Source of the DNA: Rhodospirillaceae bacterium
GTDB lineage: Bacteria > Pseudomonadota > Alphaproteobacteria > MPNO01 > UBA2964
Direction: 5' to 3'
DNA: 64,000 nt
NCBI GenBank assembly: GCA_002720855.1
Contig: PBIN01000002.1
Span: 267,930 to 331,929 of the forward strand
In this document: positions 1-64,000 of the stretch, one piece after another
How the letters are laid out: each line of letters opens with the position of its first letter
Numbering within the stretch: position 1 is the first letter of the stretch
The notes under the pieces: model-generated
The model's database searches: none
What the model was told of the DNA's origin: nothing
The model's input: the letters and a program-made list of their open reading frames with translations, nothing else
Translations under genes and position numbers: made by a program

Positions 1-1104
1 GCCGTCATCGATTACGCGTTTCATTTAATAGTTTCCGATCCGACAGATCAGGTTCTCGGACAGGAACTCCCGGCTCTAATCAAAGACGGCTATACCAGCT
101 TCAAAATCTATCTGACGTATGATGCGCTGATGCTGACCGACCGGCAGTTTCTGGACGTTTTAGCGGTAGCGCGCAGCGAAGGTGCCATGGTTATGGTGCA
201 CGCTGAGAATAATGACATGATCGCTTGGATGGCCGAGCGATTACTCCGGGCCGGTTTACGGGAGCCAAAATTTCATGCCGTCGCGCGCCCCATGCTGGTA
301 GAGCGTGAAGCGACACATCGCAGTATCGCATTGGCTGAGCTGGTTGATGTTCCAATCCTTATTGTTCATGTGTCAGGTGGTGAGGCGATCGAACAAATTC
401 GCTGGGCACAGGAACGCGGTTTAAACGTCTATGGGGAGACATGTCCACAATATCTATTTCTGACAGAAGATGATCTGGATAAACCGGGGCTGGAAGGTGC
501 CAAGCATATGTGTAGCCCGCCGCCTCGTGATAAAGCCAATCAGGAAGTCGTCTGGAAAGCGCTTGAGGACGGTTTGTTTGAAGTGTTTTCTTCAGACCAT
601 GCGCCCTACCGGTTCGATGACCCCGAAGGGAAGTTCAAAGCGGGCCGTGATGCCCATTTCAAACAGATTGCAAACGGCGTTCCCGGTTTGGAAGTTCGTT
701 TGCCGCTTTTATTTTCTGAGGGTGTTGGCAAAGGACGAATTTCTTTGCAGGAGTTCGTCGCCTTAACCGCGACAAATGCCGCGCGTCTTTATGGCCTTCA
801 TCCCCGTAAAGGAGACGTTGCGATAGGCAGCGATGCAGACATTACGATTTGGGACCCCGACAAGCAGGTAACGATTAGGCAATCGATCCTGCATGATGCG
901 ATGGATTACACGCCGTATGATGGTATGGAAGTAACTGGATGGCCGGTTACGACTTTTTCACGTGGCAATATCGTATGGGATAACAATGAATTTCTCGGTA
1001 AAGCCGGGCAGGGAGATTTTCTGCCCTGCGATACGCCGCCCGCGCTTTCGGCAAAGCGTCAACCTGTAACAGCTTTCGATCCGGTGACGGGTGAGCTGAG
1101 TTAG
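1..1104 (+). CDS. Dihydropyrimidinase/hydantoinase-type amidohydrolase, 5' truncated by window
   Basis: Cyclic-amide (dihydropyrimidine or hydantoin) ring-opening hydrolase of the dinuclear-metal amidohydrolase superfamily. The frame is open from base 1, so the N-terminus with the HxH motif lies outside; 367 residues are visible and roughly 100 are missing compared with the family. SFKIYL near visible residue 35 carries the lysine that is carbamylated in this family. Later metal-ligand regions are MVHAENN, LIVHVSGG and the aspartate in SSDHAPY. The C-terminus has the usual composite beta-domain (GSDADITIWDP). It converges on the SDR gene on the other strand, and the two stop codons share four bases. 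The exact substrate is not determined. Confidence 0.85.
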   Translation, partial: AVIDYAFHLIVSDPTDQVLGQELPALIKDGYTSFKIYLTYDALMLTDRQFLDVLAVARSEGAMVMVHAENNDMIAWMAERLLRAGLREPKFHAVARPMLVEREATHRSIALAELVDVPILIVHVSGGEAIEQIRWAQERGLNVYGETCPQYLFLTEDDLDKPGLEGAKHMCSPPPRDKANQEVVWKALEDGLFEVFSSDHAPYRFDDPEGKFKAGRDAHFKQIANGVPGLEVRLPLLFSEGVGKGRISLQEFVALTATNAARLYGLHPRKGDVAIGSDADITIWDPDKQVTIRQSILHDAMDYTPYDGMEVTGWPVTTFSRGNIVWDNNEFLGKAGQGDFLPCDTPPALSAKRQPVTAFDPVTGELS

Positions 1105-1889
1105 ATACTCCGAATATAGCCGCCATCGACACGGATTGTGCCGCCCGTTACATAACCTGCACAGTCACTCACGAGAAAAGCAGCAACTTTGGCAAATTCG
1201 TCAACGGTACCGTATCGTCCCGCCGGTATCGTTGCATGAGAAGCTTTAACGACGTCCTCTACGGGTATGCCCTGGGCCTTGGAAGCATTTGCATCAATTT
1301 GGTCAACCCGGTCCGTATGAATGCGGCCGGGCATAATTGCATTTACGGTGACGCCATCTTTGGCGATTTCAGTCGATAAGGTTTTGGCCCAACCGATGAG
1401 AGAGGCCCGCAAAGTGTTGGAAATTCCGAGATTGGGTATCGGCTGCGCAGCGCCCGAACTTGAAATAATCAGGATACGGCCCCAACCCCGCTCTCTCATG
1501 CCGGGTAAAAACGCGTTGGCGATTTCGATCTGACTCAGAACGACAGGACGGAATTGTTGTTCAATAACTTCTGGGTTGGCCGCAGCAATTGCCCCGGGAG
1601 GAGGGCCGCCACCGTTATTAACGACAATATCGATACCGCCAAATTCCTCAGTCACTGATGTAATGAGGTCAGCGACAGAGGATGCCTCCGTCAAATCCAG
1701 GCGGTAGCCCTTGGCTTTAATGCTGGTCCGGTTTGCGAGTTCTTCTGCCTGGGTCTGCATTGCCGCACCGTCACGTCCGCAAAGCGCGACATTTGCCCCC
1801 TCTGCTGCGAGCTGCTCAGCAATCCCCTGACCAAGACCTCTTGAGCCACCCAGAATAAGAGCGCGTTTGTCGGTTAGGCCTAAATCCAT
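1101..1889 (-). CDS. SDR-family protein lacking the canonical YxxxK
   Basis: Short-chain dehydrogenase/reductase fold of 262 residues. The N-terminal cofactor motif is clear (GGSRGLGQG) and NNGGG stands at the usual NNAG position. The serine strand is present (LIISSSGA), but where the catalytic YxxxK should be the protein reads SNTLR. A subgroup of beta-ketoacyl-ACP-reductase-like SDRs is known with such an altered tetrad, so reductase activity cannot be assumed. It is the last gene of a minus-strand group (NIPSNAP, TPP enzyme, TauD-like, SDR), 33 bases after the dioxygenase gene, and probably works in the same pathway. Confidence 0.85.
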   Translation of the reverse strand: MDLGLTDKRALILGGSRGLGQGIAEQLAAEGANVALCGRDGAAMQTQAEELANRTSIKAKGYRLDLTEASSVADLITSVTEEFGGIDIVVNNGGGPPPGAIAAANPEVIEQQFRPVVLSQIEIANAFLPGMRERGWGRILIISSSGAAQPIPNLGISNTLRASLIGWAKTLSTEIAKDGVTVNAIMPGRIHTDRVDQIDANASKAQGIPVEDVVKASHATIPAGRYGTVDEFAKVAAFLVSDCAGYVTGGTIRVDGGYIRSI

Positions 1890-1922
1890 TCTTATAATCC
1901 TTTGTTAGAACACTCGGAGATT

Positions 1923-2891
1923 TCAGATTTCGTGTTGCCGTTTCTGCCGGGACTTTGAGCTGAATGCCATAACCGGCGGACAAAGGTATCTTTGCACCAT
2001 CCCTGGCTCCACGGCTTCACTTGCGGCAATCGGCGCTGTCCCTTTAACAGTGATGCGTTCCATGAGCCGGCGTTTTGGGTAGTAATCATGCAACGCTGAA
2101 TGCTGGACCAGCCGATTGTCCCAGAAGACCAGCATGTTGGATTCCCATTTATGCCGGTAATGATATTCGTGGATGTATGTTTTTCGAAAAAGAAGGTCCA
2201 GAATGGTTCGGCTCTCTTCCTCTTCCATGTGTTTGATATACATGGTGAATTGCGGATTCACGAAAAGAACCTTCCGGCCCGTCACAGGGTGAACGCTGAC
2301 GATCGGATGGGTGGTTTTCGGATACATATCCTCAAACTTACGCAGTCTCTTTCGGCCTTCTTCGGTGTCCGGAAACAGCGTCTTGAATGGCTTGAAGTCA
2401 TGAACCGCTTCCAGACCGGATAGGAACTGCTGTAATTTATCGGACAACCCTTCGTAAACTGCCGCCATATTGCAGAAGGCGGTATCTCCCCCAACATCGG
2501 GAAGAATTTTGGAACAAAGTGCCGTTCCCATCGGGGGCACTGGCCGAAAAGTTTCATCGGTATGCCAAATGTCGGTTGGCGGCGGTGGGTTTCCTTCCTT
2601 TTGATCGTAAATAATCAGCTCCGGATTATCTTCCGTGCTGCTCGAAAAAGGATGCACGGTTAGTTCACCAAAAGCGCGTCCAAAATTCTTGAGATCCTCA
2701 CCATCCATAACCTGGTCGGGAAAAACCAAAACACCGTGCTCTGCGTGCAGTCGAAGAATTTCATCGCGCGTGGCCTCATCAAGCGGCTTAGTCAAATCAA
2801 TACCAGTGACTTCAGCACCAACTAATACGCCAACTTTTCTGACGGACAGAATTGAACTCAGATTTTCCAACCCAACAGCTGCATCATCCAT
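1923..2891 (-). CDS. TauD/TfdA-family 2-oxoglutarate dioxygenase
   Basis: Fe(II)/2-oxoglutarate-dependent oxygenase of the taurine/2,4-D dioxygenase family, 322 residues. The iron-binding HxD is at about residues 110-112 (WHTDE), the distal histidine about residue 264 (QHSAL), and the 2-oxoglutarate-binding arginine lies in the following MERITVKG segment. This family uses oxygen to hydroxylate substrates next to sulfonate, ether or carboxylate groups, often leading to bond cleavage. It starts 11 bases after the TPP-enzyme gene and is probably cotranscribed with it. The pairing suggests that an oxygenase product is handled by a TPP-dependent C-C bond enzyme, but the substrate is unknown. Confidence 0.88.
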   Translation of the reverse strand: MDDAAVGLENLSSILSVRKVGVLVGAEVTGIDLTKPLDEATRDEILRLHAEHGVLVFPDQVMDGEDLKNFGRAFGELTVHPFSSSTEDNPELIIYDQKEGNPPPPTDIWHTDETFRPVPPMGTALCSKILPDVGGDTAFCNMAAVYEGLSDKLQQFLSGLEAVHDFKPFKTLFPDTEEGRKRLRKFEDMYPKTTHPIVSVHPVTGRKVLFVNPQFTMYIKHMEEEESRTILDLLFRKTYIHEYHYRHKWESNMLVFWDNRLVQHSALHDYYPKRRLMERITVKGTAPIAASEAVEPGMVQRYLCPPVMAFSSKSRQKRQHEI

Positions 2892-2902
2892 GACAACCTC
2901 CC

Positions 2903-4591
2903 TTAGGTCTTCTGCGCGGTAAGTCCGGCTTCCCGGAGTCCGGAAAGTGTTGCGCGAGGAGATATCTGATCCTGTTCGATACGAACCTCAATCATTGCGG
3001 GTTCGCCAGATTCTAACGCTCTTTCAAAGGCTGGCGCAAACTCTTCAGTCCGTTCAACAATTTCGCCCGTTAACCCATAAGCCTTTCCCAACGCTGCGAA
3101 ATCAGGATTCACCAAATCCGTGCCACTAACCCGACCCGGATAGAATTTTTCCTGATGCATCCGGATTGTGCCATAGGTGCCGTTATTAACCACGATAAAG
3201 ACAATGCTGAGATTGTACTGGCGCGCCGTCGCTATTTCCTGCCCACACATCAGAAAATCACCATCACCGCTAAAGGAAACAACGATGCGATCCGGATGAA
3301 CGGTTTTGGCCGCAACGGCGGAAGGGACGCCGTATCCCATTGAACCACTCTGTGGTGCCAGTTCGGTAGGGTAGCTGCGATACGGATAGAAGCGATGAAC
3401 CCAATTGGAAAAATTTCCGGCACCATTCGCGACGATGGCATTTTCGGGCAGTCTGTTACCGAGCCATTCAATGATCGCCCCTAAATCCACGTCACCCTTC
3501 ATATCTGGAATCGTAATGTTGTCGTCCTGATCCGCGCGTGCTGCCTTGGTCCAATCCGACCACGGGATGTTTTTGGGTGCTTCAAGTTCCTTGGCTGCTG
3601 CCGCAAAGTTTATCATCCCGGCGTGTATTGCGAGTTCAGGTTCGTAAACCCGCGCAAGTTCATCCAGTCCCGCGGCGACATGAACAAGGTTCTGGCTGGG
3701 GCAGGGGATAGAGAAGCGTTCATATCCGTCGGTAATGATTTCAGTCATTTGTGCGCCAACGACTATGAGCAGGTCCGAGTCCTGTAACCGTTTTGCCAAT
3801 GGAGGATTTATCCCGAGTCCGACATCTCCGGCATAGTTGGGGTGACGGTTGTCGATCAAATCCTGACGCCGAAATGCTGCGCCAACGGGTAAATCAAAAT
3901 TCTCAGCGAACTTCGTAAAATCGTCGCAGGCTTCCTGCGTCCAACCGCTGCCGCCAAGAATAACAAACGGCTTTTGGGCGTGCCCAAGCATATTGCGTAA
4001 GTTCGCCATTTGCTCGGCTGATGGCGCGGGGTTAATCGGCGTATAGCGCTTAGCATCGTTTACCGACGCCTTTTCTTTTTGCATGTCTTCCGGCAATGCG
4101 ATGACAACAGGCCCGGGTCGTCCTGACGTTGCCACATGGAATGCGCGGCTCATTACTTCTGGTATGCGGTTAGGGTCATCGACTTGCGTAACCCATTTTG
4201 ATAACGGCGCATACATTTCCCGAAAATTGACTTCCTGAAACGCTTCGCGGTCCATCATCGCCCTGCCAACCTGACCAACCAGCAAAATGACAGGCGATGA
4301 ATCCTGATGCGCAGTGTGTATTCCGAGGCTGGCATTGGTCGCACCCGGACCGCGGGTGACAAAACAGATACCTGGTTTGCCGGTCAACTTGCCATAGGCT
4401 TCTGCCATATAGGCAGCGCCGCCTTCCTGGCGGCAAATTACGAGTTTAATTTCGTTTTGTACGTCATATAGAGCGTCAAGCGTTGCAAGATAACTTTCAC
4501 CGGGTACGCAGAATATTGTGTCGGCGCCATGTATGCGCAGCTGATCAACAAGAATCTGGCCGCCGGTACGAAGATTTGGATTGTCTGACAT
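2903..4591 (-). CDS. Thiamine-pyrophosphate-dependent enzyme, acetolactate-synthase/benzoylformate-decarboxylase-like
   Basis: Large single-chain TPP enzyme of 562 residues with three domains. The N-terminal PYR domain has the activating glutamate at about residue 56 (CRQEGG). The middle domain has a Rossmann-like core (VILGGSG). The C-terminal PP domain carries GDG followed by NNGTYG for Mg-TPP binding. The open frame extends 37 codons upstream, but those codons overlap the NIPSNAP gene and match no family N-terminus, so the start at MSDNPNL is chosen. It could be a 2-oxo acid decarboxylase, an oxalyl-CoA-decarboxylase-like enzyme or an acetolactate-synthase-like carboligase. No regulatory or FAD-specific feature decides between these. 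Confidence 0.88.
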   Translation of the reverse strand: MSDNPNLRTGGQILVDQLRIHGADTIFCVPGESYLATLDALYDVQNEIKLVICRQEGGAAYMAEAYGKLTGKPGICFVTRGPGATNASLGIHTAHQDSSPVILLVGQVGRAMMDREAFQEVNFREMYAPLSKWVTQVDDPNRIPEVMSRAFHVATSGRPGPVVIALPEDMQKEKASVNDAKRYTPINPAPSAEQMANLRNMLGHAQKPFVILGGSGWTQEACDDFTKFAENFDLPVGAAFRRQDLIDNRHPNYAGDVGLGINPPLAKRLQDSDLLIVVGAQMTEIITDGYERFSIPCPSQNLVHVAAGLDELARVYEPELAIHAGMINFAAAAKELEAPKNIPWSDWTKAARADQDDNITIPDMKGDVDLGAIIEWLGNRLPENAIVANGAGNFSNWVHRFYPYRSYPTELAPQSGSMGYGVPSAVAAKTVHPDRIVVSFSGDGDFLMCGQEIATARQYNLSIVFIVVNNGTYGTIRMHQEKFYPGRVSGTDLVNPDFAALGKAYGLTGEIVERTEEFAPAFERALESGEPAMIEVRIEQDQISPRATLSGLREAGLTAQKT

Positions 4592-4611
4592 TGATTTGGA
4601 ACTCAGAAAGC

Positions 4612-4926
4612 TTAGGCGCCAGGAGACCAGGGCGCAGGTAGAAGTGTTTTGTTCTCCTGACGGAGGATTAACGGCAGTATTTTCGGCAGGAAATTCTGCC
4701 ATTCGCCGCTTTTTGCAAGATCAGCGCGCCGTCGGTCACGTTCCGCATAGGAGTCGTAACCCCACATATGGATGATCTGATTTTGCGGGCCAAAATCGGT
4801 GTAATACCAGCCAACAAGATTTCCGAGAATTGGCTGCTGTATTGCGAGCCCTTCGGCCTGGTAATTTTCCATATAAATCGGCACTTTACCGGGGTGAAGG
4901 GTGTAAATTCTTTCTTCAACGATCAT
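4612..4926 (-). CDS. NIPSNAP-family dimeric alpha/beta-barrel protein
   Basis: Small (104 aa) protein with the NIPSNAP pattern: VEERIYTLHPGK at the N-terminus, a central HMWGYDS and QEN near the C-terminus. The family adopts the ferredoxin-like dimeric barrel; biochemical roles in bacteria are mostly unassigned, and members sit in catabolic operons. It is the first gene of the minus-strand cluster, 20 bases before the TPP enzyme. A second copy, about 50% identical by eye (52 of 104 positions), lies at 11044-11358 beside another SDR gene, so NIPSNAP and SDR genes recur together in this window. Confidence 0.85.
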   Translation of the reverse strand: MIVEERIYTLHPGKVPIYMENYQAEGLAIQQPILGNLVGWYYTDFGPQNQIIHMWGYDSYAERDRRRADLAKSGEWQNFLPKILPLILRQENKTLLPAPWSPGA

Positions 4927-5071
4927 TTAATCTGACTCTCACTCTCGTGGTTTTTTACATCACATCACAGCGAATGTGCTCCGGCAACAGCGGTAAACTG
5001 CTATCGTTGATCCGTCACCGCATTTCGGTATGATCCAGACCGGCGCGACCTTTTGTAAATTAAAGAAAATT

Positions 5072-6580
5072 ATGAAAAATCATACTGTTAGGACCTATTC
5101 CTCAAAAGAAGAATTGGACCGCGAAGAAGAGTTGGCATGGAAACTCGCTTGCCTCGCTTCCGATCCTGTTCCGATTGATGAAGATGTATCGGATATGGTG
5201 ATCAACCGGATCATCGATAATGCCTCAGTGGCAATGGCTGCAATCAATAGAGCACCTCCGTCAGCGGCCCGTGCTCAGGCAATCGCCCACCCTCGGAAAA
5301 ATGGTGCTGCGGTGTTTGGTGTTTCCAACGATCAGAAATTTGATGCTGAATGGGCGGCCTGGGCAAATGGCACTGCGGTTCGCGAACTGGATTATCATGA
5401 TACCTTTCTGGCAGCCGATTACGCGCATCCTGGTGACAATATTCCTCCGCTGCTGGCAGTGGCGCAGCAGCTCGGTAGAAATGGTCAGGATCTTCTCAAC
5501 GGGCTTGTCACCGGTTACGAAATTCAGATCGATCTCGTGCGATCAATTTGTTTGCACGAGCATAAAATCGATCATGTTGCTCATCTCGGCCCCTCAGCCG
5601 CCGCCGGAATTGGGACGATGCTCGGTCTGTCGACAGAGACAATCTACCAATCGATCCAGCAAGCTTTGCATGTGACGACGGCGACCAGGCAGTCTCGAAA
5701 AGGGCAGATATCCAGTTGGAAAGCGTTCGCCCCATCGCATGCCGGTAAACTGGCTATTGAAGCGGTCGACCGGTGTATGCGCGGTGAAGGAGCGCCGTCG
5801 CCGATTTATGAGGGAGAGGACGGCGTAATTGCCTGGATGCTATCCGGTCCGGACGCTTCTTATTCGGTACCATTGCCGGAAAAAGGCGAGGCCAAACGCG
5901 CTATTCTGGACTCATTTACCAAAGAGCATTCGGCGGAATACCAAAGTCAGGCGTTAATAGATTTGGCGTTTCGGATGAAAGAAAAGATTGACGATTTCGA
6001 AGCGATTGAACGAGTTGTAATCCATACTAGTCATCATACGCATTATGTCATCGGGACGGGCGCAGGTGATCCTCAAAAAATGGATCCCACAGCAAGCCGT
6101 GAAACTCTGGATCATTCGATTATGTATATATTTGCTGTCGCTCTGCAGGATGGCGAATGGCACCACATCCGCTCCTATCATCCGGATCGAGCTGGCCGGG
6201 AAGATACCGTCCGGTTATGGCACAAGATCGAGACGGCAGAAGATGCGGAATGGACGGCCCGCTATCACGAAAAGGACCCTGATAAATTGGCTTTTGGCGG
6301 CCGGGTAGAAATTACTATGAAAGATGGTTCGGTAATCTCAGATGAATTAGCGGTTGCGAATGCCCATACGAATGGCGCACGACCATTTGCTCGCGAAAAC
6401 TATATCCACAAGTTCCGGATTTTGACGGAAGGACTTGTTTCGTCGTCAGAGCAGGATCGGTTTTTAGACCTCGTTCAGCGTCTGCCAGAGCTGGGTCCTG
6501 AAGACGTTGGACAAATCAATGTTGTTCTCGATGAAGTTGCGCTTGAGAACGGAACCCGCGACCAAAGAGGAATTTTCTGA
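5072..6580 (+). CDS. prpD: MmgE/PrpD-family 2-methylcitrate dehydratase
   Basis: Probable 2-methylcitrate dehydratase (methylcitrate to 2-methylaconitate) of the methylcitrate cycle that consumes propionyl-CoA, 502 residues. Family features include [11 protein letters not shown], the [13 protein letters not shown] segment and a C-terminal stretch with [12 protein letters not shown]. An upstream ATG at 5030 would add 14 unsupported residues; the start at MKNHTVR fits the family better. It overlaps prpB by one base (TGATG), so the two are translationally coupled, and prpC follows. Other MmgE/PrpD proteins act on different tricarboxylates, but the prpB and prpC neighbours make the methylcitrate role likely. 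Confidence 0.87.
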
Positions 6581-7479
6581 TGCTATTTCCGACTAAATCG
6601 GCTGCCGAAAAGCGAGCAGACTTCCGGACAGGGCTAAATTCGGGAAAAATCCAACGCTTTCCTGGGGCGCATGCTCCTTTGGTTTCTATGGAAATCGAGC
6701 GGCAGGGGTTTGATGGCATTTACATTTCCGGCGCGGCACTCTCAGCTGATCTTGGCCTGCCGGATATTGGTCTCACAACACTTTCGGAAGTAACGCAAAG
6801 GGGGCGCCAGATAGCCCGGGTCACGTCGCTTCCGGCGATCATAGATATTGATACTGGCTTTGGCGAACCCATGAGTGCTGCACGTACCATTCAGGAGCTG
6901 GAAGAGCTTGGAATTGCCGGTTGTCATCTTGAAGATCAGGAAAACCCCAAACGATGTGGGCATCTCGATAATAAATCGTTGATCGGTATCGATGATATGG
7001 CGCGTAAAATTATGGCGGCGGCAGATGCAAAAACCGATCCCAATTTCGTTCTCTTTGCGCGTACAGATTCTCGGGCATCGGAAGGGATGGATGCCGCGAT
7101 TGACCGGGCGAAAGCCTATGTGGACGCGGGCGCCGACGCGCTTTTCCCCGAAGCAATGGAAGATGAGAAAGAATTCGAGATATTTCGTAAAGCCGTCGAC
7201 GTGCCCATGATGGCAAATATGACGGAGTTTGGTAAATCGCCGCTGCTCTCAGCGCAGCAATTGGAGAATCTTGGTTACAATCTGGTGATATATCCGGTTA
7301 CGACCATGCGTTTGGCGATGGGTGCCATCCGCGATGGTTTGAAAGAAGTCGCTGAAACGGGAACCCAGTCAGGTCTCGTCGACAAAATGCACAGCCGGAA
7401 AGAACTCTACGATTTGATCCGGTACCAGGATTACAACAACTACGATCAGTCAGTATACAACTTCAAAGTCAGGGAATAA
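6580..7479 (+). CDS. prpB: 2-methylisocitrate lyase
   Basis: Cleaves 2-methylisocitrate to pyruvate and succinate in the methylcitrate cycle; member of the isocitrate lyase/PEP mutase superfamily, 299 residues. The catalytic loop NPKRCGH is at about residues 124-130, which is the PrpB form. IDIDTGFGE provides Mg ligands, and FARTDSRASEG follows. The start ATG overlaps the prpD stop codon. The gene is 10 bases upstream of the citrate synthase homologue, so prpD-prpB-prpC form one transcription unit. No prpR-type activator gene is seen beside it. Confidence 0.93.
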   Translation: MLFPTKSAAEKRADFRTGLNSGKIQRFPGAHAPLVSMEIERQGFDGIYISGAALSADLGLPDIGLTTLSEVTQRGRQIARVTSLPAIIDIDTGFGEPMSAARTIQELEELGIAGCHLEDQENPKRCGHLDNKSLIGIDDMARKIMAAADAKTDPNFVLFARTDSRASEGMDAAIDRAKAYVDAGADALFPEAMEDEKEFEIFRKAVDVPMMANMTEFGKSPLLSAQQLENLGYNLVIYPVTTMRLAMGAIRDGLKEVAETGTQSGLVDKMHSRKELYDLIRYQDYNNYDQSVYNFKVRE

Positions 7480-7489
7480 GGGGTACGGG

Positions 7490-8620
7490 ATGGCCAAGGC
7501 ACCAAAGATTTTCAAGGGTTTAGACGGCGTAACGGTCGATGAAACGGCAATATCCAAGGTAATGCCGGAGACAAATTCACTGACCTATCGCGGCTACGCA
7601 GTGCAGGATTTGTGCAAACATTGCTGTTTCGAGGAAGTTGCCTACTTGTTGTGGCATGGTCAATTGCCGACCCGCTCGCAACTGCGTGCCTTTAGAAAGG
7701 ATGAGCGAAGCCGCAGAAATATTTCGCGCGATCATTTGGCAGTTATTCAAAAGTTTCCCAAACGCGCGCATCCGATGGACACAATCCGTACCGCCGTAAG
7801 CTATCTGGGGACGACCGAGGTTGCCTGGGGAGGTGAGCCTGCGGACGCAGATATGAACCGGTCGATGAATTTGCTGGCTAAAATTCCTACGATGGTTGCC
7901 GCTGATTATCGTTACCGCCAGGGAAAAAGACGAATTCCTCCCAAAGACAATCTTTCATTTTCGGAGAACTTTCTTCACATGTGTTTCGGCGAGGTGCCGC
8001 CAAAACAGGTCGTGAAGGCATTCGATATATCTTTAATTCTTTATGCAGAGCACAGTTTTAACGCTTCGACTTTTGCTACGCGCGTTGTCACCTCGACAAT
8101 GTCAGATATTTACAGTGCCGTCACAGCAGGGATAGGCGCCCTAAAGGGTCCGCTTCATGGTGGAGCCAATGAGGCGGTAATGCATATGCTATTGGAAATT
8201 GGCCGCGCCGACAAAGCAGAAGCATGGCTTCGCGATGCGTTTGCGAACAAACGCGTTGTCATGGGTTTTGGGCATCGGGTTTACAAATGGGGCGATAGCC
8301 GTGTGCCCACAATGCGGGCGTGTTTGGAGGACCTCGCGCGATGGAAGAATGATCGTCAGTGGATTGAAATCGAGGACGTTCTCGAAGACATCATGGTCAA
8401 AGAGAAGAAGATCCATCCCAATCTCGATTATCCGGCGGGCCCTGCTTATTACATGATGGGTTTCGATATCGATATGTATACGCCGATCTTCGTCATGAGC
8501 CGGATCACCGGCTGGACGGCGCATTATATGGAGCAAAATGCGGCAAACAGATTGATCCGGCCGCTATCCGCTTATACCGGAGTAAAACAAAGACGGGTAA
8601 AGCCTATTGCCAAGCGGTGA
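7490..8620 (+). CDS. prpC: 2-methylcitrate synthase (citrate synthase family)
   Basis: Condenses propionyl-CoA with oxaloacetate. At 376 residues it has the short citrate synthase length typical of 2-methylcitrate synthases. Catalytic regions are visible: histidine in GPLHGGANE, histidine in GHRVYK, and the aspartate in NLDYPAG. The C-terminus ends SAYTGVKQRRVKP, a familiar end for this family. Context (prpD and prpB immediately upstream) supports methylcitrate rather than citrate synthesis. The last 14 bases overlap the TTG start of the following hydrolase gene. Confidence 0.93.
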   Translation: MAKAPKIFKGLDGVTVDETAISKVMPETNSLTYRGYAVQDLCKHCCFEEVAYLLWHGQLPTRSQLRAFRKDERSRRNISRDHLAVIQKFPKRAHPMDTIRTAVSYLGTTEVAWGGEPADADMNRSMNLLAKIPTMVAADYRYRQGKRRIPPKDNLSFSENFLHMCFGEVPPKQVVKAFDISLILYAEHSFNASTFATRVVTSTMSDIYSAVTAGIGALKGPLHGGANEAVMHMLLEIGRADKAEAWLRDAFANKRVVMGFGHRVYKWGDSRVPTMRACLEDLARWKNDRQWIEIEDVLEDIMVKEKKIHPNLDYPAGPAYYMMGFDIDMYTPIFVMSRITGWTAHYMEQNAANRLIRPLSAYTGVKQRRVKPIAKR

Positions 8621-9977
8621 TGTTCCTCGCCTTCCGCCGAGTCCCAATTATCGGATACTGGAAGGACCTGTTGGAACACTCCTTTTGCGGCCGTGGTTCG
8701 ATACCGTTGCTCTCAATGCCATCGCAAAATGGTTCTGTCCTCTTTCACGCGGGTGGGCGGCAGCCTGTGTGAGTGAGGGGTCTAAAGACCAGTTTATTGC
8801 TGAGCTTGGTATTTCATCTGATGAAATTTCCATAAAACCTTCCAAGCTCCAAAAAGTCCACGCGAGCAGACGGCGTTATGGCCAGACAAAGAATAATTGG
8901 GAGGACGTTTACTTCGGTGATTCAGTATCCACGCCTGAGGAACTTGTTCGCGCTCAAAGAGAGCTTGCATCAGCAGAACATGAGCAGCTACGTCTGCGCC
9001 GCCTGTTTCTTTCGCATCGATCACGGATGCCCTTGCTTAAATGGTCGGTTGCTACTCCCCAAGAAGTTGCTGCTATTCATCAAACACGTTTAACAAACGA
9101 AGCGTTTCCTGCACCGCCCGAAACCGAAATTATGCAATCCGTCTCCGTTTTAGGGGAGTGGGGCGAAGAGTTTCATCTAAAGCTGCAATCGCCCACCGAC
9201 GTCTCTTCCGATACTGCTCGCGCGCATGTGTTCCTGCCAGAAGATGGAAAAATTCGCGCAACTTTGGTTTTGCTCCATGGCATTTGCCTTGAGCCGGTGA
9301 TGTGGGATGCACTGGCCTATCCAGCCAAGGCGCTGACTCGTCAGGGTGTACGTGTTGTGCTTCCAACAGGGCCGTGGCATGGGCGGCGGGCACCTGAGGG
9401 CCAATTCGGTGGAGAGAACATCCTGATGCGCGGTCCGCTCGGGTTCATAGATGCGTTTAAGGCTTGGGTTGCGGAGTCAGCGCTGTGGATCCGATGGTCG
9501 CGTTCCACTGCGAATGGTCCGGTCGGACTGGGCGGTGTTAGTCTTGGAGCATTAACCGCGCAATTGGCAACAGTGGCATCTCGCGATTGGCCGGACAATG
9601 ATCAACCGGACGCAATAATGTTGATTACCACATCGGGTGATATGACCGATGTTGCCTTCGGTAGCGTCATGGCTGACAAGCTTACCTTGACCCAACGCAT
9701 CAGTGAGAAGAGGTGGACGGCGGAAACATTGTCCCAATGGTTGCCCTTATTGCAGCCGGAGGGTGAGCCGGTGATCTCGCAGGAGAAGATCGTGATGTTG
9801 CTTGGAAGCGCTGACCGGCTAACCCCTTTCGAGGGCGGTTTGGCGCTGGCGCAGAGATGGAAAATTCCTGAAGAAAATCTATTTATCAGGCGGCAGGGTC
9901 ATTTTTCTGGCGCACTTGGCTTGTCGCATGATGCAACGCCATTGAAGAGATTTACGGAAATTCTATTGCAGAGCTAA
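8607..9977 (+). CDS. Alpha/beta hydrolase with long N-terminal extension
   Basis: Serine hydrolase-like protein of 456 residues. The oxyanion-hole motif VLLHGICLE is near residue 224, and the nucleophile elbow GGVSLG lies near residue 315. A late acid (GSADRLTPFEGG) and histidine (RQGHFSG) complete a plausible triad. The first 200 residues are not a standard hydrolase core and recall the ABHD18/DUF2048 type, which I state with low certainty. The only usable start is TTG at 8607, inside the prpC end; an in-frame TAA lies three codons upstream. The overlap implies coupling to the methylcitrate operon, but no role there is known to me. Confidence 0.72.
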   Translation: MPSGDVPRLPPSPNYRILEGPVGTLLLRPWFDTVALNAIAKWFCPLSRGWAAACVSEGSKDQFIAELGISSDEISIKPSKLQKVHASRRRYGQTKNNWEDVYFGDSVSTPEELVRAQRELASAEHEQLRLRRLFLSHRSRMPLLKWSVATPQEVAAIHQTRLTNEAFPAPPETEIMQSVSVLGEWGEEFHLKLQSPTDVSSDTARAHVFLPEDGKIRATLVLLHGICLEPVMWDALAYPAKALTRQGVRVVLPTGPWHGRRAPEGQFGGENILMRGPLGFIDAFKAWVAESALWIRWSRSTANGPVGLGGVSLGALTAQLATVASRDWPDNDQPDAIMLITTSGDMTDVAFGSVMADKLTLTQRISEKRWTAETLSQWLPLLQPEGEPVISQEKIVMLLGSADRLTPFEGGLALAQRWKIPEENLFIRRQGHFSGALGLSHDATPLKRFTEILLQS

Positions 9978-9978
9978 C

Positions 9979-10893
9979 CTATTCAGCCGCTTGTTTTGCT
10001 TGCTCTTTTCTGAGAATTGCCTCCCGTCGCACGATATATCCGCAAGCGCAAATGACTATTGCAGCACCAGCAAAAGCCCAGGCGTCGGGAATTTCATTAA
10101 AGAATACTAACCCGATTACCGCAGCGATGATAATTCGCGTGTAATCGAGCGGTGCGATGATCGTCATTTCACCCGCAGCATAAGCCCGGGTAAGACAGTA
10201 CTGGCCGGTCGAGCCAACGAGGCCAAGTGCGAAAAGCCAAATCCATTCTTCCGTGTTGGGCATTCTGAAATCGAAGCTGGCAGGAATTGCCAAGAAAATG
10301 GTGCCATAGAGCAGAAAATAGAAAACGATCCTATTCGACGGCTCTGTCCTTGTTAGGTTTTTCATTGTTGTCAGCGCGCAGGTCGCTAGAATTGCTGCGA
10401 GGAGTGCCACCAGGGCAGCAGGTTCGACTCCTGTTTGCGGCTTGATGATCATCAGTACACCGGCAAATCCTATCACCGTGGCAATAGTTCGACGGAATCT
10501 AACTCTTTCACCGAGAAACAGAGCCGCAAGAATGATGGACCAAAGCGGTATCGTGAACGTCAAAACGATTGCGTCTGCCAGTAATAGGTGGTGCACGGCA
10601 TATACGCCTGCCAGAAGCGACGTTGCGCCAAAAAAAGAACGCCAGAAATGGGCAAAGGGTCTCTCCGTTTTTAGTGCACCCAAGCCACTGGTGAACAACC
10701 AAGGTAGATAGAATAGCAAGCTGACCAGGAAGCGGAACATTCCGACCTCGGCCACAGGCAGCGTTTCCATGAGTACCTTGGCGATGGCGAACATGCCGGT
10801 AAGCAAAGTGACAGCGACGATCATCCAGAGGACGCCGAGAACATTCGTGCCGATACCGGTACGGCGGGAGGCTATTTCAGACTCTTCTGACAA
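9979..10893 (-). CDS. EamA/DMT-family transporter
   Basis: Inner-membrane drug/metabolite transporter of 304 residues with about ten hydrophobic helices arranged as two EamA repeats. The repeats are visible as FRFLVSLLFYLPW and LTFTIPLWSIILAALFLGE in the first half and PLDYTRIIIAAVIGLVFFNE in the second. The start is TTG, with no strong ribosome-binding site; a later in-frame ATG at about residue 24 cannot be excluded. The gene converges on the hydrolase with one base between stops. Substrate is not predictable; amino acids or related metabolites are common for the family. Confidence 0.88.
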   Translation of the reverse strand: MSEESEIASRRTGIGTNVLGVLWMIVAVTLLTGMFAIAKVLMETLPVAEVGMFRFLVSLLFYLPWLFTSGLGALKTERPFAHFWRSFFGATSLLAGVYAVHHLLLADAIVLTFTIPLWSIILAALFLGERVRFRRTIATVIGFAGVLMIIKPQTGVEPAALVALLAAILATCALTTMKNLTRTEPSNRIVFYFLLYGTIFLAIPASFDFRMPNTEEWIWLFALGLVGSTGQYCLTRAYAAGEMTIIAPLDYTRIIIAAVIGLVFFNEIPDAWAFAGAAIVICACGYIVRREAILRKEQAKQAAE

Positions 10894-11043
10894 GTGAAGG
10901 TGCCTACGACGGATAGGAGGTTAAGTTAATTTTTAGCAGTCATAGCGCATGGCGGCGTGTCGGGAAACCGGCAACCCTGTTCGCGCCAGCAACATGCTGC
11001 TTAAATAGAAAAATCGAAGCCAATTCCCGCTTTGGAGCGACAC

Positions 11044-11358
11044 ATGATTTATGAAGAACGCATTTACACAATTCAGCCCGGCAAGATCGCCGAATATATG
11101 AAAAACTATGAAGAGTTGGGCCTGCCTGTGCAGAAGGAGGTCCTCGGCACACTCGTAGGGTTCTGGCATACCGACGTCGGTGGATTAAACAAGGTTGTTC
11201 ACATTTGGGGTTATGACTCACTGGATGATCGTCTCGAAAAACGGGCAATTCTTGCAGCCCATCCAGATTGGCCGGCATATCTCGATGTTGCTTTGCCGTT
11301 GATCGTTGAACAGGAAAACCGCGTCCTACATCCTGCAAGCTTCTCACCTGCGAACTAA
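11044..11358 (+). CDS. NIPSNAP-family dimeric alpha/beta-barrel protein (second copy)
   Basis: 104 residues, same family as 4612-4926 and about half identical to it over its full length, with YEERIYTIQPGK, HIWGYDS and EQEN in the same places. An ATG (MIYEER) is preferred over an in-frame start four codons earlier because it aligns exactly with the N-terminus of the paralog. It is followed after 23 bases by an SDR gene. Its function is probably that of an accessory catabolic enzyme or binding protein, but no activity can be assigned. Confidence 0.85.
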   Translation: MIYEERIYTIQPGKIAEYMKNYEELGLPVQKEVLGTLVGFWHTDVGGLNKVVHIWGYDSLDDRLEKRAILAAHPDWPAYLDVALPLIVEQENRVLHPASFSPAN

Positions 11359-11381
11359 TAGACGCCAAAAAGGAATTTGAA

Positions 11382-12140
11382 ATGCCAAGACTGGAAGACG
11401 ACGTTGCCATTGTGACCGGAGCCGCCCGCGGAATTGGCGCCGCCTATGCCAAAGCACTCGCGGAAGAAGGAGCAAAAGTCGTCGTATCCGATATCCTCGA
11501 TACAAAGACTACAGTGGATGAAATCAATGGTTCGGGAGGCACGGCAATCGGCGTTGGATGCGATGTCACGGACAACGATGCCGTGGATGCAATGGTTAAT
11601 ACCGTTATCTCCGAGTATGGAAAAATTGATGCGCTGGTAAATAATGCCGCGGTCTTTGCCGATATCACCCACAAACGGTTTGAAGATATTCCTGATGACG
11701 AGTGGGCGATGGTCATGCAGGTGAATATTCAGGGTGTTTGGCGTGTATCAAAGGCCGTCGTACCGCATATGCGGGAGAGGCAATATGGCAAGATCGTCAA
11801 TGTGGCATCGACAACCGCTCTCAAGGGAACGCCGATGATGTTGCATTACGTTTCCTCCAAGGGTGCTATCCTCGGGATGACAAAATCGATGGCACGCGAG
11901 GTCGGAGAAGACAATATCTGCGTCAACGCGATTGCACCGGGACTGGTGATAAGCGACGGCATTGTACAAGGCGGCAACTGGAATGAGGATTGGATTGATA
12001 ACAACACCAACACACGCGCCATAAAAAGGCGGGCGATGCCGGAGGATATGGTCGGCACAATTGTGTTTCTATCGTCACGGGAAGCCAATTTTATTACCGG
12101 TCAGACGGTGGCGGTTGATGGTGGGTCGGTGCCCCACTAA
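11382..12140 (+). CDS. SDR-family oxidoreductase
   Basis: Classical short-chain dehydrogenase of 252 residues. It has the NAD(P)-binding TGAARGIG, NNAAV, the catalytic serine region NVASTTA, and an intact catalytic YVSSK. The C-terminus ends with GQTVAVDGGS, typical of the FabG-like group. A good ribosome-binding site (AAGGA) precedes the ATG. It lies between the second NIPSNAP gene and the DsbA-like gene, all on the plus strand and probably cotranscribed. An acidic residue (SDIL) after the second strand suggests NAD preference. The alcohol or ketone substrate is not known. Confidence 0.9.
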   Translation: MPRLEDDVAIVTGAARGIGAAYAKALAEEGAKVVVSDILDTKTTVDEINGSGGTAIGVGCDVTDNDAVDAMVNTVISEYGKIDALVNNAAVFADITHKRFEDIPDDEWAMVMQVNIQGVWRVSKAVVPHMRERQYGKIVNVASTTALKGTPMMLHYVSSKGAILGMTKSMAREVGEDNICVNAIAPGLVISDGIVQGGNWNEDWIDNNTNTRAIKRRAMPEDMVGTIVFLSSREANFITGQTVAVDGGSVPH

Positions 12141-12208
12141 TTGACTTTTCACTCGCCGCGACAAACGTCACGTGCGAAGCTTGGTTTCAAATAAATGGGA
12201 GTATTTGG

Positions 12209-12829
12209 ATGACTGAACCGGTAACGGTGGAAATTTTCACCGATTATGTCTGACCGTGGTGTTTTCTCAGTACCGTGCGTATTGAAAAGCTAAAACGGAA
12301 TTTTAACATCAACGTTAAACTGGTGCTTTTTCCCCTGCATCCTGAAACGCCGCAGGAAGGCCGTCTGATTAGCGATCTCTATGCCGGGCGCAATATGGAC
12401 CCCCAGGAGATGTACGATCAGATGAAAGAGCGGATGAATGCGGAAGGTTTGCCCTACGGTAAACGTACCCACACCTATAATAGCCGCAAAGCGCAGGAGC
12501 TGGGTAAATGGGCCGACACGCAGGAAAATGGTGACGCTTTGCATGATGCGCTTTATCGCGCCTATTTCGTAGATACCAAGAACATCGCCGACATGGATGT
12601 ATTAATCGATGTTGTAAATTCGGTAGGACTTGACGGCGAAGAAGCGCGCAAGGTTCTGGAGGAGGGGACCTTCAATCAGGCTGTGGATGAGGACTGGGCA
12701 AAGTCTCGCGCGTACGGCGTGACAGGAGTCCCGACATATGTCGCAGGCGGCTATGGCGTTGTCGGTGCGCAACCCTACGAAGCGCTTGAACAGCTCATGA
12801 AAGAAGCAGGTGTCGAGGAGCGCACTTAG
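12209..12829 (+). CDS. DsbA/FrnE-family oxidoreductase with in-frame TGA at the redox Cys (putative selenoprotein)
   Basis: Thioredoxin-fold DsbA-family protein of 206 residues if the TGA at 12251-12253 is read as selenocysteine. From ATG 12209, preceded by GGGAG at 12197-12201, the protein begins MTEPVTVEIFTDYV; then comes TGA, then PWCFLST. FrnE/DsbA proteins have CPWC here, so the stop sits exactly at the catalytic first cysteine (UPWC, residues 15-18). The frame stays open for 191 more codons with family-typical helical domain and cis-proline loop (GVTGVPTY, Pro 175). No other lesion is present. A GTG at 12275 could start a shortened protein, but it has no ribosome-binding site and would lack the active site. 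The alternative is a fresh nonsense mutation. Confidence 0.75.
12251..12277 (+). promoter_or_regulatory. Possible bacterial SECIS-like hairpin at the TGA codon (weak)
   Basis: Bacterial selenocysteine insertion needs a hairpin immediately downstream of UGA. Bases 12255-12262 can pair with 12270-12277 around a seven-base loop, but four of eight pairs are G-U. An alternative pairs CTGA (12250-12253) with TCAG (12267-12270). Neither has a clear G near the start of the apical loop, so the element is only a candidate. Confidence 0.3.
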
Positions 12830-12831
12830 GG

Positions 12832-13581
12832 GTGAGCAAGGTGTTGGAAGAAAAAGTCGCTGTTGTAACAGGTGCCGGGCAAGGTATCGGCAAGCATGCT
12901 GCAAAAACGCTTGCTGAAAATGGTGCTTCAGTTGCAATCGCCGATATCAATTTGGAAACGGCCGAACAAGCCGCTTCTGAACTCGGCGCGATTTCTGAGG
13001 CCATGGCGGTTGTATTAGACGTTCGAGATGAACAGGACGTCAGAGCGGGGTTTGAAAAAGTCGCCGGACATTTCGGCGGCATTGATATCCTGGTTAACAA
13101 TGCCGGTGTCGTGCCGCATTTTCGTTGGGGACTACAGCGTTGGCCGCAAGTCAGTGACATGCCGCACGAGTTCTGGGACCGGGTTATTCAAACCAATCTG
13201 TATGGCACTTTCAATGGCACCAAGCACGTTATCCCACATATGAAAGAACGCGGCGGTGGCCACATCATCAATCTGTATGGTGGGGGTGATTCCAAGCCGG
13301 CTGGCGCTCTGGCCTATATGGTGACGAAGGACGCGATCAGAACTTTTTCACGGTTCTCGGCGGAGGAAGTGCGGGACTCAAATATTTGCGTCGTGACGTT
13401 TTCACCACGTTTTGCGATTGCGACGGAGACAGCGCCCGACAGCGCCAAAGAAGCAATGCCTCGCCCGGAGGTACTGGAAGACGCATTTGTATTGGCAGCG
13501 CAAATGGGTTTGGACTCAAGCGGGAAGTGTTTTGCCTATGAAGACGGTAAACTCGTCGACGAAGACCCGATGGTGGGCTAA
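12832..13581 (+). CDS. SDR-family oxidoreductase
   Basis: Short-chain dehydrogenase of 249 residues. The GTG start lies two bases after the stop of the DsbA-like gene, so they are almost certainly one transcript. It has TGAGQGIG for cofactor binding, acidic ADI after the second strand suggesting NAD, NNAGV, and catalytic YMVTK. The serine position is less usual: INLYGGG appears where INxSS is common, so the catalytic serine is not obvious there. The C-terminal part lacks the typical VDGG motif and ends EDGKLVDEDPMVG. Substrate unknown. Confidence 0.87.
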   Translation: MSKVLEEKVAVVTGAGQGIGKHAAKTLAENGASVAIADINLETAEQAASELGAISEAMAVVLDVRDEQDVRAGFEKVAGHFGGIDILVNNAGVVPHFRWGLQRWPQVSDMPHEFWDRVIQTNLYGTFNGTKHVIPHMKERGGGHIINLYGGGDSKPAGALAYMVTKDAIRTFSRFSAEEVRDSNICVVTFSPRFAIATETAPDSAKEAMPRPEVLEDAFVLAAQMGLDSSGKCFAYEDGKLVDEDPMVG

Positions 13582-13647
13582 AGGATGATTTTTAACTTGG
13601 TCTACAAGGCGTGTATGACCAGCGAACCGAAGTGTTTTAGCCGTTAA

Positions 13648-14433
13648 TTATTTCGGAGCCCGGTGCGCGACAAAGCTGATATTGGCGATCCTGACGAGTT
13701 CGATCTCTTTCGATAAGTTGTTCAGAACGGAAAACACGTCTTTGGCTCTTCTCGGGCCCCTGTAATCATCCCAAACAATAACGCCGCCCGGCTTAACCAT
13801 TTCCAGAGCCTTTTTTGAATCGCTTCCGACATAAGATTGCGCATGCGACCCATCCACAAATACGAGATCCATTTTCCCTTTATAGGGCGTGTGATCGAAA
13901 GCTTTGCTGTCCCCGAAGAGCTGGTTTATGCGCTCAGCTTCCGCTGTTCCTTCGTAGAGAAAACTAGCGAATGCCGATACCTGCTTGGCAGCGTTAACAG
14001 CTGAAATGTCATCGCCCAATTCCGTTTCATATGAAACGAGTTCATCGGGATGAAGAGTGAGCGTGGTTATCTCCGCATTTGGCGCATTGGCTGCCAGCAA
14101 GAATGTCGTTTTTCCAGTACAGGTGCCGAATTCGAAAATCGCTTCGGAATTTCTTGCGAGGTTTTAGATAACCCATGTTTCGAAATCACCGATTCCACCT
14201 TCTACGCGATATGAGCCAATTGATCTGATCTCGGTATCTCTTGTTGGTCCGTGCGGACCAGCTTTGAACACAGGATCGAATTCTTCTGGGAGGACACGGC
14301 GAACAGGCCATTCTCGAAATAGACCTCGCTGTTTCCGCAATTCCCGTTCAAGTATCAGAAGATAGGAAACACAGCCCAATGCCAGGACGAGGACGATATT
14401 TGCGGCGACGGAGAAAGACAAAGAGGTATCCAC
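13648..14433 (-). pseudogene. Class I SAM methyltransferase (Methyltransf_24-like) interrupted by one in-frame TAA
   Basis: Two open segments in the same frame, 14433-14164 and 14163-13648, are separated only by TAA at 14164-14166. Read through, they give one 261-residue protein. It has an N-terminal membrane anchor (VLVLALGCVSYLLIL), then the SAM-binding motif FEFGTCTGKTT just after the stop, a VDGSHAQSY acidic loop, and KPGGVIVWDDY. The downstream piece alone would lack the SAM motif, so it cannot be an independent enzyme. The N-terminal part alone would be an anchored stub. The likely explanation is a recent nonsense mutation (for example a Tyr codon to TAA) or a sequence error. Confidence 0.8.
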
Positions 14434-14523
14434 TTTTGTATAACGGTAGCAGGTCCAGCTTATAGAAATTGCCTATATTTCGATAGATAAGGGGCGCATT
14501 TCTTCGGTTATTCCATTTCCTTC

Positions 14524-15645
14524 TTAGGACCCGGCAAGAAGCTGCGCCGCGTCAGTGTGTTCTTGTCCCTGGGCATCAGCAACCGCCTGATAGGTCAACT
14601 TGCCCTGATAAACATTGAGGCCCGCCATTAAATGCGGATTGGCGAGCATCGCATCTTTCGCTCCCTGTTCAGCAAGTGAGACAATGAAGGGAAGTGTCGC
14701 GTTGTTCAGCGCAAATGTGGACGTTCGTGCCATGGCTCCCGGCATATTCGTAACGCAATAATGCACGACACCTTCTTCGACGAAATAGGGGTCAGAATGG
14801 GTCGTCGGATGGCTGGTCTCAATGCAACCTCCTTGATCAATCGCGACATCAACAATCACCGAGCCTCGTTTCATGGCCCTGACCATTTCGCGTGTAACCA
14901 GTTTTGGCGCGGCGGCCCCGGGGACCAAAACAGCACCAATAACGAGGTCAGCACCAAGAACCGCTTCTTCAATGCTATGTGTTGTTGAGTAGAGTGTGGT
15001 GATCAGGCTTTGGAACTGAAAATCCAGTTCCGCCATTCGATGTTGTGCTTTGTCGATTACCGTGACACTGGCCCCCATACCGTTGGCAATAAAGGCGGCA
15101 TTTGTGCCAACGACGCCGCCGCCGATGACTACGACTTTTCCTTGTGGGACTCCAGGTACGCCGCCCAGTAAAACGCCGCGCCCGCCTCGCTCAATTTCAA
15201 GACCGGATGCGCCGGCCTGTACAGACATACGGCCCGCAACTTCACTCATCGGCGCAAGAAGGGGCAGGGCGCCAAAATCATCGGTTACTGTTTCGTAGGC
15301 AATAGCGATGGCACCGCTATCGAGTAGACCCTGCGTTTGCTCCTGATCTGGTGCCAAATGCAGATAGGTAAACAGCAACTGACCTTCGCGCAGCATGCCG
15401 ATCTCGTCTGCTTGAGGTTCCTTGACCTTGACGATCATATCCGCAGTAGAAAATATCTCTGCGGCATCGGCCCCGATGGTAGCACCTACGTTTTCATAGT
15501 CCGGATTGTCGATGCCTATGGCGTGGCCCGCATCGTTCTCTACGATCACCTCATGTCCGCGCTGGGTGAGTTCGAACACGCCCGGCGGAGTCATACCAAC
15601 CCGGTATTCATGATCTTTGACTTCTTTAGGGATACCAATCCGCAT
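14524..15645 (-). CDS. ald: Alanine dehydrogenase
   Basis: NAD-dependent L-alanine dehydrogenase (L-alanine to pyruvate plus ammonia), 373 residues. Substrate-site residues fall at expected places: Arg 15 in EYRVGMTP, Lys 75 in VKVKEP and His 96 in TYLHLAP. The NAD-binding domain has [12 protein letters not shown], and the late [11 protein letters not shown] loop is characteristic. A clear ribosome-binding site (GCAGGAG) precedes the ATG. It is divergently oriented to the quinone oxidoreductase gene across 72 bases. It supplies nitrogen and carbon from amino acids and fits the amide- and amine-processing context, though the enzyme is widespread. Confidence 0.96.
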
Positions 15646-15717
15646 GGCTTGCTCCTGCAGGTGAGACTCAATAGTAATGGTTCCCAGTCATAAAGATACT
15701 GGGGATACATATTAGAT

Positions 15718-16710
15718 ATGCGCGCACTAATGCTGCACAAGATCGGCCAACCTGAGAATCTATCGCTGGAAGAGGTAGCATCGCTGAAACCTGGTCCCGG
15801 AGAAGTCCTGGTAGACATGCATGCGGCGGCTGTTAATTTCCCTGATCTCCTGACCATTGAAGGCAAATATCAATTTCGCCCTGAGCTGCCTTTTGCGCCG
15901 GGCAAGGAAGGTGCGGGGATTGTTGCCGCCGTCGGTGATGGCGTAACCCGCGTCAAACCCGGTGATCGGGTCATGATTCAGGTGGAATATGGGTCATTCG
16001 CCGAACAGGCGCTCGCACCTGAACATGAATGCTATCTGGTTCCTGACTCTATTCCATTTGACGAGGCTGCTTCGATTGGGATCGCGTTTCAAACCTCCTA
16101 TATGGCTCTCTTTGATCGCGCAAATATTCAACCAGGCGAAACTGTTCTGGTGACTGCGGCAAGTGGCAGCGTCGGAATTGCTGCGATGCAACTCGCCAAG
16201 CAGCATGGATGTAAGGTTGTTGCGGGTCTGACAACACCATCGAAAGAAGATGTGGCGCGGAAGAATGGTGCCGATCATGTAATAGATCTATCCGTCGATG
16301 ATCCAAAAAACAGCATTCGAGATCAGGTATATGCCTTAACCGATGGCGAGGGTGTCGATGTCGTTATCGAGATGGTTGGTGGCGAGGTTTTTCACGGTGC
16401 AATACGGTCCATCAAATTTCGCGGACGGTTGATTGTTGTCGGGTTTACGAGCGGCGTTATTGCCGAGATGAAGACCAACTATGTGCTTCTTAAAAACATC
16501 GCCGTCATTGGCGTGGATCGCGGACAGTATCGTGACAAGGAAATTGACTGGATGCATAGGGCACAAGACGAGATTTTTCAGCTCTGCGTTGAAGGAAAAA
16601 TTGGTATGCCCGTGCAGGCACATTTTCCGATGGAGGAAATTGTTGATGCCTTCGACCTAATCCGTGGAAGAAAAATTCAGGGCAAGGTTGTTCTTGAAAT
16701 TCGAAAATAG
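15718..16710 (+). CDS. Zinc-independent MDR-family NADPH:quinone oxidoreductase
   Basis: Medium-chain dehydrogenase/reductase of 330 residues resembling QOR. The N-terminal GroES-like fold has PGKEGAGIV, and the cofactor domain has VTAASGSVGIAAMQLAK. There are no zinc-binding cysteines, so it belongs to the zinc-free quinone oxidoreductase or enoyl reductase-like branch. It follows a divergent promoter region shared with ald and is 11 bases upstream of an alpha/beta hydrolase gene. NADPH-dependent reduction of a quinone or an activated double bond is likely; the substrate is unknown. Confidence 0.9.
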   Translation: MRALMLHKIGQPENLSLEEVASLKPGPGEVLVDMHAAAVNFPDLLTIEGKYQFRPELPFAPGKEGAGIVAAVGDGVTRVKPGDRVMIQVEYGSFAEQALAPEHECYLVPDSIPFDEAASIGIAFQTSYMALFDRANIQPGETVLVTAASGSVGIAAMQLAKQHGCKVVAGLTTPSKEDVARKNGADHVIDLSVDDPKNSIRDQVYALTDGEGVDVVIEMVGGEVFHGAIRSIKFRGRLIVVGFTSGVIAEMKTNYVLLKNIAVIGVDRGQYRDKEIDWMHRAQDEIFQLCVEGKIGMPVQAHFPMEEIVDAFDLIRGRKIQGKVVLEIRK

Positions 16711-16721
16711 GTTACATCGCG

Positions 16722-17561
16722 ATGGCCGGATCACTATGGAAAACGACCTATGTCGAAGGCAGTCCGCGTGTTTGTGTTGATGTTGCAGGCGAGGGACCAT
16801 TACTGGTTTTTCTGCATGGCATCGGGGGAAATAGACTAAGCTGGCATCTTCAACTTCCAGAATTTTCCAAGGAATTTACGGCTGTCGCGTGGGATGCACG
16901 TGGTTACGGCGGATCTGACGATTACGATGGCGAACTAAATTTTAGTGATTTTAGCCATGATCTCGAAAGATTGCTCAATCACTACGGAGCTCAGAAAGCG
17001 CACATTTGCGGGACTTCAATGGGAGGACGTATTGCCCAGGATTTTATGGCGCTTTATCCGGACCGCGTCGCGACTTTGATTTTGTGCGACACGTTTGCTG
17101 GTGATGATGAAAATGATGCACGGGCCAGCCGGACACAAACCATTGACGAGTTTGTTGAGAGTCGAATTCGGCCTTTTCTTGATGGTGCCGCTCCGGTTGA
17201 GCTCGCCAGAAAGCGCGGTGGCAGGTTAATGGCGCCAGAGCACTCGGAGGATGCCAGGCGACGCGCTATTGAAGCGTCATCACAGCTCCATGTTGAAAGC
17301 TATATCAAAACGGTGCGTGCTTCCGCAGCGTTCTCGCGTATAGATAATCTAGCGAAAATCAACGTACCGACGCTACTTTTGTTTGGTGAGCAGGATCCTC
17401 TGACTCCACCAACTGTAGCGGACTATATGATGGAAAAAATTTCTGGCGCCGAACTGGTGGTCATCGATAAGGCAGGTCATATGCCTTATCTCGAACAGCC
17501 AGATGCGTTTAACAGCGCTGTTCTAAAATTTTTGATGCAATATAGAGATTTGGCGGATTAG
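16722..17561 (+). CDS. Alpha/beta-fold hydrolase (3-oxoadipate enol-lactonase-like)
   Basis: Hydrolase of 279 residues with a complete triad. HGIGGNRLSW forms the oxyanion region, the nucleophile is the serine in GTSMGG, the acid is in FGEQDPLTPP, and the histidine in AGHMPYLEQP. The overall pattern is close to enol-lactone and C-C bond hydrolases of ring-cleavage pathways, but haloalkane or ester hydrolysis cannot be ruled out. It probably shares a transcript with the quinone oxidoreductase and converges on the VOC gene with four bases between stops. Confidence 0.88.
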   Translation: MAGSLWKTTYVEGSPRVCVDVAGEGPLLVFLHGIGGNRLSWHLQLPEFSKEFTAVAWDARGYGGSDDYDGELNFSDFSHDLERLLNHYGAQKAHICGTSMGGRIAQDFMALYPDRVATLILCDTFAGDDENDARASRTQTIDEFVESRIRPFLDGAAPVELARKRGGRLMAPEHSEDARRRAIEASSQLHVESYIKTVRASAAFSRIDNLAKINVPTLLLFGEQDPLTPPTVADYMMEKISGAELVVIDKAGHMPYLEQPDAFNSAVLKFLMQYRDLAD

Positions 17562-17565
17562 CCTA

Positions 17566-18138
17566 TTACCATTTTTCGGGTAATGGGTTTTCGACTGCAT
17601 CTTCCAGACTGTTTACGCGATGGAACTGTTCTTCAGGACGCAGCTTTCCATCGCTGGAAATTTGATCCATTCCGCAATAAAGCTCAAACTCGAATCCATC
17701 TGGATCGCAGAAGTGCAGCGCCATATTGCCACCGGCGCCTTTTCGCCCCTCAAAAACGACCGGAATGCCATTTTGTTCAAGGTAATCACGCGTCTTAAAT
17801 AAAGTATCGGGACAATCTACCTCGAGAGCGAGATGTTCGACTTTCAGCGCATCTCCGGTTTTCGGACGGGACTTTGCCTTGCTGGGTTTGAGACCTATGG
17901 CGTGATGGTCGGGTCCGCAACGGAAAAAAACCATGCCCTTAGCGTTCCGGTCAGTTTCTTCAAAACCCATGACCTCGCTCCAGAATTTTGCCGTCCGCGC
18001 GACATCGGTGACCTCGTAGACCATGTGGCCAAGCTTATTCACCTTGACCGGTGATTCACCCTTATATTCGGATGGATGGTCACTATGCGCTGATTCCTCG
18101 GCATTATCTCGTAACGCTTGGTCCACTGAGTTTTCCAT
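17566..18138 (-). CDS. VOC-superfamily (glyoxalase/extradiol dioxygenase-like) protein
   Basis: Vicinal-oxygen-chelate protein of 190 residues. Two beta-alpha-beta-beta-beta modules are seen, starting at KLGHMVYEVTD and KVEHLALEVDC. Candidate metal ligands are the histidines in LGHMVYE and VEHLALE and the glutamate in FEFELYC. The start at MENSVDQ is chosen because GGAGG lies a few bases upstream of it; an ATG four codons earlier overlaps this site. Possible activities are extradiol ring cleavage, epimerisation or lyase chemistry. The next gene upstream on the same strand is a nitroreductase, 21 bases away. Confidence 0.87.
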   Translation of the reverse strand: MENSVDQALRDNAEESAHSDHPSEYKGESPVKVNKLGHMVYEVTDVARTAKFWSEVMGFEETDRNAKGMVFFRCGPDHHAIGLKPSKAKSRPKTGDALKVEHLALEVDCPDTLFKTRDYLEQNGIPVVFEGRKGAGGNMALHFCDPDGFEFELYCGMDQISSDGKLRPEEQFHRVNSLEDAVENPLPEKW

Positions 18139-18159
18139 CACTTCCTCCATATGAGGTGG

Positions 18160-18738
18160 CTAGGCAGCAGGTTCGGTCCATTCTGAGACGATATCTTCAT
18201 ATTCAGGGCGTTGACGATCAGAGGGTGCGTCGGTCATTGATCCCAGATACAGAAAACCGGCGATGCGATCGCCAGATTCAAGGCCCAATGCGGTTTTGAC
18301 ATCGTCGTTATAGGCATACCATTCGGTAATCCATTGCGCGGCAAAACCCATTCCCAGCGCTGCTGTTAGCATATTCTGGCATGCAGCTCCTGAAGAGAGT
18401 ATTTGTTCCCATTCGGGAATTTTGTGCTCGGGGTTAGTGCGGGAAACAATTGCAATTGTAGATGGCGCTCGGACAAAGCGCTCCTCTTCGATTTTAACCT
18501 GTTCATCAATGCAATCTGGATTTTCCTTGCGGAAAGCATCGCCGAGAATTTTTCCCAGCTTTTCGCGTGCTTCGCCACGAATGACAATAAAGCGCCAGGG
18601 CGTAAGACGGCCATGGTCGGGTACACGCATACCAGCGCGCATGATCTTTTCAAGATCTTCGCTTGAAGGTCCGGGCTCCTCCATGTTTCTGACAACTACG
18701 GAACGGCGTTTGAGCAAAAATTCGGATAATTCGGTCAT
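18160..18738 (-). CDS. Nitroreductase-family flavoprotein
   Basis: FMN-dependent nitroreductase-like protein of 192 residues. The N-terminal RRSVVVRNMEEP matches the usual RRSxR start of the family, and MRVPDHGRLTPWRFIVIRG contains the flavin-contacting loop. The middle AACQNMLTAALGMGFAAQWIT and the C-terminal FLYLGSM are also typical. These enzymes use NAD(P)H to reduce nitro groups, quinones or activated double bonds. It heads a two-gene minus-strand unit with the VOC gene and is divergent from an SDR gene. Confidence 0.9.
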   Translation of the reverse strand: MTELSEFLLKRRSVVVRNMEEPGPSSEDLEKIMRAGMRVPDHGRLTPWRFIVIRGEAREKLGKILGDAFRKENPDCIDEQVKIEEERFVRAPSTIAIVSRTNPEHKIPEWEQILSSGAACQNMLTAALGMGFAAQWITEWYAYNDDVKTALGLESGDRIAGFLYLGSMTDAPSDRQRPEYEDIVSEWTEPAA

Positions 18739-18882
18739 GATATTTTTTTCTCACTCAGCAACAGGATTTGGCTGACAGATATAGCATTATTGACGATTTT
18801 GTCACGAGGCGACGCTTGACCGGCTGAGCACTGTGATGCAAGAACAAGGCCAAGCAACTGGTTTCAAAAGGAAATTTTGAAC

Positions 18883-19755
18883 ATGGCAGATCGCGTTCTC
18901 GAAGGAAAAATCGCATTAATCACTGGTGGGTCACGCGGGCTAGGGCGCGAAATGGCGGTCGCCTATGCAAAGGCAGGCGCAGCGGGAATTGCCATTACTG
19001 CGGCGCCAGGTACGGATGAACAGGAATCTGAAATTCAGGAAGAACTTGATGAGGTGCTTTCGGCCATTCAGGTAGAAGGAAGTAAAGGAATAAGCTTGCT
19101 CGGTGACGTCGCGAGCGCCGACGATTGCGCACGGGTCGTGGAAGAAACGGTGAAGGAATTTGGCACACTCCATATTCTGATCAATAACGCCGGTAAATCT
19201 GGCCGCTATGTCCATTTTGGCGACGGCTCGTTGTCAATTTCCGATGTTGACCCTGCGGGTTTCAAGGACGTCATAGATACCAATATTCTCGGGCCTTATT
19301 TGATGACACACGCAGCCTTTAAATATATTCAGGCGGCGGGCTGGGGCAGGGTGATCAATATCTCGAAACGGACGGACTCCATGCACCGTTCGGCGATTAC
19401 ACCCTACGGTCCTTCGAAAGCAGCCATTGAAGCAGCAACGATTGCCTGGGCGGAGGCGATGTATGGATCCGGCATAACTTTCAATTGTCTGAGTCCCGGT
19501 GGATTGGTCGATACCAAATTTGCAACCGGCAATATCGACGGCAGGGGTCTTGACCCGCGCGTCATTGGGCCAATGGCTGTGTGGCTAGGATCTGAAGCGT
19601 CAAATGATACGACTGGTTGCCGTTTCGTCGCAGAGCAGTGGGATGACTCTTTGCCTGTTGATCAGGCCGCTGAAGGCTGTAGGGAACGGGCTATTTTTAC
19701 ACCGCCCAAACGCGAAACCCCTCTTGAAAAGGCCTGGCGCGAGCCTGGCACCTGA
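18883..19755 (+). CDS. SDR-family oxidoreductase
   Basis: Short-chain dehydrogenase of 290 residues, slightly longer than the classical 250. It has TGGSRGLG, NNAGKSG, the serine strand NISKRTDS and intact catalytic YGPSK. An extra C-terminal tail of about 40 residues follows the usual end. ATG 18883 is preferred over the TTG two codons earlier because the AAAGGA ribosome-binding site is at the right distance. It stands alone on the plus strand between divergent and convergent neighbours. Substrate unknown. Confidence 0.88.
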   Translation: MADRVLEGKIALITGGSRGLGREMAVAYAKAGAAGIAITAAPGTDEQESEIQEELDEVLSAIQVEGSKGISLLGDVASADDCARVVEETVKEFGTLHILINNAGKSGRYVHFGDGSLSISDVDPAGFKDVIDTNILGPYLMTHAAFKYIQAAGWGRVINISKRTDSMHRSAITPYGPSKAAIEAATIAWAEAMYGSGITFNCLSPGGLVDTKFATGNIDGRGLDPRVIGPMAVWLGSEASNDTTGCRFVAEQWDDSLPVDQAAEGCRERAIFTPPKRETPLEKAWREPGT

Positions 19756-19758
19756 TCC

Positions 19759-20337
19759 TTACGTTTTCGCCAAATAGGCGTCGCGAAATATCTGTCGCCG
19801 CAAGGCGAGATCAAAATCACGCTTGTATGCTGATGGCGGCCCATCGGACACGCGGGCCCACAAGAAACGTGGTCCAGGATCATTCATTATAAATTTAGCC
19901 GCATCCGCAATCTGATCTGGATTTTCGATGGTCTTGATGGAAGGAATGCCTGCGCCTTCGGCCATCACTGCCAGATTGGTACGGCGTGAGGTATGGCCGA
20001 GCTGACCGCCGGTTTCAGCATGCATACCGTTATCGACGCAGATAATCGTTAAATTCTCGGGCATCATTGAGGCCACAGTTGGTAGCGAACCAATCCCCAT
20101 CATAAGTTCGCCGTCTCCCGCAACGGCAATGACGTGCTCAGAGGGAGCTGACAGCGCTACACCGAGCGCCATAGGAACGCTGGCTCCCATGGTGCCCGCC
20201 ATCGTGAAGAGATTGGAGCCATCATCGGTAAGTTCGGAAGTGTCCTTCGATGCGCCAGCAAGCCCGGACACGATTAGAAAATCCTCCGGATTGGGAAGGA
20301 GCTGGGAAAGAAGTTCACGGCGGTTGATAGTTCCCAT
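19759..20337 (-). CDS. TPP-enzyme C-terminal (PP) subunit, sulfopyruvate/phosphonopyruvate decarboxylase beta-like
   Basis: 192-residue chain holding the diphosphate-binding half of a TPP decarboxylase. It has AGTMGASVPMALG, GDGELMMGIGS for Mg-TPP and VDNGMHAETGG. This two-chain arrangement is known for ComDE sulfopyruvate decarboxylase. It starts one base after the partner gene ends, with its stop before the convergent SDR. Together the chains should form one alpha/beta decarboxylase acting on a 2-oxo acid. No coenzyme M or phosphonate genes are nearby, so the substrate may differ from the named families. Confidence 0.85.
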   Translation of the reverse strand: MGTINRRELLSQLLPNPEDFLIVSGLAGASKDTSELTDDGSNLFTMAGTMGASVPMALGVALSAPSEHVIAVAGDGELMMGIGSLPTVASMMPENLTIICVDNGMHAETGGQLGHTSRRTNLAVMAEGAGIPSIKTIENPDQIADAAKFIMNDPGPRFLWARVSDGPPSAYKRDFDLALRRQIFRDAYLAKT

Positions 20338-20338
20338 A

Positions 20339-20860
20339 TCAGAACGCCTTCGCGCCGAGGAACTTCTGAGACAGAACGAGCGCAACCCCCTGTCCGCCAG
20401 TGAAGGCGGCGGAAATGGCAGCCTCAGTTGCGTGCTCCAATTCGTCTTCGCGGTCTACCTGAATAACGAGCACGCCCATTGCTTCAAGAATAGGGGTCAC
20501 CGCCTGACCCATTGGATACTGCCAGTGGTTTTCCTCGCCATAGTCACCTCGCATTGTGACAATGAGGAGCATAGGAAAACGCCCGCCTTTCACGAGGCTC
20601 AGGAAGTTAGGGCAGTTTCCAACACCGGAGGATTGCATGCAGACGACAGATCGCGCGCCTACGAGATCAGCGCCAGCGCATATGGCAACGCCTTCCTCCT
20701 CGCTTGAGAGCAGGATCGAACGGGTTTCGTTATGTTCATCTGCCATCTTGATGATATCGGTATTGCCGAAATCAGGTACATGGCTGAACAGCGAAACACC
20801 CGCTTCAACAAGTTTGTCGAAGACCAGCCTGGACCAGACCTCTCTATCGGGTGCTTTCAT
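20339..20860 (-). CDS. TPP-enzyme N-terminal (PYR) subunit, sulfopyruvate decarboxylase alpha-like
   Basis: 173-residue chain corresponding to the pyrimidine-binding half of a TPP decarboxylase. ILLSSEEEGVAICAGAD carries the conserved glutamate, and MQSSGVGNCPNFLSLV follows as in ComD-like chains. It is immediately upstream of the PP subunit gene, with one base between them. The upstream DHP-decarboxylase-like gene (20923-21834) is on the same strand after about 60 bases, so this may be the tail of the oxygenase operon starting at 23574. Confidence 0.85.
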   Translation of the reverse strand: MKAPDREVWSRLVFDKLVEAGVSLFSHVPDFGNTDIIKMADEHNETRSILLSSEEEGVAICAGADLVGARSVVCMQSSGVGNCPNFLSLVKGGRFPMLLIVTMRGDYGEENHWQYPMGQAVTPILEAMGVLVIQVDREDELEHATEAAISAAFTGGQGVALVLSQKFLGAKAF

Positions 20861-20922
20861 AAAATTATTCTTTTAAAGAATTCGATAGGCAATTCTGTTA
20901 TGCGATATTCTAAAAGCCACTG

Positions 20923-21834
20923 CTAACTATGCACGGCCTCGGCATAGGGAACGCCTTCTTCAATATCGACATCAAATAAATCGCGCTCATGCATCCAGTC
21001 TTGGGTTTGCTCGAACATTTCCTGCGTATAAGGCTGCGGCACGACCCGTTCGCCATTTCCAAATCGACGTACGTCAACCTCGTCCGCGTAGCGTTCCGGT
21101 ATCTCGGTGAGAAAATACTTTTTGTACTTTTCCGGTTCGGCATCGATATCGGCCTGGGCCCTGATGAGACCGCGCATGTATTTCTCAACATCTTCAGGAT
21201 CGGCGTCATTGGCGAACATAAACGCCATGACAAAGGTCGTGGAAACAACCCGGCGGAAACCCTTTTGTTCCATAAGATAAAGCTGTGGTCCCCAGACATT
21301 GACCGCTGGGATCTTTCGCGCCAGCGCGGCATCGACGCGAGACCAGCTGGTGCCAACGAATTTGAGGGCGATGTCTTTCGGGTCCAGAAATATCTCCAAC
21401 GCTTGCTGTGCAGAATAATGGCTTCCGGAATGGTAGCCCACCGCGACTTCAACGTTCGCGAGGTCGTCAGGGATCAAGACATCTGATTCGGCGGGTACAA
21501 CGATCGCGGCATCACAAACGCTATAGGCCTTTCCGTACATGATGCCGTTCTGGAGTTTGGCAGACTGGTTGACCGTCCAGTGGCAGGCGCAGCTTACATC
21601 ACCAGCATCGTTTCTTGATCCCTTACGTCCACCACCATCTTCATAGCGTTCAAAGGCACCGTGCAGATTGTCTTTTATAGGTGCATCCGTAGTCGCTTCC
21701 GGCAGCATCTGGACAGATTTGTAACTGGCATCGACATTCAGGAAGTAGTCCAACCCTTCATCGGTAAAGTAACCTTTTTCGTCAGCGACCCAATCGTTTA
21801 GTCGGCCGTGCGGTTGAATAGTGAATTTAGACAT
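20923..21834 (-). CDS. Periplasmic-binding-fold protein related to 4,5-dihydroxyphthalate decarboxylase / NMT1
   Basis: 303-residue protein with type 2 periplasmic-binding fold features but no signal peptide, so it is likely cytoplasmic. It starts MSKFTIQPHGRLNDW, and has VEVAVGYHSGSHYSAQQALE and a C-terminal domain with FVMAFMFANDADPE. The ATG is preceded by AGGGAAAG. 4,5-dihydroxyphthalate decarboxylase and pyrimidine precursor enzymes share this fold, so an enzymatic decarboxylase role is plausible next to the Rieske oxygenase. A binding-protein role without cognate ABC genes is less likely. It differs clearly from the other two copies at 23693 and 27550. Confidence 0.75.
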   Translation of the reverse strand: MSKFTIQPHGRLNDWVADEKGYFTDEGLDYFLNVDASYKSVQMLPEATTDAPIKDNLHGAFERYEDGGGRKGSRNDAGDVSCACHWTVNQSAKLQNGIMYGKAYSVCDAAIVVPAESDVLIPDDLANVEVAVGYHSGSHYSAQQALEIFLDPKDIALKFVGTSWSRVDAALARKIPAVNVWGPQLYLMEQKGFRRVVSTTFVMAFMFANDADPEDVEKYMRGLIRAQADIDAEPEKYKKYFLTEIPERYADEVDVRRFGNGERVVPQPYTQEMFEQTQDWMHERDLFDVDIEEGVPYAEAVHS

Positions 21835-21844
21835 CTGACTTTCC

Positions 21845-22342
21845 CTAAAGTGGAATGGCAATAAGCGTGTCGATCCGTTCTGAATCACACACTACGATAC
21901 GTTCTTTAAACTGCAAATCTTGACCATCGTCTATGATACGATCGAGATATTTACCAGTACAAAATATTTCCGGTGCGGACGCTTGGACCGTCCGGAAGCA
22001 GGCAAAACTTGTCTGTGCCGATAGTTCGTTACCTTGTCGCGCGGTTATAACAGGGGGGTCAATTAAATGGCGGTAACTGTGTGGCTCATAGAGATTGGCA
22101 ATCCTCAATGCGGATACGCGATCCTCTATCATGCCGCGATTTTCACAATAGATTAAGCCAACCGGCATATTCGCTTCATGATTTTGTCGGGTCGTAATGA
22201 GATATTTCGCGTCTTCCGAAAAAAATATTGGCCAATCTTCGAGTAAGTCTTCGTCGATAACGTGACCATAACGTCGGTTAAACGTGTCAATTCGATGCAG
22301 CAAAACCGCGTCAGCTTCTAATGAAACGACATTGTCGGGCAT
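21845..22342 (-). CDS. Aromatic-ring-hydroxylating dioxygenase beta subunit
   Basis: Small subunit of a Rieske oxygenase, 165 residues, with the NTF2/SnoaL-like fold. Characteristic segments are LLEDWPIFFSEDAKYLITTRQNH cut short here, then RGMIEDRVSALRIANLYEPHSYRHL and FACFRTVQ. The start at MPDNVVS lies just after the alpha subunit stop, so it is translationally close; a longer start would overlap that gene. Beta subunits are structural and help to shape the substrate pocket. No ferredoxin or reductase gene accompanies this pair. Confidence 0.9.
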   Translation of the reverse strand: MPDNVVSLEADAVLLHRIDTFNRRYGHVIDEDLLEDWPIFFSEDAKYLITTRQNHEANMPVGLIYCENRGMIEDRVSALRIANLYEPHSYRHLIDPPVITARQGNELSAQTSFACFRTVQASAPEIFCTGKYLDRIIDDGQDLQFKERIVVCDSERIDTLIAIPL

Positions 22343-22347
22343 CGACC

Positions 22348-23574
22348 CTAGTTCTCCATCAATCCGTGCCAACCCTGCCAAAACCCACGCACGGCAAGTT
22401 CGTTACACCGGCTTTCGGATTTGCGCTCAATATCGCGTCCGCCCATTGCGAGGACTGATCTTTCGTCCGGTGCCCCTTTGACACCCCGTCGGACCCAACC
22501 GACAACCGCACCATCTTCCATCGCGATATAGCCGCCCGGACCGACCAGATTGCACTGACGAATACGCATGGCACGTTGTTCTGGTGTGTCTTCCACAGCG
22601 CCAAGCACCCACCAGGTCAATTCGCTTTTGTGCGGTCCTTTCGGAACGATGAGCCTCAATGTAATAACGTTCGATAGCTGCTGGATCGAAAAGTTGGGAA
22701 AAAGACTTTGAATAGCGAGTGTCGTCCCACAGTCGAATTCCGGCCAGCTTTGCAAAAGTTCAGGAGCGTTGAGTGTGTAATCGTCTTTTGATGCGCGAAT
22801 CTCCTTGGCATCGTACTGGCCCTGATCATTGTCCTGAGTTCGTATCGAATAGGTCAGGTGATGGAGGCCGCCTTCACTTACCTCGACCGCACCTTTCATG
22901 GATAAACGGTTCAATCGGAATGTCGTCATAAAGGAATGAAGCAGTGTGGCGTGATAGGTATCGCGCACATTCTCCATATAGAGTTTCCAATTGCCATCGA
23001 GGCCATGTTGGAAACGGCCCAGCAATTCCATATCGCGATCAAGCAGGCGCCGAATATTGCTGCACATTTCCGGGCCGAAATAATCTGTCAGCGATGGCAT
23101 GTTTTCTGAAAAAGTACCAAAGACCAGACCGCAAAACGTTTCAACGGCGAGCTTCGGCAGGGCATGGCAGGATTTGTCGTAATCGTCCGCCATCCCCCCT
23201 TCACCTTGAATTCCCCTTTCAAACGCGATTGAGGCCAGGTTTCCCTGCAGATCATAAGTCCAGTTGTGATAGACGCAGGTTAGATGGTCGAGATTACCGC
23301 GTTCTTCGATACAAACGAGATTGCCGCGATGGACGCAGCGGTTGACCATGGCATTGATTTTGCCCTCTTTGTCCCGGACGACGATCACCGGTGTATCGCC
23401 AACAAACATCGTTTTGAAGTCGCCGGCGTTGGGCAGTTCGATATCCATTCCCAGAAAATGCCAGGCACGTCCCTGAAATACCTGTTTTTGTTCTTCGGCA
23501 TAAATCTCGTCGTCGGAATACACCGCATACGGGATCTCGCTAAAATCATTGGGGTTAAAATCCAAGGGACTCAT
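22348..23574 (-). CDS. Rieske [2Fe-2S] aromatic-ring-hydroxylating dioxygenase alpha subunit
   Basis: Catalytic large subunit of 408 residues. The Rieske cluster ligands are in RCVHRGN and TCVYHNW (CxH with CxxH downstream). The mononuclear iron site is in DTYHATLLHSF (histidines four to five apart) with a late aspartate. AGAAGGA precedes the chosen ATG; an upstream in-frame start adds 21 unconserved residues. The enzyme adds oxygen to an aromatic or heteroaromatic acid. It heads a minus-strand operon with the beta subunit, a DHP-decarboxylase-like protein and the split TPP decarboxylase, a sensible oxidation-then-decarboxylation order. Confidence 0.93.
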   Translation of the reverse strand: MSPLDFNPNDFSEIPYAVYSDDEIYAEEQKQVFQGRAWHFLGMDIELPNAGDFKTMFVGDTPVIVVRDKEGKINAMVNRCVHRGNLVCIEERGNLDHLTCVYHNWTYDLQGNLASIAFERGIQGEGGMADDYDKSCHALPKLAVETFCGLVFGTFSENMPSLTDYFGPEMCSNIRRLLDRDMELLGRFQHGLDGNWKLYMENVRDTYHATLLHSFMTTFRLNRLSMKGAVEVSEGGLHHLTYSIRTQDNDQGQYDAKEIRASKDDYTLNAPELLQSWPEFDCGTTLAIQSLFPNFSIQQLSNVITLRLIVPKGPHKSELTWWVLGAVEDTPEQRAMRIRQCNLVGPGGYIAMEDGAVVGWVRRGVKGAPDERSVLAMGGRDIERKSESRCNELAVRGFWQGWHGLMEN

Positions 23575-23692
23575 TTTGCGTCCTTCTGTTTGTTCTCTAG
23601 CGGTTGAACAACGCTTCTTTGCGTGTTGAACTCCCACTTCACACCTATGGTCCGTCAGACTACACCGAAATTATAGAATTTGGGAGGCTCCA

Positions 23693-24685
23693 GTGAACTT
23701 GCAGCTCAGCATCGCGACAGACGTCAATCCGCGAACAAATCCTATCATCGATGGTTCGGTCACAGTCGACGGTGTCGATCTAATTCATACACCCTTACAT
23801 CCCTCTGAAATGTTCTGGCGACAACTAAAATTCGCTGAATTTGACGTTTCTGAAATGTCATTCTCTTCGCTGATTAAGGCAGTTGCTCGCGGTGATGATA
23901 GTTGGGTCGGCATTCCCGTGTTTACGACCCATCACTTCTTTCAAAACTGGATTGTTATTCGCAAGGACTCTGGAATTGAAAAGCCTGAAGATATGCGGGG
24001 CAAGCGCATCGGAGTGCCTGAATTTCAGCAAACGGCTGCCGTTTGGTCGCGTGGCATTCTCAAACATGAGTTCGGCGTGGATCAGACCGAAATGGAATAT
24101 TATATGGAGCGTTTGCCTGAGGTAAGCCATGGAGGGTCGACCGGGTTTGAGCCGCCCCCCGGCGTGACAATTAACCAGATTCCGATTGAGAAGAATATCG
24201 GGCAAATGCTGCTTGATGGCGAACTTGATGCGACGCTTCTCTATCTCAACAATCCGAATCTGGTTGATCGAAGTTCTGCGGATTTAGAGAGTCATCCTAA
24301 CTTTGGGCCGCTTTTCCCCGATCCCGAAGCGGAAAGCCTGCGCTACTACCGAAAAACCAATATTTATCCGATCAACCATACTGTGGTTATCAAGCGCTCA
24401 CTCGCCGAGGAGCATCCCTGGCTGTTGCTGAATATTTTAAAAGCATTCAATCAGGCTAATGATCTGGCCAACCAGCAGAGATTGGAACATGTTGATTATT
24501 ACCGGGCATCGGGACTGATTTCCCAGGATGCATATGACGCATTGTGCGAGCCGTTGGTTCAGCACGGAATTACGGCCAATCGTGAAACTTTGGAAGCAGC
24601 GATACTCTATTCTTTCGAACAGGGACTCATTTCGCGGCAGGTCGGGCTCGACGAAGTCTTTGCCAAAAATACGATGGATCAGTAA
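23693..24685 (+). CDS. 4,5-dihydroxyphthalate decarboxylase-like protein
   Basis: 330-residue cytoplasmic protein with the type 2 periplasmic-binding fold of Pht5-like decarboxylases. Typical segments are FDVSEMSFSSLIKA, FQNWIVIRKDSGI with KPEDMRGKRIGVPEFQQTA, and INHTVVIKRSL. The start is GTG (shown as M) at 23693, preceded by GGGAGG. 4,5-dihydroxyphthalate decarboxylase removes one carboxylate from ring-dihydroxylated phthalates, so its position divergent from the Rieske oxygenase is suggestive. The exact substrate remains an inference. Confidence 0.88.
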   Translation: MNLQLSIATDVNPRTNPIIDGSVTVDGVDLIHTPLHPSEMFWRQLKFAEFDVSEMSFSSLIKAVARGDDSWVGIPVFTTHHFFQNWIVIRKDSGIEKPEDMRGKRIGVPEFQQTAAVWSRGILKHEFGVDQTEMEYYMERLPEVSHGGSTGFEPPPGVTINQIPIEKNIGQMLLDGELDATLLYLNNPNLVDRSSADLESHPNFGPLFPDPEAESLRYYRKTNIYPINHTVVIKRSLAEEHPWLLLNILKAFNQANDLANQQRLEHVDYYRASGLISQDAYDALCEPLVQHGITANRETLEAAILYSFEQGLISRQVGLDEVFAKNTMDQ

Positions 24686-24702
24686 CCCGGAACAGAACCG
24701 CA

Positions 24703-25473
24703 GTGTTGGAAACTCCTTTTCTCGGCGTCCCCGACGTCAACGCATGGATTTTCTTTGGGCTATCCGTGGCGTCTTGTTTTACCTCAATGGTTGCAATTGT
24801 CACCGGAACTGCGGGCGGATTACTCCTTCTGGCGGTCATGGCATTCTTTTTTCAGCCCGCCACACTCATACCGCTTCACACCATCATCATGCTTTTGACC
24901 TCTGTGCATGTTTTGGTGTTGTTCTGGCGCCATATATTGAAACAGACGGTATTGCCCTTTTTAGCGGGGTCCATCATTGGTGCGGCATCGGGTGCCCAAA
25001 TTTTTGTCGCGCTTCCAGCGGCAATCCTGCAGGGAATTATCGGTATCTTTATTTTAATTTTGACGTGGGTTCCGAAAATCGCCAGCGCAGGAAGCGAATT
25101 GAAGCGGTTCGCGGTTGTCGGCTTTGTCGTTACCTTTTTAGGAATGTTCGTCAGCGCAACCGGATCATTGCTGGCTTCCTTCATCGCAAGCGCCGCGCCA
25201 ACCCGGCAAAATCATGTCGCAACGATGGGTGCACTCATGATCTGCAGTCATGTCACCAAGATCGTGGCTTTTGGCGTACTGGGCATCGCACTGGCAAAAT
25301 ATGTGCCGCTCATAATTTCGATGGTTGCCGGTGCCGCACTTGGCAACTGGATTGGCGGTAAATTGCTCAATCGAATGCAAGAGCAGGTTTTCCGGACAAT
25401 ATTTAAAATTCTGCTGACGCTTTTGGGTCTCCGCCTTCTTTGGGTCGGCGCTGAAGGGCTTGGTTGGCTCTAA
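24703..25473 (+). CDS. TauE/SafE (TSUP) family membrane protein
   Basis: Inner-membrane protein of 256 residues with about eight hydrophobic segments, including VASCFTSMVAIVTGTAGG and IGAASGAQIFVALP. These are the two inverted halves characteristic of sulfite/organosulfonate exporters. The start is GTG, 17 bases after the DHP-decarboxylase-like gene, so both are probably one transcript. Transport of an organic acid or sulfur-containing anion is likely. It converges on the dienelactone hydrolase gene with three bases between stops. Confidence 0.88.
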   Translation: MLETPFLGVPDVNAWIFFGLSVASCFTSMVAIVTGTAGGLLLLAVMAFFFQPATLIPLHTIIMLLTSVHVLVLFWRHILKQTVLPFLAGSIIGAASGAQIFVALPAAILQGIIGIFILILTWVPKIASAGSELKRFAVVGFVVTFLGMFVSATGSLLASFIASAAPTRQNHVATMGALMICSHVTKIVAFGVLGIALAKYVPLIISMVAGAALGNWIGGKLLNRMQEQVFRTIFKILLTLLGLRLLWVGAEGLGWL

Positions 25474-25476
25474 GAA

Positions 25477-26157
25477 CTACATGCTCCGAAAACACTTTAA
25501 GACCGCATCACGCGAAATCTTAGCGATTTCAGCATCATAAGCCGGCTTCCCGGGCGTTGAGAAGTTATGGGCCTGTCCTTCGTAGACGGCGATTTCAGCG
25601 TTTGCATGATCGGCATAGGAGGCTTTAATCGCTTCAACCTCTTCCATTGGAACCGACGCATCGACATCGCCAAAATGATAGCTTACGGGACAGGTAATCT
25701 TTTCCGTCTCATCAAGGTGCAATCCAATTTTGGTGCCATGGAAGGCACCGGCGGCATTCACCCCGAGCCTTGCCGCACAAAGATGCGCATAGCGGCCACC
25801 GAAGCAAAAGCCCAGTACCGCAATTTTGCCATTGCAGTTGGGACGGGATTTCAGATCGTTGATGATATCTTCGATATCGAGCATGCCTTGTTCGGCGTCA
25901 AACGCCTTATAGCGTGCCTGAGCAATTTCACGGTCTGCCGTCGGTCCGGGATGTTGCCGCCAAAAGATGTCGGGCATCGAGACAACAAACCCGTCTTTCG
26001 CCCACGCATCACCCAGCATTTTGTTGGTTTCGTCTGCGCCTGAAATGGCGGTGATATAGAGAAGGCCGGGAAATTTGCCGTCACCATCCGGCTCAGTCAG
26101 GTAGCCGTCAAAAGTTTCATTGTTGCGGGTAGTGTATTTAATATCCTGACTCGGCAT
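25477..26157 (-). CDS. Dienelactone hydrolase family protein
   Basis: Alpha/beta hydrolase of 226 residues with the cysteine nucleophile of dienelactone hydrolases (GFCFGG, about residue 115). An acid loop (FGDVDASVPMEE) and histidine (GQAHNFS) complete the triad. In ring-cleavage pathways such enzymes open lactones formed by cycloisomerisation. The ATG at MPSQDIKY has GGGAAA upstream and is preferred over a TTG four codons earlier. The gene begins 12 bases after the end of the amidase gene on the same strand, so the two are one unit. Confidence 0.9.
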   Translation of the reverse strand: MPSQDIKYTTRNNETFDGYLTEPDGDGKFPGLLYITAISGADETNKMLGDAWAKDGFVVSMPDIFWRQHPGPTADREIAQARYKAFDAEQGMLDIEDIINDLKSRPNCNGKIAVLGFCFGGRYAHLCAARLGVNAAGAFHGTKIGLHLDETEKITCPVSYHFGDVDASVPMEEVEAIKASYADHANAEIAVYEGQAHNFSTPGKPAYDAEIAKISRDAVLKCFRSM

Positions 26158-26169
26158 AGCGTTTCCCAA

Positions 26170-27522
26170 TCAAGTCCCAAACAGTGGCAAGATGGCTGCT
26201 GCCCCGGCAAACATCGCCGCGTCGTTGTCGCGGTAGCCGATAAGTTGCAGGCCAAGTGGCAATCCTTGCGTTTCAAGTACAGGAATCGAAAGGGCCGGAA
26301 CGCCAAGGAGCGATGTAAAGACGGTAAAGTTGGGATCGCCTGTCCAGCCGAGGCCCTCCGGCGCTGCATCTGGCGCTGCGAGTGTTGCGCTGACGTCACA
26401 ATGCTCCGCAAGTGAGGCATGAATGGCCCGGACTTCATCGCGGCGCTTGATGCACTCGACATACTGCTCTTGATTCATTTCGTTTGCCTGGTCTAACCGC
26501 TCACGCGCACTTTCGCTTAATTTGCTTGGATCCATATCGCGGCTATACGTGTTTAAAGGCCAACGGCCTTCCCACGCATTGATGTCTCGCGACAACGGAT
26601 TTGCATCGGCTATTGCCTGCTCAACGGCTTCAACCGCCTCACTGGACTCGCGATCAATCAATGTGATGCCGGCACCACTCAAAACATCACGCGCTTTTTG
26701 CAGTTGTTGCTTGGCATCGTCGGTTGCCGCTTCCCAGCCCGCGGTTTGCAATACAGCGACGGTCTTAGGCATATCAGCATTTGGCAGGTCCATCGGTCCC
26801 ATAAGTCCGGGGTATCCTGGGTCACCGCCAGCACGAGAGGACATTTCGCGCGCCATTCTCCAGACATCCGTCAAGGTGGCGGCAATTGCGCCAGTACAGC
26901 TTTGGCTGAAATCGTCAAAACTTCCTCCGCGACTTATGCCACCGAGTGTTGGTTTATATCCAAACGCACCGCAATAGCTTGCAGGGCGGATGGTTGAACC
27001 AATGACTTGAGAAGCTGTGGCTCCGGCAATCATGCCGCAACCTACCGCAGCGGCAGATCCACTACTGGAGCCGCCCGGTGTGCGGTCGGTGTCATAAGGA
27101 TTGCGCGTCCCGCGAGGCTGCGTTGCCGCGAATTCTGTCGTTACCGTCTTTCCGACTACGACAGCACCGGCTTCACGGAGTGCAGCGACGGCTGCGCAGT
27201 CACGGCCCATGTTCCAGCCAACGAATAAGGGCGATCCCTGTTCAGTGACCATGTCAGCGGTTTCCATGACATCCTTGACGCCAACCGGCATACCGTCGAT
27301 TTGAGAGAGAGGGTTTCCGTCTTTCCAACGGGCTGTCGACTCATCAGCAGCGGCACGAGCGCCCTCAAGATTGGTTGCGACAAAGGCGCCAATGGTGCCT
27401 TCATGTGCATCGATAACTTCGATACATCTCTCCAGATAATCGCGCGGTGTGTCGCTGCCGTCAGCGAAGGCAGCGGTTACGGAATGGAATGGACGGACTT
27501 TGGGGTTGATGCCATCTGACAT
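26170..27522 (-). CDS. Amidase signature family hydrolase
   Basis: Amidase of 450 residues with the Ser-cisSer-Lys triad. The lysine is in PVGKDVME-like GVKDVM at about residue 82, the cis-serine in PGGSSSGSAA, and the nucleophile in VIGSTIRPA. It hydrolyses an acyl amide, and substrates vary widely in this family. It sits between the DHP-decarboxylase-like gene at 27550 and dienelactone hydrolase, all on the minus strand and closely spaced. A second amidase of the same superfamily lies at 29901-31391. Both suggest that an amide or carbamoyl compound is processed in this region. Confidence 0.92.
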   Translation of the reverse strand: MSDGINPKVRPFHSVTAAFADGSDTPRDYLERCIEVIDAHEGTIGAFVATNLEGARAAADESTARWKDGNPLSQIDGMPVGVKDVMETADMVTEQGSPLFVGWNMGRDCAAVAALREAGAVVVGKTVTTEFAATQPRGTRNPYDTDRTPGGSSSGSAAAVGCGMIAGATASQVIGSTIRPASYCGAFGYKPTLGGISRGGSFDDFSQSCTGAIAATLTDVWRMAREMSSRAGGDPGYPGLMGPMDLPNADMPKTVAVLQTAGWEAATDDAKQQLQKARDVLSGAGITLIDRESSEAVEAVEQAIADANPLSRDINAWEGRWPLNTYSRDMDPSKLSESARERLDQANEMNQEQYVECIKRRDEVRAIHASLAEHCDVSATLAAPDAAPEGLGWTGDPNFTVFTSLLGVPALSIPVLETQGLPLGLQLIGYRDNDAAMFAGAAAILPLFGT

Positions 27523-27549
27523 GGGAATTCTCTCTTTCTGGTAATTTAT

Positions 27550-28488
27550 TTAACCGACGAGGTCGTGTGTGCCTTCAGCGAAAAGCTCTTCGACGCTGAA
27601 TTTGCGCGGTGTGATACGTTGATCGTAGGCTGTTTGCGTTAATGCTTCCAAAGCGAGCCGATTTGGCTCAACCCCATAGGGGAACGGATCACCGCCGACA
27701 CCGTTTTCAAGCTCAACCGTAAGGGCGTCTTCCGCAGAAAGATCGCCTTCTCTGTTGATGGAGGCCAAGTAGGCGTCTTTGGAAGATTTCAACGCGTTGA
27801 ACAAATCAACCGCCAGGTCAGGATACTGTTCCAACAGTTCGTCCCTGACGACGATTCCGTGATTGACGGGAAACACACCTGTTTTGTGATATGAGGCAAA
27901 ACCAGCTGCTTTTGGGTCGCCAATGAGCGGCTGAACACCCTCGATTGGCTCCGGCAGGGTTCCCACCGCGCCGACAATATCGCCATTTCCGAAGAGGTCT
28001 TTGAAATCTTTGCCCATTGAATTGTAGTCAGCAAAGTCGGGAAGCGTGAATTCCCCAACGTGCTCGTCATCGGTGCATGTCCATTGCACCTTGCTGAGAT
28101 CGACATCGTATTCCGAACTTAAAACATACCGCGCCCAAACACCTGTCGTAACAGTATAGCCGCGGACGATACCTGCCGTTTTGCCTTCCATATCCTTAGG
28201 GGCGCTGAGCCCGGCATTTGCGGCAACGTGAATTGCCTGGTGATGAAAATTTCGCGTGATAAAAAGCGGGAGAGCAGTGAATTTTTTGCCCACCGATTTG
28301 GCAGCGATATAGGTCGTGAAGGGCATTTCGCAGATGTCGTATGCCAATTCACGAACCATCTTTCGGGCCCAGACGAGAATATTCTCGGCTTCTGGAAATT
28401 CGAGTTCCAGATCGTCGTTAATTTTCGTCTGCGTCTTCATTTCACGCATCAGGCCGTAGCTTCGTGTCGGCACTACTAATTTTGGCAT
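27550..28488 (-). CDS. 4,5-dihydroxyphthalate decarboxylase-like protein (third binding-fold copy)
   Basis: 312-residue protein of the same fold as 23693-24685. It has LAYDICEMPFTTYIAA, TALPLFITRNFHHQAIH, DMEGKTAGIVRGYTVTTG and VNHGIVVRDEL. The start at MPKLVVPTRSYG is chosen because AGGGA lies eight bases upstream; earlier in-frame starts extend through a region without conserved residues. No signal peptide is visible. It heads the minus-strand unit with amidase and dienelactone hydrolase, and is divergent from the ACMSD-like gene. Confidence 0.88.
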   Translation of the reverse strand: MPKLVVPTRSYGLMREMKTQTKINDDLELEFPEAENILVWARKMVRELAYDICEMPFTTYIAAKSVGKKFTALPLFITRNFHHQAIHVAANAGLSAPKDMEGKTAGIVRGYTVTTGVWARYVLSSEYDVDLSKVQWTCTDDEHVGEFTLPDFADYNSMGKDFKDLFGNGDIVGAVGTLPEPIEGVQPLIGDPKAAGFASYHKTGVFPVNHGIVVRDELLEQYPDLAVDLFNALKSSKDAYLASINREGDLSAEDALTVELENGVGGDPFPYGVEPNRLALEALTQTAYDQRITPRKFSVEELFAEGTHDLVG

Positions 28489-28648
28489 CGGGTCATCCCT
28501 CAAACATCTTATTTTCGATAACCTTTCCATACAGCAAATAGAGTGCCGCATCAAAGGAGTGGGTGAGTTTCACGCTGGACAAACAACGGGTTTTGCCCAC
28601 AAAATACCTACAACAAGAATTAATCAATACAGAGGTGAGTGCTTTACA

Positions 28649-29821
28649 ATGGACAGCAATATCAATGCCTATGATGGCGACGGCCACGTTGAAGAGTGGG
28701 AAGAAACCTTTTCCGATAAATACCTGGACCCCGAATTTCGGGATCGTCGACCAACAGTAGTTGAGACCGGCGAGAACGAACGCGATTACAAGTGGGACAT
28801 CGAAGGTGAGTTGTTCCGTATCGGCGGATCGCCCTCAAGTAAGGGCGGTGTTGTTTCTCTAGAGTATGAGAAAATGTCCAAGTGGCGGGGGTCGCATGAG
28901 AGTGGCGAATTCCATAGTGCCGCGCACCGTTTGGCGGTGATGGATGAAGAAGATACGCTTATCTCAGTCAACTATCCGACGCTTCTTTTGCAGTGGCCAA
29001 TTGCAAAGGATCCCAAACTAAATCAGGCGCTGACACGTGCGTACAATAATTGGGTCTGTGATATTTCGAGTCAGGCTCCGGACCGGCTTAAATGGGTGAC
29101 AGTGATCTGCCCAAGCGATCCCGAAGAAGCGGCGCGCGAAATGATCCGCACCCAGAAAATGGGGTCGGTCGGGGTCATGGTGCTCGGCGAGTACAATGAA
29201 AAGGGACTCGATCATCCAGACTTCGAGATTATCTGGCAGACGGCCAATGATATTGGCATGCCGGTAAATGTGCATCCAGGGACCGGTGCCTTGAAGGCCT
29301 GGGAAGACTACCCGAGTGTTGCCGCCGATCAGTTCCTGATGTCGGTTGTGCGCGGTTTCAAGACGATTTGCAGCACGGGCATTCTTGACCGCTATCCAGA
29401 CGTCAAGGTTTCGTTCCTGGAAACCGGTTGTACCTGGGTCGATTTCGCTATCGAGGTCATGGACTTCACGCTCGATACTATTCGCGAGCGTATCGAGCAT
29501 GATGCCTTGCGCGCTGAACATATGCCGATCATCGAACGCGGCTTGCCGAAAATGACGCCTGAGGAATATATCAAGGCCGGGCGTATCTTTATCGGCTTTG
29601 AGGTCGACGACGATCTGCTGCCATACATGATCAACAAGTACGGCACGGATTGCTGGGTCTATGCCAGCGATATCCCCCACGCTCATCGCCTGGTTGATTC
29701 ACCGAAACACGTGCTTAACCGCCCCGATGTGACGGATGAGGCCAAGGAAAAAATCCTGTGGCATGGCACAGCCAAGCTTTATGGCTTTGATTTACCGGAC
29801 GAAAAAACCAAAGCCGCCTGA
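28649..29821 (+). CDS. Amidohydrolase-2 family protein (ACMSD-like)
   Basis: 390-residue metal-dependent hydrolase or decarboxylase. DGDGHVEE provides the first ligands, then VHPGTG and the aspartate in ASDIPHAH. The core matches the amidohydrolase-2 group that includes aminocarboxymuconate semialdehyde decarboxylase and non-oxidative aromatic acid decarboxylases such as LigW-like enzymes. The ATG has GAGGTGAG upstream; a longer in-frame extension is unconserved. It is divergent from the 27550 gene and could be another decarboxylation step. Confidence 0.88.
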   Translation: MDSNINAYDGDGHVEEWEETFSDKYLDPEFRDRRPTVVETGENERDYKWDIEGELFRIGGSPSSKGGVVSLEYEKMSKWRGSHESGEFHSAAHRLAVMDEEDTLISVNYPTLLLQWPIAKDPKLNQALTRAYNNWVCDISSQAPDRLKWVTVICPSDPEEAAREMIRTQKMGSVGVMVLGEYNEKGLDHPDFEIIWQTANDIGMPVNVHPGTGALKAWEDYPSVAADQFLMSVVRGFKTICSTGILDRYPDVKVSFLETGCTWVDFAIEVMDFTLDTIRERIEHDALRAEHMPIIERGLPKMTPEEYIKAGRIFIGFEVDDDLLPYMINKYGTDCWVYASDIPHAHRLVDSPKHVLNRPDVTDEAKEKILWHGTAKLYGFDLPDEKTKAA

Positions 29822-29898
29822 CGCTAACCAACGAGTTCGCAGGCTATATCGGCAATCTATACGCCCCGTCCGCTGAGGCTGGCGTTGGCAAATAGCGT
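29821..29898. repeat. Long-range inverted repeat between convergent genes
   Basis: ACGCTA and CCAACG at 29821-29833 are the inverse complement of CGTTGG and TAGCGT at 29883-29898. A long stem-loop could form in the gap between the ACMSD-like and amidase genes. There is no T-run, so an intrinsic terminator is not demonstrated. Confidence 0.4.
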
Positions 29899-29900
29899 AT

Positions 29901-31391
29901 TTAGGGTGCGCACTCCGGGATACGCCGGTGATTTGTCGCCTGCTCATAGGCATAGGCAAACCGGATCATATTTTCATCATCATATGGTCTGCCTAAGAAG
30001 GTGATGCCGCCGGGCAGATTGTCTGACGTAAATCCAGCTGGAACGACCACCGATGGCACGAAAATCAAGAACGTGTTGATATGTGGTGCACCCCACTGGT
30101 CGATATAGGGTGGGTTTACACCATCCTTGATCAGTGTTGGTTGATGTTCCACGGCTTTGTGGACAATGGCGTCCAATTTGTGATCTGCCATTACCGCCAG
30201 GAACCGAGTCATGAGCAAATCTCGAGCATGTAGATATTTGCCCCATTCAGCGCTGGTATCCTCATTTTTCCAGCGCAATTGCACACCGTGTGCCGTTTCC
30301 TTAAAGAGGGGTGAGGCCATAATCTCTGCCCGGGATTTAAAGGGTGGATTAGCAGTGCCTGCGGCATAATCGGCATACGATTGATTTTCGTCGTCGTTAC
30401 TGCGAGCGCGCTGGGCCAACAGGTCATTTAGTCCGGGAATTTCGACCGGATCGACGATATCGGCACCGGCATTTGCCAAATCATCAACTGCGCTGTCGAA
30501 AACGGCGGTGATTTTTGCAAAGTCATCGGAGTCTGGTTCCGCCCGATGACCCATGGATTCCCGCAAAATGCCAATTCGAGCGCCTTTCAGGGCATTTTTG
30601 TCGAGGAGAGCAGCATAGCTCTCGGGTGTTTTACCCACGCCCCGTGCCGTTATCGGATCTGCAGGGTCATATCCCACCATGCAATCGAGAAGTTTTGCGA
30701 GGTCAGTGACCGTACGAGACATTGGACCCAGCGAACCATTGATCATCGGCCATCCCGCATAAACACCATGGCGGCTGACCAGTCCTGCAGTTGGACGCAT
30801 GCCAGCAACACCATTCCAGATAGAAGGACGCCTGATCGAGGCAAAACCCTCCTGACCTATACAAATCGTCGCAAAATTGGCGGAAACGGCTGCACCTGAA
30901 CCGCCTGACGATCCTCCAGCGGTTCTTTCCTGGTCATAGACATTACGGGTTGAGCCAAATAACGAGCCATGAGTATCGCCGGCACCCATCTCTCCGAGTG
31001 CCGCTTTGCCGAGGAAAATTGCGCCCGCTTCCTTGAGTTTAGCGGCGATCGTGCAGTCCCGTCCGGGGTTGTGATCCTTGAACATGACGGAACCCATGGT
31101 CGTCGGCATACCGTCTACATCAGCCTGGTCCTTCATCAGAAGGGGGATACCGTGTAAGGGGCCGACCATGCCACCGTCAGCCAGTGCTTTATCGAGCCGA
31201 TCGGCGTCCTCCAAAGCGTGCGGATTGATCGAGATCACCGAGTTAATTTGCGGGCCGTTTTTGTCATATGCCTCAATTCTGTCGAGATAGGTTTGAACCA
31301 ATTGCCGAGCGGTCAATTGACCATCCTGAAAGGCTTCATGAATATCGGAAATTGTCGTATCGATTATATCGAATGTATTAGATGAAGACAT
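29901..31391 (-). CDS. Amidase signature family hydrolase
   Basis: Amidase of 496 residues. The catalytic lysine is in PLLMKDQAD, the serine-rich linker is AGGSSGGSGAA, and EGFASIRRPS carries the position normally TSGSIR in this family. In this second motif the nucleophile region reads GFASIRRP, with serine retained. The last residues are ECAP. It begins two bases after the end of the CoA ligase gene on the same strand, indicating cotranscription. Longer than the 26170 amidase and only distantly related to it. Confidence 0.9.
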   Translation of the reverse strand: MSSSNTFDIIDTTISDIHEAFQDGQLTARQLVQTYLDRIEAYDKNGPQINSVISINPHALEDADRLDKALADGGMVGPLHGIPLLMKDQADVDGMPTTMGSVMFKDHNPGRDCTIAAKLKEAGAIFLGKAALGEMGAGDTHGSLFGSTRNVYDQERTAGGSSGGSGAAVSANFATICIGQEGFASIRRPSIWNGVAGMRPTAGLVSRHGVYAGWPMINGSLGPMSRTVTDLAKLLDCMVGYDPADPITARGVGKTPESYAALLDKNALKGARIGILRESMGHRAEPDSDDFAKITAVFDSAVDDLANAGADIVDPVEIPGLNDLLAQRARSNDDENQSYADYAAGTANPPFKSRAEIMASPLFKETAHGVQLRWKNEDTSAEWGKYLHARDLLMTRFLAVMADHKLDAIVHKAVEHQPTLIKDGVNPPYIDQWGAPHINTFLIFVPSVVVPAGFTSDNLPGGITFLGRPYDDENMIRFAYAYEQATNHRRIPECAP

Positions 31392-31393
31392 GA

Positions 31394-33055
31394 TTATAAC
31401 CTATTTAAAAAATTTAAATATTGTTCCGCGCGCTCACGTTCCAACTGACGCAAGGCGCCGCGTTGAATTTTACCCGTTGGCGTATGTGGCAGCTCATCGA
31501 CAAATTCGATCGCACGCGGATATTTGAAGGCTGAAATTTGCGATTTAACGAAGTCCTGTAATTCGCCGATGAGCGGATCGCCAGCTGCGTTTTTGTCCCG
31601 CAATTCGATAAATGCTTTGACGACCTGGCCGCGATCTTTATCGGGTGAGCCCACCACTGCAACTTCCCGGATTGCCGAATGTTCCATGAGGACCGCTTCA
31701 ACTTCCAGGCCGGAGACATTGTAGCCTCCGGTGAGGATCATATCGTCGGTTCGCGCTTCATAGGAGAAATAGCCTTCTTCGTCACGGATACAGAGATCTC
31801 CCGAAAGATTCCAGCCGTCGCGGATATAGGCTTTTTGACGGTCTATATCGTCCAGATATCGGCATCCGTTCGGTCCCTTGACGATCATTTGACCGATTTC
31901 GCCAGGTTTCGTGTCGTTAAATTCCTCATCAACGACCCGGACTTCAAAGCCTGGAACTGCTTTGCCAATCAAACCGGGGCGAATGTCGTCGCCAGAGGCG
32001 GATATAAAAATATGGAGCAGTTCGGAAATACCGAGGCCGTTAATAATGCGAACACCGGTCTTTTCTTCCCAACCATGGAAAACCGCGGGTGCTAGGGGTT
32101 CCCCTCCCGCGACGCACAGTCGGAGCGACGAAGTATCGTACTTGTCGATTTCATCAAGCATCAGCTTGTAACCGGAAGGAGTCGAAAAACAGACGGTGGC
32201 TTTAAATTTTTCGATCGTCTGGAGAAGCACCTCTGGCGTTGCGCGTTCAACAATCACCGTTGACGCACCAAACCGCATCGTATCGGTCATATAGGCACAT
32301 AAACCGTATAAAAATGCGATTTGCGGGCTGCCACAAACGATATCGTCCGGTTGAATTTTAACGACATAACGGATGAAGGTATCCGCGACTGCCAATATAT
32401 CCCGATGAAAGTGCAGTGTTCCCTTAGGGGTTCCGGTGGAACCGGAGGTAAATCCAATGACGCAAGGATCGCAGGCTGAGGTGTCGACGTTTTCAAATTC
32501 TGTCGACTTTTGGCCCATTAGTTTGTCCAGGGATTTAGCGCTTTCGTCCCCGAAATACAGAATGTCTCTTAGATCGTCAGATTTTTTGCCAGCCGCGGCA
32601 ATATCGTCAGAGAGTTTAATATCCGAAATCGCCAGATTTACACGTGCTTTACCTAGCATGTAGACCAACTCGCGTTCGCGAAGCACGGGCATTGTCGCGA
32701 TTGCGATACCGCCGACCTTAATAACCGCGAACCAGGATGCAATAAGCATTGGATGGTTCCCGGACCGCAGCAAAACTCTTTCGCCCGGTACCATGCCGTA
32801 ATCTTCTACAAGGACATTGGCAATTTGGTTGGAGCGCTCGAGAAGATCAGTGTACGTCCATATTTCTTCGCCAAAATAGATCATTGGTTTATCGGCGCAC
32901 CCGCTGGCTACCATGTTGTCGAGTAGCTCTGTCGCAACATTCATCCGTTCGGGATAGGCGGCGAGCTCCGGAAGCACCGAATAGTCCATATCTGGCCACA
33001 TCTCTTCAGGTGGCATGTTGTCGATGATGAAGGTGTCTTGATGCGCGGTGGACAT
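31394..33055 (-). CDS. AMP-dependent aryl-CoA ligase (2-aminobenzoate/benzoate-CoA ligase-like)
   Basis: Adenylate-forming CoA ligase of 553 residues. The P-loop GFTSGSTGTPKG is near residue 220, and the C-terminal catalytic lysine is in PTGKIQRG. The N-terminal IIDNMPPEEMWPDMDY resembles 2-aminobenzoate-CoA and benzoate-CoA ligases, so an aromatic acid is the likely substrate. It activates the acid to its CoA thioester before reduction or oxygenation. It heads a two-gene unit with an amidase and is divergent from hyuB. Confidence 0.9.
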   Translation of the reverse strand: MSTAHQDTFIIDNMPPEEMWPDMDYSVLPELAAYPERMNVATELLDNMVASGCADKPMIYFGEEIWTYTDLLERSNQIANVLVEDYGMVPGERVLLRSGNHPMLIASWFAVIKVGGIAIATMPVLRERELVYMLGKARVNLAISDIKLSDDIAAAGKKSDDLRDILYFGDESAKSLDKLMGQKSTEFENVDTSACDPCVIGFTSGSTGTPKGTLHFHRDILAVADTFIRYVVKIQPDDIVCGSPQIAFLYGLCAYMTDTMRFGASTVIVERATPEVLLQTIEKFKATVCFSTPSGYKLMLDEIDKYDTSSLRLCVAGGEPLAPAVFHGWEEKTGVRIINGLGISELLHIFISASGDDIRPGLIGKAVPGFEVRVVDEEFNDTKPGEIGQMIVKGPNGCRYLDDIDRQKAYIRDGWNLSGDLCIRDEEGYFSYEARTDDMILTGGYNVSGLEVEAVLMEHSAIREVAVVGSPDKDRGQVVKAFIELRDKNAAGDPLIGELQDFVKSQISAFKYPRAIEFVDELPHTPTGKIQRGALRQLERERAEQYLNFLNRL

Positions 33056-33164
33056 GGAACTTAAGGCCTAGTGCATGGTGATTGCTGTGCACAGTAGTAC
33101 AAAAACGGTTGGTGCGCACAAGGACAGGTGCTAGCTTGCCCAGAAATATACGAAACGGAATTCA

Positions 33165-35183
33165 ATGAATCCGCTAATTCAGCTCGAGTTGATCCGCGAG
33201 TCTCTTGTGGCCGTGGTCAACGAAATGCGGGCCAATATCATCCATTCGTCCTATGCGGCGATAATTTATGAGGGTCACGACTTTTCCTGTGCGTTGATGT
33301 CTGCCGATGGCCGTCAAGTTGCGCAGGGATTGGCTGATCATCCGATTCATATCTTTGCCGTTCCATACTCCACACGCGAAGTCGTAAGAGCCTTTAAAGA
33401 CGATATCCATGAAGGTGATTTGTTCCTACACAATGATCCCTATACCGGTGGTACCCATTTGAACGATGTGCTGTTGCTGCATCCGGTTTTTCACGATGGA
33501 AAGCTGGCGCTATTTGCCGCAATGCGTTGCCATTGGAACGATGTCGGGGGCATGACGCCGGGTTCGCTATCGGGGCGGGTAAAGGAAATTTATCAAGAAG
33601 GTATTCGCATCACGCCGACTCGCATTTGCGAAAAGGGTGTGATGAACCAAGCTGTTCTCGATGCGCTGTTCAATAATATGCGGGGACCGGAAGAACGTAT
33701 TGGTGATTTTAATGCGATGCTGGGAACGGGCCGCAAAGCAGCGGAACATCTCGGCAGATTATTCAAGCGTTTCGGTGGAAACGGATTGTTGTACGGCGTT
33801 GAAGCGCTGATCGACCGATCAGAGCGGCAGATGCGGGCAAGGATTTCGGATTGCCCCGACGGTGACTATTTTGCCGAAGGATATATCGAAAGCGATGGAT
33901 CAAATCCTGAGCCATTGGTTGTCAGACTAAAGCTGACGGTGGACGGTGATTCCATCGGCGCTGATTTCACGGGGACCTCTGCGCAAACCAATGGGCCTAC
34001 CAATTGCGGCCCGGCAATGGCCTTCAATGCTGTTGGGACCATCGTCAAAGCATTCCTCGATCCCAAGACACCAATCAATCATGGCTCATTCAATCCGATT
34101 AGCGTCATCGCACCGGAAAAAAGTTTTATCAACGCTCGTGAAACAGCTCCCTGTGGCGGCATGGCTGAGGTTAAATTTCTGATCGACTCGGTAGTCGCTG
34201 CGGCAATGGGCCAGGTTGTTCCGGAAATGAGCGTTGGTGATCTCAAAGGGGGTGCCAATCACATTCACATTGCGGGTCCACGCGACGATGGCGGCACCTA
34301 CATTCATTACGAATGGCCTGCGGGTGGTACCGGAGCGTCAGCTGGCGTTGACGGCAGCAATGCGGTGCGGAGCTACAATGAAGGCGATTTTAATTCGATC
34401 CAATCGGTTGAGACTGTTGAGTCGCAATATCCTTTGCGCGTCGAACGCTGTGAAATCAGAACAGGTGCCTGTGGCGATGGAGAAAACCGAGGCGGTTTTG
34501 GCCTCAGGCGCGATATACGCATTTTGGATGAAACGGCTATGTTGTCTGTGCTCTCCGAAAAAAACGTTATCCCACCTTATGGCGTAGCAGGGGGCAGCAA
34601 TGGTGCTGCCAACCGTTTTGTTGTCGAGCGCGATGGTGACGTTATCGAGCCCTCCGACGTTCCCGGCAAGGTATCGGGTTTTGCGCTCCGGACCGATGAT
34701 ATTGTTCGCGAAGAGACGGCGGGCGGCGGCGGATATGGCGACCCATTAACCCGCAACCCGGAGAAAGTCGCAGAGGATATCAGGTTAGGGTATTTAACGA
34801 ATAATCAGGCGAAAATCCGATACGGTGTCATCGTTGGCAAGGACGGTGATATCGACGCCGCGGCAACGGCTAAAAAACGCGATGCACTTTCTACCAACCG
34901 AATTTCAGCAACGCTTGAGATCGCAAATGAAGATGACCTGGAGGGTCCAAGCCGCCGCATTCCAATTCCGACGAGCCTGGTGGAGAAACTGGATATTTCC
35001 GAGGGTGATCTAATCGAATTGCGTGGCAAGGCCGTTGCGCCACTGCGCGGTTGGGCGCGTGTTTCAGACGGTCAGGACGCGGTAATTGTTATCGGCCCAG
35101 TGGGTATCAAACTCCTCAATGCCAACCCCGGTGACACGGTTGAAGTCAGGGCCGTGCAAGCAGCCCCTGACGGTGTGCTGTAA
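33165..35183 (+). CDS. hyuB: Hydantoinase B / 5-oxoprolinase beta-like subunit with extra C-terminal barrel-like domain
   Basis: HyuB-type subunit of ATP-dependent cyclic amide hydrolases, 672 residues. The family core runs to about residue 565, with SYAAIIYEGHDFSCAL, FLHNDPYTGGTHLNDV, GGMAEVKF and AGGGGYGDPL. The last 100 residues are unusual: IPIPTSLVEKLDISEGDLIEL, shown here only in part, and NPGDTVEVRAV resemble the double-psi beta-barrel of CDC48/VAT N-domains. The stop TAA overlaps the hyuA start ATG by one base. It pairs with HyuA to hydrolyse a hydantoin, oxoproline or related lactam. Confidence 0.9.
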   Translation: MNPLIQLELIRESLVAVVNEMRANIIHSSYAAIIYEGHDFSCALMSADGRQVAQGLADHPIHIFAVPYSTREVVRAFKDDIHEGDLFLHNDPYTGGTHLNDVLLLHPVFHDGKLALFAAMRCHWNDVGGMTPGSLSGRVKEIYQEGIRITPTRICEKGVMNQAVLDALFNNMRGPEERIGDFNAMLGTGRKAAEHLGRLFKRFGGNGLLYGVEALIDRSERQMRARISDCPDGDYFAEGYIESDGSNPEPLVVRLKLTVDGDSIGADFTGTSAQTNGPTNCGPAMAFNAVGTIVKAFLDPKTPINHGSFNPISVIAPEKSFINARETAPCGGMAEVKFLIDSVVAAAMGQVVPEMSVGDLKGGANHIHIAGPRDDGGTYIHYEWPAGGTGASAGVDGSNAVRSYNEGDFNSIQSVETVESQYPLRVERCEIRTGACGDGENRGGFGLRRDIRILDETAMLSVLSEKNVIPPYGVAGGSNGAANRFVVERDGDVIEPSDVPGKVSGFALRTDDIVREETAGGGGYGDPLTRNPEKVAEDIRLGYLTNNQAKIRYGVIVGKDGDIDAAATAKKRDALSTNRISATLEIANEDDLEGPSRRIPIPTSLVEKLDISEGDLIELRGKAVAPLRGWARVSDGQDAVIVIGPVGIKLLNANPGDTVEVRAVQAAPDGVL

Positions 35184-37234
35184 TGGCTGACACTTCCCAG
35201 CGTTATCTTGTTGGAATTGATGTCGGGGGAACCTTCACAGATATTCTGTGCCTCGATACCGAAAATCAGTCGTTACTGTCGGCAAAAACGCCATCACTGC
35301 CCGGAAGACAATGGGAAGGCGTTCTAAATGCTCTGGGTGAACTCGGAATTGCGGCAGGCGATATCCGCGCTTTTGTTCATGGGACCACAATCGCGACAAA
35401 CGCATTGCTCGAACGCAAAGGTGCGAAGACCGCGCTGATCACGACAGAAGGATTTCGGGATACGTTGGAAATTGGACGGACGCGGCGTCTGATCGGCGGG
35501 TTATTCGATATCAAATTTGAAAGGCCCAAACCGTTAGTTGAGCGCCCACTGCGGATTGAGGTGCCGGAACGAACCGCTGCTGACGGTGAAATTCTGAGCG
35601 AAATTGCGGAATATGACTTCGGTCCGCTTTCCGAAAAACTGAAGACTGAAGGCGTTGAAGCTGTAGCCATTGGCTTCGTCAACGCCTACGCCAACGCCAA
35701 GAACGAACGTGATGCGTCTACTGCGCTGAGCAAATTGATGGACAATGCGCCCGTCTGTTTTTCTACCGATGTCGTTGCGGAACGCGGTGAGTTTCATCGT
35801 TTTTCCACTTGTGTGCTCAACGCATACCTAACACCGGTGGTGATCAAATATCTCGATACGTTGGCGGGCGAACTGAAAGACCGCGGCGTCGACGCGCCGG
35901 TCAATATTATGGGCTCCAACGGTGGTGCAATGACGCTACCGCAAGCAGCAAATTTTGCGGCGGGCACATTTCTGTCAGGGCCTGTTGGTGGCGCCGGTGG
36001 TGCCGTCCGAATTTGCGAAATGGCGGATGTGCAGCACTGCATCACTTTCGATATGGGTGGGACATCAACCGATGTTGCACTGATCTATCAACGGACGCCG
36101 CGTATCAGCCACGATAATCAGATCGATGCCTATCCTTTGCAGGTGCCGCAGCTCGATATTCACACCATCGGTGCCGGTGGAGGGTCAATCGCCTGGGTAC
36201 AGGAAGACGGCACTCTTGAAGTTGGCCCTCAAAGCGCCGGGGCGTTGCCTGGTCCCGCCTGTTATGGCCGCGGTGGCACCGAGCCAACGATCTCCGATGC
36301 AAATCTTTTGCTGGGCCGTTTGCCTACTGAGCGGACGCTTTCGGGTGGTTTGCAACTTGATAAAACCGCTTCCGAAGCCGCGTTTTCACAGTTGGCCGAA
36401 AAACTTGGCGGTAGTGACATCGTGCCGTTGGCGGATGGGGTGCTTCGGATTGCTGTTGCCAAGATGGCGGGCGCGGTTCGGGAGGTTTCCGTTCATCGCG
36501 GTTTTGATCCGCGTGACTTTGCACTATTAGGGTTTGGTGGTGCTGGCCCGATGCATGTTTTTCTGGTGGCTGAAGAACTCGCGGTGCCACAGGTGATTGT
36601 ACCGCGATATCCGGGCCATCTTTCGGCACTCGGCCAACTGTTGGCAGATCAACGATTGGATATGGTCCGCGCATGGGGCGGCAAGCTCAGCACTCTAGAT
36701 CCCGCCGAACTCAACGAACCGGTGACAGAAATGAAATCGGAGGCCAGCAAAACGCTATCTGAGTCGGGTTTCGGTGAAGATAAACAGAACCACAGTTTCA
36801 CTGTTGATATGCGCTATGTTGGCCAATCTTATACTTTGTCGGTGCCGCTCAACGAGAACACTATAGATTGGAACGATATCCGAAACGCCTTTGCGCAACG
36901 TCATACTGAAACGTTTGGCCATGCAGATGCCAATAACGATGCAGAAATCGTCAATATTCGTCTGGTCTCGTTAGGGATTGTCGACAAACCGGCACTTGCA
37001 TTTTCAAGTGATAATACCGGCGACGTCATTGTCGAAGAACGCAAGGTCTGGTTCGGTGACGATTGGGCGGATTGCCCGATTTATAATCGGGATTACATGG
37101 AAGCAGGTTTCTCACTCGTGGGACCAGCCATTATCGAAGAGGCGGGCGGAACGTCGATTGTGCCGCCCGGTTGGACTGTTACCGTTTTGGAAGCGGGTTC
37201 TCTGGATTGCCGAAACCCGCAAATTGGCAGTTAA
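35183..37234 (+). CDS. hyuA: Hydantoinase A / 5-oxoprolinase alpha-like ATPase subunit
   Basis: ATP-binding subunit of 683 residues with actin/hexokinase-like motifs: GIDVGGTFTDI at the N-terminus and MGGTSTDVAL in the middle. It also has FVHGTTIATNALLERKGA and the GFGGAGP motif. HyuA phosphorylates or activates the amide for hydrolysis with HyuB. It overlaps hyuB by one base (TAATG), and a GTG start for the racemase follows directly. The trio matches hydantoin utilisation operons, where a racemase feeds both enantiomers; acetophenone or acetone carboxylase subunits also resemble this family. Confidence 0.92.
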   Translation: MADTSQRYLVGIDVGGTFTDILCLDTENQSLLSAKTPSLPGRQWEGVLNALGELGIAAGDIRAFVHGTTIATNALLERKGAKTALITTEGFRDTLEIGRTRRLIGGLFDIKFERPKPLVERPLRIEVPERTAADGEILSEIAEYDFGPLSEKLKTEGVEAVAIGFVNAYANAKNERDASTALSKLMDNAPVCFSTDVVAERGEFHRFSTCVLNAYLTPVVIKYLDTLAGELKDRGVDAPVNIMGSNGGAMTLPQAANFAAGTFLSGPVGGAGGAVRICEMADVQHCITFDMGGTSTDVALIYQRTPRISHDNQIDAYPLQVPQLDIHTIGAGGGSIAWVQEDGTLEVGPQSAGALPGPACYGRGGTEPTISDANLLLGRLPTERTLSGGLQLDKTASEAAFSQLAEKLGGSDIVPLADGVLRIAVAKMAGAVREVSVHRGFDPRDFALLGFGGAGPMHVFLVAEELAVPQVIVPRYPGHLSALGQLLADQRLDMVRAWGGKLSTLDPAELNEPVTEMKSEASKTLSESGFGEDKQNHSFTVDMRYVGQSYTLSVPLNENTIDWNDIRNAFAQRHTETFGHADANNDAEIVNIRLVSLGIVDKPALAFSSDNTGDVIVEERKVWFGDDWADCPIYNRDYMEAGFSLVGPAIIEEAGGTSIVPPGWTVTVLEAGSLDCRNPQIGS

Positions 37235-37963
37235 GTGGCCGGCTTTTTGCCGACAAGGGGCCTTGGCCTCATCCTTTCGTCTGGCAACCGAACAGTCGAA
37301 CCCTACTTTCGCCACTATGCGCCAGAGAACATGGCTGTTTTTACGACTCGAATGCGTATGGGCGCTGGTGGCGGTAGATCAATGGAAGAGATTGCAAATG
37401 ACGCGATTGAAGCAGCGCGTCTACTCAGTGATGCAAAGGTTGATGTTATCTGCCTTCAGGGAACCGGCATCATGATAGAACGCGGACCCTCAGGTGAAGC
37501 TGAACTGATAGCGGATATTTGCAAGGCAACAGCGACACCGACTTTCACTGCGGCGCAGGCGGTGGTTGAAGCAGTACGCGCATTGTCGTTGGATCGGATG
37601 GTGATGGTTCATCCGCTCGGCGAAAAACCGATGGCCCGCGAACGGAATTATCTCGAATCTCTTGGAGTTAACGTTGTTCACGCCGCGGGACGTGGCGGGC
37701 GGGAGCAGTCCGCAGCCATCCCTTCAAATGTTTGGGCTGATTTGGCGATAGAAAATGACCGCGAGGATGCTGAAGGATTTTTTCTGAGCGGTTCAAATAC
37801 GACAATGACTGAGGCTGTTGAATCAATTGAACTCAAAACTGGAAAACCCGTTGTTACCAGCGTTCAAGCGTCACTTTGGGCCGGCGTTCGGCGTGTACTG
37901 GGTATTAACAACGCCTATGAGACACCACCGTCGATGCTTGGACGTCTTCTAACCATCACGTAA
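37235..37963 (+). CDS. Asp/Glu/hydantoin racemase superfamily protein (maleate isomerase/AMDase-like)
   Basis: 242-residue protein of the pseudosymmetric Asp/Glu racemase fold. A cysteine is present in the first active-site position (VICLQGTG), but at the second position, where another cysteine is common, it reads FLSGSNTTM. The start is GTG directly after the hyuA stop codon. Because of the missing second cysteine, proton transfer may be one-sided, as in arylmalonate decarboxylase-like or isomerase variants. Position behind hyuBA suggests a hydantoin racemase, but this is not proven. Confidence 0.82.
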   Translation: MAGFLPTRGLGLILSSGNRTVEPYFRHYAPENMAVFTTRMRMGAGGGRSMEEIANDAIEAARLLSDAKVDVICLQGTGIMIERGPSGEAELIADICKATATPTFTAAQAVVEAVRALSLDRMVMVHPLGEKPMARERNYLESLGVNVVHAAGRGGREQSAAIPSNVWADLAIENDREDAEGFFLSGSNTTMTEAVESIELKTGKPVVTSVQASLWAGVRRVLGINNAYETPPSMLGRLLTIT

Positions 37964-38086
37964 GAAACGAACATATTTGTGGGCACTGATGCTTCGAGCA
38001 TAATTTCCCGGGCGAGTGTGTCCGGGCGCAGTTTGCTTTAGAGTGGAGAAGACACAAACAATAGATCGTCTCAAAGGGAGTCTCTA

Positions 38087-38977
38087 ATGAGTTACCAGGA
38101 CATCAAATACGAGCTTGAGGATGGGATTGTCACAATCACGATGAACCGTCCCGATGTGATGAATGCTTTGTCGGAAAATCTAGAAGATGAAATTCACGCG
38201 GCATTCGACGATGCAGATGCAAACCCTGATGCTCGCGTGATTATATTGACCGGCGAAGGTGCTGCGTTTTGTTCCGGTTACGACCAGAGTCCCAAAAAAG
38301 ATGGTCAAAAGAAGGGAGACCCAACAGGTCGTTCGATTGCCGATTTTATTGAGGGGTGGCAGCGCAACGACAGCAAAATTTCCGATAAATGGGTTCATAT
38401 GTGGAAACTCGGCAAGCCGATCATCGCTGCCGTTAATGGCTGGGCGATGGGTGGTGGATTTTGGTATCAGCTCGCCGCCGACTTGACGATCGCATCCGAT
38501 AAGGCCGTGTTTGCCCAGCCTGAAGTGCGTCATATCTCCAATACTTCATATCTATTTACGGCGTTATGTGGCTGGAAATCAGCCAACCGGTGGGGATTGA
38601 CCGGCGATCATTTCGACGCTGATGAAGCGTACCGTATCGGTATGGTCAATGAAGTGGTCCCGCATGATGACCTGATGACAAGAAGTAAGGAACTGGCAGC
38701 ACGTATCGCGTTGGTACCGGAACCAGCGGTGCGCCTGAATAAGGCGATTGCGATGCAGGGCCTGCAGGCATCGGGTGTTAACGCCTCCTTGCTGCTTGAA
38801 GGGGCACTCGGCGCTTTGGCACATTCGTCGCACAACGAACATCGTGAGGAGTTGTATAAAACGATGCAGGACGAGGGGGTCCGGGCGTATCTACAAATGC
38901 GTGACGGCCCCTTCCAGCCCGAACCGATGGGCCCGAGGTCCGCCGCTGCAATCGCTGCGCGGAAAAAGCAGAAATAG
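38087..38977 (+). CDS. Enoyl-CoA hydratase/isomerase (crotonase) family protein
   Basis: Crotonase-fold protein of 296 residues. The oxyanion-hole segments are GEGAAFCSGYD and GWAMGGGFWYQLAADL. In standard hydratases a glutamate follows the GGG motif; here aromatic residues and Gln follow, and only the later QPE glutamate is retained. It may therefore be an isomerase, hydrolase or C-C bond enzyme rather than a hydratase. It begins the second part of the plus-strand cluster after a 123-base gap, followed by alcohol dehydrogenase and aminotransferase genes. Confidence 0.87.
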   Translation: MSYQDIKYELEDGIVTITMNRPDVMNALSENLEDEIHAAFDDADANPDARVIILTGEGAAFCSGYDQSPKKDGQKKGDPTGRSIADFIEGWQRNDSKISDKWVHMWKLGKPIIAAVNGWAMGGGFWYQLAADLTIASDKAVFAQPEVRHISNTSYLFTALCGWKSANRWGLTGDHFDADEAYRIGMVNEVVPHDDLMTRSKELAARIALVPEPAVRLNKAIAMQGLQASGVNASLLLEGALGALAHSSHNEHREELYKTMQDEGVRAYLQMRDGPFQPEPMGPRSAAAIAARKKQK

Positions 38978-39036
38978 GCTAGAGACGACACACATATCGA
39001 TGTTTAATAAATCGTGACAAACAGGGGGATACTTCA

Positions 39037-40119
39037 ATGCAAGAATGCAACGCCGCAGTCATAACGGAGCACAATAAACCACTGGAAATTCAAAAGGTGC
39101 CAATTCCTGATCTGGAACCAGGCGCTTTGCTAATAAAAATTGTGGCATCGACATTGTGCGGTACGGATGTGCATAGATGGCACGGTCCGCTCGGTGGCAG
39201 CGATAGCTTGCCGATTATCACGGGACATGAGCCATGCGGCGTGATTGAGGAGATCAACGGCGATCGCACCGATATTCTTGGCAATAAACTCAAACGCGGC
39301 GACAGAGTGGTTTGGTCATACGTTGCCTGCGGGTCCTGCTATTACTGCAGTGTTGCAGTGCAACCCTGCATTTGCCGTGGACGGGCTTCCTGGGGTCATA
39401 ATCGATGTGATGAATTCCCCTATCTGCTGGGGAGTGTTTCAGAATTCATGTATGTACCGCCTGAATGTCTGATCATTAAAGTCCCTGACGAGGTGTCATC
39501 GGCGTCCGCTGCGGCCGCTGCCTGCGCCTACAGGACGGTAATGCACGCATACGATATGTTGGGCGCGATTAAAGATCATGAAACGGTGGTTATTCAGGGT
39601 AGCGGTCCATTGGGCAATTTCGCTACCGCCGTTGCCAAGGATCATGGTGCCAGGAAAGTTCTGGTTCTTGGGGCGCCGGACCATCGGCTTGAGGTATCCA
39701 AAAAAATGGGCGCGGACGACACCTTAAACATCGAAAACGTAACCGACCCCAAGGATCGCAAGGAATGGGTAGCAGGACATACCGATGGAAGAGGGGCCGA
39801 TATCGTCATCCAGGTGGCGACAAATGCTGCAGTGCCCGAGGGCCTGACGATGCTGCGCGATGGCGGGCGTTTTCTTGATGTTGGTGCCGGTGGCAAAGGA
39901 ACCATTGCCGTTGAATCAATGCCGCAGGAAATGACCTATCTGACGGTCCGCTCTGGAGAACCGCGACATTGGCTTCAGGCTGTCGAGTTTTTGGCGTCAC
40001 GCCGGGACCGTTTCCCGTTCGATGACATGATAAGCCGCAGCTACAAGTTGGAAGAGGTCAATGAAGCAATGAGTGCGATGGCCAATTTTGAGGTCGTGAA
40101 GCCAGTTATAAATTTCTAA
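39037..40119 (+). CDS. Zinc-dependent alcohol dehydrogenase (MDR family)
   Basis: 360-residue zinc MDR enzyme. The catalytic zinc site is LCGTDVHRW and TGHEPCG; the structural zinc cysteines lie in ACGSCYYCSVAVQPC. The cofactor motif is GSGPLGNFA. There is a full GroES-like and Rossmann arrangement. Oxidation of an alcohol or reduction of an aldehyde in the neighbouring pathway is likely. It is 60 bases after the crotonase gene; the substrate cannot be fixed from sequence. Confidence 0.93.
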   Translation: MQECNAAVITEHNKPLEIQKVPIPDLEPGALLIKIVASTLCGTDVHRWHGPLGGSDSLPIITGHEPCGVIEEINGDRTDILGNKLKRGDRVVWSYVACGSCYYCSVAVQPCICRGRASWGHNRCDEFPYLLGSVSEFMYVPPECLIIKVPDEVSSASAAAAACAYRTVMHAYDMLGAIKDHETVVIQGSGPLGNFATAVAKDHGARKVLVLGAPDHRLEVSKKMGADDTLNIENVTDPKDRKEWVAGHTDGRGADIVIQVATNAAVPEGLTMLRDGGRFLDVGAGGKGTIAVESMPQEMTYLTVRSGEPRHWLQAVEFLASRRDRFPFDDMISRSYKLEEVNEAMSAMANFEVVKPVINF

Positions 40120-40251
40120 CAGAAATACTGCGTCTGAAAAGCCACACGTTTTCTTTTGTGAAATCGCGAGAAATTAATTGTACCGCTTGTACTCGGCATA
40201 GGGGATGACTAGGTTTCGATTATTCGCATATTGCATTTGGAAGGAAATGTG

Positions 40252-41577
40252 ATGACCCCTGCCGAAACGGCAATCGATCAGACAGCGCCGGGCGCGCTGT
40301 CTCATGAAGAATATTATGAGATAGCGGAATCCTTTTTGCCGGGCGGTGGATTGGGCGGCTATTCGTTACCCGATGATGTCCGGTTCGTTATTCATCGTGG
40401 TCAGGCGGGCCGTCTTCAGGACGTACGGGGAAATTGGTATATCGATTACGTCAGCGGGGCGGGCGCTCTGATTCTTGGTCACGCTTTTCCGTCGGTTGTC
40501 GATGCCGTGCGGGAGGCTGCACCTGACGGCCTGCATTTCTTTGGCACACTAAACGAGCGCGCGATTCAACTGGCCAAGGAGCTGGTCGACGCTATCCCAT
40601 GCGCAGAAAAGATCGCTTACACCACAACGGGATCGGAAGCCACGTTCTACGCAATGCGTATTGCAAGAGCCTATACCGGTCGTAACAAAATCCTGAAGTG
40701 TGAGGGTGGGTACCACGGCAATCACGACTATTCGAATTTTTCGGTGTCGCCAAATGCTGCTTCGAATTTTCCTGTCGGTCGTCCCGATACCGCAGGAATG
40801 CCGTCAAACATGACTGAAAACGTGTTGATCAGCCCATACAATGACCTTGATGCTGTTCGCCAAATTGTCAAAGAAAATAAGGATGACTTAGCGGCGGTGA
40901 TCATCGAGCCCGCTCAACGGATTATATTTCCCAAGGACGGTTATCTCGAGGGTCTCCGCGATATCTGTACTGAGAATGATGTTCTTCTGATTTTTGATGA
41001 AGTGGTCACCGGTTTTCGTCTGTCTTATGGGGGTGCCCAGGCTTATTTCGGCGTGACACCTGATCTCGCGAGCTATGGCAAGATCATCGGTGGCGGTGGC
41101 CCGGTCGGCTGTGTTGGTGGTCCTGCGGAAATTATGGAGCAGTGCAACCCGGTCAATCGCGGTAAACCCAATTACGCCTATATCAATGGTACTCTGCACG
41201 GAAATCCGATTGGATGTGCGGCAGGACTTGCGACATTGGCTGAGCTTCGGACGCCAGGTTTTTATGATCGTCTGCATGATCGCGCTGCGGAAATTCAGCG
41301 ACGTTGTCAGGAAGTGATCGATGCACACAAACTACCGGCGTTGGCCATCGGTCGCGGCTCACTTTGGCAAATCGTGTTCATGGACAAGGAACCGGAAAAT
41401 TTCGGTGACTTTATCGACGCGGATATGGCGGCCACACGAGAGCTTGACCTGCATCAGATGCGGCGCGGGCTCTATGTTTTACCTTCAGTGCGCCGTTTTG
41501 TTTCAATCGTTCATTCAGATCAGGACTTCGAAGATACGATTACGGCTCTTGATGCTGCCTGCAGCGATATGAAGTGA
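40252..41577 (+). CDS. Class III pyridoxal-phosphate aminotransferase (glutamate-1-semialdehyde aminomutase-like)
   Basis: 441-residue fold-type I PLP enzyme. TTTGSEATFYAMR binds phosphate, FDEVVTGFR gives the cofactor aspartate, and the Schiff-base lysine lies in SYGKIIGGG. Among class III enzymes it resembles glutamate-1-semialdehyde aminomutase, but the catabolic setting argues for an omega-aminotransferase or related mutase. The ATG is preceded by GGAAGGAAA; a TTG seven codons earlier is less supported. It is followed after seven bases by a duplicated dimeric-barrel protein gene. Confidence 0.9.
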   Translation: MTPAETAIDQTAPGALSHEEYYEIAESFLPGGGLGGYSLPDDVRFVIHRGQAGRLQDVRGNWYIDYVSGAGALILGHAFPSVVDAVREAAPDGLHFFGTLNERAIQLAKELVDAIPCAEKIAYTTTGSEATFYAMRIARAYTGRNKILKCEGGYHGNHDYSNFSVSPNAASNFPVGRPDTAGMPSNMTENVLISPYNDLDAVRQIVKENKDDLAAVIIEPAQRIIFPKDGYLEGLRDICTENDVLLIFDEVVTGFRLSYGGAQAYFGVTPDLASYGKIIGGGGPVGCVGGPAEIMEQCNPVNRGKPNYAYINGTLHGNPIGCAAGLATLAELRTPGFYDRLHDRAAEIQRRCQEVIDAHKLPALAIGRGSLWQIVFMDKEPENFGDFIDADMAATRELDLHQMRRGLYVLPSVRRFVSIVHSDQDFEDTITALDAACSDMK

Positions 41578-41584
41578 GTATCGA

Positions 41585-42274
41585 ATGGCAGTTGAGCTAG
41601 AGGACGTCAAAGGAAAGGCTGTCCTATTCTCCGAAATGACACCACCGGTCGGAAAAGAGGACGCCTTCAACGACTGGTACGATGGTCACCATTCGCCCAG
41701 CCACGTGCAAGGCGTACCGGGTTTTATCAGTGCGATGCGATATCAGTCCCCGGCAGGACCGCATTTTTTGGCGGTCTATGAATTAACCGGCCCCGAGGCG
41801 CTGGAGCATGAAGAATATAAAAAACGCAAATTGACGCCTGATAACCCAACCTATGAAATGCTGCAGTCAGTCTCTGGGTTTACGCGCTATATCGCGACAG
41901 AACAGTTTGCTTTAGGGCCGAATGGCAACGTTGAAGCGTCGCTTGATGCTGCTGTCATATTTTGCGCCTTGTTTACCGTGCCATTGGAAGCACGCGGTGA
42001 ATTTGAAGAATGGTTCGATACAGAACATGCGCCGATGTTGCAGAAGAACGCAGGTTGGCTCTATTCCAGACGGTTCGATATCATCGAGCAGGACCCCGAA
42101 CCGCATACGCATCTGATCATTCACTACTTGCAAGGCGCGGAAGCTCTTGAGGCACCGGAACGGGCTGCCGCCTCGGAGACAGAATGGCGGCGCAAGCTGG
42201 CGGCTCATTCATGGTTTGATCCGACAGTCGTTACCTATTTAAGACGCAATAACAGATTTCTGAAAACTGGCTAA
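41585..42274 (+). CDS. Protein with duplicated EthD/DUF-type dimeric alpha/beta-barrel domains
   Basis: 229-residue protein made of two similar halves. Each half has a W/Y-D-x-x-H pattern: FNDWYDGHHSPSHV in the first and FEEWFDTEHAPML in the second. This is seen in EthD-like proteins of ring-degradation gene sets. No catalytic mechanism is known. A clear paralog is at 44424-45095 on the opposite strand, sharing PHTHLIIHYL/PWTHLALHYL and the RRKL/RKKL C-terminal motif. Cotranscribed with the aminotransferase and the CMD gene. Confidence 0.78.
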   Translation: MAVELEDVKGKAVLFSEMTPPVGKEDAFNDWYDGHHSPSHVQGVPGFISAMRYQSPAGPHFLAVYELTGPEALEHEEYKKRKLTPDNPTYEMLQSVSGFTRYIATEQFALGPNGNVEASLDAAVIFCALFTVPLEARGEFEEWFDTEHAPMLQKNAGWLYSRRFDIIEQDPEPHTHLIIHYLQGAEALEAPERAAASETEWRRKLAAHSWFDPTVVTYLRRNNRFLKTG

Positions 42275-42303
42275 ATGCCGGCATTCCAAAAGGGAGAATT
42301 AAA

Positions 42304-42711
42304 TTGGCTATTTCCAATAAAGGAACCTATGAGAAAGGTCTAAACATTCGCCGGGAGGTGCTTGGCGCTGAGTATGTAGACCCCAATATTGAAAAAGCGG
42401 CGCAGGATGATTTTCACGGCGCGATTCAGGATGTCGTTACCGAATATTGTTGGGGCATGGGATGGGGCCGGGAAGGCGTTCTTGACCGAAAGACACGATC
42501 AATGCTCGTCCTGGCGATGCTTACAGCGCTCGGAAAACCAAACGAGCTAAAGGCGCATACCAGGGGCGCATTGCGAAATGGATGCACAGTAGAGGAAATT
42601 CGCGAGCTTTTAATGCACGCAACCGTTTATTGCGGTATTCCCGCCGGTGTAGACGCTTTTAGAAATGCCAAAGAAGCTATCGATGCCTGGGAAGCGGATC
42701 AGGCAAAATAG
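42304..42711 (+). CDS. Carboxymuconolactone decarboxylase family protein
   Basis: 135-residue helical protein with the CMD pattern: MLVLAMLTALGKPNELKAHTRGALRNGCT and MHATVYCGIPAGVDAF, the latter shared by gamma-carboxymuconolactone decarboxylases. The start is TTG with GGGAGA upstream. CMD proteins decarboxylate a ring-cleavage lactone, although many relatives have other roles. It is the last gene of the plus-strand run and converges on the racemase-like gene with one base between stops. Confidence 0.9.
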   Translation: MAISNKGTYEKGLNIRREVLGAEYVDPNIEKAAQDDFHGAIQDVVTEYCWGMGWGREGVLDRKTRSMLVLAMLTALGKPNELKAHTRGALRNGCTVEEIRELLMHATVYCGIPAGVDAFRNAKEAIDAWEADQAK

Positions 42712-42712
42712 T

Positions 42713-43441
42713 CTAGATCTCGAACAACCGCCCATAGCCAGCGAGCTGGTCTTTAACTCCAGCTCTGCGGAGCGCGCTCCAAAATGAGGCTGTATTGCTG
42801 GTAATTACCGGTTTACCCAGATCGTCCTCAAGTTTTTGAACGATACTGGCTGATCCGAAATCGGTGCAGCAGATTAAGACAGCTTCGGCATCTGCGTGGT
42901 CGATAGATTTTGCGTGTTCATAAATTTCATTTGGTGGAACACGGGACATCATTTGAATTTTTTCAAGCGTCCCGCCCAAGCCGAGGCCCTTCATTGCGAC
43001 GACTTTGAAACCGTGCTGTTCGAGGAATGATCGTTCTTTCTCGTTTGTTGCATCGCTATAGGGTGTCGCCATCGATAGGCGCGTAACTCCCAAAGCCGAC
43101 AACGCATCGAGAATAGCTGCAGCAGTTGAAATGGCCGGTTTTCCTGACGCGCCCTCCATCGTGTCAATTAGTCTGTCGGCTGGGCAAACCATGGAACTGG
43201 AGGTACAGCCATAGGCAATTATGTCGGCGCCAGCGGCCGCCAACCCTTCAGATGCCTCAGCAGCATTCGATAACATGTCGTGAAAATCGTCTTCTGCCGG
43301 ATCGCTGTGAAGCGGTACGCGCGTGAAATGCACGGTCACGCCATCAGGTTTCATCCGGTTAAATTCCGTTTCGTTCGTCGTATTGCTTACCGGAATAATT
43401 GTGCCGATACGAGCACGCCAGCTCGCTGGACGTTCCTCCAT
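42713..43441 (-). CDS. Maleate isomerase-like protein (Asp/Glu racemase superfamily)
   Basis: 242-residue protein with cysteines at both active-site positions: YGCTSSS near residue 80 and ICCTDFGSA near residue 191. This two-cysteine arrangement is used by maleate cis-trans isomerases and Asp/Glu racemases. The N-terminal IGTIIPVSNTTNE also fits maleate isomerase. Maleate isomerase finishes pyridine-ring degradation pathways by making fumarate, a possible theme here. Divergent spacing to the parvulin gene on the same strand is 23 bases. Confidence 0.87.
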   Translation of the reverse strand: MEERPASWRARIGTIIPVSNTTNETEFNRMKPDGVTVHFTRVPLHSDPAEDDFHDMLSNAAEASEGLAAAGADIIAYGCTSSSMVCPADRLIDTMEGASGKPAISTAAAILDALSALGVTRLSMATPYSDATNEKERSFLEQHGFKVVAMKGLGLGGTLEKIQMMSRVPPNEIYEHAKSIDHADAEAVLICCTDFGSASIVQKLEDDLGKPVITSNTASFWSALRRAGVKDQLAGYGRLFEI

Positions 43442-43464
43442 TTAATTCTCGCCTTATGAAATAT

Positions 43465-44313
43465 TTAACGAACTGGCTGAATCTTGCTTACGCCGCCTTT
43501 CATCTTAATTTTTGCTTCGGAGCGTAATTTCCCGATGGCCTTATCAAACGCCTTTTCCTGCATTTCAGCGCGAATCTTTTCCGAAGCCTGCTCAAAGTTA
43601 GCGGCACCGGATACACGTCGGTCTTCGACCTTAATCACATGGAAACCAAATTGGGTTTTGACGGGTGTCTCGGTGATTTGACCCTTGTCGAGGGCGAATG
43701 CAGCTTTAGAGAACGGCGGAACCATCTGTCCAGGTCCAAAAAAACCAAGATCACCACCATTCTTACCCGATGGTCCGGTCGATTTTTCCTTAGCCAATTT
43801 TATGAAATCCGCGCCTTTTTTGAGTTGTGCGATGATCGCTTCCGCCTCAGCCTTTGTCTTTACCAGAATATGCCGTGCCCGAACTTCCTCTCGCTTCGGC
43901 TGAAGCGCTATTGATTTTAGGTAGGCGTCCCTAACTTTGGTATCCGTCACTTCAGCCTTCATGATCTGCGACATGTAAGCTTCGTTTAAAAGGCTTCTTT
44001 CGATCGAAGACAGACGTTGCTGATGGGCAGGTTCCTTGTCGAGACCCTGTTTTTTCGCAGCGCTCGCGACCAGTATCTGATCGATCAGTCTTTCGACGAG
44101 CTGATTCCGGATTTGAGCGTATGGAATTTGCCGATATTGCGGCGGCAGCGTGTTGTAAAATCCGCTGATCTCAGATTCCATAATGTTTTGGCCGTTGACT
44201 GTTGCCACGACGAAGTCTTTGGGTGCGCTTGATGGTGTAACTTGCGCAAACGAATGAGAAATGGATCCTAGGATCAGGGCGCAACACACGCCCGCGAATA
44301 CTGCGCGGTTCAT
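43465..44313 (-). CDS. Exported parvulin-type peptidyl-prolyl cis-trans isomerase (SurA/PrsA-like)
   Basis: 282-residue secreted folding factor. A signal peptide is seen at MNRAVFAGVCCALILGSI followed by a cleavage region near SHSFAQV. An N-terminal SurA-like helical part precedes one parvulin domain (RARHILVKTKAEA, GGDLGFFGPGQMVPPF, TQFGFHVIKV). The chosen ATG has GGAG upstream; the longer open frame adds an unconserved lead. It assists folding of envelope proteins. Its location among catabolic genes is probably incidental. Confidence 0.92.
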   Translation of the reverse strand: MNRAVFAGVCCALILGSISHSFAQVTPSSAPKDFVVATVNGQNIMESEISGFYNTLPPQYRQIPYAQIRNQLVERLIDQILVASAAKKQGLDKEPAHQQRLSSIERSLLNEAYMSQIMKAEVTDTKVRDAYLKSIALQPKREEVRARHILVKTKAEAEAIIAQLKKGADFIKLAKEKSTGPSGKNGGDLGFFGPGQMVPPFSKAAFALDKGQITETPVKTQFGFHVIKVEDRRVSGAANFEQASEKIRAEMQEKAFDKAIGKLRSEAKIKMKGGVSKIQPVR

Positions 44314-44423
44314 GGCGCACTCCAGCTTGTTGGGGACATATTTACCAACGTAGTGTTGCAGAAGCTCCATTCGCTGCCAATAGTTTCCACATCTGGTAAA
44401 CCGATTGTGTAGATAGCGGACCG

Positions 44424-45095
44424 CTAGTCGTTTTGGCCCAGGAAGCGGTCGCCGAAAATTTCGTAAACATGGTTGCTGCCTTGGAACCAGGGTTCTTCAG
44501 AAAGTTTTTTTCGCCAATCCGTATCACGGGCAGCTTCGCGCGCTTCAGAAGATAGCGCCGCTTCTGCATCGGACAAATAATGAAGCGCCAGATGCGTCCA
44601 GGGTTGCGGGTCGCCTTCAAAAATTTCAAAGCGCCGAACAGCTTTCCACTCTGGGCACTTCAACAGCATCGGGCTATGTTCTTCGTCATACCATTTGTTG
44701 AATTCCTCAGCACGGTCGTCGGGAACGCTAAAGAAAACGGCATAAACGAAGGCTTCATCGAGAACGTCGTCGGTGACACCATCCTGACGCGTGTCGCTGA
44801 TTTCATTACCAACGTAACGGCTGTAATTCTGGACATTAGAAAGCATCCAAGCCGTCTGCGCATTTGGTTGCGCGCGGACTTTGTTATATTCAACGCTGTC
44901 GAGAACCTCCTCTGAAGCAATCTCATAAATAGCGAGATAGGTCGGTCTGTCCGGGTCCCTGTATCTTTGGGCGCTAACAAAGCCGTCTACACGAGTGCGG
45001 TTTAGAATATGATGCGTATCATACCAGTGATTAAAATCGTCCTCCCAATCCATGTCGGGTGACATTTCGGTAAATAATATAGTGGCGCCCTTCAA
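44424..45095 (-). CDS. Protein with duplicated EthD-like dimeric barrel domains (second copy)
   Basis: 223-residue relative of the 41585 protein. It has FNHWYDTHHILN in the first half, FNKWYDEEHSPML in the second, and GDPQPWTHLALHYL near residue 165. The domain order and length match. It lies on the minus strand, divergent from the BenABC-type oxygenase genes, with a 208-base intergenic space that must hold both promoters. No enzyme activity can be assigned. Confidence 0.8.
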   Translation of the reverse strand: MKGATILFTEMSPDMDWEDDFNHWYDTHHILNRTRVDGFVSAQRYRDPDRPTYLAIYEIASEEVLDSVEYNKVRAQPNAQTAWMLSNVQNYSRYVGNEISDTRQDGVTDDVLDEAFVYAVFFSVPDDRAEEFNKWYDEEHSPMLLKCPEWKAVRRFEIFEGDPQPWTHLALHYLSDAEAALSSEAREAARDTDWRKKLSEEPWFQGSNHVYEIFGDRFLGQND

Positions 45096-45303
45096 CGCCG
45101 GCCTCCTTTGTTATCAATTAGTTAGTAAGCGATTGCATTTCTTAGCGGAGCTAATATTGCACCATTGTGTCGTTTTCTGCAAAGAGCACAATAATTTTAA
45201 TGGGGCTCATTTTGTAAGGAATGGTATTTCCATTGGAGGCCATGGCGCGCTATATGTTTGTGTTGCAACAGTAAAATAGAATTGAGCCTGGGATTTAGTA
45301 AGT

Positions 45304-46635
45304 ATGGACGGTTCATATCGTGCAAGCGGGTTTGAAGGACTCGTGGATGATCGGGTTGATGAAGGTGTTTTTCGCGTTGATCGTTCGATTTACACGGATC
45401 AGGAAATCTTTGATGCCGAAATTGAGCGGATTTTTGAAAGAGGCTGGGTCTATCTCTGCCATGAGAGTCAAATTCCCGATGAAGGTTGCTATTTCTCCTC
45501 CGATATCGGCCGACACCCTGTTGTAGTTATTCGTCAAAAAAACGATGAAATCGGTGCTTATATTAATGTTTGTTCGCACCGTGGCGCTTTATTGACGCCA
45601 AAGAAACAGGGTAAGGCGAGAACCTTGACCTGCAGGTTCCACGGCTGGGCATATAGCTGTGACGGCCGATGCGTCCGTATCAAGAATGAAAAAGAGGGTT
45701 TTGGCGAGGAAGGCTTCGATCGCTCACAATATGATTTAAAGCCGGTTGCCAAGCTTGCAAATTATCGTGGATTTATTTTCGGTTGTCTGGTCGAAGACGT
45801 CGAACCCATCGAAGAGTATTTGGGTGCCGCCGCTGTCTGGATTGACTTGATGGTTGAACAATCCCCTGAAGGCCTGGAAGTCGTTCCTGGCAGTTCGACC
45901 TATGTCATTCGCGGCAATTGGAAGATGCAGCTCGAAAACAGCGTTGATGGATATCACGTTTCCACTGTTCACCGAGTGTTTGCCTCCACTGTCCGCAATC
46001 GGGAAGAAAGAGATGGCCTCCAAGGGCTAAAACAGACGGAAGGTGGTCGTCTTGTCGGCATCGTACCGTCGGGAGCCTATGACCTTGGCAATGGTCATAT
46101 GTCGATCTGGGCACAGCATACGACACCTGAGAGGCGTCCTATTTATAAGAAAAGAGAATGGTTGAAGGAAAATTTGCCTGCTGCACATGTCGAGTGGATT
46201 CTGGAAAAAGGGCGTAATCTTGCGCTCTTTCCTAATGTGATGCTGATGGATAACCCCTCAACGCAAATTCGATATATCAAACCAATTTCAGCGGATCGTG
46301 CCGAGGCGACGGTTTATTGCATTGCGCCAGTAGGTGAGGATGCTGAAGCGAGAGCAGCGCGGCTCAGAAAATTTGAAGACTTTTATTTAACAGCCGGTAT
46401 GGCCACTTCCGACGATATGGCGGCATTGGAAGATACCATGGTTGGTAGCATGGCGACCCAAACGAAATGGAGCGATTTCAATCGCGGCATGAATAAGATG
46501 ATAATAGGAGCCGATGAAGGCGCTAAGGCCGTTGGGTTTGAGCCTGTATCCAGCAGTGAAAGCTGGGAAAATGAAACGCTTTTTTTCGGATTCTATCGCC
46601 GTTGGCGTGACATGATGACAGCGCCGGACAATTAA
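45304..46635 (+). CDS. Rieske aromatic-ring-hydroxylating dioxygenase alpha subunit (benzoate/anthranilate type)
   Basis: 443-residue catalytic subunit. The Rieske ligands are in NVCSHRGA and TCRFHGWAY, and the mononuclear iron site is in NSVDGYHVSTVH. The order alpha-beta-reductase and the alpha length match BenA/AntA/XylX-type oxygenases that dihydroxylate benzoate, anthranilate or toluate. A weak ribosome-binding site precedes ATG 45304. The 2-aminobenzoate-CoA-ligase-like gene at 31394 is compatible with such aromatic acids, but the substrate is inferred only. Confidence 0.93.
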   Translation: MDGSYRASGFEGLVDDRVDEGVFRVDRSIYTDQEIFDAEIERIFERGWVYLCHESQIPDEGCYFSSDIGRHPVVVIRQKNDEIGAYINVCSHRGALLTPKKQGKARTLTCRFHGWAYSCDGRCVRIKNEKEGFGEEGFDRSQYDLKPVAKLANYRGFIFGCLVEDVEPIEEYLGAAAVWIDLMVEQSPEGLEVVPGSSTYVIRGNWKMQLENSVDGYHVSTVHRVFASTVRNREERDGLQGLKQTEGGRLVGIVPSGAYDLGNGHMSIWAQHTTPERRPIYKKREWLKENLPAAHVEWILEKGRNLALFPNVMLMDNPSTQIRYIKPISADRAEATVYCIAPVGEDAEARAARLRKFEDFYLTAGMATSDDMAALEDTMVGSMATQTKWSDFNRGMNKMIIGADEGAKAVGFEPVSSSESWENETLFFGFYRRWRDMMTAPDN

Positions 46636-46652
46636 GAACAAATTTTTTCTAG

Positions 46653-47150
46653 ATGACGATCGATACGGATTTAAAGCGGGAAGTCGCTGAGCTCATTAAT
46701 TGGGAAACGACGTTATTGGATCGTCGCGAGTGGGACGACTGGATCGAGTTGTATGCGGAAGATGCTATATATTGGGTCCCATCCTGGGCCGACGAGGAAG
46801 CAACGGTCACTGATCCTGAAACCCAGTTGAACCTGATGTACCTTAGAAACCGTGGCGGTATTGAGGATAGGGTATTTCGGATTGAATCGCGTGATTCCTA
46901 TGCTTCATTGCCCTTAGATCGGACAGTACACATCGTTAGCAATATTTTAGTGTCCGATGTTAAAGGCGACGAAATAACAGCGACCGCCAACTGCCTCGTT
47001 CATTCTTACGGAAAGCATGGTAGTCAAGACCGCGCCAGCCTTTACGACTTTAAATTCCGAAAAACCGACTCCGGACTCAAGATCACACAAAAGAAGATCA
47101 CTCTAATTGATGATCAGCTCGAAGGTCCGGTCGATATCTATCATCTATAA
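46653..47150 (+). CDS. Aromatic-ring-hydroxylating dioxygenase beta subunit
   Basis: 165-residue small subunit paired with the preceding alpha subunit, 17 bases away. It has LLDRREWDDWIELYAEDAIYW, MYLRNRGGIEDRV and the late FRKTDSGLKITQKKI. It forms the alpha3beta3-type oxygenase with its partner. It is distinct from the 21845 beta subunit, so the window holds two separate Rieske oxygenases. About 96 bases with a hairpin separate it from the reductase gene. Confidence 0.92.
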   Translation: MTIDTDLKREVAELINWETTLLDRREWDDWIELYAEDAIYWVPSWADEEATVTDPETQLNLMYLRNRGGIEDRVFRIESRDSYASLPLDRTVHIVSNILVSDVKGDEITATANCLVHSYGKHGSQDRASLYDFKFRKTDSGLKITQKKITLIDDQLEGPVDIYHL

Positions 47151-47187
47151 GGCTGTATTTAATGCTGGCAGTTTGTAGAAGCCGGAA

Positions 47188-47209
47188 AGGGGAAGGCGCC
47201 TAAGCCCCT
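47188..47209. repeat. Short hairpin between oxygenase beta and reductase genes
   Basis: AGGGG at 47188-47192 pairs with CCCCT at 47205-47209, with AGGC/GCCT inside. No T-run follows, so it is not a standard terminator. It may reduce or stabilise the mRNA between the two genes. Confidence 0.35.
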
Positions 47210-47246
47210 CATTGTGCCCTGACGATTTCCGTAGTACCCAAAGCCC

Positions 47247-48269
47247 ATGAGTAAGCACAACGTCACACTGGTGTTTGAGGATGGCAGAAGCGAGCGCATT
47301 CTGGCCGATGAAAATGACACCATCTACATGGCCTGTCTTCGCAACAAGATCCGAATTTTGGTCGATTGCCTTGAAGGCGCTTGTGCTACTTGCAAAGGCT
47401 TTTGCGTCGAAGGTGAATATGATTTGGCCGATTTTTCGGACGAGGCGCTGACCGTCGAGGAAGCGGCGCAGCGAGAAGTTCTAACCTGTCAGATGCATGT
47501 GCGTTCTGACTGTGTAATTGAGTTTCCCTATGAATCGAAGGTTGCGATAAAGGGGGAGCCCAAAAGCTGGGAATGCAAGGTCGCCGTTGTCGAACCCGTA
47601 TCTTCAACAGTACATCGGCTGGAAATTGAAGCAATCGATACCGACGCTGAGCATCCGGTATTTCTGCCCGGGCAATATGTCCATCTGTCTGTGCCAGGGA
47701 CAGAAGATAAACGGTCTTATTCTTTTGCCAATCCACCTCACGAGACAGGTACCTACAGTTTTTTTATCAAAGTCCTCGAACAGGGGGTGATGAGCGAATA
47801 TGTTCGGGACCGTGCCAAGCCGGGCGATGAAATCACAATGACCGGACCCTTCGGACATTTCTATCTCCGCAACCCGGAGCGGCCTATTTTGATGGTGGCC
47901 GGTGGAACGGGACTGGCACCGATGCTTTCAATGTTCGATCATATGATTGAAACCGGCATGACGTCACAACCGGTCAACCTGCTAGTAGGCGCCAATGATC
48001 CCGCGGAGCTTTTTCAAATCGACGAGCTCGATGAGTACAAAGCTAAGGGGATTTCTCTTACAACGGAGGTCGCAGTCGTTGAAGGAGATGACAGCTGGGG
48101 GGGAGAAACCGGGCACGTTACTGACCTGCTTAGAGAAGATTTGATTGGAGATGGCGTCGACGTTTATTTATGCGGACCGCCTCCAATGATTGAAGCAGCA
48201 GAAAGCTGGCTTGCCCAAAATGGTGTGGATGGCAAAATGGTTCACGCAGAGAAATTTGTTCCGAGTTAA
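47247..48269 (+). CDS. Oxygenase reductase with 2Fe-2S ferredoxin and FAD/NAD domains (BenC/AntC type)
   Basis: 340-residue electron-transfer partner of the 45304 oxygenase. The N-terminal plant-type ferredoxin has CLEGACATCKG and a fourth cysteine in LTCQM. Then come the FAD-binding RSYSFANPP and the NAD-binding GGTGLAPMLSMFDH, with a C-terminal CGPPPMIE. It moves electrons from NADH to the Rieske centre. This single reductase might also serve the 22348 oxygenase, which has none nearby. Confidence 0.93.
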   Translation: MSKHNVTLVFEDGRSERILADENDTIYMACLRNKIRILVDCLEGACATCKGFCVEGEYDLADFSDEALTVEEAAQREVLTCQMHVRSDCVIEFPYESKVAIKGEPKSWECKVAVVEPVSSTVHRLEIEAIDTDAEHPVFLPGQYVHLSVPGTEDKRSYSFANPPHETGTYSFFIKVLEQGVMSEYVRDRAKPGDEITMTGPFGHFYLRNPERPILMVAGGTGLAPMLSMFDHMIETGMTSQPVNLLVGANDPAELFQIDELDEYKAKGISLTTEVAVVEGDDSWGGETGHVTDLLREDLIGDGVDVYLCGPPPMIEAAESWLAQNGVDGKMVHAEKFVPS

Positions 48270-48308
48270 ACGGAGACGAATTACGAATGACTATAGTTGG
48301 GATTTGAA

Positions 48309-49547
48309 ATGAAATTCGGTATCAGAACCTGTTTGTTTATTTTCTTGGGCGTCTTTTCTACTTCGGACGCCGTATATGGCGACCAAAGAATCGGACCACT
48401 TATGAGCGGCGGCGATTGGGCTGCCTTATTGGATATATATCTCCCGAGAGCAGGTCGTGGAAACGCAGAAGCACAAGATCAGATTGGGTCTTTTTATTAT
48501 CGTGGCGTAGGGGTCCGCAAAAATCGTTTGAGGGCGGAGTATTGGTTACGCGAAGCAGCTCAGCGAGGCGCTACCGACGCGCCAGGTTATCTGGCGACTT
48601 GGTATGGAAAAGAGGGCGGGCCCAAGTTTGATTTAATGAAGGCGATCAAATGGAGTTTGGTTTCAATCGAGTTGTCAGAGAGGAAAATGAAAGCCCTCGC
48701 CGAAAGCAATGAAAACTTCGTCAATATTTTTAAATCCTTAGCAAAACAGAGCGACTTGGAATCACTGTCCCACGCCAATAAATCTGTTCTCGATTCCTAT
48801 CGTGTGATGGACAATCTCTCGCGACAACGATTGGTGGAGCTTAGAAGTAAAGCGTCAGATGACATCGAAAACAAAGCGGAAGAGGAAGCCGCGAAGATAT
48901 TAGCAGAGTTGGGTAATCCCAGGGTTTCTGGGAAAATAATTAAGCGCGTCAAAAGCGGCGCTCAGAATGGCAATGAAGATGACCAATTCAGTTTTGCCAT
49001 ACACCAAATCTATGCGGAGAAAAACGATCATTTGGGTATGATTTGGCTTGAACGTGCTGCCGCGCAGGACCATGGTCTCGCGCAATTTCTACTTGGTCTC
49101 AAAATTTTCAAGAATTCTGGGAATACAAGAAGTCAAGTGGCATTGAATTGGTTAGAGAAATCGGCAAAGAATGGTGTTGTTCGGGGAATGTTCACTTTGG
49201 GGGCTATGTATGCTGACATAAGTGGAAATAGAGATTATTCGAAGGCAAGGTTTTGGCTTAAGAAAGCCGCTGATCTTGGACATGGCGCGGCCAACCACAC
49301 TCTTGGTTTAATGAGTCTGATTGGTTTAGGCGTGAAAAAAAATGCCCAGTCTGCCGTAGGCTTTTTCTATAAAGGGTCCCGCCAACGGAATCATGATTCC
49401 ATGTTCGAGTTAGCGAAGCTGTACCTTTCCGGTACAGGGACCGAAAAGGACAAAAAGCAAGCAAAGAAGATATTTAAATTCCTATCTAGCAGAGGACATA
49501 AGCCTGCAATTGCGTGGCGAATTAAACACGCTAAAGAATTCGAATAG
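48309..49547 (+). CDS. Exported Sel1-repeat (TPR-like) protein
   Basis: 412-residue protein with a signal peptide (MKFGIRTCLFIFLGVF) and several Sel1 helical repeats such as AQDQIGSFYYRGVGV, ARFWLKKAADLGHGAA and SMFELAKLYLSGTGT. ATG 48309 is chosen over a TTG four codons earlier. Sel1-repeat proteins are scaffolds for protein-protein contact in the envelope; no enzymatic motif is visible. It follows the reductase gene by 39 bases but is unlikely to be part of that pathway. Confidence 0.85.
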   Translation: MKFGIRTCLFIFLGVFSTSDAVYGDQRIGPLMSGGDWAALLDIYLPRAGRGNAEAQDQIGSFYYRGVGVRKNRLRAEYWLREAAQRGATDAPGYLATWYGKEGGPKFDLMKAIKWSLVSIELSERKMKALAESNENFVNIFKSLAKQSDLESLSHANKSVLDSYRVMDNLSRQRLVELRSKASDDIENKAEEEAAKILAELGNPRVSGKIIKRVKSGAQNGNEDDQFSFAIHQIYAEKNDHLGMIWLERAAAQDHGLAQFLLGLKIFKNSGNTRSQVALNWLEKSAKNGVVRGMFTLGAMYADISGNRDYSKARFWLKKAADLGHGAANHTLGLMSLIGLGVKKNAQSAVGFFYKGSRQRNHDSMFELAKLYLSGTGTEKDKKQAKKIFKFLSSRGHKPAIAWRIKHAKEFE

Positions 49548-49581
49548 CGATCGTGAATTTGAAAGGGAGAATAGGGCGCTA

Positions 49582-51183
49582 ATGTCAAACCCACTCGTGA
49601 TTCGAAACGGGACGGTTATAGACGGTACAAGAGCCGAGCCGTTTAGTGCCGATGTCGCTCTAGAAAATGGCAAGATCGTTGAAATCGGTAATGATATCGC
49701 AACCGGCGCCGCAGAAACGATCGATGCTTCCGGGAAAGTTGTCGCGCCGGGTTTTATCGATATCAAAACCCATTCCGATTGGACGTTGCCGCTTATGCCT
49801 CAGGCGGAAAGCAAGATTAGGCAGGGGGTTACAACGGAAGTCATTGGCCATTGCGGCTATTCCTGCGCACCGGCGCTTCCTGAAAAAGTAGATGCGCTGG
49901 CCGAATATCTCAGCCCAAGTGCGCCTTGGCTGAGTTTTCGGGAAACAAGTTTTGCCGACTATCTGAACAGTTATCCTTCGCTTTCTGTAAACGCGATTCA
50001 TCTTGTCGGCCACAACACACTCCGGCTGATGGCAATGGGAATGGAAGATCGTCCGCCCACCCCCGATGAACTGGATCATATGAAACGGCTCCTGACGGAG
50101 GCGTTGTCGGCAGGTGCGCTCGGAATGTCATCCGGGCTTTTTACGGCACCTGGATCATTCTCCGAAACGGAAGAGTTGGTTGCGCTTGGCCGGTTACTGG
50201 AATCCGAAAGAGCGCGTTATTTCACGCATTTACGCAATGAGGGCAATACAGTCTTTGATGCAGTTCAGGAAACCATGGAATTTGCTGAACAGGTCGGGGT
50301 TCACGTGCAGATCGTCCATATGAAGCTTTCGGGCCTTGATAATTGGGGCGGTGCGCGGAAAGCGATGGAATTGTTTGCCGATGCGCGCTCGAAAGGTGTC
50401 GCTATCGATTGCGATATATATCCCTATACGGCAGCGAGTAATCCCCTGCGGAATTTGATGCCGGCCTGGTTACAGGAGGGCGGCATCGAGGGAACATTGG
50501 CGCGCCTGGCTGATCCTGAAATGCGGGCGCGACTACGTAATGAGGTCGATTCCGAGGGACTTAATAATTTCGGCCGAATACCATCATGGGATGCCGTTCG
50601 GATCTCCATTTCACCTGATCTACCGCAGTACGCGGGTAGAACTATAGGAAGCCTGGCGGAAGAGCGCGGTATCGATCAATTCGACATGGCTTTGGACTAT
50701 ATCGTTGAAGATCATGGCCAGACCCGGGTATTGGTAGATTCAATCTCCGAAGAAGATGTTCAGGACTTTGTCAGAGACCCGAACGTGATGATCGGTTCAG
50801 ACGGCAATTCTGTCGCTCCGGAAGGAACTACAGGACAAGGACGTCCGCATCCGCGTTTCTATGGCACTTTCGCTAAAGTATTGGGTCATTACAGCCGCGA
50901 TCTTGGATTGTTACCTCTACAGGATGCAGTTCACAAAATGACTGGTGCGTCCGCGAAGGCGCTGGGTCTCAAGGAGCGCGGTATTCTCAAAGAAGGTTTT
51001 TGCGCTGATGTGACAATTTTCGATTCTGAAACAATTGCCGAGCGCGCAACCTACGACGACCCGCACCAGTTCGCCGCCGGTGTCGATACAGTGATGGTAA
51101 ACGGTGTTAAGACTTTGCAGGGCGGGGATCACACGGGTGCTTTGTCAGGGCAAATTTTGCGTCGCCAGACGGACTTTATTTAA
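49582..51183 (+). CDS. N-acyl-D-amino-acid deacylase-like amidohydrolase
   Basis: 533-residue amidohydrolase of the D-aminoacylase group. The first metal motif reads FIDIKTHSD, with lysine replacing the first histidine of the normal HTH. Other ligands are retained: the cysteine in GHCGYSCAP, THLRNEG, VHMKLSG and the aspartate in GSDGNS. The ATG has GGGAG upstream, and a longer extension overlaps the Sel1 gene. Deacylation of N-acyl amino acids or related cyclic amide products is likely, with the altered metal site a caution. Confidence 0.87.
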   Translation: MSNPLVIRNGTVIDGTRAEPFSADVALENGKIVEIGNDIATGAAETIDASGKVVAPGFIDIKTHSDWTLPLMPQAESKIRQGVTTEVIGHCGYSCAPALPEKVDALAEYLSPSAPWLSFRETSFADYLNSYPSLSVNAIHLVGHNTLRLMAMGMEDRPPTPDELDHMKRLLTEALSAGALGMSSGLFTAPGSFSETEELVALGRLLESERARYFTHLRNEGNTVFDAVQETMEFAEQVGVHVQIVHMKLSGLDNWGGARKAMELFADARSKGVAIDCDIYPYTAASNPLRNLMPAWLQEGGIEGTLARLADPEMRARLRNEVDSEGLNNFGRIPSWDAVRISISPDLPQYAGRTIGSLAEERGIDQFDMALDYIVEDHGQTRVLVDSISEEDVQDFVRDPNVMIGSDGNSVAPEGTTGQGRPHPRFYGTFAKVLGHYSRDLGLLPLQDAVHKMTGASAKALGLKERGILKEGFCADVTIFDSETIAERATYDDPHQFAAGVDTVMVNGVKTLQGGDHTGALSGQILRRQTDFI

Positions 51184-51216
51184 TATAAATAAATAAAAAC
51201 AATTATTTAACGCCTG

Positions 51217-51244
51217 TTGACTTCCCAGTGATTATCCTTATTTT
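51217..51244 (+). promoter_or_regulatory. Candidate sigma-70 promoter of the suf operon
   Basis: TTGACT at 51217 and TATTTT at 51239 are separated by 16 bases. Transcription would begin around 51251, just before the operator-like repeats. The match is moderate and the start site is not verified. Confidence 0.4.
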
Positions 51245-51253
51245 CCCTTTCGG

Positions 51254-51278
51254 ACTAATTTAGTACGGAATAACCGTA
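51254..51278. promoter_or_regulatory. Operator-like inverted repeats upstream of suf regulator
   Basis: ACTAATTTAGT (51254-51264) is a perfect palindrome around one base. TACGGAATAACCGTA (51264-51278) is a perfect five-base inverted repeat with a five-base spacer. They adjoin the predicted transcription start and are good candidates for binding by the Rrf2-family regulator encoded just downstream. Confidence 0.6.
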
Positions 51279-51303
51279 ATTATTTGGTCGTTTTTGCAGG
51301 AAA

Positions 51304-51318
51304 TACGGGATAACCCTT
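51304..51318. promoter_or_regulatory. Second operator-like repeat overlapping the regulator start
   Basis: TACGGGATAACCCTT repeats the TACGGAATAACCGTA element exactly 40 bases downstream (11 of 15 bases shared). It contains GGGATAACCC and covers the ribosome-binding site and the first base of the TTG start. Two sites about four helical turns apart suit a looped or co-operative repressor. Confidence 0.5.
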
Positions 51319-51785
51319 TGATTAAGCTTAGCCGTCTTGCCGATTATTCGATCGTGCTGATGACCCAGCTCGCAGGTCGCCCATCATCCTTGATGCAGGC
51401 GCCAGATCTCGCGCTGGTCACGGGTCTTCCTGTGCCGACAGTGGCTAAAACATTGAAATTGCTTGTACAAGCCGGACTGGTTGAATCCCAACGTGGAGCA
51501 AAGGGTGGATATGTGCTGGTAAGATCGGCGACGGATATTCCGGTAACGGAAATCATTGCAGCTGTCGACGGCCCAATTGCATTGACGGACTGCACTGTCG
51601 AGAAAGATGGTGTCTGCGAGATCGAAGCCTTGTGTCCGACACGAACCAATTGGAAGAAAATTAACAATGCAGTTGTTGGCGCGCTCCGCGACGTTACTCT
51701 GGCGGACATGACGCCACAAATGGCGCCTTTTGTGCCGCATCGTCCCTACGCGCCGGCGGCAAACACCGTGGCGGGAGGAGAGTGA
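51318..51785 (+). CDS. Rrf2-family SUF system regulator
   Basis: Winged-helix Rrf2-family transcription factor of 155 residues that senses iron-sulfur status. It begins [18 protein letters not shown], has the helix-turn-helix region [20 protein letters not shown], and three cysteines ([10 protein letters not shown] and LCPT) that are cluster ligands in relatives. The family N-terminus places the start at TTG 51318 (an earlier TTG at 51294 adds eight residues). It is the first gene of the suf operon, stops just before sufB, and probably represses it through the repeats upstream. Confidence 0.9.
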
Positions 51786-51787
51786 CA

Positions 51788-53242
51788 ATGGCTGACGTCG
51801 TCCCTCAAACCGCAGAACAGATCGCTGAAGACAAGGAATACAAATACGGTTTTGTTACGGAAATCGAATCTGAGTTTGCGCCCAAAGGGCTGAACGAGGA
51901 TATCGTACGGTTTATTTCAGCGAAAAAAGAAGAACCAGAATGGTTACTTGAATGGCGGCTTGAAGCTTATCGCCAATGGCTTGAGATGGAAGAGCCGAAA
52001 TGGGCTTTGGTGGATTATCCTGAGATTGATTATCAGGATGCATATTATTTTGCCGCTCCGAAATCGGATGAGGATGCGCCTAAAAGCCTGGACGAAGTCG
52101 ATCCAAAGCTCCTTGAGACATATGAAAAACTCGGTATTCCGTTGCATGAGCGCGCTGCTTTAGCGGGTGTTGCGGTCGATGCAGTATTCGACAGCGTGTC
52201 GGTAGCAACGACCTTCAAAGGCAAGCTCGAAGAAGTCGGCGTCATATTTTGCTCGATTAGTGAAGCGGTAAGGGACCATCCGGAGCTCGTCCGTAAGTAT
52301 CTGGGTTCGGTTGTTCCGCAATCAGACAATTTCTTCGCAACGCTTAATTCGGCAGTCTATAGCGATGGCACCTTTGTATATGTACCCAAGGGTGTTCGTT
52401 GCCCAATGGAGCTATCGACGTATTTCCGCATCAACGCAGCGAAGACCGGGCAGTTCGAACGTACGTTGATTATTGCTGATGAAGGCTCCTATGTGAGCTA
52501 TCTTGAGGGCTGCACCGCGCCGATGCGTGACGAAAACCAGCTTCATGCGGCAGTAGTCGAACTCGTCGCGCATGATGATGCTGAAATTAAATATTCGACA
52601 GTTCAGAATTGGTATCCGGGGGACGAAAACGGCGTTGGCGGCATTTATAATTTTGTGACCAAACGGGGTGCGTGCCGGGGAAGAAACTCCAAGATTTCAT
52701 GGACGCAGGTCGAGACAGGTTCTGCGGTCACCTGGAAATATCCAAGTTGCGTATTGGAAGGCGATAACTCGGTTGGTGAATTTTACTCGGTTGCCCTGAC
52801 CAATAACCGTCAGCAGGCTGACACGGGCACCAAAATGATCCATATTGGACGAAACACGTCGAGTACCATCATTTCCAAGGGTATTTCGGCGGGAAAAGGA
52901 CAAAACACCTATCGCGGATTAGTGAAAGTGTTAGGTGGTGCAGAAGGTGCAAGGAATTTTACGCAGTGCGATTCACTGTTGATCGGTGATAAATGTGGTG
53001 CACATACCGTGCCCTATATCGAGACGGGGAACCCCTCCGCTCAGGTTGAGCATGAGGCGACAACGTCGAAGATCAGCGAAGATCAGATGTTTTACGTGAT
53101 GCAGCGTGGACTTTCAGCAGAGGACGCGGTGTCGCTTATCGTTAATGGATATTGCAAGGAAGTCCTGAAAGAGTTGCCGATGGAGTTCGCTGTAGAAGCG
53201 CAAAAACTTTTGGCTGTCAGCCTGGAAGGCAGCGTAGGTTAG
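51788..53242 (+). CDS. sufB: Fe-S cluster scaffold subunit SufB
   Basis: Scaffold protein of the SUF iron-sulfur assembly complex, 484 residues. The SufB family is clear from [32 protein letters not shown] and YLEGCTAPM, and the late [13 protein letters not shown] near residue 402. GGAGGAGAG lies just before ATG 51788, preferred over a GTG two codons earlier. With SufC and SufD it builds clusters on the SufBC2D complex. It is the second gene of the operon. Confidence 0.97.
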
Positions 53243-53251
53243 GAAAGATAG

Positions 53252-54010
53252 ATGTTATCGATCAAAAACCTTCACGCGACAGTTCACGGAAAAGAAATTC
53301 TGCGCGGACTCAATTTGGAAATCGCCGCTGGTGAAGTGCATGCAGTTATGGGGCCCAATGGTTCGGGGAAAAGCACCCTGTCCTATGTCCTTTCCGGGCG
53401 TGAGGGTTATGAGGTTACCGATGGCGAGATTTCGTATAACGGCAAGAATCTTTTAGAGCTCGATATTCACGAGCGTGCCGGAGAAGGAATTTTTCTTGCA
53501 TTTCAGTACCCCGTCGAAATACCGGGTGTTTCGAGCATGAACTTTTTACGAACGGCTTTGAACTCGACCCGCCGATATCGTGATATGGAGGAAATTTCCG
53601 CTGTTGAATTTCTCAAACTGGTGCGTGAAAAAGCCAAAGCACTGGAGATGGACGAGAAACTGCTGCAACGGCCGGTAAATGTTGGTTTTTCCGGTGGAGA
53701 AAAGAAACGCAATGAAATTTTGCAAATGTCATTGTTGGAACCCACCCTGGCTGTCCTTGATGAAACGGATTCAGGCCTCGATATCGACGCTTTAAAAGTC
53801 GTTGCCGATGGTGTTAACGCATTGCGGGCACCGAATAGATCTTCACTGGTTATCACGCACTACCAGCGTTTGTTGAGCTATATAGTGCCCGACTTCGTGC
53901 ATGTTTTGGCGAATGGCAAAATTGCGGCATCGGGTGACAAGGAGCTTGCACTCGAACTCGAAAAGAATGGTTACGCAATGCTCGGGCTTGAAGATACGGC
54001 GGCAGCATAA
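53252..54010 (+). CDS. sufC: SUF complex ATPase SufC
   Basis: ABC-type ATPase of 252 residues. Walker A is GPNGSGKST (residues 34-42), the signature is FSGGEKKRNE, and Walker B is LAVLDETDSGLD. It drives conformational change in the SufBCD complex and is soluble, not a transporter. It starts nine bases after sufB and is followed 15 bases later by sufD. Confidence 0.97.
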   Translation: MLSIKNLHATVHGKEILRGLNLEIAAGEVHAVMGPNGSGKSTLSYVLSGREGYEVTDGEISYNGKNLLELDIHERAGEGIFLAFQYPVEIPGVSSMNFLRTALNSTRRYRDMEEISAVEFLKLVREKAKALEMDEKLLQRPVNVGFSGGEKKRNEILQMSLLEPTLAVLDETDSGLDIDALKVVADGVNALRAPNRSSLVITHYQRLLSYIVPDFVHVLANGKIAASGDKELALELEKNGYAMLGLEDTAAA

Positions 54011-54025
54011 GACGGAGTAGGAAGG

Positions 54026-55354
54026 GTGTCCTCAACCGTTCAACCATTGGCCGATCCTGTGATCGCAAAGTATAAAGCGCAATATGAGAGCCTCAGAGCG
54101 CAGCTGCCGGGTGCGCCTGAATTGCGAGATCAGGCTATCGAGGTTTTTGCTCGCGAAGGGTTGCCGACGCGGAGGGTTGAGGCATGGAGATACACCGACC
54201 TTCGACCGTTAACCCGCTCCGAGTTCTCGAGTGGCGTTTCGTCGAAAGTCACCAGAAGTGATCTAGACCCATATAAATTGCCGGGTGCAGCCGTATTTGT
54301 TTTTATTGACGGCAATTTTGCCCCAGATTTGTCGGCAAACGACGATTTGCCTGATGACGTTGTCTTCTCGTCCCTCGCTGAAGCACTGAAGAGTGAGGAC
54401 AAAGAGCTTGTAGATGAGCTGGGTACTGTGGCTGATTTCGAAACCGCTGGTTTCGCCGCTTTAAATACTGCGTTGATGCAAGACGGAGCCGTTATTCGCA
54501 TTGCTGACAATGCATCGATAGAAAAGCCAATTCAGTGCCTGTTTGTGTCGGCTAATGATTCCCCAGTGGAAACTCATATGCGCAACCTGATTGTCGCCGG
54601 CGTCAATAGCAGCGCGAATTTATTGCAAACCTTTGTAACGCTTGGAAAATCAAGCGGTTTCTCCGAAGTGGTTGCAGAAACTATTTTAAAAGATGGCGCC
54701 AATCTTCGGCACGTCGTGCATCAGGATCAAAGCAAAACGGCCTGGCACATTAATCTTCACGCAGTACAGGTAGGTCGCGCTGCAAATTTGAATAGTTTTG
54801 TTTTGTCTTCGGGTGCTCGTCTATCGAGAAACGAAATTAGGGCGAGCCTGGAAAACGAAGGTGCAGACTGTTCGCTCAATGGCATTGCATTGGTTCGCGG
54901 AAGACAGCATTGCGACAACACTACCGATGTTGACCATGCAGCATCACATTGTCACAGCAATCAAATGTACAAGAATGTTTTGGATGATCGCGCGCGTACG
55001 GTCTTTCAGGGGCGTATCCACGTAGCTCCTGATTCACAAAAGACTGATGCCCACCAGATGAATCGTAATCTCTTGTTATCGCGGAATGCACAAGCTGACA
55101 GTAAACCAGAGCTGATAATTCATGCCGATGACGTCAAGTGCAGCCACGGTGCGACCGTCGGCGATATGGATCAGGACGCGTTGTTTTATTTACAGAGTAG
55201 GGGCATTGATGTCGTCACGGCCCGTAATATGATGGTGCATGCCTTTGCAGCAGAATTAGTGGAGTCTCTTCCTGAAGATGCTATTCGAGCCTATCTCGAA
55301 CGGGCGATTAAAACGTGGCTTGAAGGTGGCGCGTTGGTCGAGGAGGCTGCTTAA
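54026..55354 (+). CDS. sufD: Fe-S cluster assembly protein SufD
   Basis: 442-residue SufD, partner of SufB in the scaffold. The N-terminus has GLPTRRVEAWRYTDLRPL, and the C-terminal beta-helix has LNSFVLSSGARLSRNEI and HADDVKCSHGATVGDMD. The start is GTG with AGGAAGG upstream. It is important for iron delivery to the cluster. It lies between sufC and sufS with two bases to sufS. Confidence 0.95.
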   Translation: MSSTVQPLADPVIAKYKAQYESLRAQLPGAPELRDQAIEVFAREGLPTRRVEAWRYTDLRPLTRSEFSSGVSSKVTRSDLDPYKLPGAAVFVFIDGNFAPDLSANDDLPDDVVFSSLAEALKSEDKELVDELGTVADFETAGFAALNTALMQDGAVIRIADNASIEKPIQCLFVSANDSPVETHMRNLIVAGVNSSANLLQTFVTLGKSSGFSEVVAETILKDGANLRHVVHQDQSKTAWHINLHAVQVGRAANLNSFVLSSGARLSRNEIRASLENEGADCSLNGIALVRGRQHCDNTTDVDHAASHCHSNQMYKNVLDDRARTVFQGRIHVAPDSQKTDAHQMNRNLLLSRNAQADSKPELIIHADDVKCSHGATVGDMDQDALFYLQSRGIDVVTARNMMVHAFAAELVESLPEDAIRAYLERAIKTWLEGGALVEEAA

Positions 55355-55356
55355 TC

Positions 55357-56610
55357 ATGGCGAGTAATGTAGATACCGCAGTAATCACCCCGAGTTTCGA
55401 TATCGAACGTGTTCGGCAAGACTTTCCCATTCTTTCTGAGGAAGTTTACGGCAAACCATTGGTTTATTTCGATAGCGCTGCAAGTGCGCAAAAGCCGCGC
55501 GCGGTAATCGATGCAATTTCGACGGTTTATGAAACCGAATACGCAAATGTGCATCGAGGGGTTCATTATATGAGCCAAAAAGCGACTGACGCGATGGAAG
55601 CAGCACGCGAGACCGTGCGAAGCTTTATCAATGCTGGCGATGTAAGAGAAGTTATCTTCGTCCGGGGCGCGACCGAGGGAATTAATCTCGTTGCGTCTTG
55701 TTGGGGCCGGCAGAACCTGACGGCTGGGGACGAAATTATCGTGTCCATCATGGAGCATCATTCAAATATCGTGCCGTGGCAGATAATTGCGGAGCAAACC
55801 GGCGCGATAATCAAAGTCGTACCAATTTCCAGTGATGGCGCCCTCGATATGGACGCCTTTAGCGATCTCCTGTCTGACAAGACCAAGATTGTCGCGATGA
55901 CGCATATTTCAAATGCGCTTGGTACAGTTACCCCGATAGAGGAAATTATCCGGCTGGCGCATGAAAAAGATGTTCCGGTGTTGGTGGATGGGTGTCAGGC
56001 AGCGCCGCACATGACGCTGGATATGCAGGCACTCGATGCTGATTTTTATGTCTTTTCAGGTCACAAGATTTATGGCCCGAGCGGGATCGGTGTCCTATAT
56101 GGCAAGTCAGCGTTGCTGGAAGCGATGCCTCCTTATCAGGGCGGTGGCGAGATGATAGATGTTGTCAGCTTTGAGAAAACGACCTATGCGGATCTTCCTT
56201 TCAAATTTGAGGCGGGGACACCGCATATCTCCGGCGCAATAGGGATGGGTGCGGCGATCAGTTATATAAACAGTCTCGGGCTTGAGAATATCGCAGCGCA
56301 TGAGAATGATCTCCTTGCTTACGGAACCGAAAAATTAGGTGAGTTAAATAGCTTACGACTTGTTGGTACTGCTCCGGAAAAGGCGGCAATATTGTCATTC
56401 GTTCTCGAGAGCGTGCACCCGCATGATGTCGGAACCATTCTTGATCGTGAAGGAATTGCCGTTCGCACCGGTCACCATTGTGCGCAGCCTGTAATGGACC
56501 GGTTTGATATTGCCGCCACAATCCGGGCATCCATTGGCATGTACAACACGCGGGATGAAATTGACACGCTTGTTGGCGGTCTTGGCCGCGTCCAGGAGAT
56601 ATTTGGTTGA
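55357..56610 (+). CDS. sufS: Cysteine desulfurase SufS
   Basis: PLP-dependent group II cysteine desulfurase of 417 residues that provides sulfur for cluster assembly. The PLP lysine lies in FSGHKIYGPSG and the catalytic cysteine in RTGHHCAQP. THISNALGTVTP and FDSAASAQKP are also conserved. SufS and SufU overlap by one base (TGATG), indicating coupling. If the DsbA-like gene is a selenoprotein, this class of enzyme could also release selenium, but that is speculative. Confidence 0.97.
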   Translation: MASNVDTAVITPSFDIERVRQDFPILSEEVYGKPLVYFDSAASAQKPRAVIDAISTVYETEYANVHRGVHYMSQKATDAMEAARETVRSFINAGDVREVIFVRGATEGINLVASCWGRQNLTAGDEIIVSIMEHHSNIVPWQIIAEQTGAIIKVVPISSDGALDMDAFSDLLSDKTKIVAMTHISNALGTVTPIEEIIRLAHEKDVPVLVDGCQAAPHMTLDMQALDADFYVFSGHKIYGPSGIGVLYGKSALLEAMPPYQGGGEMIDVVSFEKTTYADLPFKFEAGTPHISGAIGMGAAISYINSLGLENIAAHENDLLAYGTEKLGELNSLRLVGTAPEKAAILSFVLESVHPHDVGTILDREGIAVRTGHHCAQPVMDRFDIAATIRASIGMYNTRDEIDTLVGGLGRVQEIFG

Positions 56611-57056
56611 TGAGTGATGGTCTGACAGATCTTTATCAAGAGGTGATCCTTGATCATAGCCGTCATCCGCGGAATTTTGGCGCTGTTGATGGTGCGGATC
56701 GGTCTGCTCGCGGGAACAATCCACTTTGTGGTGATCGCGTGTCAGTCTATTTGAGTCTCGATGGAGATAAAATTACAGACGCACAATTCGATGCGAGGGG
56801 TTGCGCGATTTCCTTGGCGTCCGCATCGATGATGACGGAGATGATAAAAGGTAAGTCCGTCGATGAGGCAAAGTCCCTATTCGAGAAATTTCACAAATTG
56901 GTAACAGGTGAAGAAAATGCCGTCGGAGAGTTGGCCGAACTCGAAACTCTATCCGGCGTCAAAGATTTCCCTACTCGAATTAAGTGCGCGACGCTGGCCT
57001 GGCATGCGATGGTTGCCGCAATCGATGGGACAGATGAAGAAGTTAAGACGGAATGA
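56610..57056 (+). CDS. sufU: SufU/IscU-type sulfur-transfer scaffold
   Basis: 148-residue NifU N-terminal-like protein. Three cysteines are in NPLCGDR, ARGCAIS and RIKCATL, the known zinc/sulfur-accepting triad of SufU. The ATG overlaps the sufS stop. SufU-type proteins accept persulfide sulfur from SufS in Bacillus and related systems. It co-occurs here with SufA and SufBCD. Confidence 0.93.
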   Translation: MSDGLTDLYQEVILDHSRHPRNFGAVDGADRSARGNNPLCGDRVSVYLSLDGDKITDAQFDARGCAISLASASMMTEMIKGKSVDEAKSLFEKFHKLVTGEENAVGELAELETLSGVKDFPTRIKCATLAWHAMVAAIDGTDEEVKTE

Positions 57057-57066
57057 GTAATCAGCG

Positions 57067-57576
57067 ATGATGTTTTGGAGAAAAAAGAAATCCAAAGAGC
57101 CTGAAACTATGTCCGAAGTTGCGATGGAGCCGGCGGCCCCGGAGGCGAAGATCAGTGAACGCCCGATTGCTCCGAGTCAGCCGGTAATAATAGAGGATGC
57201 TGCTGTTGAAGAAATTGTTCCGGTAGATGAGCCAGTCACGGTCGTTGCATCATCGGAAATAGATGTTGCGGTCGCTCAGTTCGAAGGAAAGGTCATTGAG
57301 GCGATTTCAACCGTTTTTGATCCGGAGATACCGGTTAACATTTATGAATTAGGTCTTATTTATAATATTGATATAAACGGTATGAATGACGTTAACATCG
57401 ATATGACACTTACCTCTCCCGCTTGTCCCGTCGCAGGGACGTTGCCAGGAGACGTTGAACGGGTAGTGCAGGGCGTTGAAGGCGTTGGCGGCGTTCATGT
57501 AGAGTTGGTTTGGGACCCTGCATGGAGTCCAGACCGAATGAGTGAAGCGGCAAAACTTGAACTCGGATTTATGTGA
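57067..57576 (+). CDS. sufT: SufT/MIP18-type (DUF59) Fe-S maturation protein
   Basis: 169-residue protein with a C-terminal DUF59 domain from about residue 75 (AISTVFDPEIPVNIYELGL, TSPACPVAGTLP). The N-terminal 70 residues are low-complexity, with a basic start (WRKKKSKEP) and acidic, proline-rich remainder. DUF59 proteins help load iron-sulfur clusters onto targets. It starts 10 bases after sufU in the same operon. The start may be either of two adjacent ATG codons. Confidence 0.9.
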   Translation: MMFWRKKKSKEPETMSEVAMEPAAPEAKISERPIAPSQPVIIEDAAVEEIVPVDEPVTVVASSEIDVAVAQFEGKVIEAISTVFDPEIPVNIYELGLIYNIDINGMNDVNIDMTLTSPACPVAGTLPGDVERVVQGVEGVGGVHVELVWDPAWSPDRMSEAAKLELGFM

Positions 57577-57586
57577 GGATCACGGC

Positions 57587-57946
57587 ATGACGACGACAGA
57601 AGCGGTACGTGAAACCCCGGCAGTACTAACGGTAACGGATGCCGCCGCCGCTCAACTAAAGAAATTGGTCCAAACACACAATCCCGAGGCGGCGGGAATA
57701 CGTTTGGGTGTGAGTGAGGGCGGCTGCAATGGTCTTACCTACGCAATGGATTTTGCGGAAGAAAAAGGGCCGACTGACGAAGAGATGGAACTCGATGGCG
57801 TAATATTGCTCATCGATCCTATGGCGGTTATGTACCTCGTGGGAACGGAAATGGACTTCGTCGAAGAAAAGTTGGGCTCAAATTTCGTGTTTAGAAATCC
57901 CAATGAATCCGGCCGTTGCGGATGTGGCGAATCTTTTAGCGTTTAG
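57587..57946 (+). CDS. sufA: A-type Fe-S carrier SufA
   Basis: 119-residue HesB/IscA-family carrier with the three cysteine positions GGCNGLTY and GRCGCGESF. It delivers clusters from SufBCD to apo-enzymes. ATG 57587 follows GTGAGGATCACGGC and is 10 bases after the sufT stop; an earlier in-frame start lies inside sufT. It is the last gene of the operon. Confidence 0.95.
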   Translation: MTTTEAVRETPAVLTVTDAAAAQLKKLVQTHNPEAAGIRLGVSEGGCNGLTYAMDFAEEKGPTDEEMELDGVILLIDPMAVMYLVGTEMDFVEEKLGSNFVFRNPNESGRCGCGESFSV

Positions 57947-57992
57947 TCTTCGACTGACCTTTAATAGGTCCAAAGTAGAAACCAGAGACTAA
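57943..57992. repeat. Inverted repeat spanning both stop codons of convergent genes
   Basis: TTAGTCT (57943-57949) and AGACTAA (57986-57992) are perfect inverse complements. Inside lies GACCT-TTAAT-AGGTC. The outer arms contain the sufA stop and the stop of the opposing AsnC-domain gene. It may act as a shared terminator, but T-runs are weak. Confidence 0.45.
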
Positions 57993-58231
57993 GAGAACGC
58001 TTTAAACCCAATCAGCGTAAAAGTGTCTTTGATACCCGGCAAAGTCTGTATTTTTTCAGTCACGAAATGTCCGATATCAACGGTGTCATCCAGATAACAT
58101 TTCATCAGCAAATCGTATTCGCCTGATATCGAATGAACTTCGGAAACCTGTTCTACATTCAGGACAGCTTCGTCCGCGACATTGTAGGCTTCGCCAAGTT
58201 TGCATTTGGAAAATACGAAGATCGTTTGCAT
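57989..58231 (-). CDS. Stand-alone AsnC/Lrp ligand-binding (RAM) domain protein
   Basis: 80-residue protein corresponding to the C-terminal effector domain of Lrp/AsnC regulators, without a DNA-binding part. VSEVHSISGEYDLLMKCYLDD and TLPGIKDTFTLIGFK match the family. Such stand-alone domains are thought to modulate full-length regulators or bind amino acids. It starts nine bases after the end of the helicase gene on the same strand and is likely cotranscribed with it. Confidence 0.9.
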   Translation of the reverse strand: MQTIFVFSKCKLGEAYNVADEAVLNVEQVSEVHSISGEYDLLMKCYLDDTVDIGHFVTEKIQTLPGIKDTFTLIGFKAFS

Positions 58232-58240
58232 GGTATCGCT

Positions 58241-59683
58241 CTACTCGCCTTTTTCTTTACCGGAGCGTAGCATAAAGGCTGGCACATGTGAGCCCATTCC
58301 GACGACAGTTTCCTCAACAGCGGCCTCGTCTGGTTTGTTTTTAGAACTGGACTTGCGGTTGCGTGCTCTTTTTGGGCCTTTTGCGGTTTTGCCCTTTTTA
58401 TTCGAATTATTGTTAGGGGTCGGTTGGGGTTCCGAATTTTTGTCAGAATTCTCAGAACGGGAGCGGCGTCCCCGTCTCCTTCCGGAAGCTTGCGATCCGT
58501 CTCGGGTTCGACGCCTGCCAACACGTTTTGGGCTCTCTGCACTGATTTCAGCCTTTTCAACACCTTCGACCTCGATGGAGTCGATAGACTTTCCGATAAA
58601 TTTGTGGACAGCAGCGAGAAATTTCCCATCTTCCGTTGTCGCAATCGTTAATGCGCGGCCTTCGCGGCCAGCACGTCCGGTCCGGCCAATCCGGTGTACG
58701 TAATCCTCGGCATGCATCGGCACGTCGAAATTGAAAACATGCGATACTTTAGGTAAATCCAGACCACGGGCAGCGACATCACTGGCGACCAATATTTGCG
58801 TTTCGCTGTCCTTAAAGGCTTGAAGTGTTTCGAGGCGCGCCGGTTGCGACATGTCACCATGAAGTGCTGCCGCTTTAAAACCGTGTTTTTGCAGAGAACG
58901 ATTGAGTATATCGACGTCGCGTTTTCTGTTGCAAAAAACTATCGCGTTATCGACATCTTCTGCGCGTATCAATTTTCTTAGCGTATCGCGTTTGACCCAA
59001 TCTTTGTTGTCAACAATTGTCAAAAATTGTGCAACCGTCTCCGCCGTTGCGGTCTTGGGCGTTACCGTAATTTCCTTCGGATTCATTAGAAATTTATCGG
59101 CGAGGGTACGAATCTCAGGCGGCATCGTTGCAGAAAAGAACAAAGTCTGACGAATAGGCGGTAGTAGAGATACGATTTTTTCGACATCGGGCATAAACCC
59201 CATATCCATCATTCGGTCAGCCTCGTCGATGACCAGGATTTTTATATCCGTGAGAAGTATGCGACCGCGCTCAAAATGATCGAGCAAGCGCCCGGGCGTT
59301 GCTATCAGAACGTCTACACCACGATCGAGTTTGGCATTTTGATCTTCGAACGAGACGCCACCGATTAACAGGGCCATCGAAAGCTTATGATATTTGCCGT
59401 AGATTTCGAAATTTTCAGCAATTTGCGTCGCCAGTTCTCGGGTGGGCGTGAGAATAAGCGACCGCGCCATGCGAGCCCGGCTTCTGCCTGTCGCCAGAAT
59501 TTCGATCATTGGCAGTGTAAACGACGCCGTTTTACCGGTACCCGTTTGCGCACAACCCAAAACATCGCGTCCCATCAAGACAAATGGGATCGCCTGTTCC
59601 TGGATCGGTGTAGGGGCTTCATATCCTGCGTCGTCTATTGCACGCAGTACTTCTGGGCTGAGCCCAAGATCATCAAATGTCAT
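58241..59683 (-). CDS. DEAD-box ATP-dependent RNA helicase
   Basis: 480-residue helicase of the RhlE-like type. The N-terminal Q-motif precedes AQTGTGKT, then PTRELA, DEAD in VIDEADRMMDMGF and SAT, followed by the C-terminal HRIGRTGRAGREG. The last 100 residues form a basic, serine/asparagine-rich tail typical of RNA-binding extensions (RRRTRDGSQ, RRRGRRSRS). It remodels RNA or ribosome precursors. The divergent start region toward the PhyH gene is 143 bases. Confidence 0.95.
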   Translation of the reverse strand: MTFDDLGLSPEVLRAIDDAGYEAPTPIQEQAIPFVLMGRDVLGCAQTGTGKTASFTLPMIEILATGRSRARMARSLILTPTRELATQIAENFEIYGKYHKLSMALLIGGVSFEDQNAKLDRGVDVLIATPGRLLDHFERGRILLTDIKILVIDEADRMMDMGFMPDVEKIVSLLPPIRQTLFFSATMPPEIRTLADKFLMNPKEITVTPKTATAETVAQFLTIVDNKDWVKRDTLRKLIRAEDVDNAIVFCNRKRDVDILNRSLQKHGFKAAALHGDMSQPARLETLQAFKDSETQILVASDVAARGLDLPKVSHVFNFDVPMHAEDYVHRIGRTGRAGREGRALTIATTEDGKFLAAVHKFIGKSIDSIEVEGVEKAEISAESPKRVGRRRTRDGSQASGRRRGRRSRSENSDKNSEPQPTPNNNSNKKGKTAKGPKRARNRKSSSKNKPDEAAVEETVVGMGSHVPAFMLRSGKEKGE

Positions 59684-59826
59684 ACGAAATGTATATAATA
59701 CGTACCTTTAGGGTTAAACGCGGCCCTTATGTGCGGGTAAAATCGCAAGAAGTCAAATACAGTGACGATGGAACGTTAAATTAGTAACATCCCATTATCT
59801 TGCATTTACTAAGAGAATGTATCGAA

Positions 59827-60672
59827 ATGCCAAAAGTCTTAACGGAACAGCAAGTTGAGCAATATCATCGCGATGGCTTTGTCTCGCCGATCAGGATCAT
59901 GTCGGAAGATGATGCGAATGCCTTACGTCGTGAAATTGAAGCCTTTGAAGCTTCTCAGGGGAAGCCTATTCATGGCACCCAAAAGACCAAAGCATTCCTG
60001 CGATTTCCATGGGCCTATGATTTGGTAACTATGTCGACTGTTCTGGATGCCGTCGAGGACGTCCTCGGTCCGGACATTCTGTGTTATCAGCATGGGTTGT
60101 GGTTCAAAGAGCCGGAATCCGGTTCATATGTGAGTTGGCATCAGGACTCGACTTACTACGGTATGGATCCGTGGGAATTGTTAAGCGCCTGGGTCGCATT
60201 GACCCCGGTAAACGAAGTAACTGGCTGTATTCAGGTGCTTCCGGGAACACACAAAGAGGGCTGTTTCCCCGTCGAATATACCGAACGCAAGGATGAAAAT
60301 TTGCTTGCCAGCGGCCAAAGAACCACATTCGATTTCGATCCCACTGATGCTGTGTCTATGCACCTGGAGCCCGGGGAAATGTCAATGCATCACGTATGTC
60401 TCGTTCACAGTTCGAAGCCCAATCTTAGCGATGACCGTCGAATGGGTCTGTCAGCTGGCTATTTGCCGCCATATGTTAAACAGACGACAGAACTTAAGGC
60501 GACAGCAATGCTGGTTAGAGGCAAGGACGAATTTGGATATTATCTTCCGAACGAATTGCCACCCGTTGCGCATGACGATCCTGAAACGATTGCACGTCAG
60601 GAGAAATCGGTAGAGCTTTATCGTGCCAAGTCAATCGAATGCGGCAATCAAACCGCCTGGCGGCTTGGATAA
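59827..60672 (+). CDS. Phytanoyl-CoA dioxygenase (PhyH) family oxygenase
   Basis: 281-residue Fe(II)/2-oxoglutarate oxygenase. The iron ligands HxD are in SWHQDSTYY, and the distal histidine is in CLVHSSKPN with arginine following (DDRRMGL). The start at MPKVLTEQQ is favoured by the family N-terminus, with an earlier in-frame start nine codons upstream. PhyH enzymes hydroxylate many small molecules, so the substrate is unknown. It converges on the DUF302 gene. Confidence 0.88.
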   Translation: MPKVLTEQQVEQYHRDGFVSPIRIMSEDDANALRREIEAFEASQGKPIHGTQKTKAFLRFPWAYDLVTMSTVLDAVEDVLGPDILCYQHGLWFKEPESGSYVSWHQDSTYYGMDPWELLSAWVALTPVNEVTGCIQVLPGTHKEGCFPVEYTERKDENLLASGQRTTFDFDPTDAVSMHLEPGEMSMHHVCLVHSSKPNLSDDRRMGLSAGYLPPYVKQTTELKATAMLVRGKDEFGYYLPNELPPVAHDDPETIARQEKSVELYRAKSIECGNQTAWRLG

Positions 60673-60686
60673 ACGATTAATCAATA

Positions 60687-61166
60687 CTATTGGATCGCGT
60701 CACGCGCGATCTTGGCAAAGATTACATCCAGCTCGGCTGCCATGGTGTTCAAAGCTTTGACTTTATAGGGCGCAAATACGGACGATGGCGTTTTGTATGA
60801 TAGGCTGGCAGTCGCATCAGAATTTTCAGTAACATAAAATCTCAAAGGTGCTTCAATACCGGCGGGGATACTCGCTTTCAGCATCCTTACGGCAAAACGC
60901 GGGTGATAGACTCCGATCACCATATTGCCGGGTATTTTCTTTTTCAGAACCTTTTTGGCACCAACCGTCGCACTCGCCCGAGTGACAAGTCCCATTTTAT
61001 TTTTTTTCACCGCGACATTCAGTCGTTTGACGAGGTCGGCGTAACTATGACTGGTTTTTTTGTGAACTATGCCTCTTGGCATCGCGTTGTCGGCCAACGC
61101 ATTTACGGGCCATAGCGACAGAGTTGCAAAAATAACAACAGCCGCAGAAATCGAGAGATTTTTCAT
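60687..61166 (-). CDS. Exported DUF302-domain protein
   Basis: 159-residue protein with a signal peptide (MKNLSISAAVVIFATLSLW, cleavage near ALA). The DUF302 core includes SYADLVKRLNVAVKKNKM and PLRFYVTENSDATASLSYK. GGAG lies eight bases upstream of the ATG. DUF302 proteins are periplasmic or exported with unknown function. The gene is 122 bases from the next protein, with a terminator between. Confidence 0.85.
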   Translation of the reverse strand: MKNLSISAAVVIFATLSLWPVNALADNAMPRGIVHKKTSHSYADLVKRLNVAVKKNKMGLVTRASATVGAKKVLKKKIPGNMVIGVYHPRFAVRMLKASIPAGIEAPLRFYVTENSDATASLSYKTPSSVFAPYKVKALNTMAAELDVIFAKIARDAIQ

Positions 61167-61224
61167 AAAGTGTCTCCACAGATTAGGATCTAGAGATTGC
61201 AAATGTGGAGCCATGTTAAGTGTT

Positions 61225-61260
61225 GAAAAAAACCCGGTCCACCCACCTGTGGTACCGGGT
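61225..61260 (-). terminator. Intrinsic terminator of the 61289-61849 gene
   Basis: On the minus strand a strong stem, ACCCGGT with ACCGGGT plus an inner CCAC/GTGG pair, is followed by seven T residues (61225-61231 on the plus strand as A). This matches a Rho-independent terminator for the small exported protein gene. Confidence 0.85.
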
Positions 61261-61288
61261 CTTCAACAATTCGCGAGGCAACTTCGAA

Positions 61289-61849
61289 TTAGTTTATTAT
61301 TGATCCATTTTCACCGACGTCCTGCCCGTCTTGCGATGGTATCATCGCATTTGTTGTTTCCGTTACGAGCTCTGTAAATTTTGAGTCGTTAACGCCATTA
61401 AGTCCGTCAACCCAACCTGTCGATGATGATTGGAGGGTATCTCCAAAACAAAATGCCATGACAACTTTCGTCGTATTGCCCGTGGATTGCGGGTACTCCT
61501 GGCTTTGGCATAAGTCGTCGCCATCTCGGTTTCCTGGGTTAAAGGCGACAACGACTTTATAAGGTTTATAGGTCGAATTATCTCGGCTACCGACAAAGCT
61601 GACTGGTCGACCCGCTCGCGCCTGATTTTTCATTTTTGTTCTGACGAGATTAGCGAAGTCTTTCTGAGATCCGCCAAACGGGTTTCCTTTTACAATTGTA
61701 TAGATGCCGCCTTTGTGGGCCGCATACTCAAAGTCGCCATCATAATAGGACGCACGCGGGCCCGGAGAATCTTCTACCAAAACGACTTGGCATGCTCTCA
61801 AGGCGAATGCGGAAAATACTGTCAGCGTTGAAAGTAAAGTTTTCTTCAT
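61289..61849 (-). CDS. Small exported or lipoprotein-like protein of unknown function
   Basis: 186-residue protein with a signal-like start MKKTLLSTLTVFSAFALRAC. A cysteine follows the hydrophobic part, but the lipobox LRAC has an unusual arginine at -2. GGAGGG lies just before the ATG. The mature part has YKPYKVVVAFNPG and VVMAFCFGDTLQ and no recognised catalytic motif. It has its own terminator, so it is probably monocistronic. I do not recognise a family. Confidence 0.75.
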   Translation of the reverse strand: MKKTLLSTLTVFSAFALRACQVVLVEDSPGPRASYYDGDFEYAAHKGGIYTIVKGNPFGGSQKDFANLVRTKMKNQARAGRPVSFVGSRDNSTYKPYKVVVAFNPGNRDGDDLCQSQEYPQSTGNTTKVVMAFCFGDTLQSSSTGWVDGLNGVNDSKFTELVTETTNAMIPSQDGQDVGENGSIIN

Positions 61850-62034
61850 AAAACCCTCCAAAACATAAGACTCCGTTGTGGCCCAAGCATTACTGCTCAA
61901 TAAGCAAACACCTTGCAAAACAAGATATTCGGACGTCATTTCAAAAAATGACGCAAATCTTATCCATTAATTGGAGATTGTAATTGATTTACGCTGAAAC
62001 AAGGAGAGAGACACGCGCTCTCAGAATTTTGATT

Positions 62035-62047
62035 GTGCTTTTAGCAC
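62035..62047 (-). terminator. Weak hairpin downstream of parE
   Basis: GTGCT-TTT-AGCAC lies just after the parE stop on the minus strand. There is no good T-run after it, so termination is uncertain. Confidence 0.3.
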
Positions 62048-62050
62048 GAT

Positions 62051-64000
62051 CTATACATCAAGTTCCTGCACGGTCTGTGCGTTTTTCTGGATAAAAGCCA
62101 GGCGTCGCTCAGGCTTTCGTCCCATTAAATCTTCTACAAGGGTTTCTGTTTGGCGGACGTCTTTGGCTTGCGTGCTGGAATCGGGGATCGTGACACGAAC
62201 CAGATTACGTTTTTCGGGGTCCATGGTGGTTTCTTTAAGTTGCTGTGCCGGCATTTCCCCTAACCCCTTGAAGCGGCTTACTTCAATCCGTCCGCGGCCT
62301 GTAAACTCCTCTTCCAGCAGTTGTTCGCGATGGGCATCATCTTTGGCGTACATTGTCAGGGCTCCCTGACTAATTCTGTAGAGAGGTGGTAGCGCCAAAT
62401 AGAGGTGTCCATTTTCGATGAGTCGCGGCATTTCGCGGAAAAAGAATGTCATCAGCAGGGAGGCGATGTGTGCTCCATCTACGTCGGCATCGGTCATGAT
62501 TATGACGCGTTCATACCTTAGTTTTTCGTCGTCGTAGGATGATCCTGTTCCACACCCCAGCGCCTGAATCATATCGCTGAGTTCCTGATTGGCCCGCAGT
62601 TTGTCGGCTGTCGCACTCGCGACATTTAAAATCTTTCCGCGCAAGGGGAGGATCGCCTGCGTGTTTCTGTTGCGAGCAGATTTCGCAGATCCTCCGGCTG
62701 AATCGCCTTCAACCAGAAATATCTCTGTTCCCTCCGATGATCCTTTTGCACAATCGGCAAGTTTTCCGGGAAGCCTGAGTTTTCGCGTGGCGCTCTTCCG
62801 GGCGGTTTCCTTGGCCTGCCTACGCCGAAGTCTGTCTTCGGCACGCTCAATAACACGCTCTAGAAGTTTATTGGCCGCGGCCGGGTCGCCTGAGAGAAAA
62901 TGGTCAAAATGATCCTTTAGCGAATTTTCGACATTGCGTGCGACGTTCGTTGTCGTCAGCTTATCCTTGGTTTGCCCCTGAAATTCCGGATCGGGGACAA
63001 AAACAGACAGCACACCCCAGGCACCGCCAACGACATCGTCGCCTGTGATGATGTTGCCGCGCTTATTGCCTGCCAGTTCTGCATATGATTTGAGGCCTTT
63101 GGTCAAAGCCGCGCGCAGGCCCGTTTCATGCGTGCCACCCTCAGGCGTTGGTACGGTGTTACAGTAGGAAACGAGTGAACCTTCGCCATCTTCGGGCCAC
63201 GCCAACGCCCACTCTACGCGTCCGCCTTTGCCATTGAGTTTGGCTTCTCCCGAAAAATAATTGTCGATAATCGTCGCACGACCGTCCAATCGGGTAGCCA
63301 GATAATCACTGAGACCACCGGGAAAATGCAGTGTTGCTTTTTCTGGGGTGTCGTCTTTGTCACCAATCAAATCGGCTGCGCAGGACCATCGAATTTCAAC
63401 GCCTTTGTATAAATAGGCCTTGGAGCGTGCCATTTTGAACAAAGTGTTTGGCCGAAATCGTGACCTAGCGCCGAAAATTTCCGGGTCGGGATGAAATATA
63501 ACGGTGGTACCACGGCGGCGAACCTTGCCCTTATTTTTGAGTTTTCCTTTGGGCTTGCCCTTGGAATATTCCTGCACGAACAGGGTTTTGTCGCGGGCGA
63601 CTTCAACGGTCATTTGATCGGACAGGGCGTTGACGACCGATAGACCTACACCGTGGAGGCCTCCCGATGTGTCATAGACTTTGTTGCTGAACTTTCCACC
63701 CGAATGAAGGGTCGTCATGACGACCTCCAAAGCAGATTTGTCTTTAAATTTTGGATGAGGGTCGGTCGGGATGCCGCGGCCGTTATCGCGAATTGATACT
63801 GTACCATCCGAGGTGAGGTCGAACTCTATCCAGTTTGCGTGTCCCGCGACGGCTTCGTCCATCGCGTTGTCGAGCAATTCAGCAGCAAGGTGATGCATCG
63901 CACGTTCGTCGCTACCACCGATATACATCGCGGGCCGCCGCCGGACTGGTTCAAGCCCTTCAAGAACCTCAATATCCTGAGCTGAATAATCTTTAGATTT
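62051..64000 (-). CDS. parE: DNA topoisomerase IV subunit B (ParE), 5' end cut by window
   Basis: ATPase/Toprim subunit of topoisomerase IV. The visible frame runs to base 64000, and the reading KSKDYSAQDIEVLEGLEPVR before RRRPAMYIGG shows that only a few N-terminal residues are missing. It has the GHKL ATP site (LLDNAMDEA, GGLHGVGLSVVNALS), EGDSAGGSAK and the Toprim acid cluster in TDADVDGAHI. It lacks the GyrB-type inserted domain and is ParE length. It works with ParC to unlink daughter chromosomes. Confidence 0.95.
   Translation of the reverse strand, partial: KSKDYSAQDIEVLEGLEPVRRRPAMYIGGSDERAMHHLAAELLDNAMDEAVAGHANWIEFDLTSDGTVSIRDNGRGIPTDPHPKFKDKSALEVVMTTLHSGGKFSNKVYDTSGGLHGVGLSVVNALSDQMTVEVARDKTLFVQEYSKGKPKGKLKNKGKVRRRGTTVIFHPDPEIFGARSRFRPNTLFKMARSKAYLYKGVEIRWSCAADLIGDKDDTPEKATLHFPGGLSDYLATRLDGRATIIDNYFSGEAKLNGKGGRVEWALAWPEDGEGSLVSYCNTVPTPEGGTHETGLRAALTKGLKSYAELAGNKRGNIITGDDVVGGAWGVLSVFVPDPEFQGQTKDKLTTTNVARNVENSLKDHFDHFLSGDPAAANKLLERVIERAEDRLRRRQAKETARKSATRKLRLPGKLADCAKGSSEGTEIFLVEGDSAGGSAKSARNRNTQAILPLRGKILNVASATADKLRANQELSDMIQALGCGTGSSYDDEKLRYERVIIMTDADVDGAHIASLLMTFFFREMPRLIENGHLYLALPPLYRISQGALTMYAKDDAHREQLLEEEFTGRGRIEVSRFKGLGEMPAQQLKETTMDPEKRNLVRVTIPDSSTQAKDVRQTETLVEDLMGRKPERRLAFIQKNAQTVQELDV

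Follow-up and report, generated by a model that had tools for sequence, protein, structure and literature searches.

Within the window, the stretch of 64,000 nt from a Rhodospirillaceae bacterium that was analysed here, lies a gene whose reading frame is intact apart from a TGA close to its start. The features of this gene, and of the selenocysteine (Sec) gene cluster found elsewhere in the same genome, are given below.

12198..12202, forward strand: Shine-Dalgarno-like GGGAG, 6 nt 5′ of the ATG at 12209 (read from the sequence)
12209..12829, forward strand: predicted DsbA/FrnE-type selenoprotein gene, 206 codons then TAG, with UGA as codon 15 (from the sequence and orthologues)
12251..12253, forward strand: UGA codon (predicted Sec), first residue of the U-P-W-C redox motif (from the sequence; TGA in 31/31 aligned sequences)
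12261..12290, forward strand: putative bacterial SECIS (bSECIS) hairpin, with lower stem 12261–12265/12286–12290, bulged C 12266, upper stem 12267–12273/12279–12285 and apical loop CGUGC 12274–12278
12725..12733, forward strand: Gly-Val-Pro codons, matching the conserved cis-Pro loop of the Trx fold (from alignment with the GVP of FrnE; position approximate to the codon)
Locus L009 (contig C15, 108000–127000), positions within the locus: selA 6377–7819, selB 7816–9729, tRNA-Sec gene next

The TGA at codon 15 is the sole interruption of the frame 12209–12829; 191 sense codons separate it from the terminal TAG at 12827–12829, and Cys18 is the single cysteine of the 206-aa product. An ordinary ORF call at the locus yields a 184-aa fragment that starts from a GTG at 12275 and is without the active site.

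In terms of fold, the read-through product matches the Pfam family DSBA (PF01323) over residues 6–197 (120 bits, E = 1.3e-34, cut-off 25.6), such that a PF01323 domain and a UxxC motif (UPWC) are both present. Among solved structures it is most like FrnE (5cp1/5cnw; E = 1.5e-26, residues 2–200) and Streptomyces SCO1869 (3gl5); these solved FrnE relatives settle the fold of the product. The match to the FrnE proteins keeps both the position of the CP(W/F)C motif and the cis-Pro: codon 15 aligns with the first Cys of CPWC, the Cys homologues carry CPWC at this position (CPFC in one case), and GVP is common to the product and FrnE. The original prediction, which had described a single in-frame TGA at the first CPWC cysteine, a ribosome-binding site before the ATG, a frame open for 191 codons beyond the TGA and a family cis-Pro loop, is borne out on each of these points.

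The predicted selenoprotein shares with Deinococcus radiodurans FrnE (DR_0659; 5cnw, 5cp1) and SCO1869 the DsbA-like Trx domain, the position of the active-site motif, the GVP cis-Pro loop, a VxGAQ motif and the lack of an apparent signal peptide, whereas these two proteins, at about 30% identity, have Cys where it has the predicted Sec. It differs further from D. radiodurans FrnE, which uses a C-terminal CXXXXC motif for regeneration (PMC8945050), in that no such motif was found when the product was inspected for it, Cys18 being the only cysteine. The CXXXXC motif is present in many but not all FrnE proteins and is not obligatory, and it is likewise missing from Streptomyces roseofulvus FrnE (PMC8945050). 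A search of the product against NCBIfam gave no model above its cut-off. The same genome also contains a Cys-type (CPWC) FrnE-like DsbA paralogue (L019:1498–2160) with about 29% identity to the selenoprotein.

Orthologues were collected with a search that reads through stops and therefore has no bias against Cys forms. The gene is found in 21 of 97 related genomes, counting that of the window, at 60–100% identity and with exactly one internal stop, TGA, in each; among 385 genomes sampled from the class there are 11 more orthologues, each with one TGA. In total, 32 alphaproteobacterial genomes have an orthologue at ≥60% identity, with exactly one internal TGA in every case. The alignment of homologues at codon 15 that had been proposed as a check was made for 31 of these (G016 was left out, its locus not having been fetched), and TGA stands at codon 15 in all 31, namely the gene itself and its orthologues in 30 other genomes, within the sequence TGA-CCN-TGG-TGY. 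Above about 37% identity the search gave no Cys orthologue; all remaining homologues lie at or below about this value, and none of them has a TGA. In a tree of these 31 predicted Sec proteins and 23 Cys proteins, the Sec proteins lie to the same side of a branch supported at 97/98; several of the Cys rows are long branches, which makes the choice of a nearest Cys relative uncertain. Searches of viral contigs returned no relative of the gene, and searches of plasmids returned relatives only below 60% identity.

These comparisons bear on the reading in which the TGA is an ordinary stop and the true product is the 184-aa protein from the internal GTG. That start is what the standard ORF call puts out, but the Pfam and PDB matches already begin 5′ of the TGA, residues 8–14 are conserved among the orthologues (E8, F10, D12, Y13, V14), no ribosome-binding site is visible 5′ of 12275, and the GTG codon itself is GGG in L048–L051, L054 and L055. 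We consider translation from this GTG highly improbable.

The predicted recoding signal is a hairpin just downstream of the TGA. The 53 nt from 12248 fold with an energy of −14.6 kcal/mol (z = −2.55). Published criteria for bSECIS elements are a loop of 3–9 nt with a G within its first two positions and in most cases G or U after it, an upper stem of 4–16 bp, 16–37 nt from UGA to loop and an MFE of ≤ −7.5 (PMC13188914). The hairpin falls within these limits, with a 5-nt loop, a 7-bp upper stem, a UGA–loop spacing of 20 nt and the above energy; its loop, CGUGC, has G at position 2 followed by U, and reads CGGGC in several orthologues. The same upper stem was found independently by RNAalifold, and the Rfam SECIS models gave no match to the hairpin.

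The pairing is supported by covariation. Two-sided changes occur in 6 of 12 pairs, compared with a shuffle mean of 2.1, and none of 500 shuffles reached as high a number; the covariation score is 0.199 versus a shuffle mean of 0.123, with all slid versions far lower (the shuffles ignore the relatedness of the sequences; the paired changes fall in different lineages). In alignment columns, the U21–A31 pair becomes C–G in L035, L047, L051 and L052, in the last three of these because AGT has become AGC and ATT has become GTT (Ile to Val). The A19–U33 pair becomes U–A in L054 and L055 by a change of Ser to Cys together with ATT to ATA, and both C18–G34 and A22–U30 are exchanged in L032. The lower stem is imperfect, columns 14–37 being unpaired in 24 of the 31 sequences, and an A–C mismatch is present in the upper stem of four sequences. 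At family-conserved residues, the mean frequency of the major codon is 0.85 in hairpin codons 18–27 versus 0.60 in the rest of the gene (Mann-Whitney p = 1e-4).

A search of the genome for selA, selB, selC (tRNA-Sec) and selD had also been proposed, with absence of selB and tRNA-Sec named as evidence against a selenoprotein; all four genes are present. The tRNA-Sec scores 67.6 bits (cut-off 47) and is called by ARAGORN as tRNA-SeC with anticodon TCA, and SelB, SelA and SelD score 455, 603 and 308 bits (cut-offs 242, 267.9 and 125, respectively). The order on contig C15 is selA-selB-selC, and the cluster is compact, as no gene lies between selA, selB and tRNA-Sec: the last 4 nt of selA are shared with the selB frame, and about 43 nt separate the end of selB from the tRNA-Sec gene. 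SelD is encoded about 70 kb from this cluster. No Sec-containing formate dehydrogenase was found over the TIGR01553 cut-off in the genome, the partial matches being free of internal TGA, and a scan of the window for a second selenoprotein, limited to UxxC/CxxU readthrough frames of ≥60 codons, gave no other convincing candidate.

SelB is over its cut-off in 36 of the 97 related genomes, and the TGA gene occurs in 20 of these 36 versus 1 of the 61 genomes without SelB. SelB is likewise present in all 11 further genomes, and overall 31 of the 32 orthologue-bearing genomes have selB. In the exception, G037 (77% complete), neither SelB nor an over-threshold tRNA-Sec was detected; the simplest explanation would be that contigs are missing or that the one with the gene is a stray. 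The TGA orthologue of G037 (G037:C77:16260–16874, L040) has a SECIS. Sixteen of the 97 genomes (G004, G005, G009, G011, G012, G015 and others), some of them incomplete assemblies, have selB but no orthologue, and their Sec system may be kept for the sake of other selenoproteins.

UGA readthrough is a known phenomenon, and this general precedent speaks for a reading in which the TGA is decoded as Cys or Trp, whether by an altered genetic code or by near-cognate readthrough, though nothing in the present analysis favours it. The genome has the complete Sec machinery, whose occurrence goes with that of the gene, a SECIS-type covarying hairpin lies at the right distance, and TGA serves as the terminal stop of several orthologous genes; we give this reading very little credence. 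Still less probable, and rejected on the strength of the orthologues with TGA at the same codon, is a pseudogene or a sequencing error of TGT/TGC to TGA, for which one substitution would suffice and which would suit a gene that looks broken to standard annotation: the same TGA recurs in 31 aligned sequences of 60–100% identity from independent assemblies, with the remaining frames intact and the hairpin conserved and covarying, and is therefore neither chance nor error.

The gene thus almost certainly encodes, as judged from sequence and comparison, a FrnE-type oxidoreductase of the DsbA fold, probably cytoplasmic, whose active site is U-P-W-C and in which UGA is read as selenocysteine, the 21st amino acid and a rare one. 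The UGA and its recoding hairpin, the Sec machinery, the fold and the one cysteine that is left can each be read from the sequence and its relatives, and the putative selenoprotein of the original prediction is upheld by the presence of Sec machinery, the conservation of the TGA in homologues and the covarying SECIS downstream.

From these features we infer Sec insertion itself, the redox chemistry and the substrate. During translation, the ribosome would meet the UGA at codon 15, and the mRNA hairpin, 7 nt past the UGA and with its G-containing apical loop 20 nt past it, would recruit SelB-GTP-Sec-tRNA(Sec), so that selenocysteine, from Sec-tRNA supplied by SelA and SelD, would be inserted in place of termination. 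The Sec15 selenolate would then attack a substrate disulfide or oxidised thiol, and Cys18 would resolve the mixed selenenylsulfide. As CXXXXC is absent, the oxidised form would have to be recycled by another, external thiol system of the cell. The Trx-like domain starts right at the N-terminus, with no apparent signal peptide before it, and the product is therefore probably cytoplasmic, like FrnE; Deinococcus FrnE is a cytoplasmic thiol oxidoreductase (disulfide reductase/isomerase) with a role in oxidative-stress tolerance (PMC8945050). The most likely cellular role is that of a cytoplasmic thiol/selenol oxidoreductase.

The gene is flanked by two SDR genes, with a NIPSNAP gene farther upstream. 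The upstream NIPSNAP-SDR pair (window 11032–12140) recurs in the majority of the examined members of the genus but not outside it; L029 instead keeps the NIPSNAP gene and the downstream SDR, and around more distant orthologues the genes are different, or there are SDRs of only 24–40% identity at other positions. A functional link to the flanking SDR genes was rejected, as the neighbourhood is conserved within the genus only, and the SDR/catabolic setting therefore carries little information on function.

The first report of DsbA-like UxxC selenoproteins, as COG2761, came from the Sargasso Sea (PMC1088965); D. radiodurans frnE has been assigned to the same COG (PMC1978522), and a UPWC FrnE-like selenoprotein is therefore of a known kind. 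DsbA 1 and DsbA 2 selenoproteins are common in the GOS data (PMC2398784), and a 2026 review has the entry "DsbA-like protein form 1, PF01323, UxxC" (PMC13188914). The present protein resembles form 1, which corresponds to COG2761 of the Sargasso Sea set and to DsbA 1 of the GOS set, in its PF01323 domain, in Sec as the U of UxxC and in the downstream bacterial SECIS, with no difference shown; it is a putative orthologue of the exact published form 1 cluster (members include NIP15863.1 and AACY01178397). Of the view in the original prediction that a UPWC FrnE-like form beside SDR genes was noteworthy, the form itself stands as real, whereas it is not unusual, being of the published COG2761 kind, and the SDR setting is uninformative.

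A real selenoprotein of a known kind is very strongly supported, and the interest of the gene lies in its Sec-only pattern and tightly constrained hairpin. What is mildly new about it is that only Sec forms of the subfamily were seen across the sampled genomes, that the SECIS is under strict constraint and that none of the NCBIfam models fits above its cut-off. We suggest tentatively, as an idea that may well prove wrong, that these proteins form a FrnE subfamily with obligate Sec, found widely among environmental Alphaproteobacteria, in which reversion to Cys never occurs despite common Cys FrnE paralogues coexisting in several of the same genomes; its redox role might be a dedicated one that Cys cannot adequately fill, and it might be a main reason for the retention of the Sec machinery in these genomes, with a SECIS constraint strong enough to drive paired amino-acid changes.

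Standard annotation would miss the active site and take the gene for a truncated or broken one, and the agreement of machinery, orthologues and SECIS covariation makes for a clean, fully testable Sec prediction. The Sec-only pattern over many genera offers a natural system for asking why selenium stays at the active site of a disulfide oxidoreductase in environmental Alphaproteobacteria.
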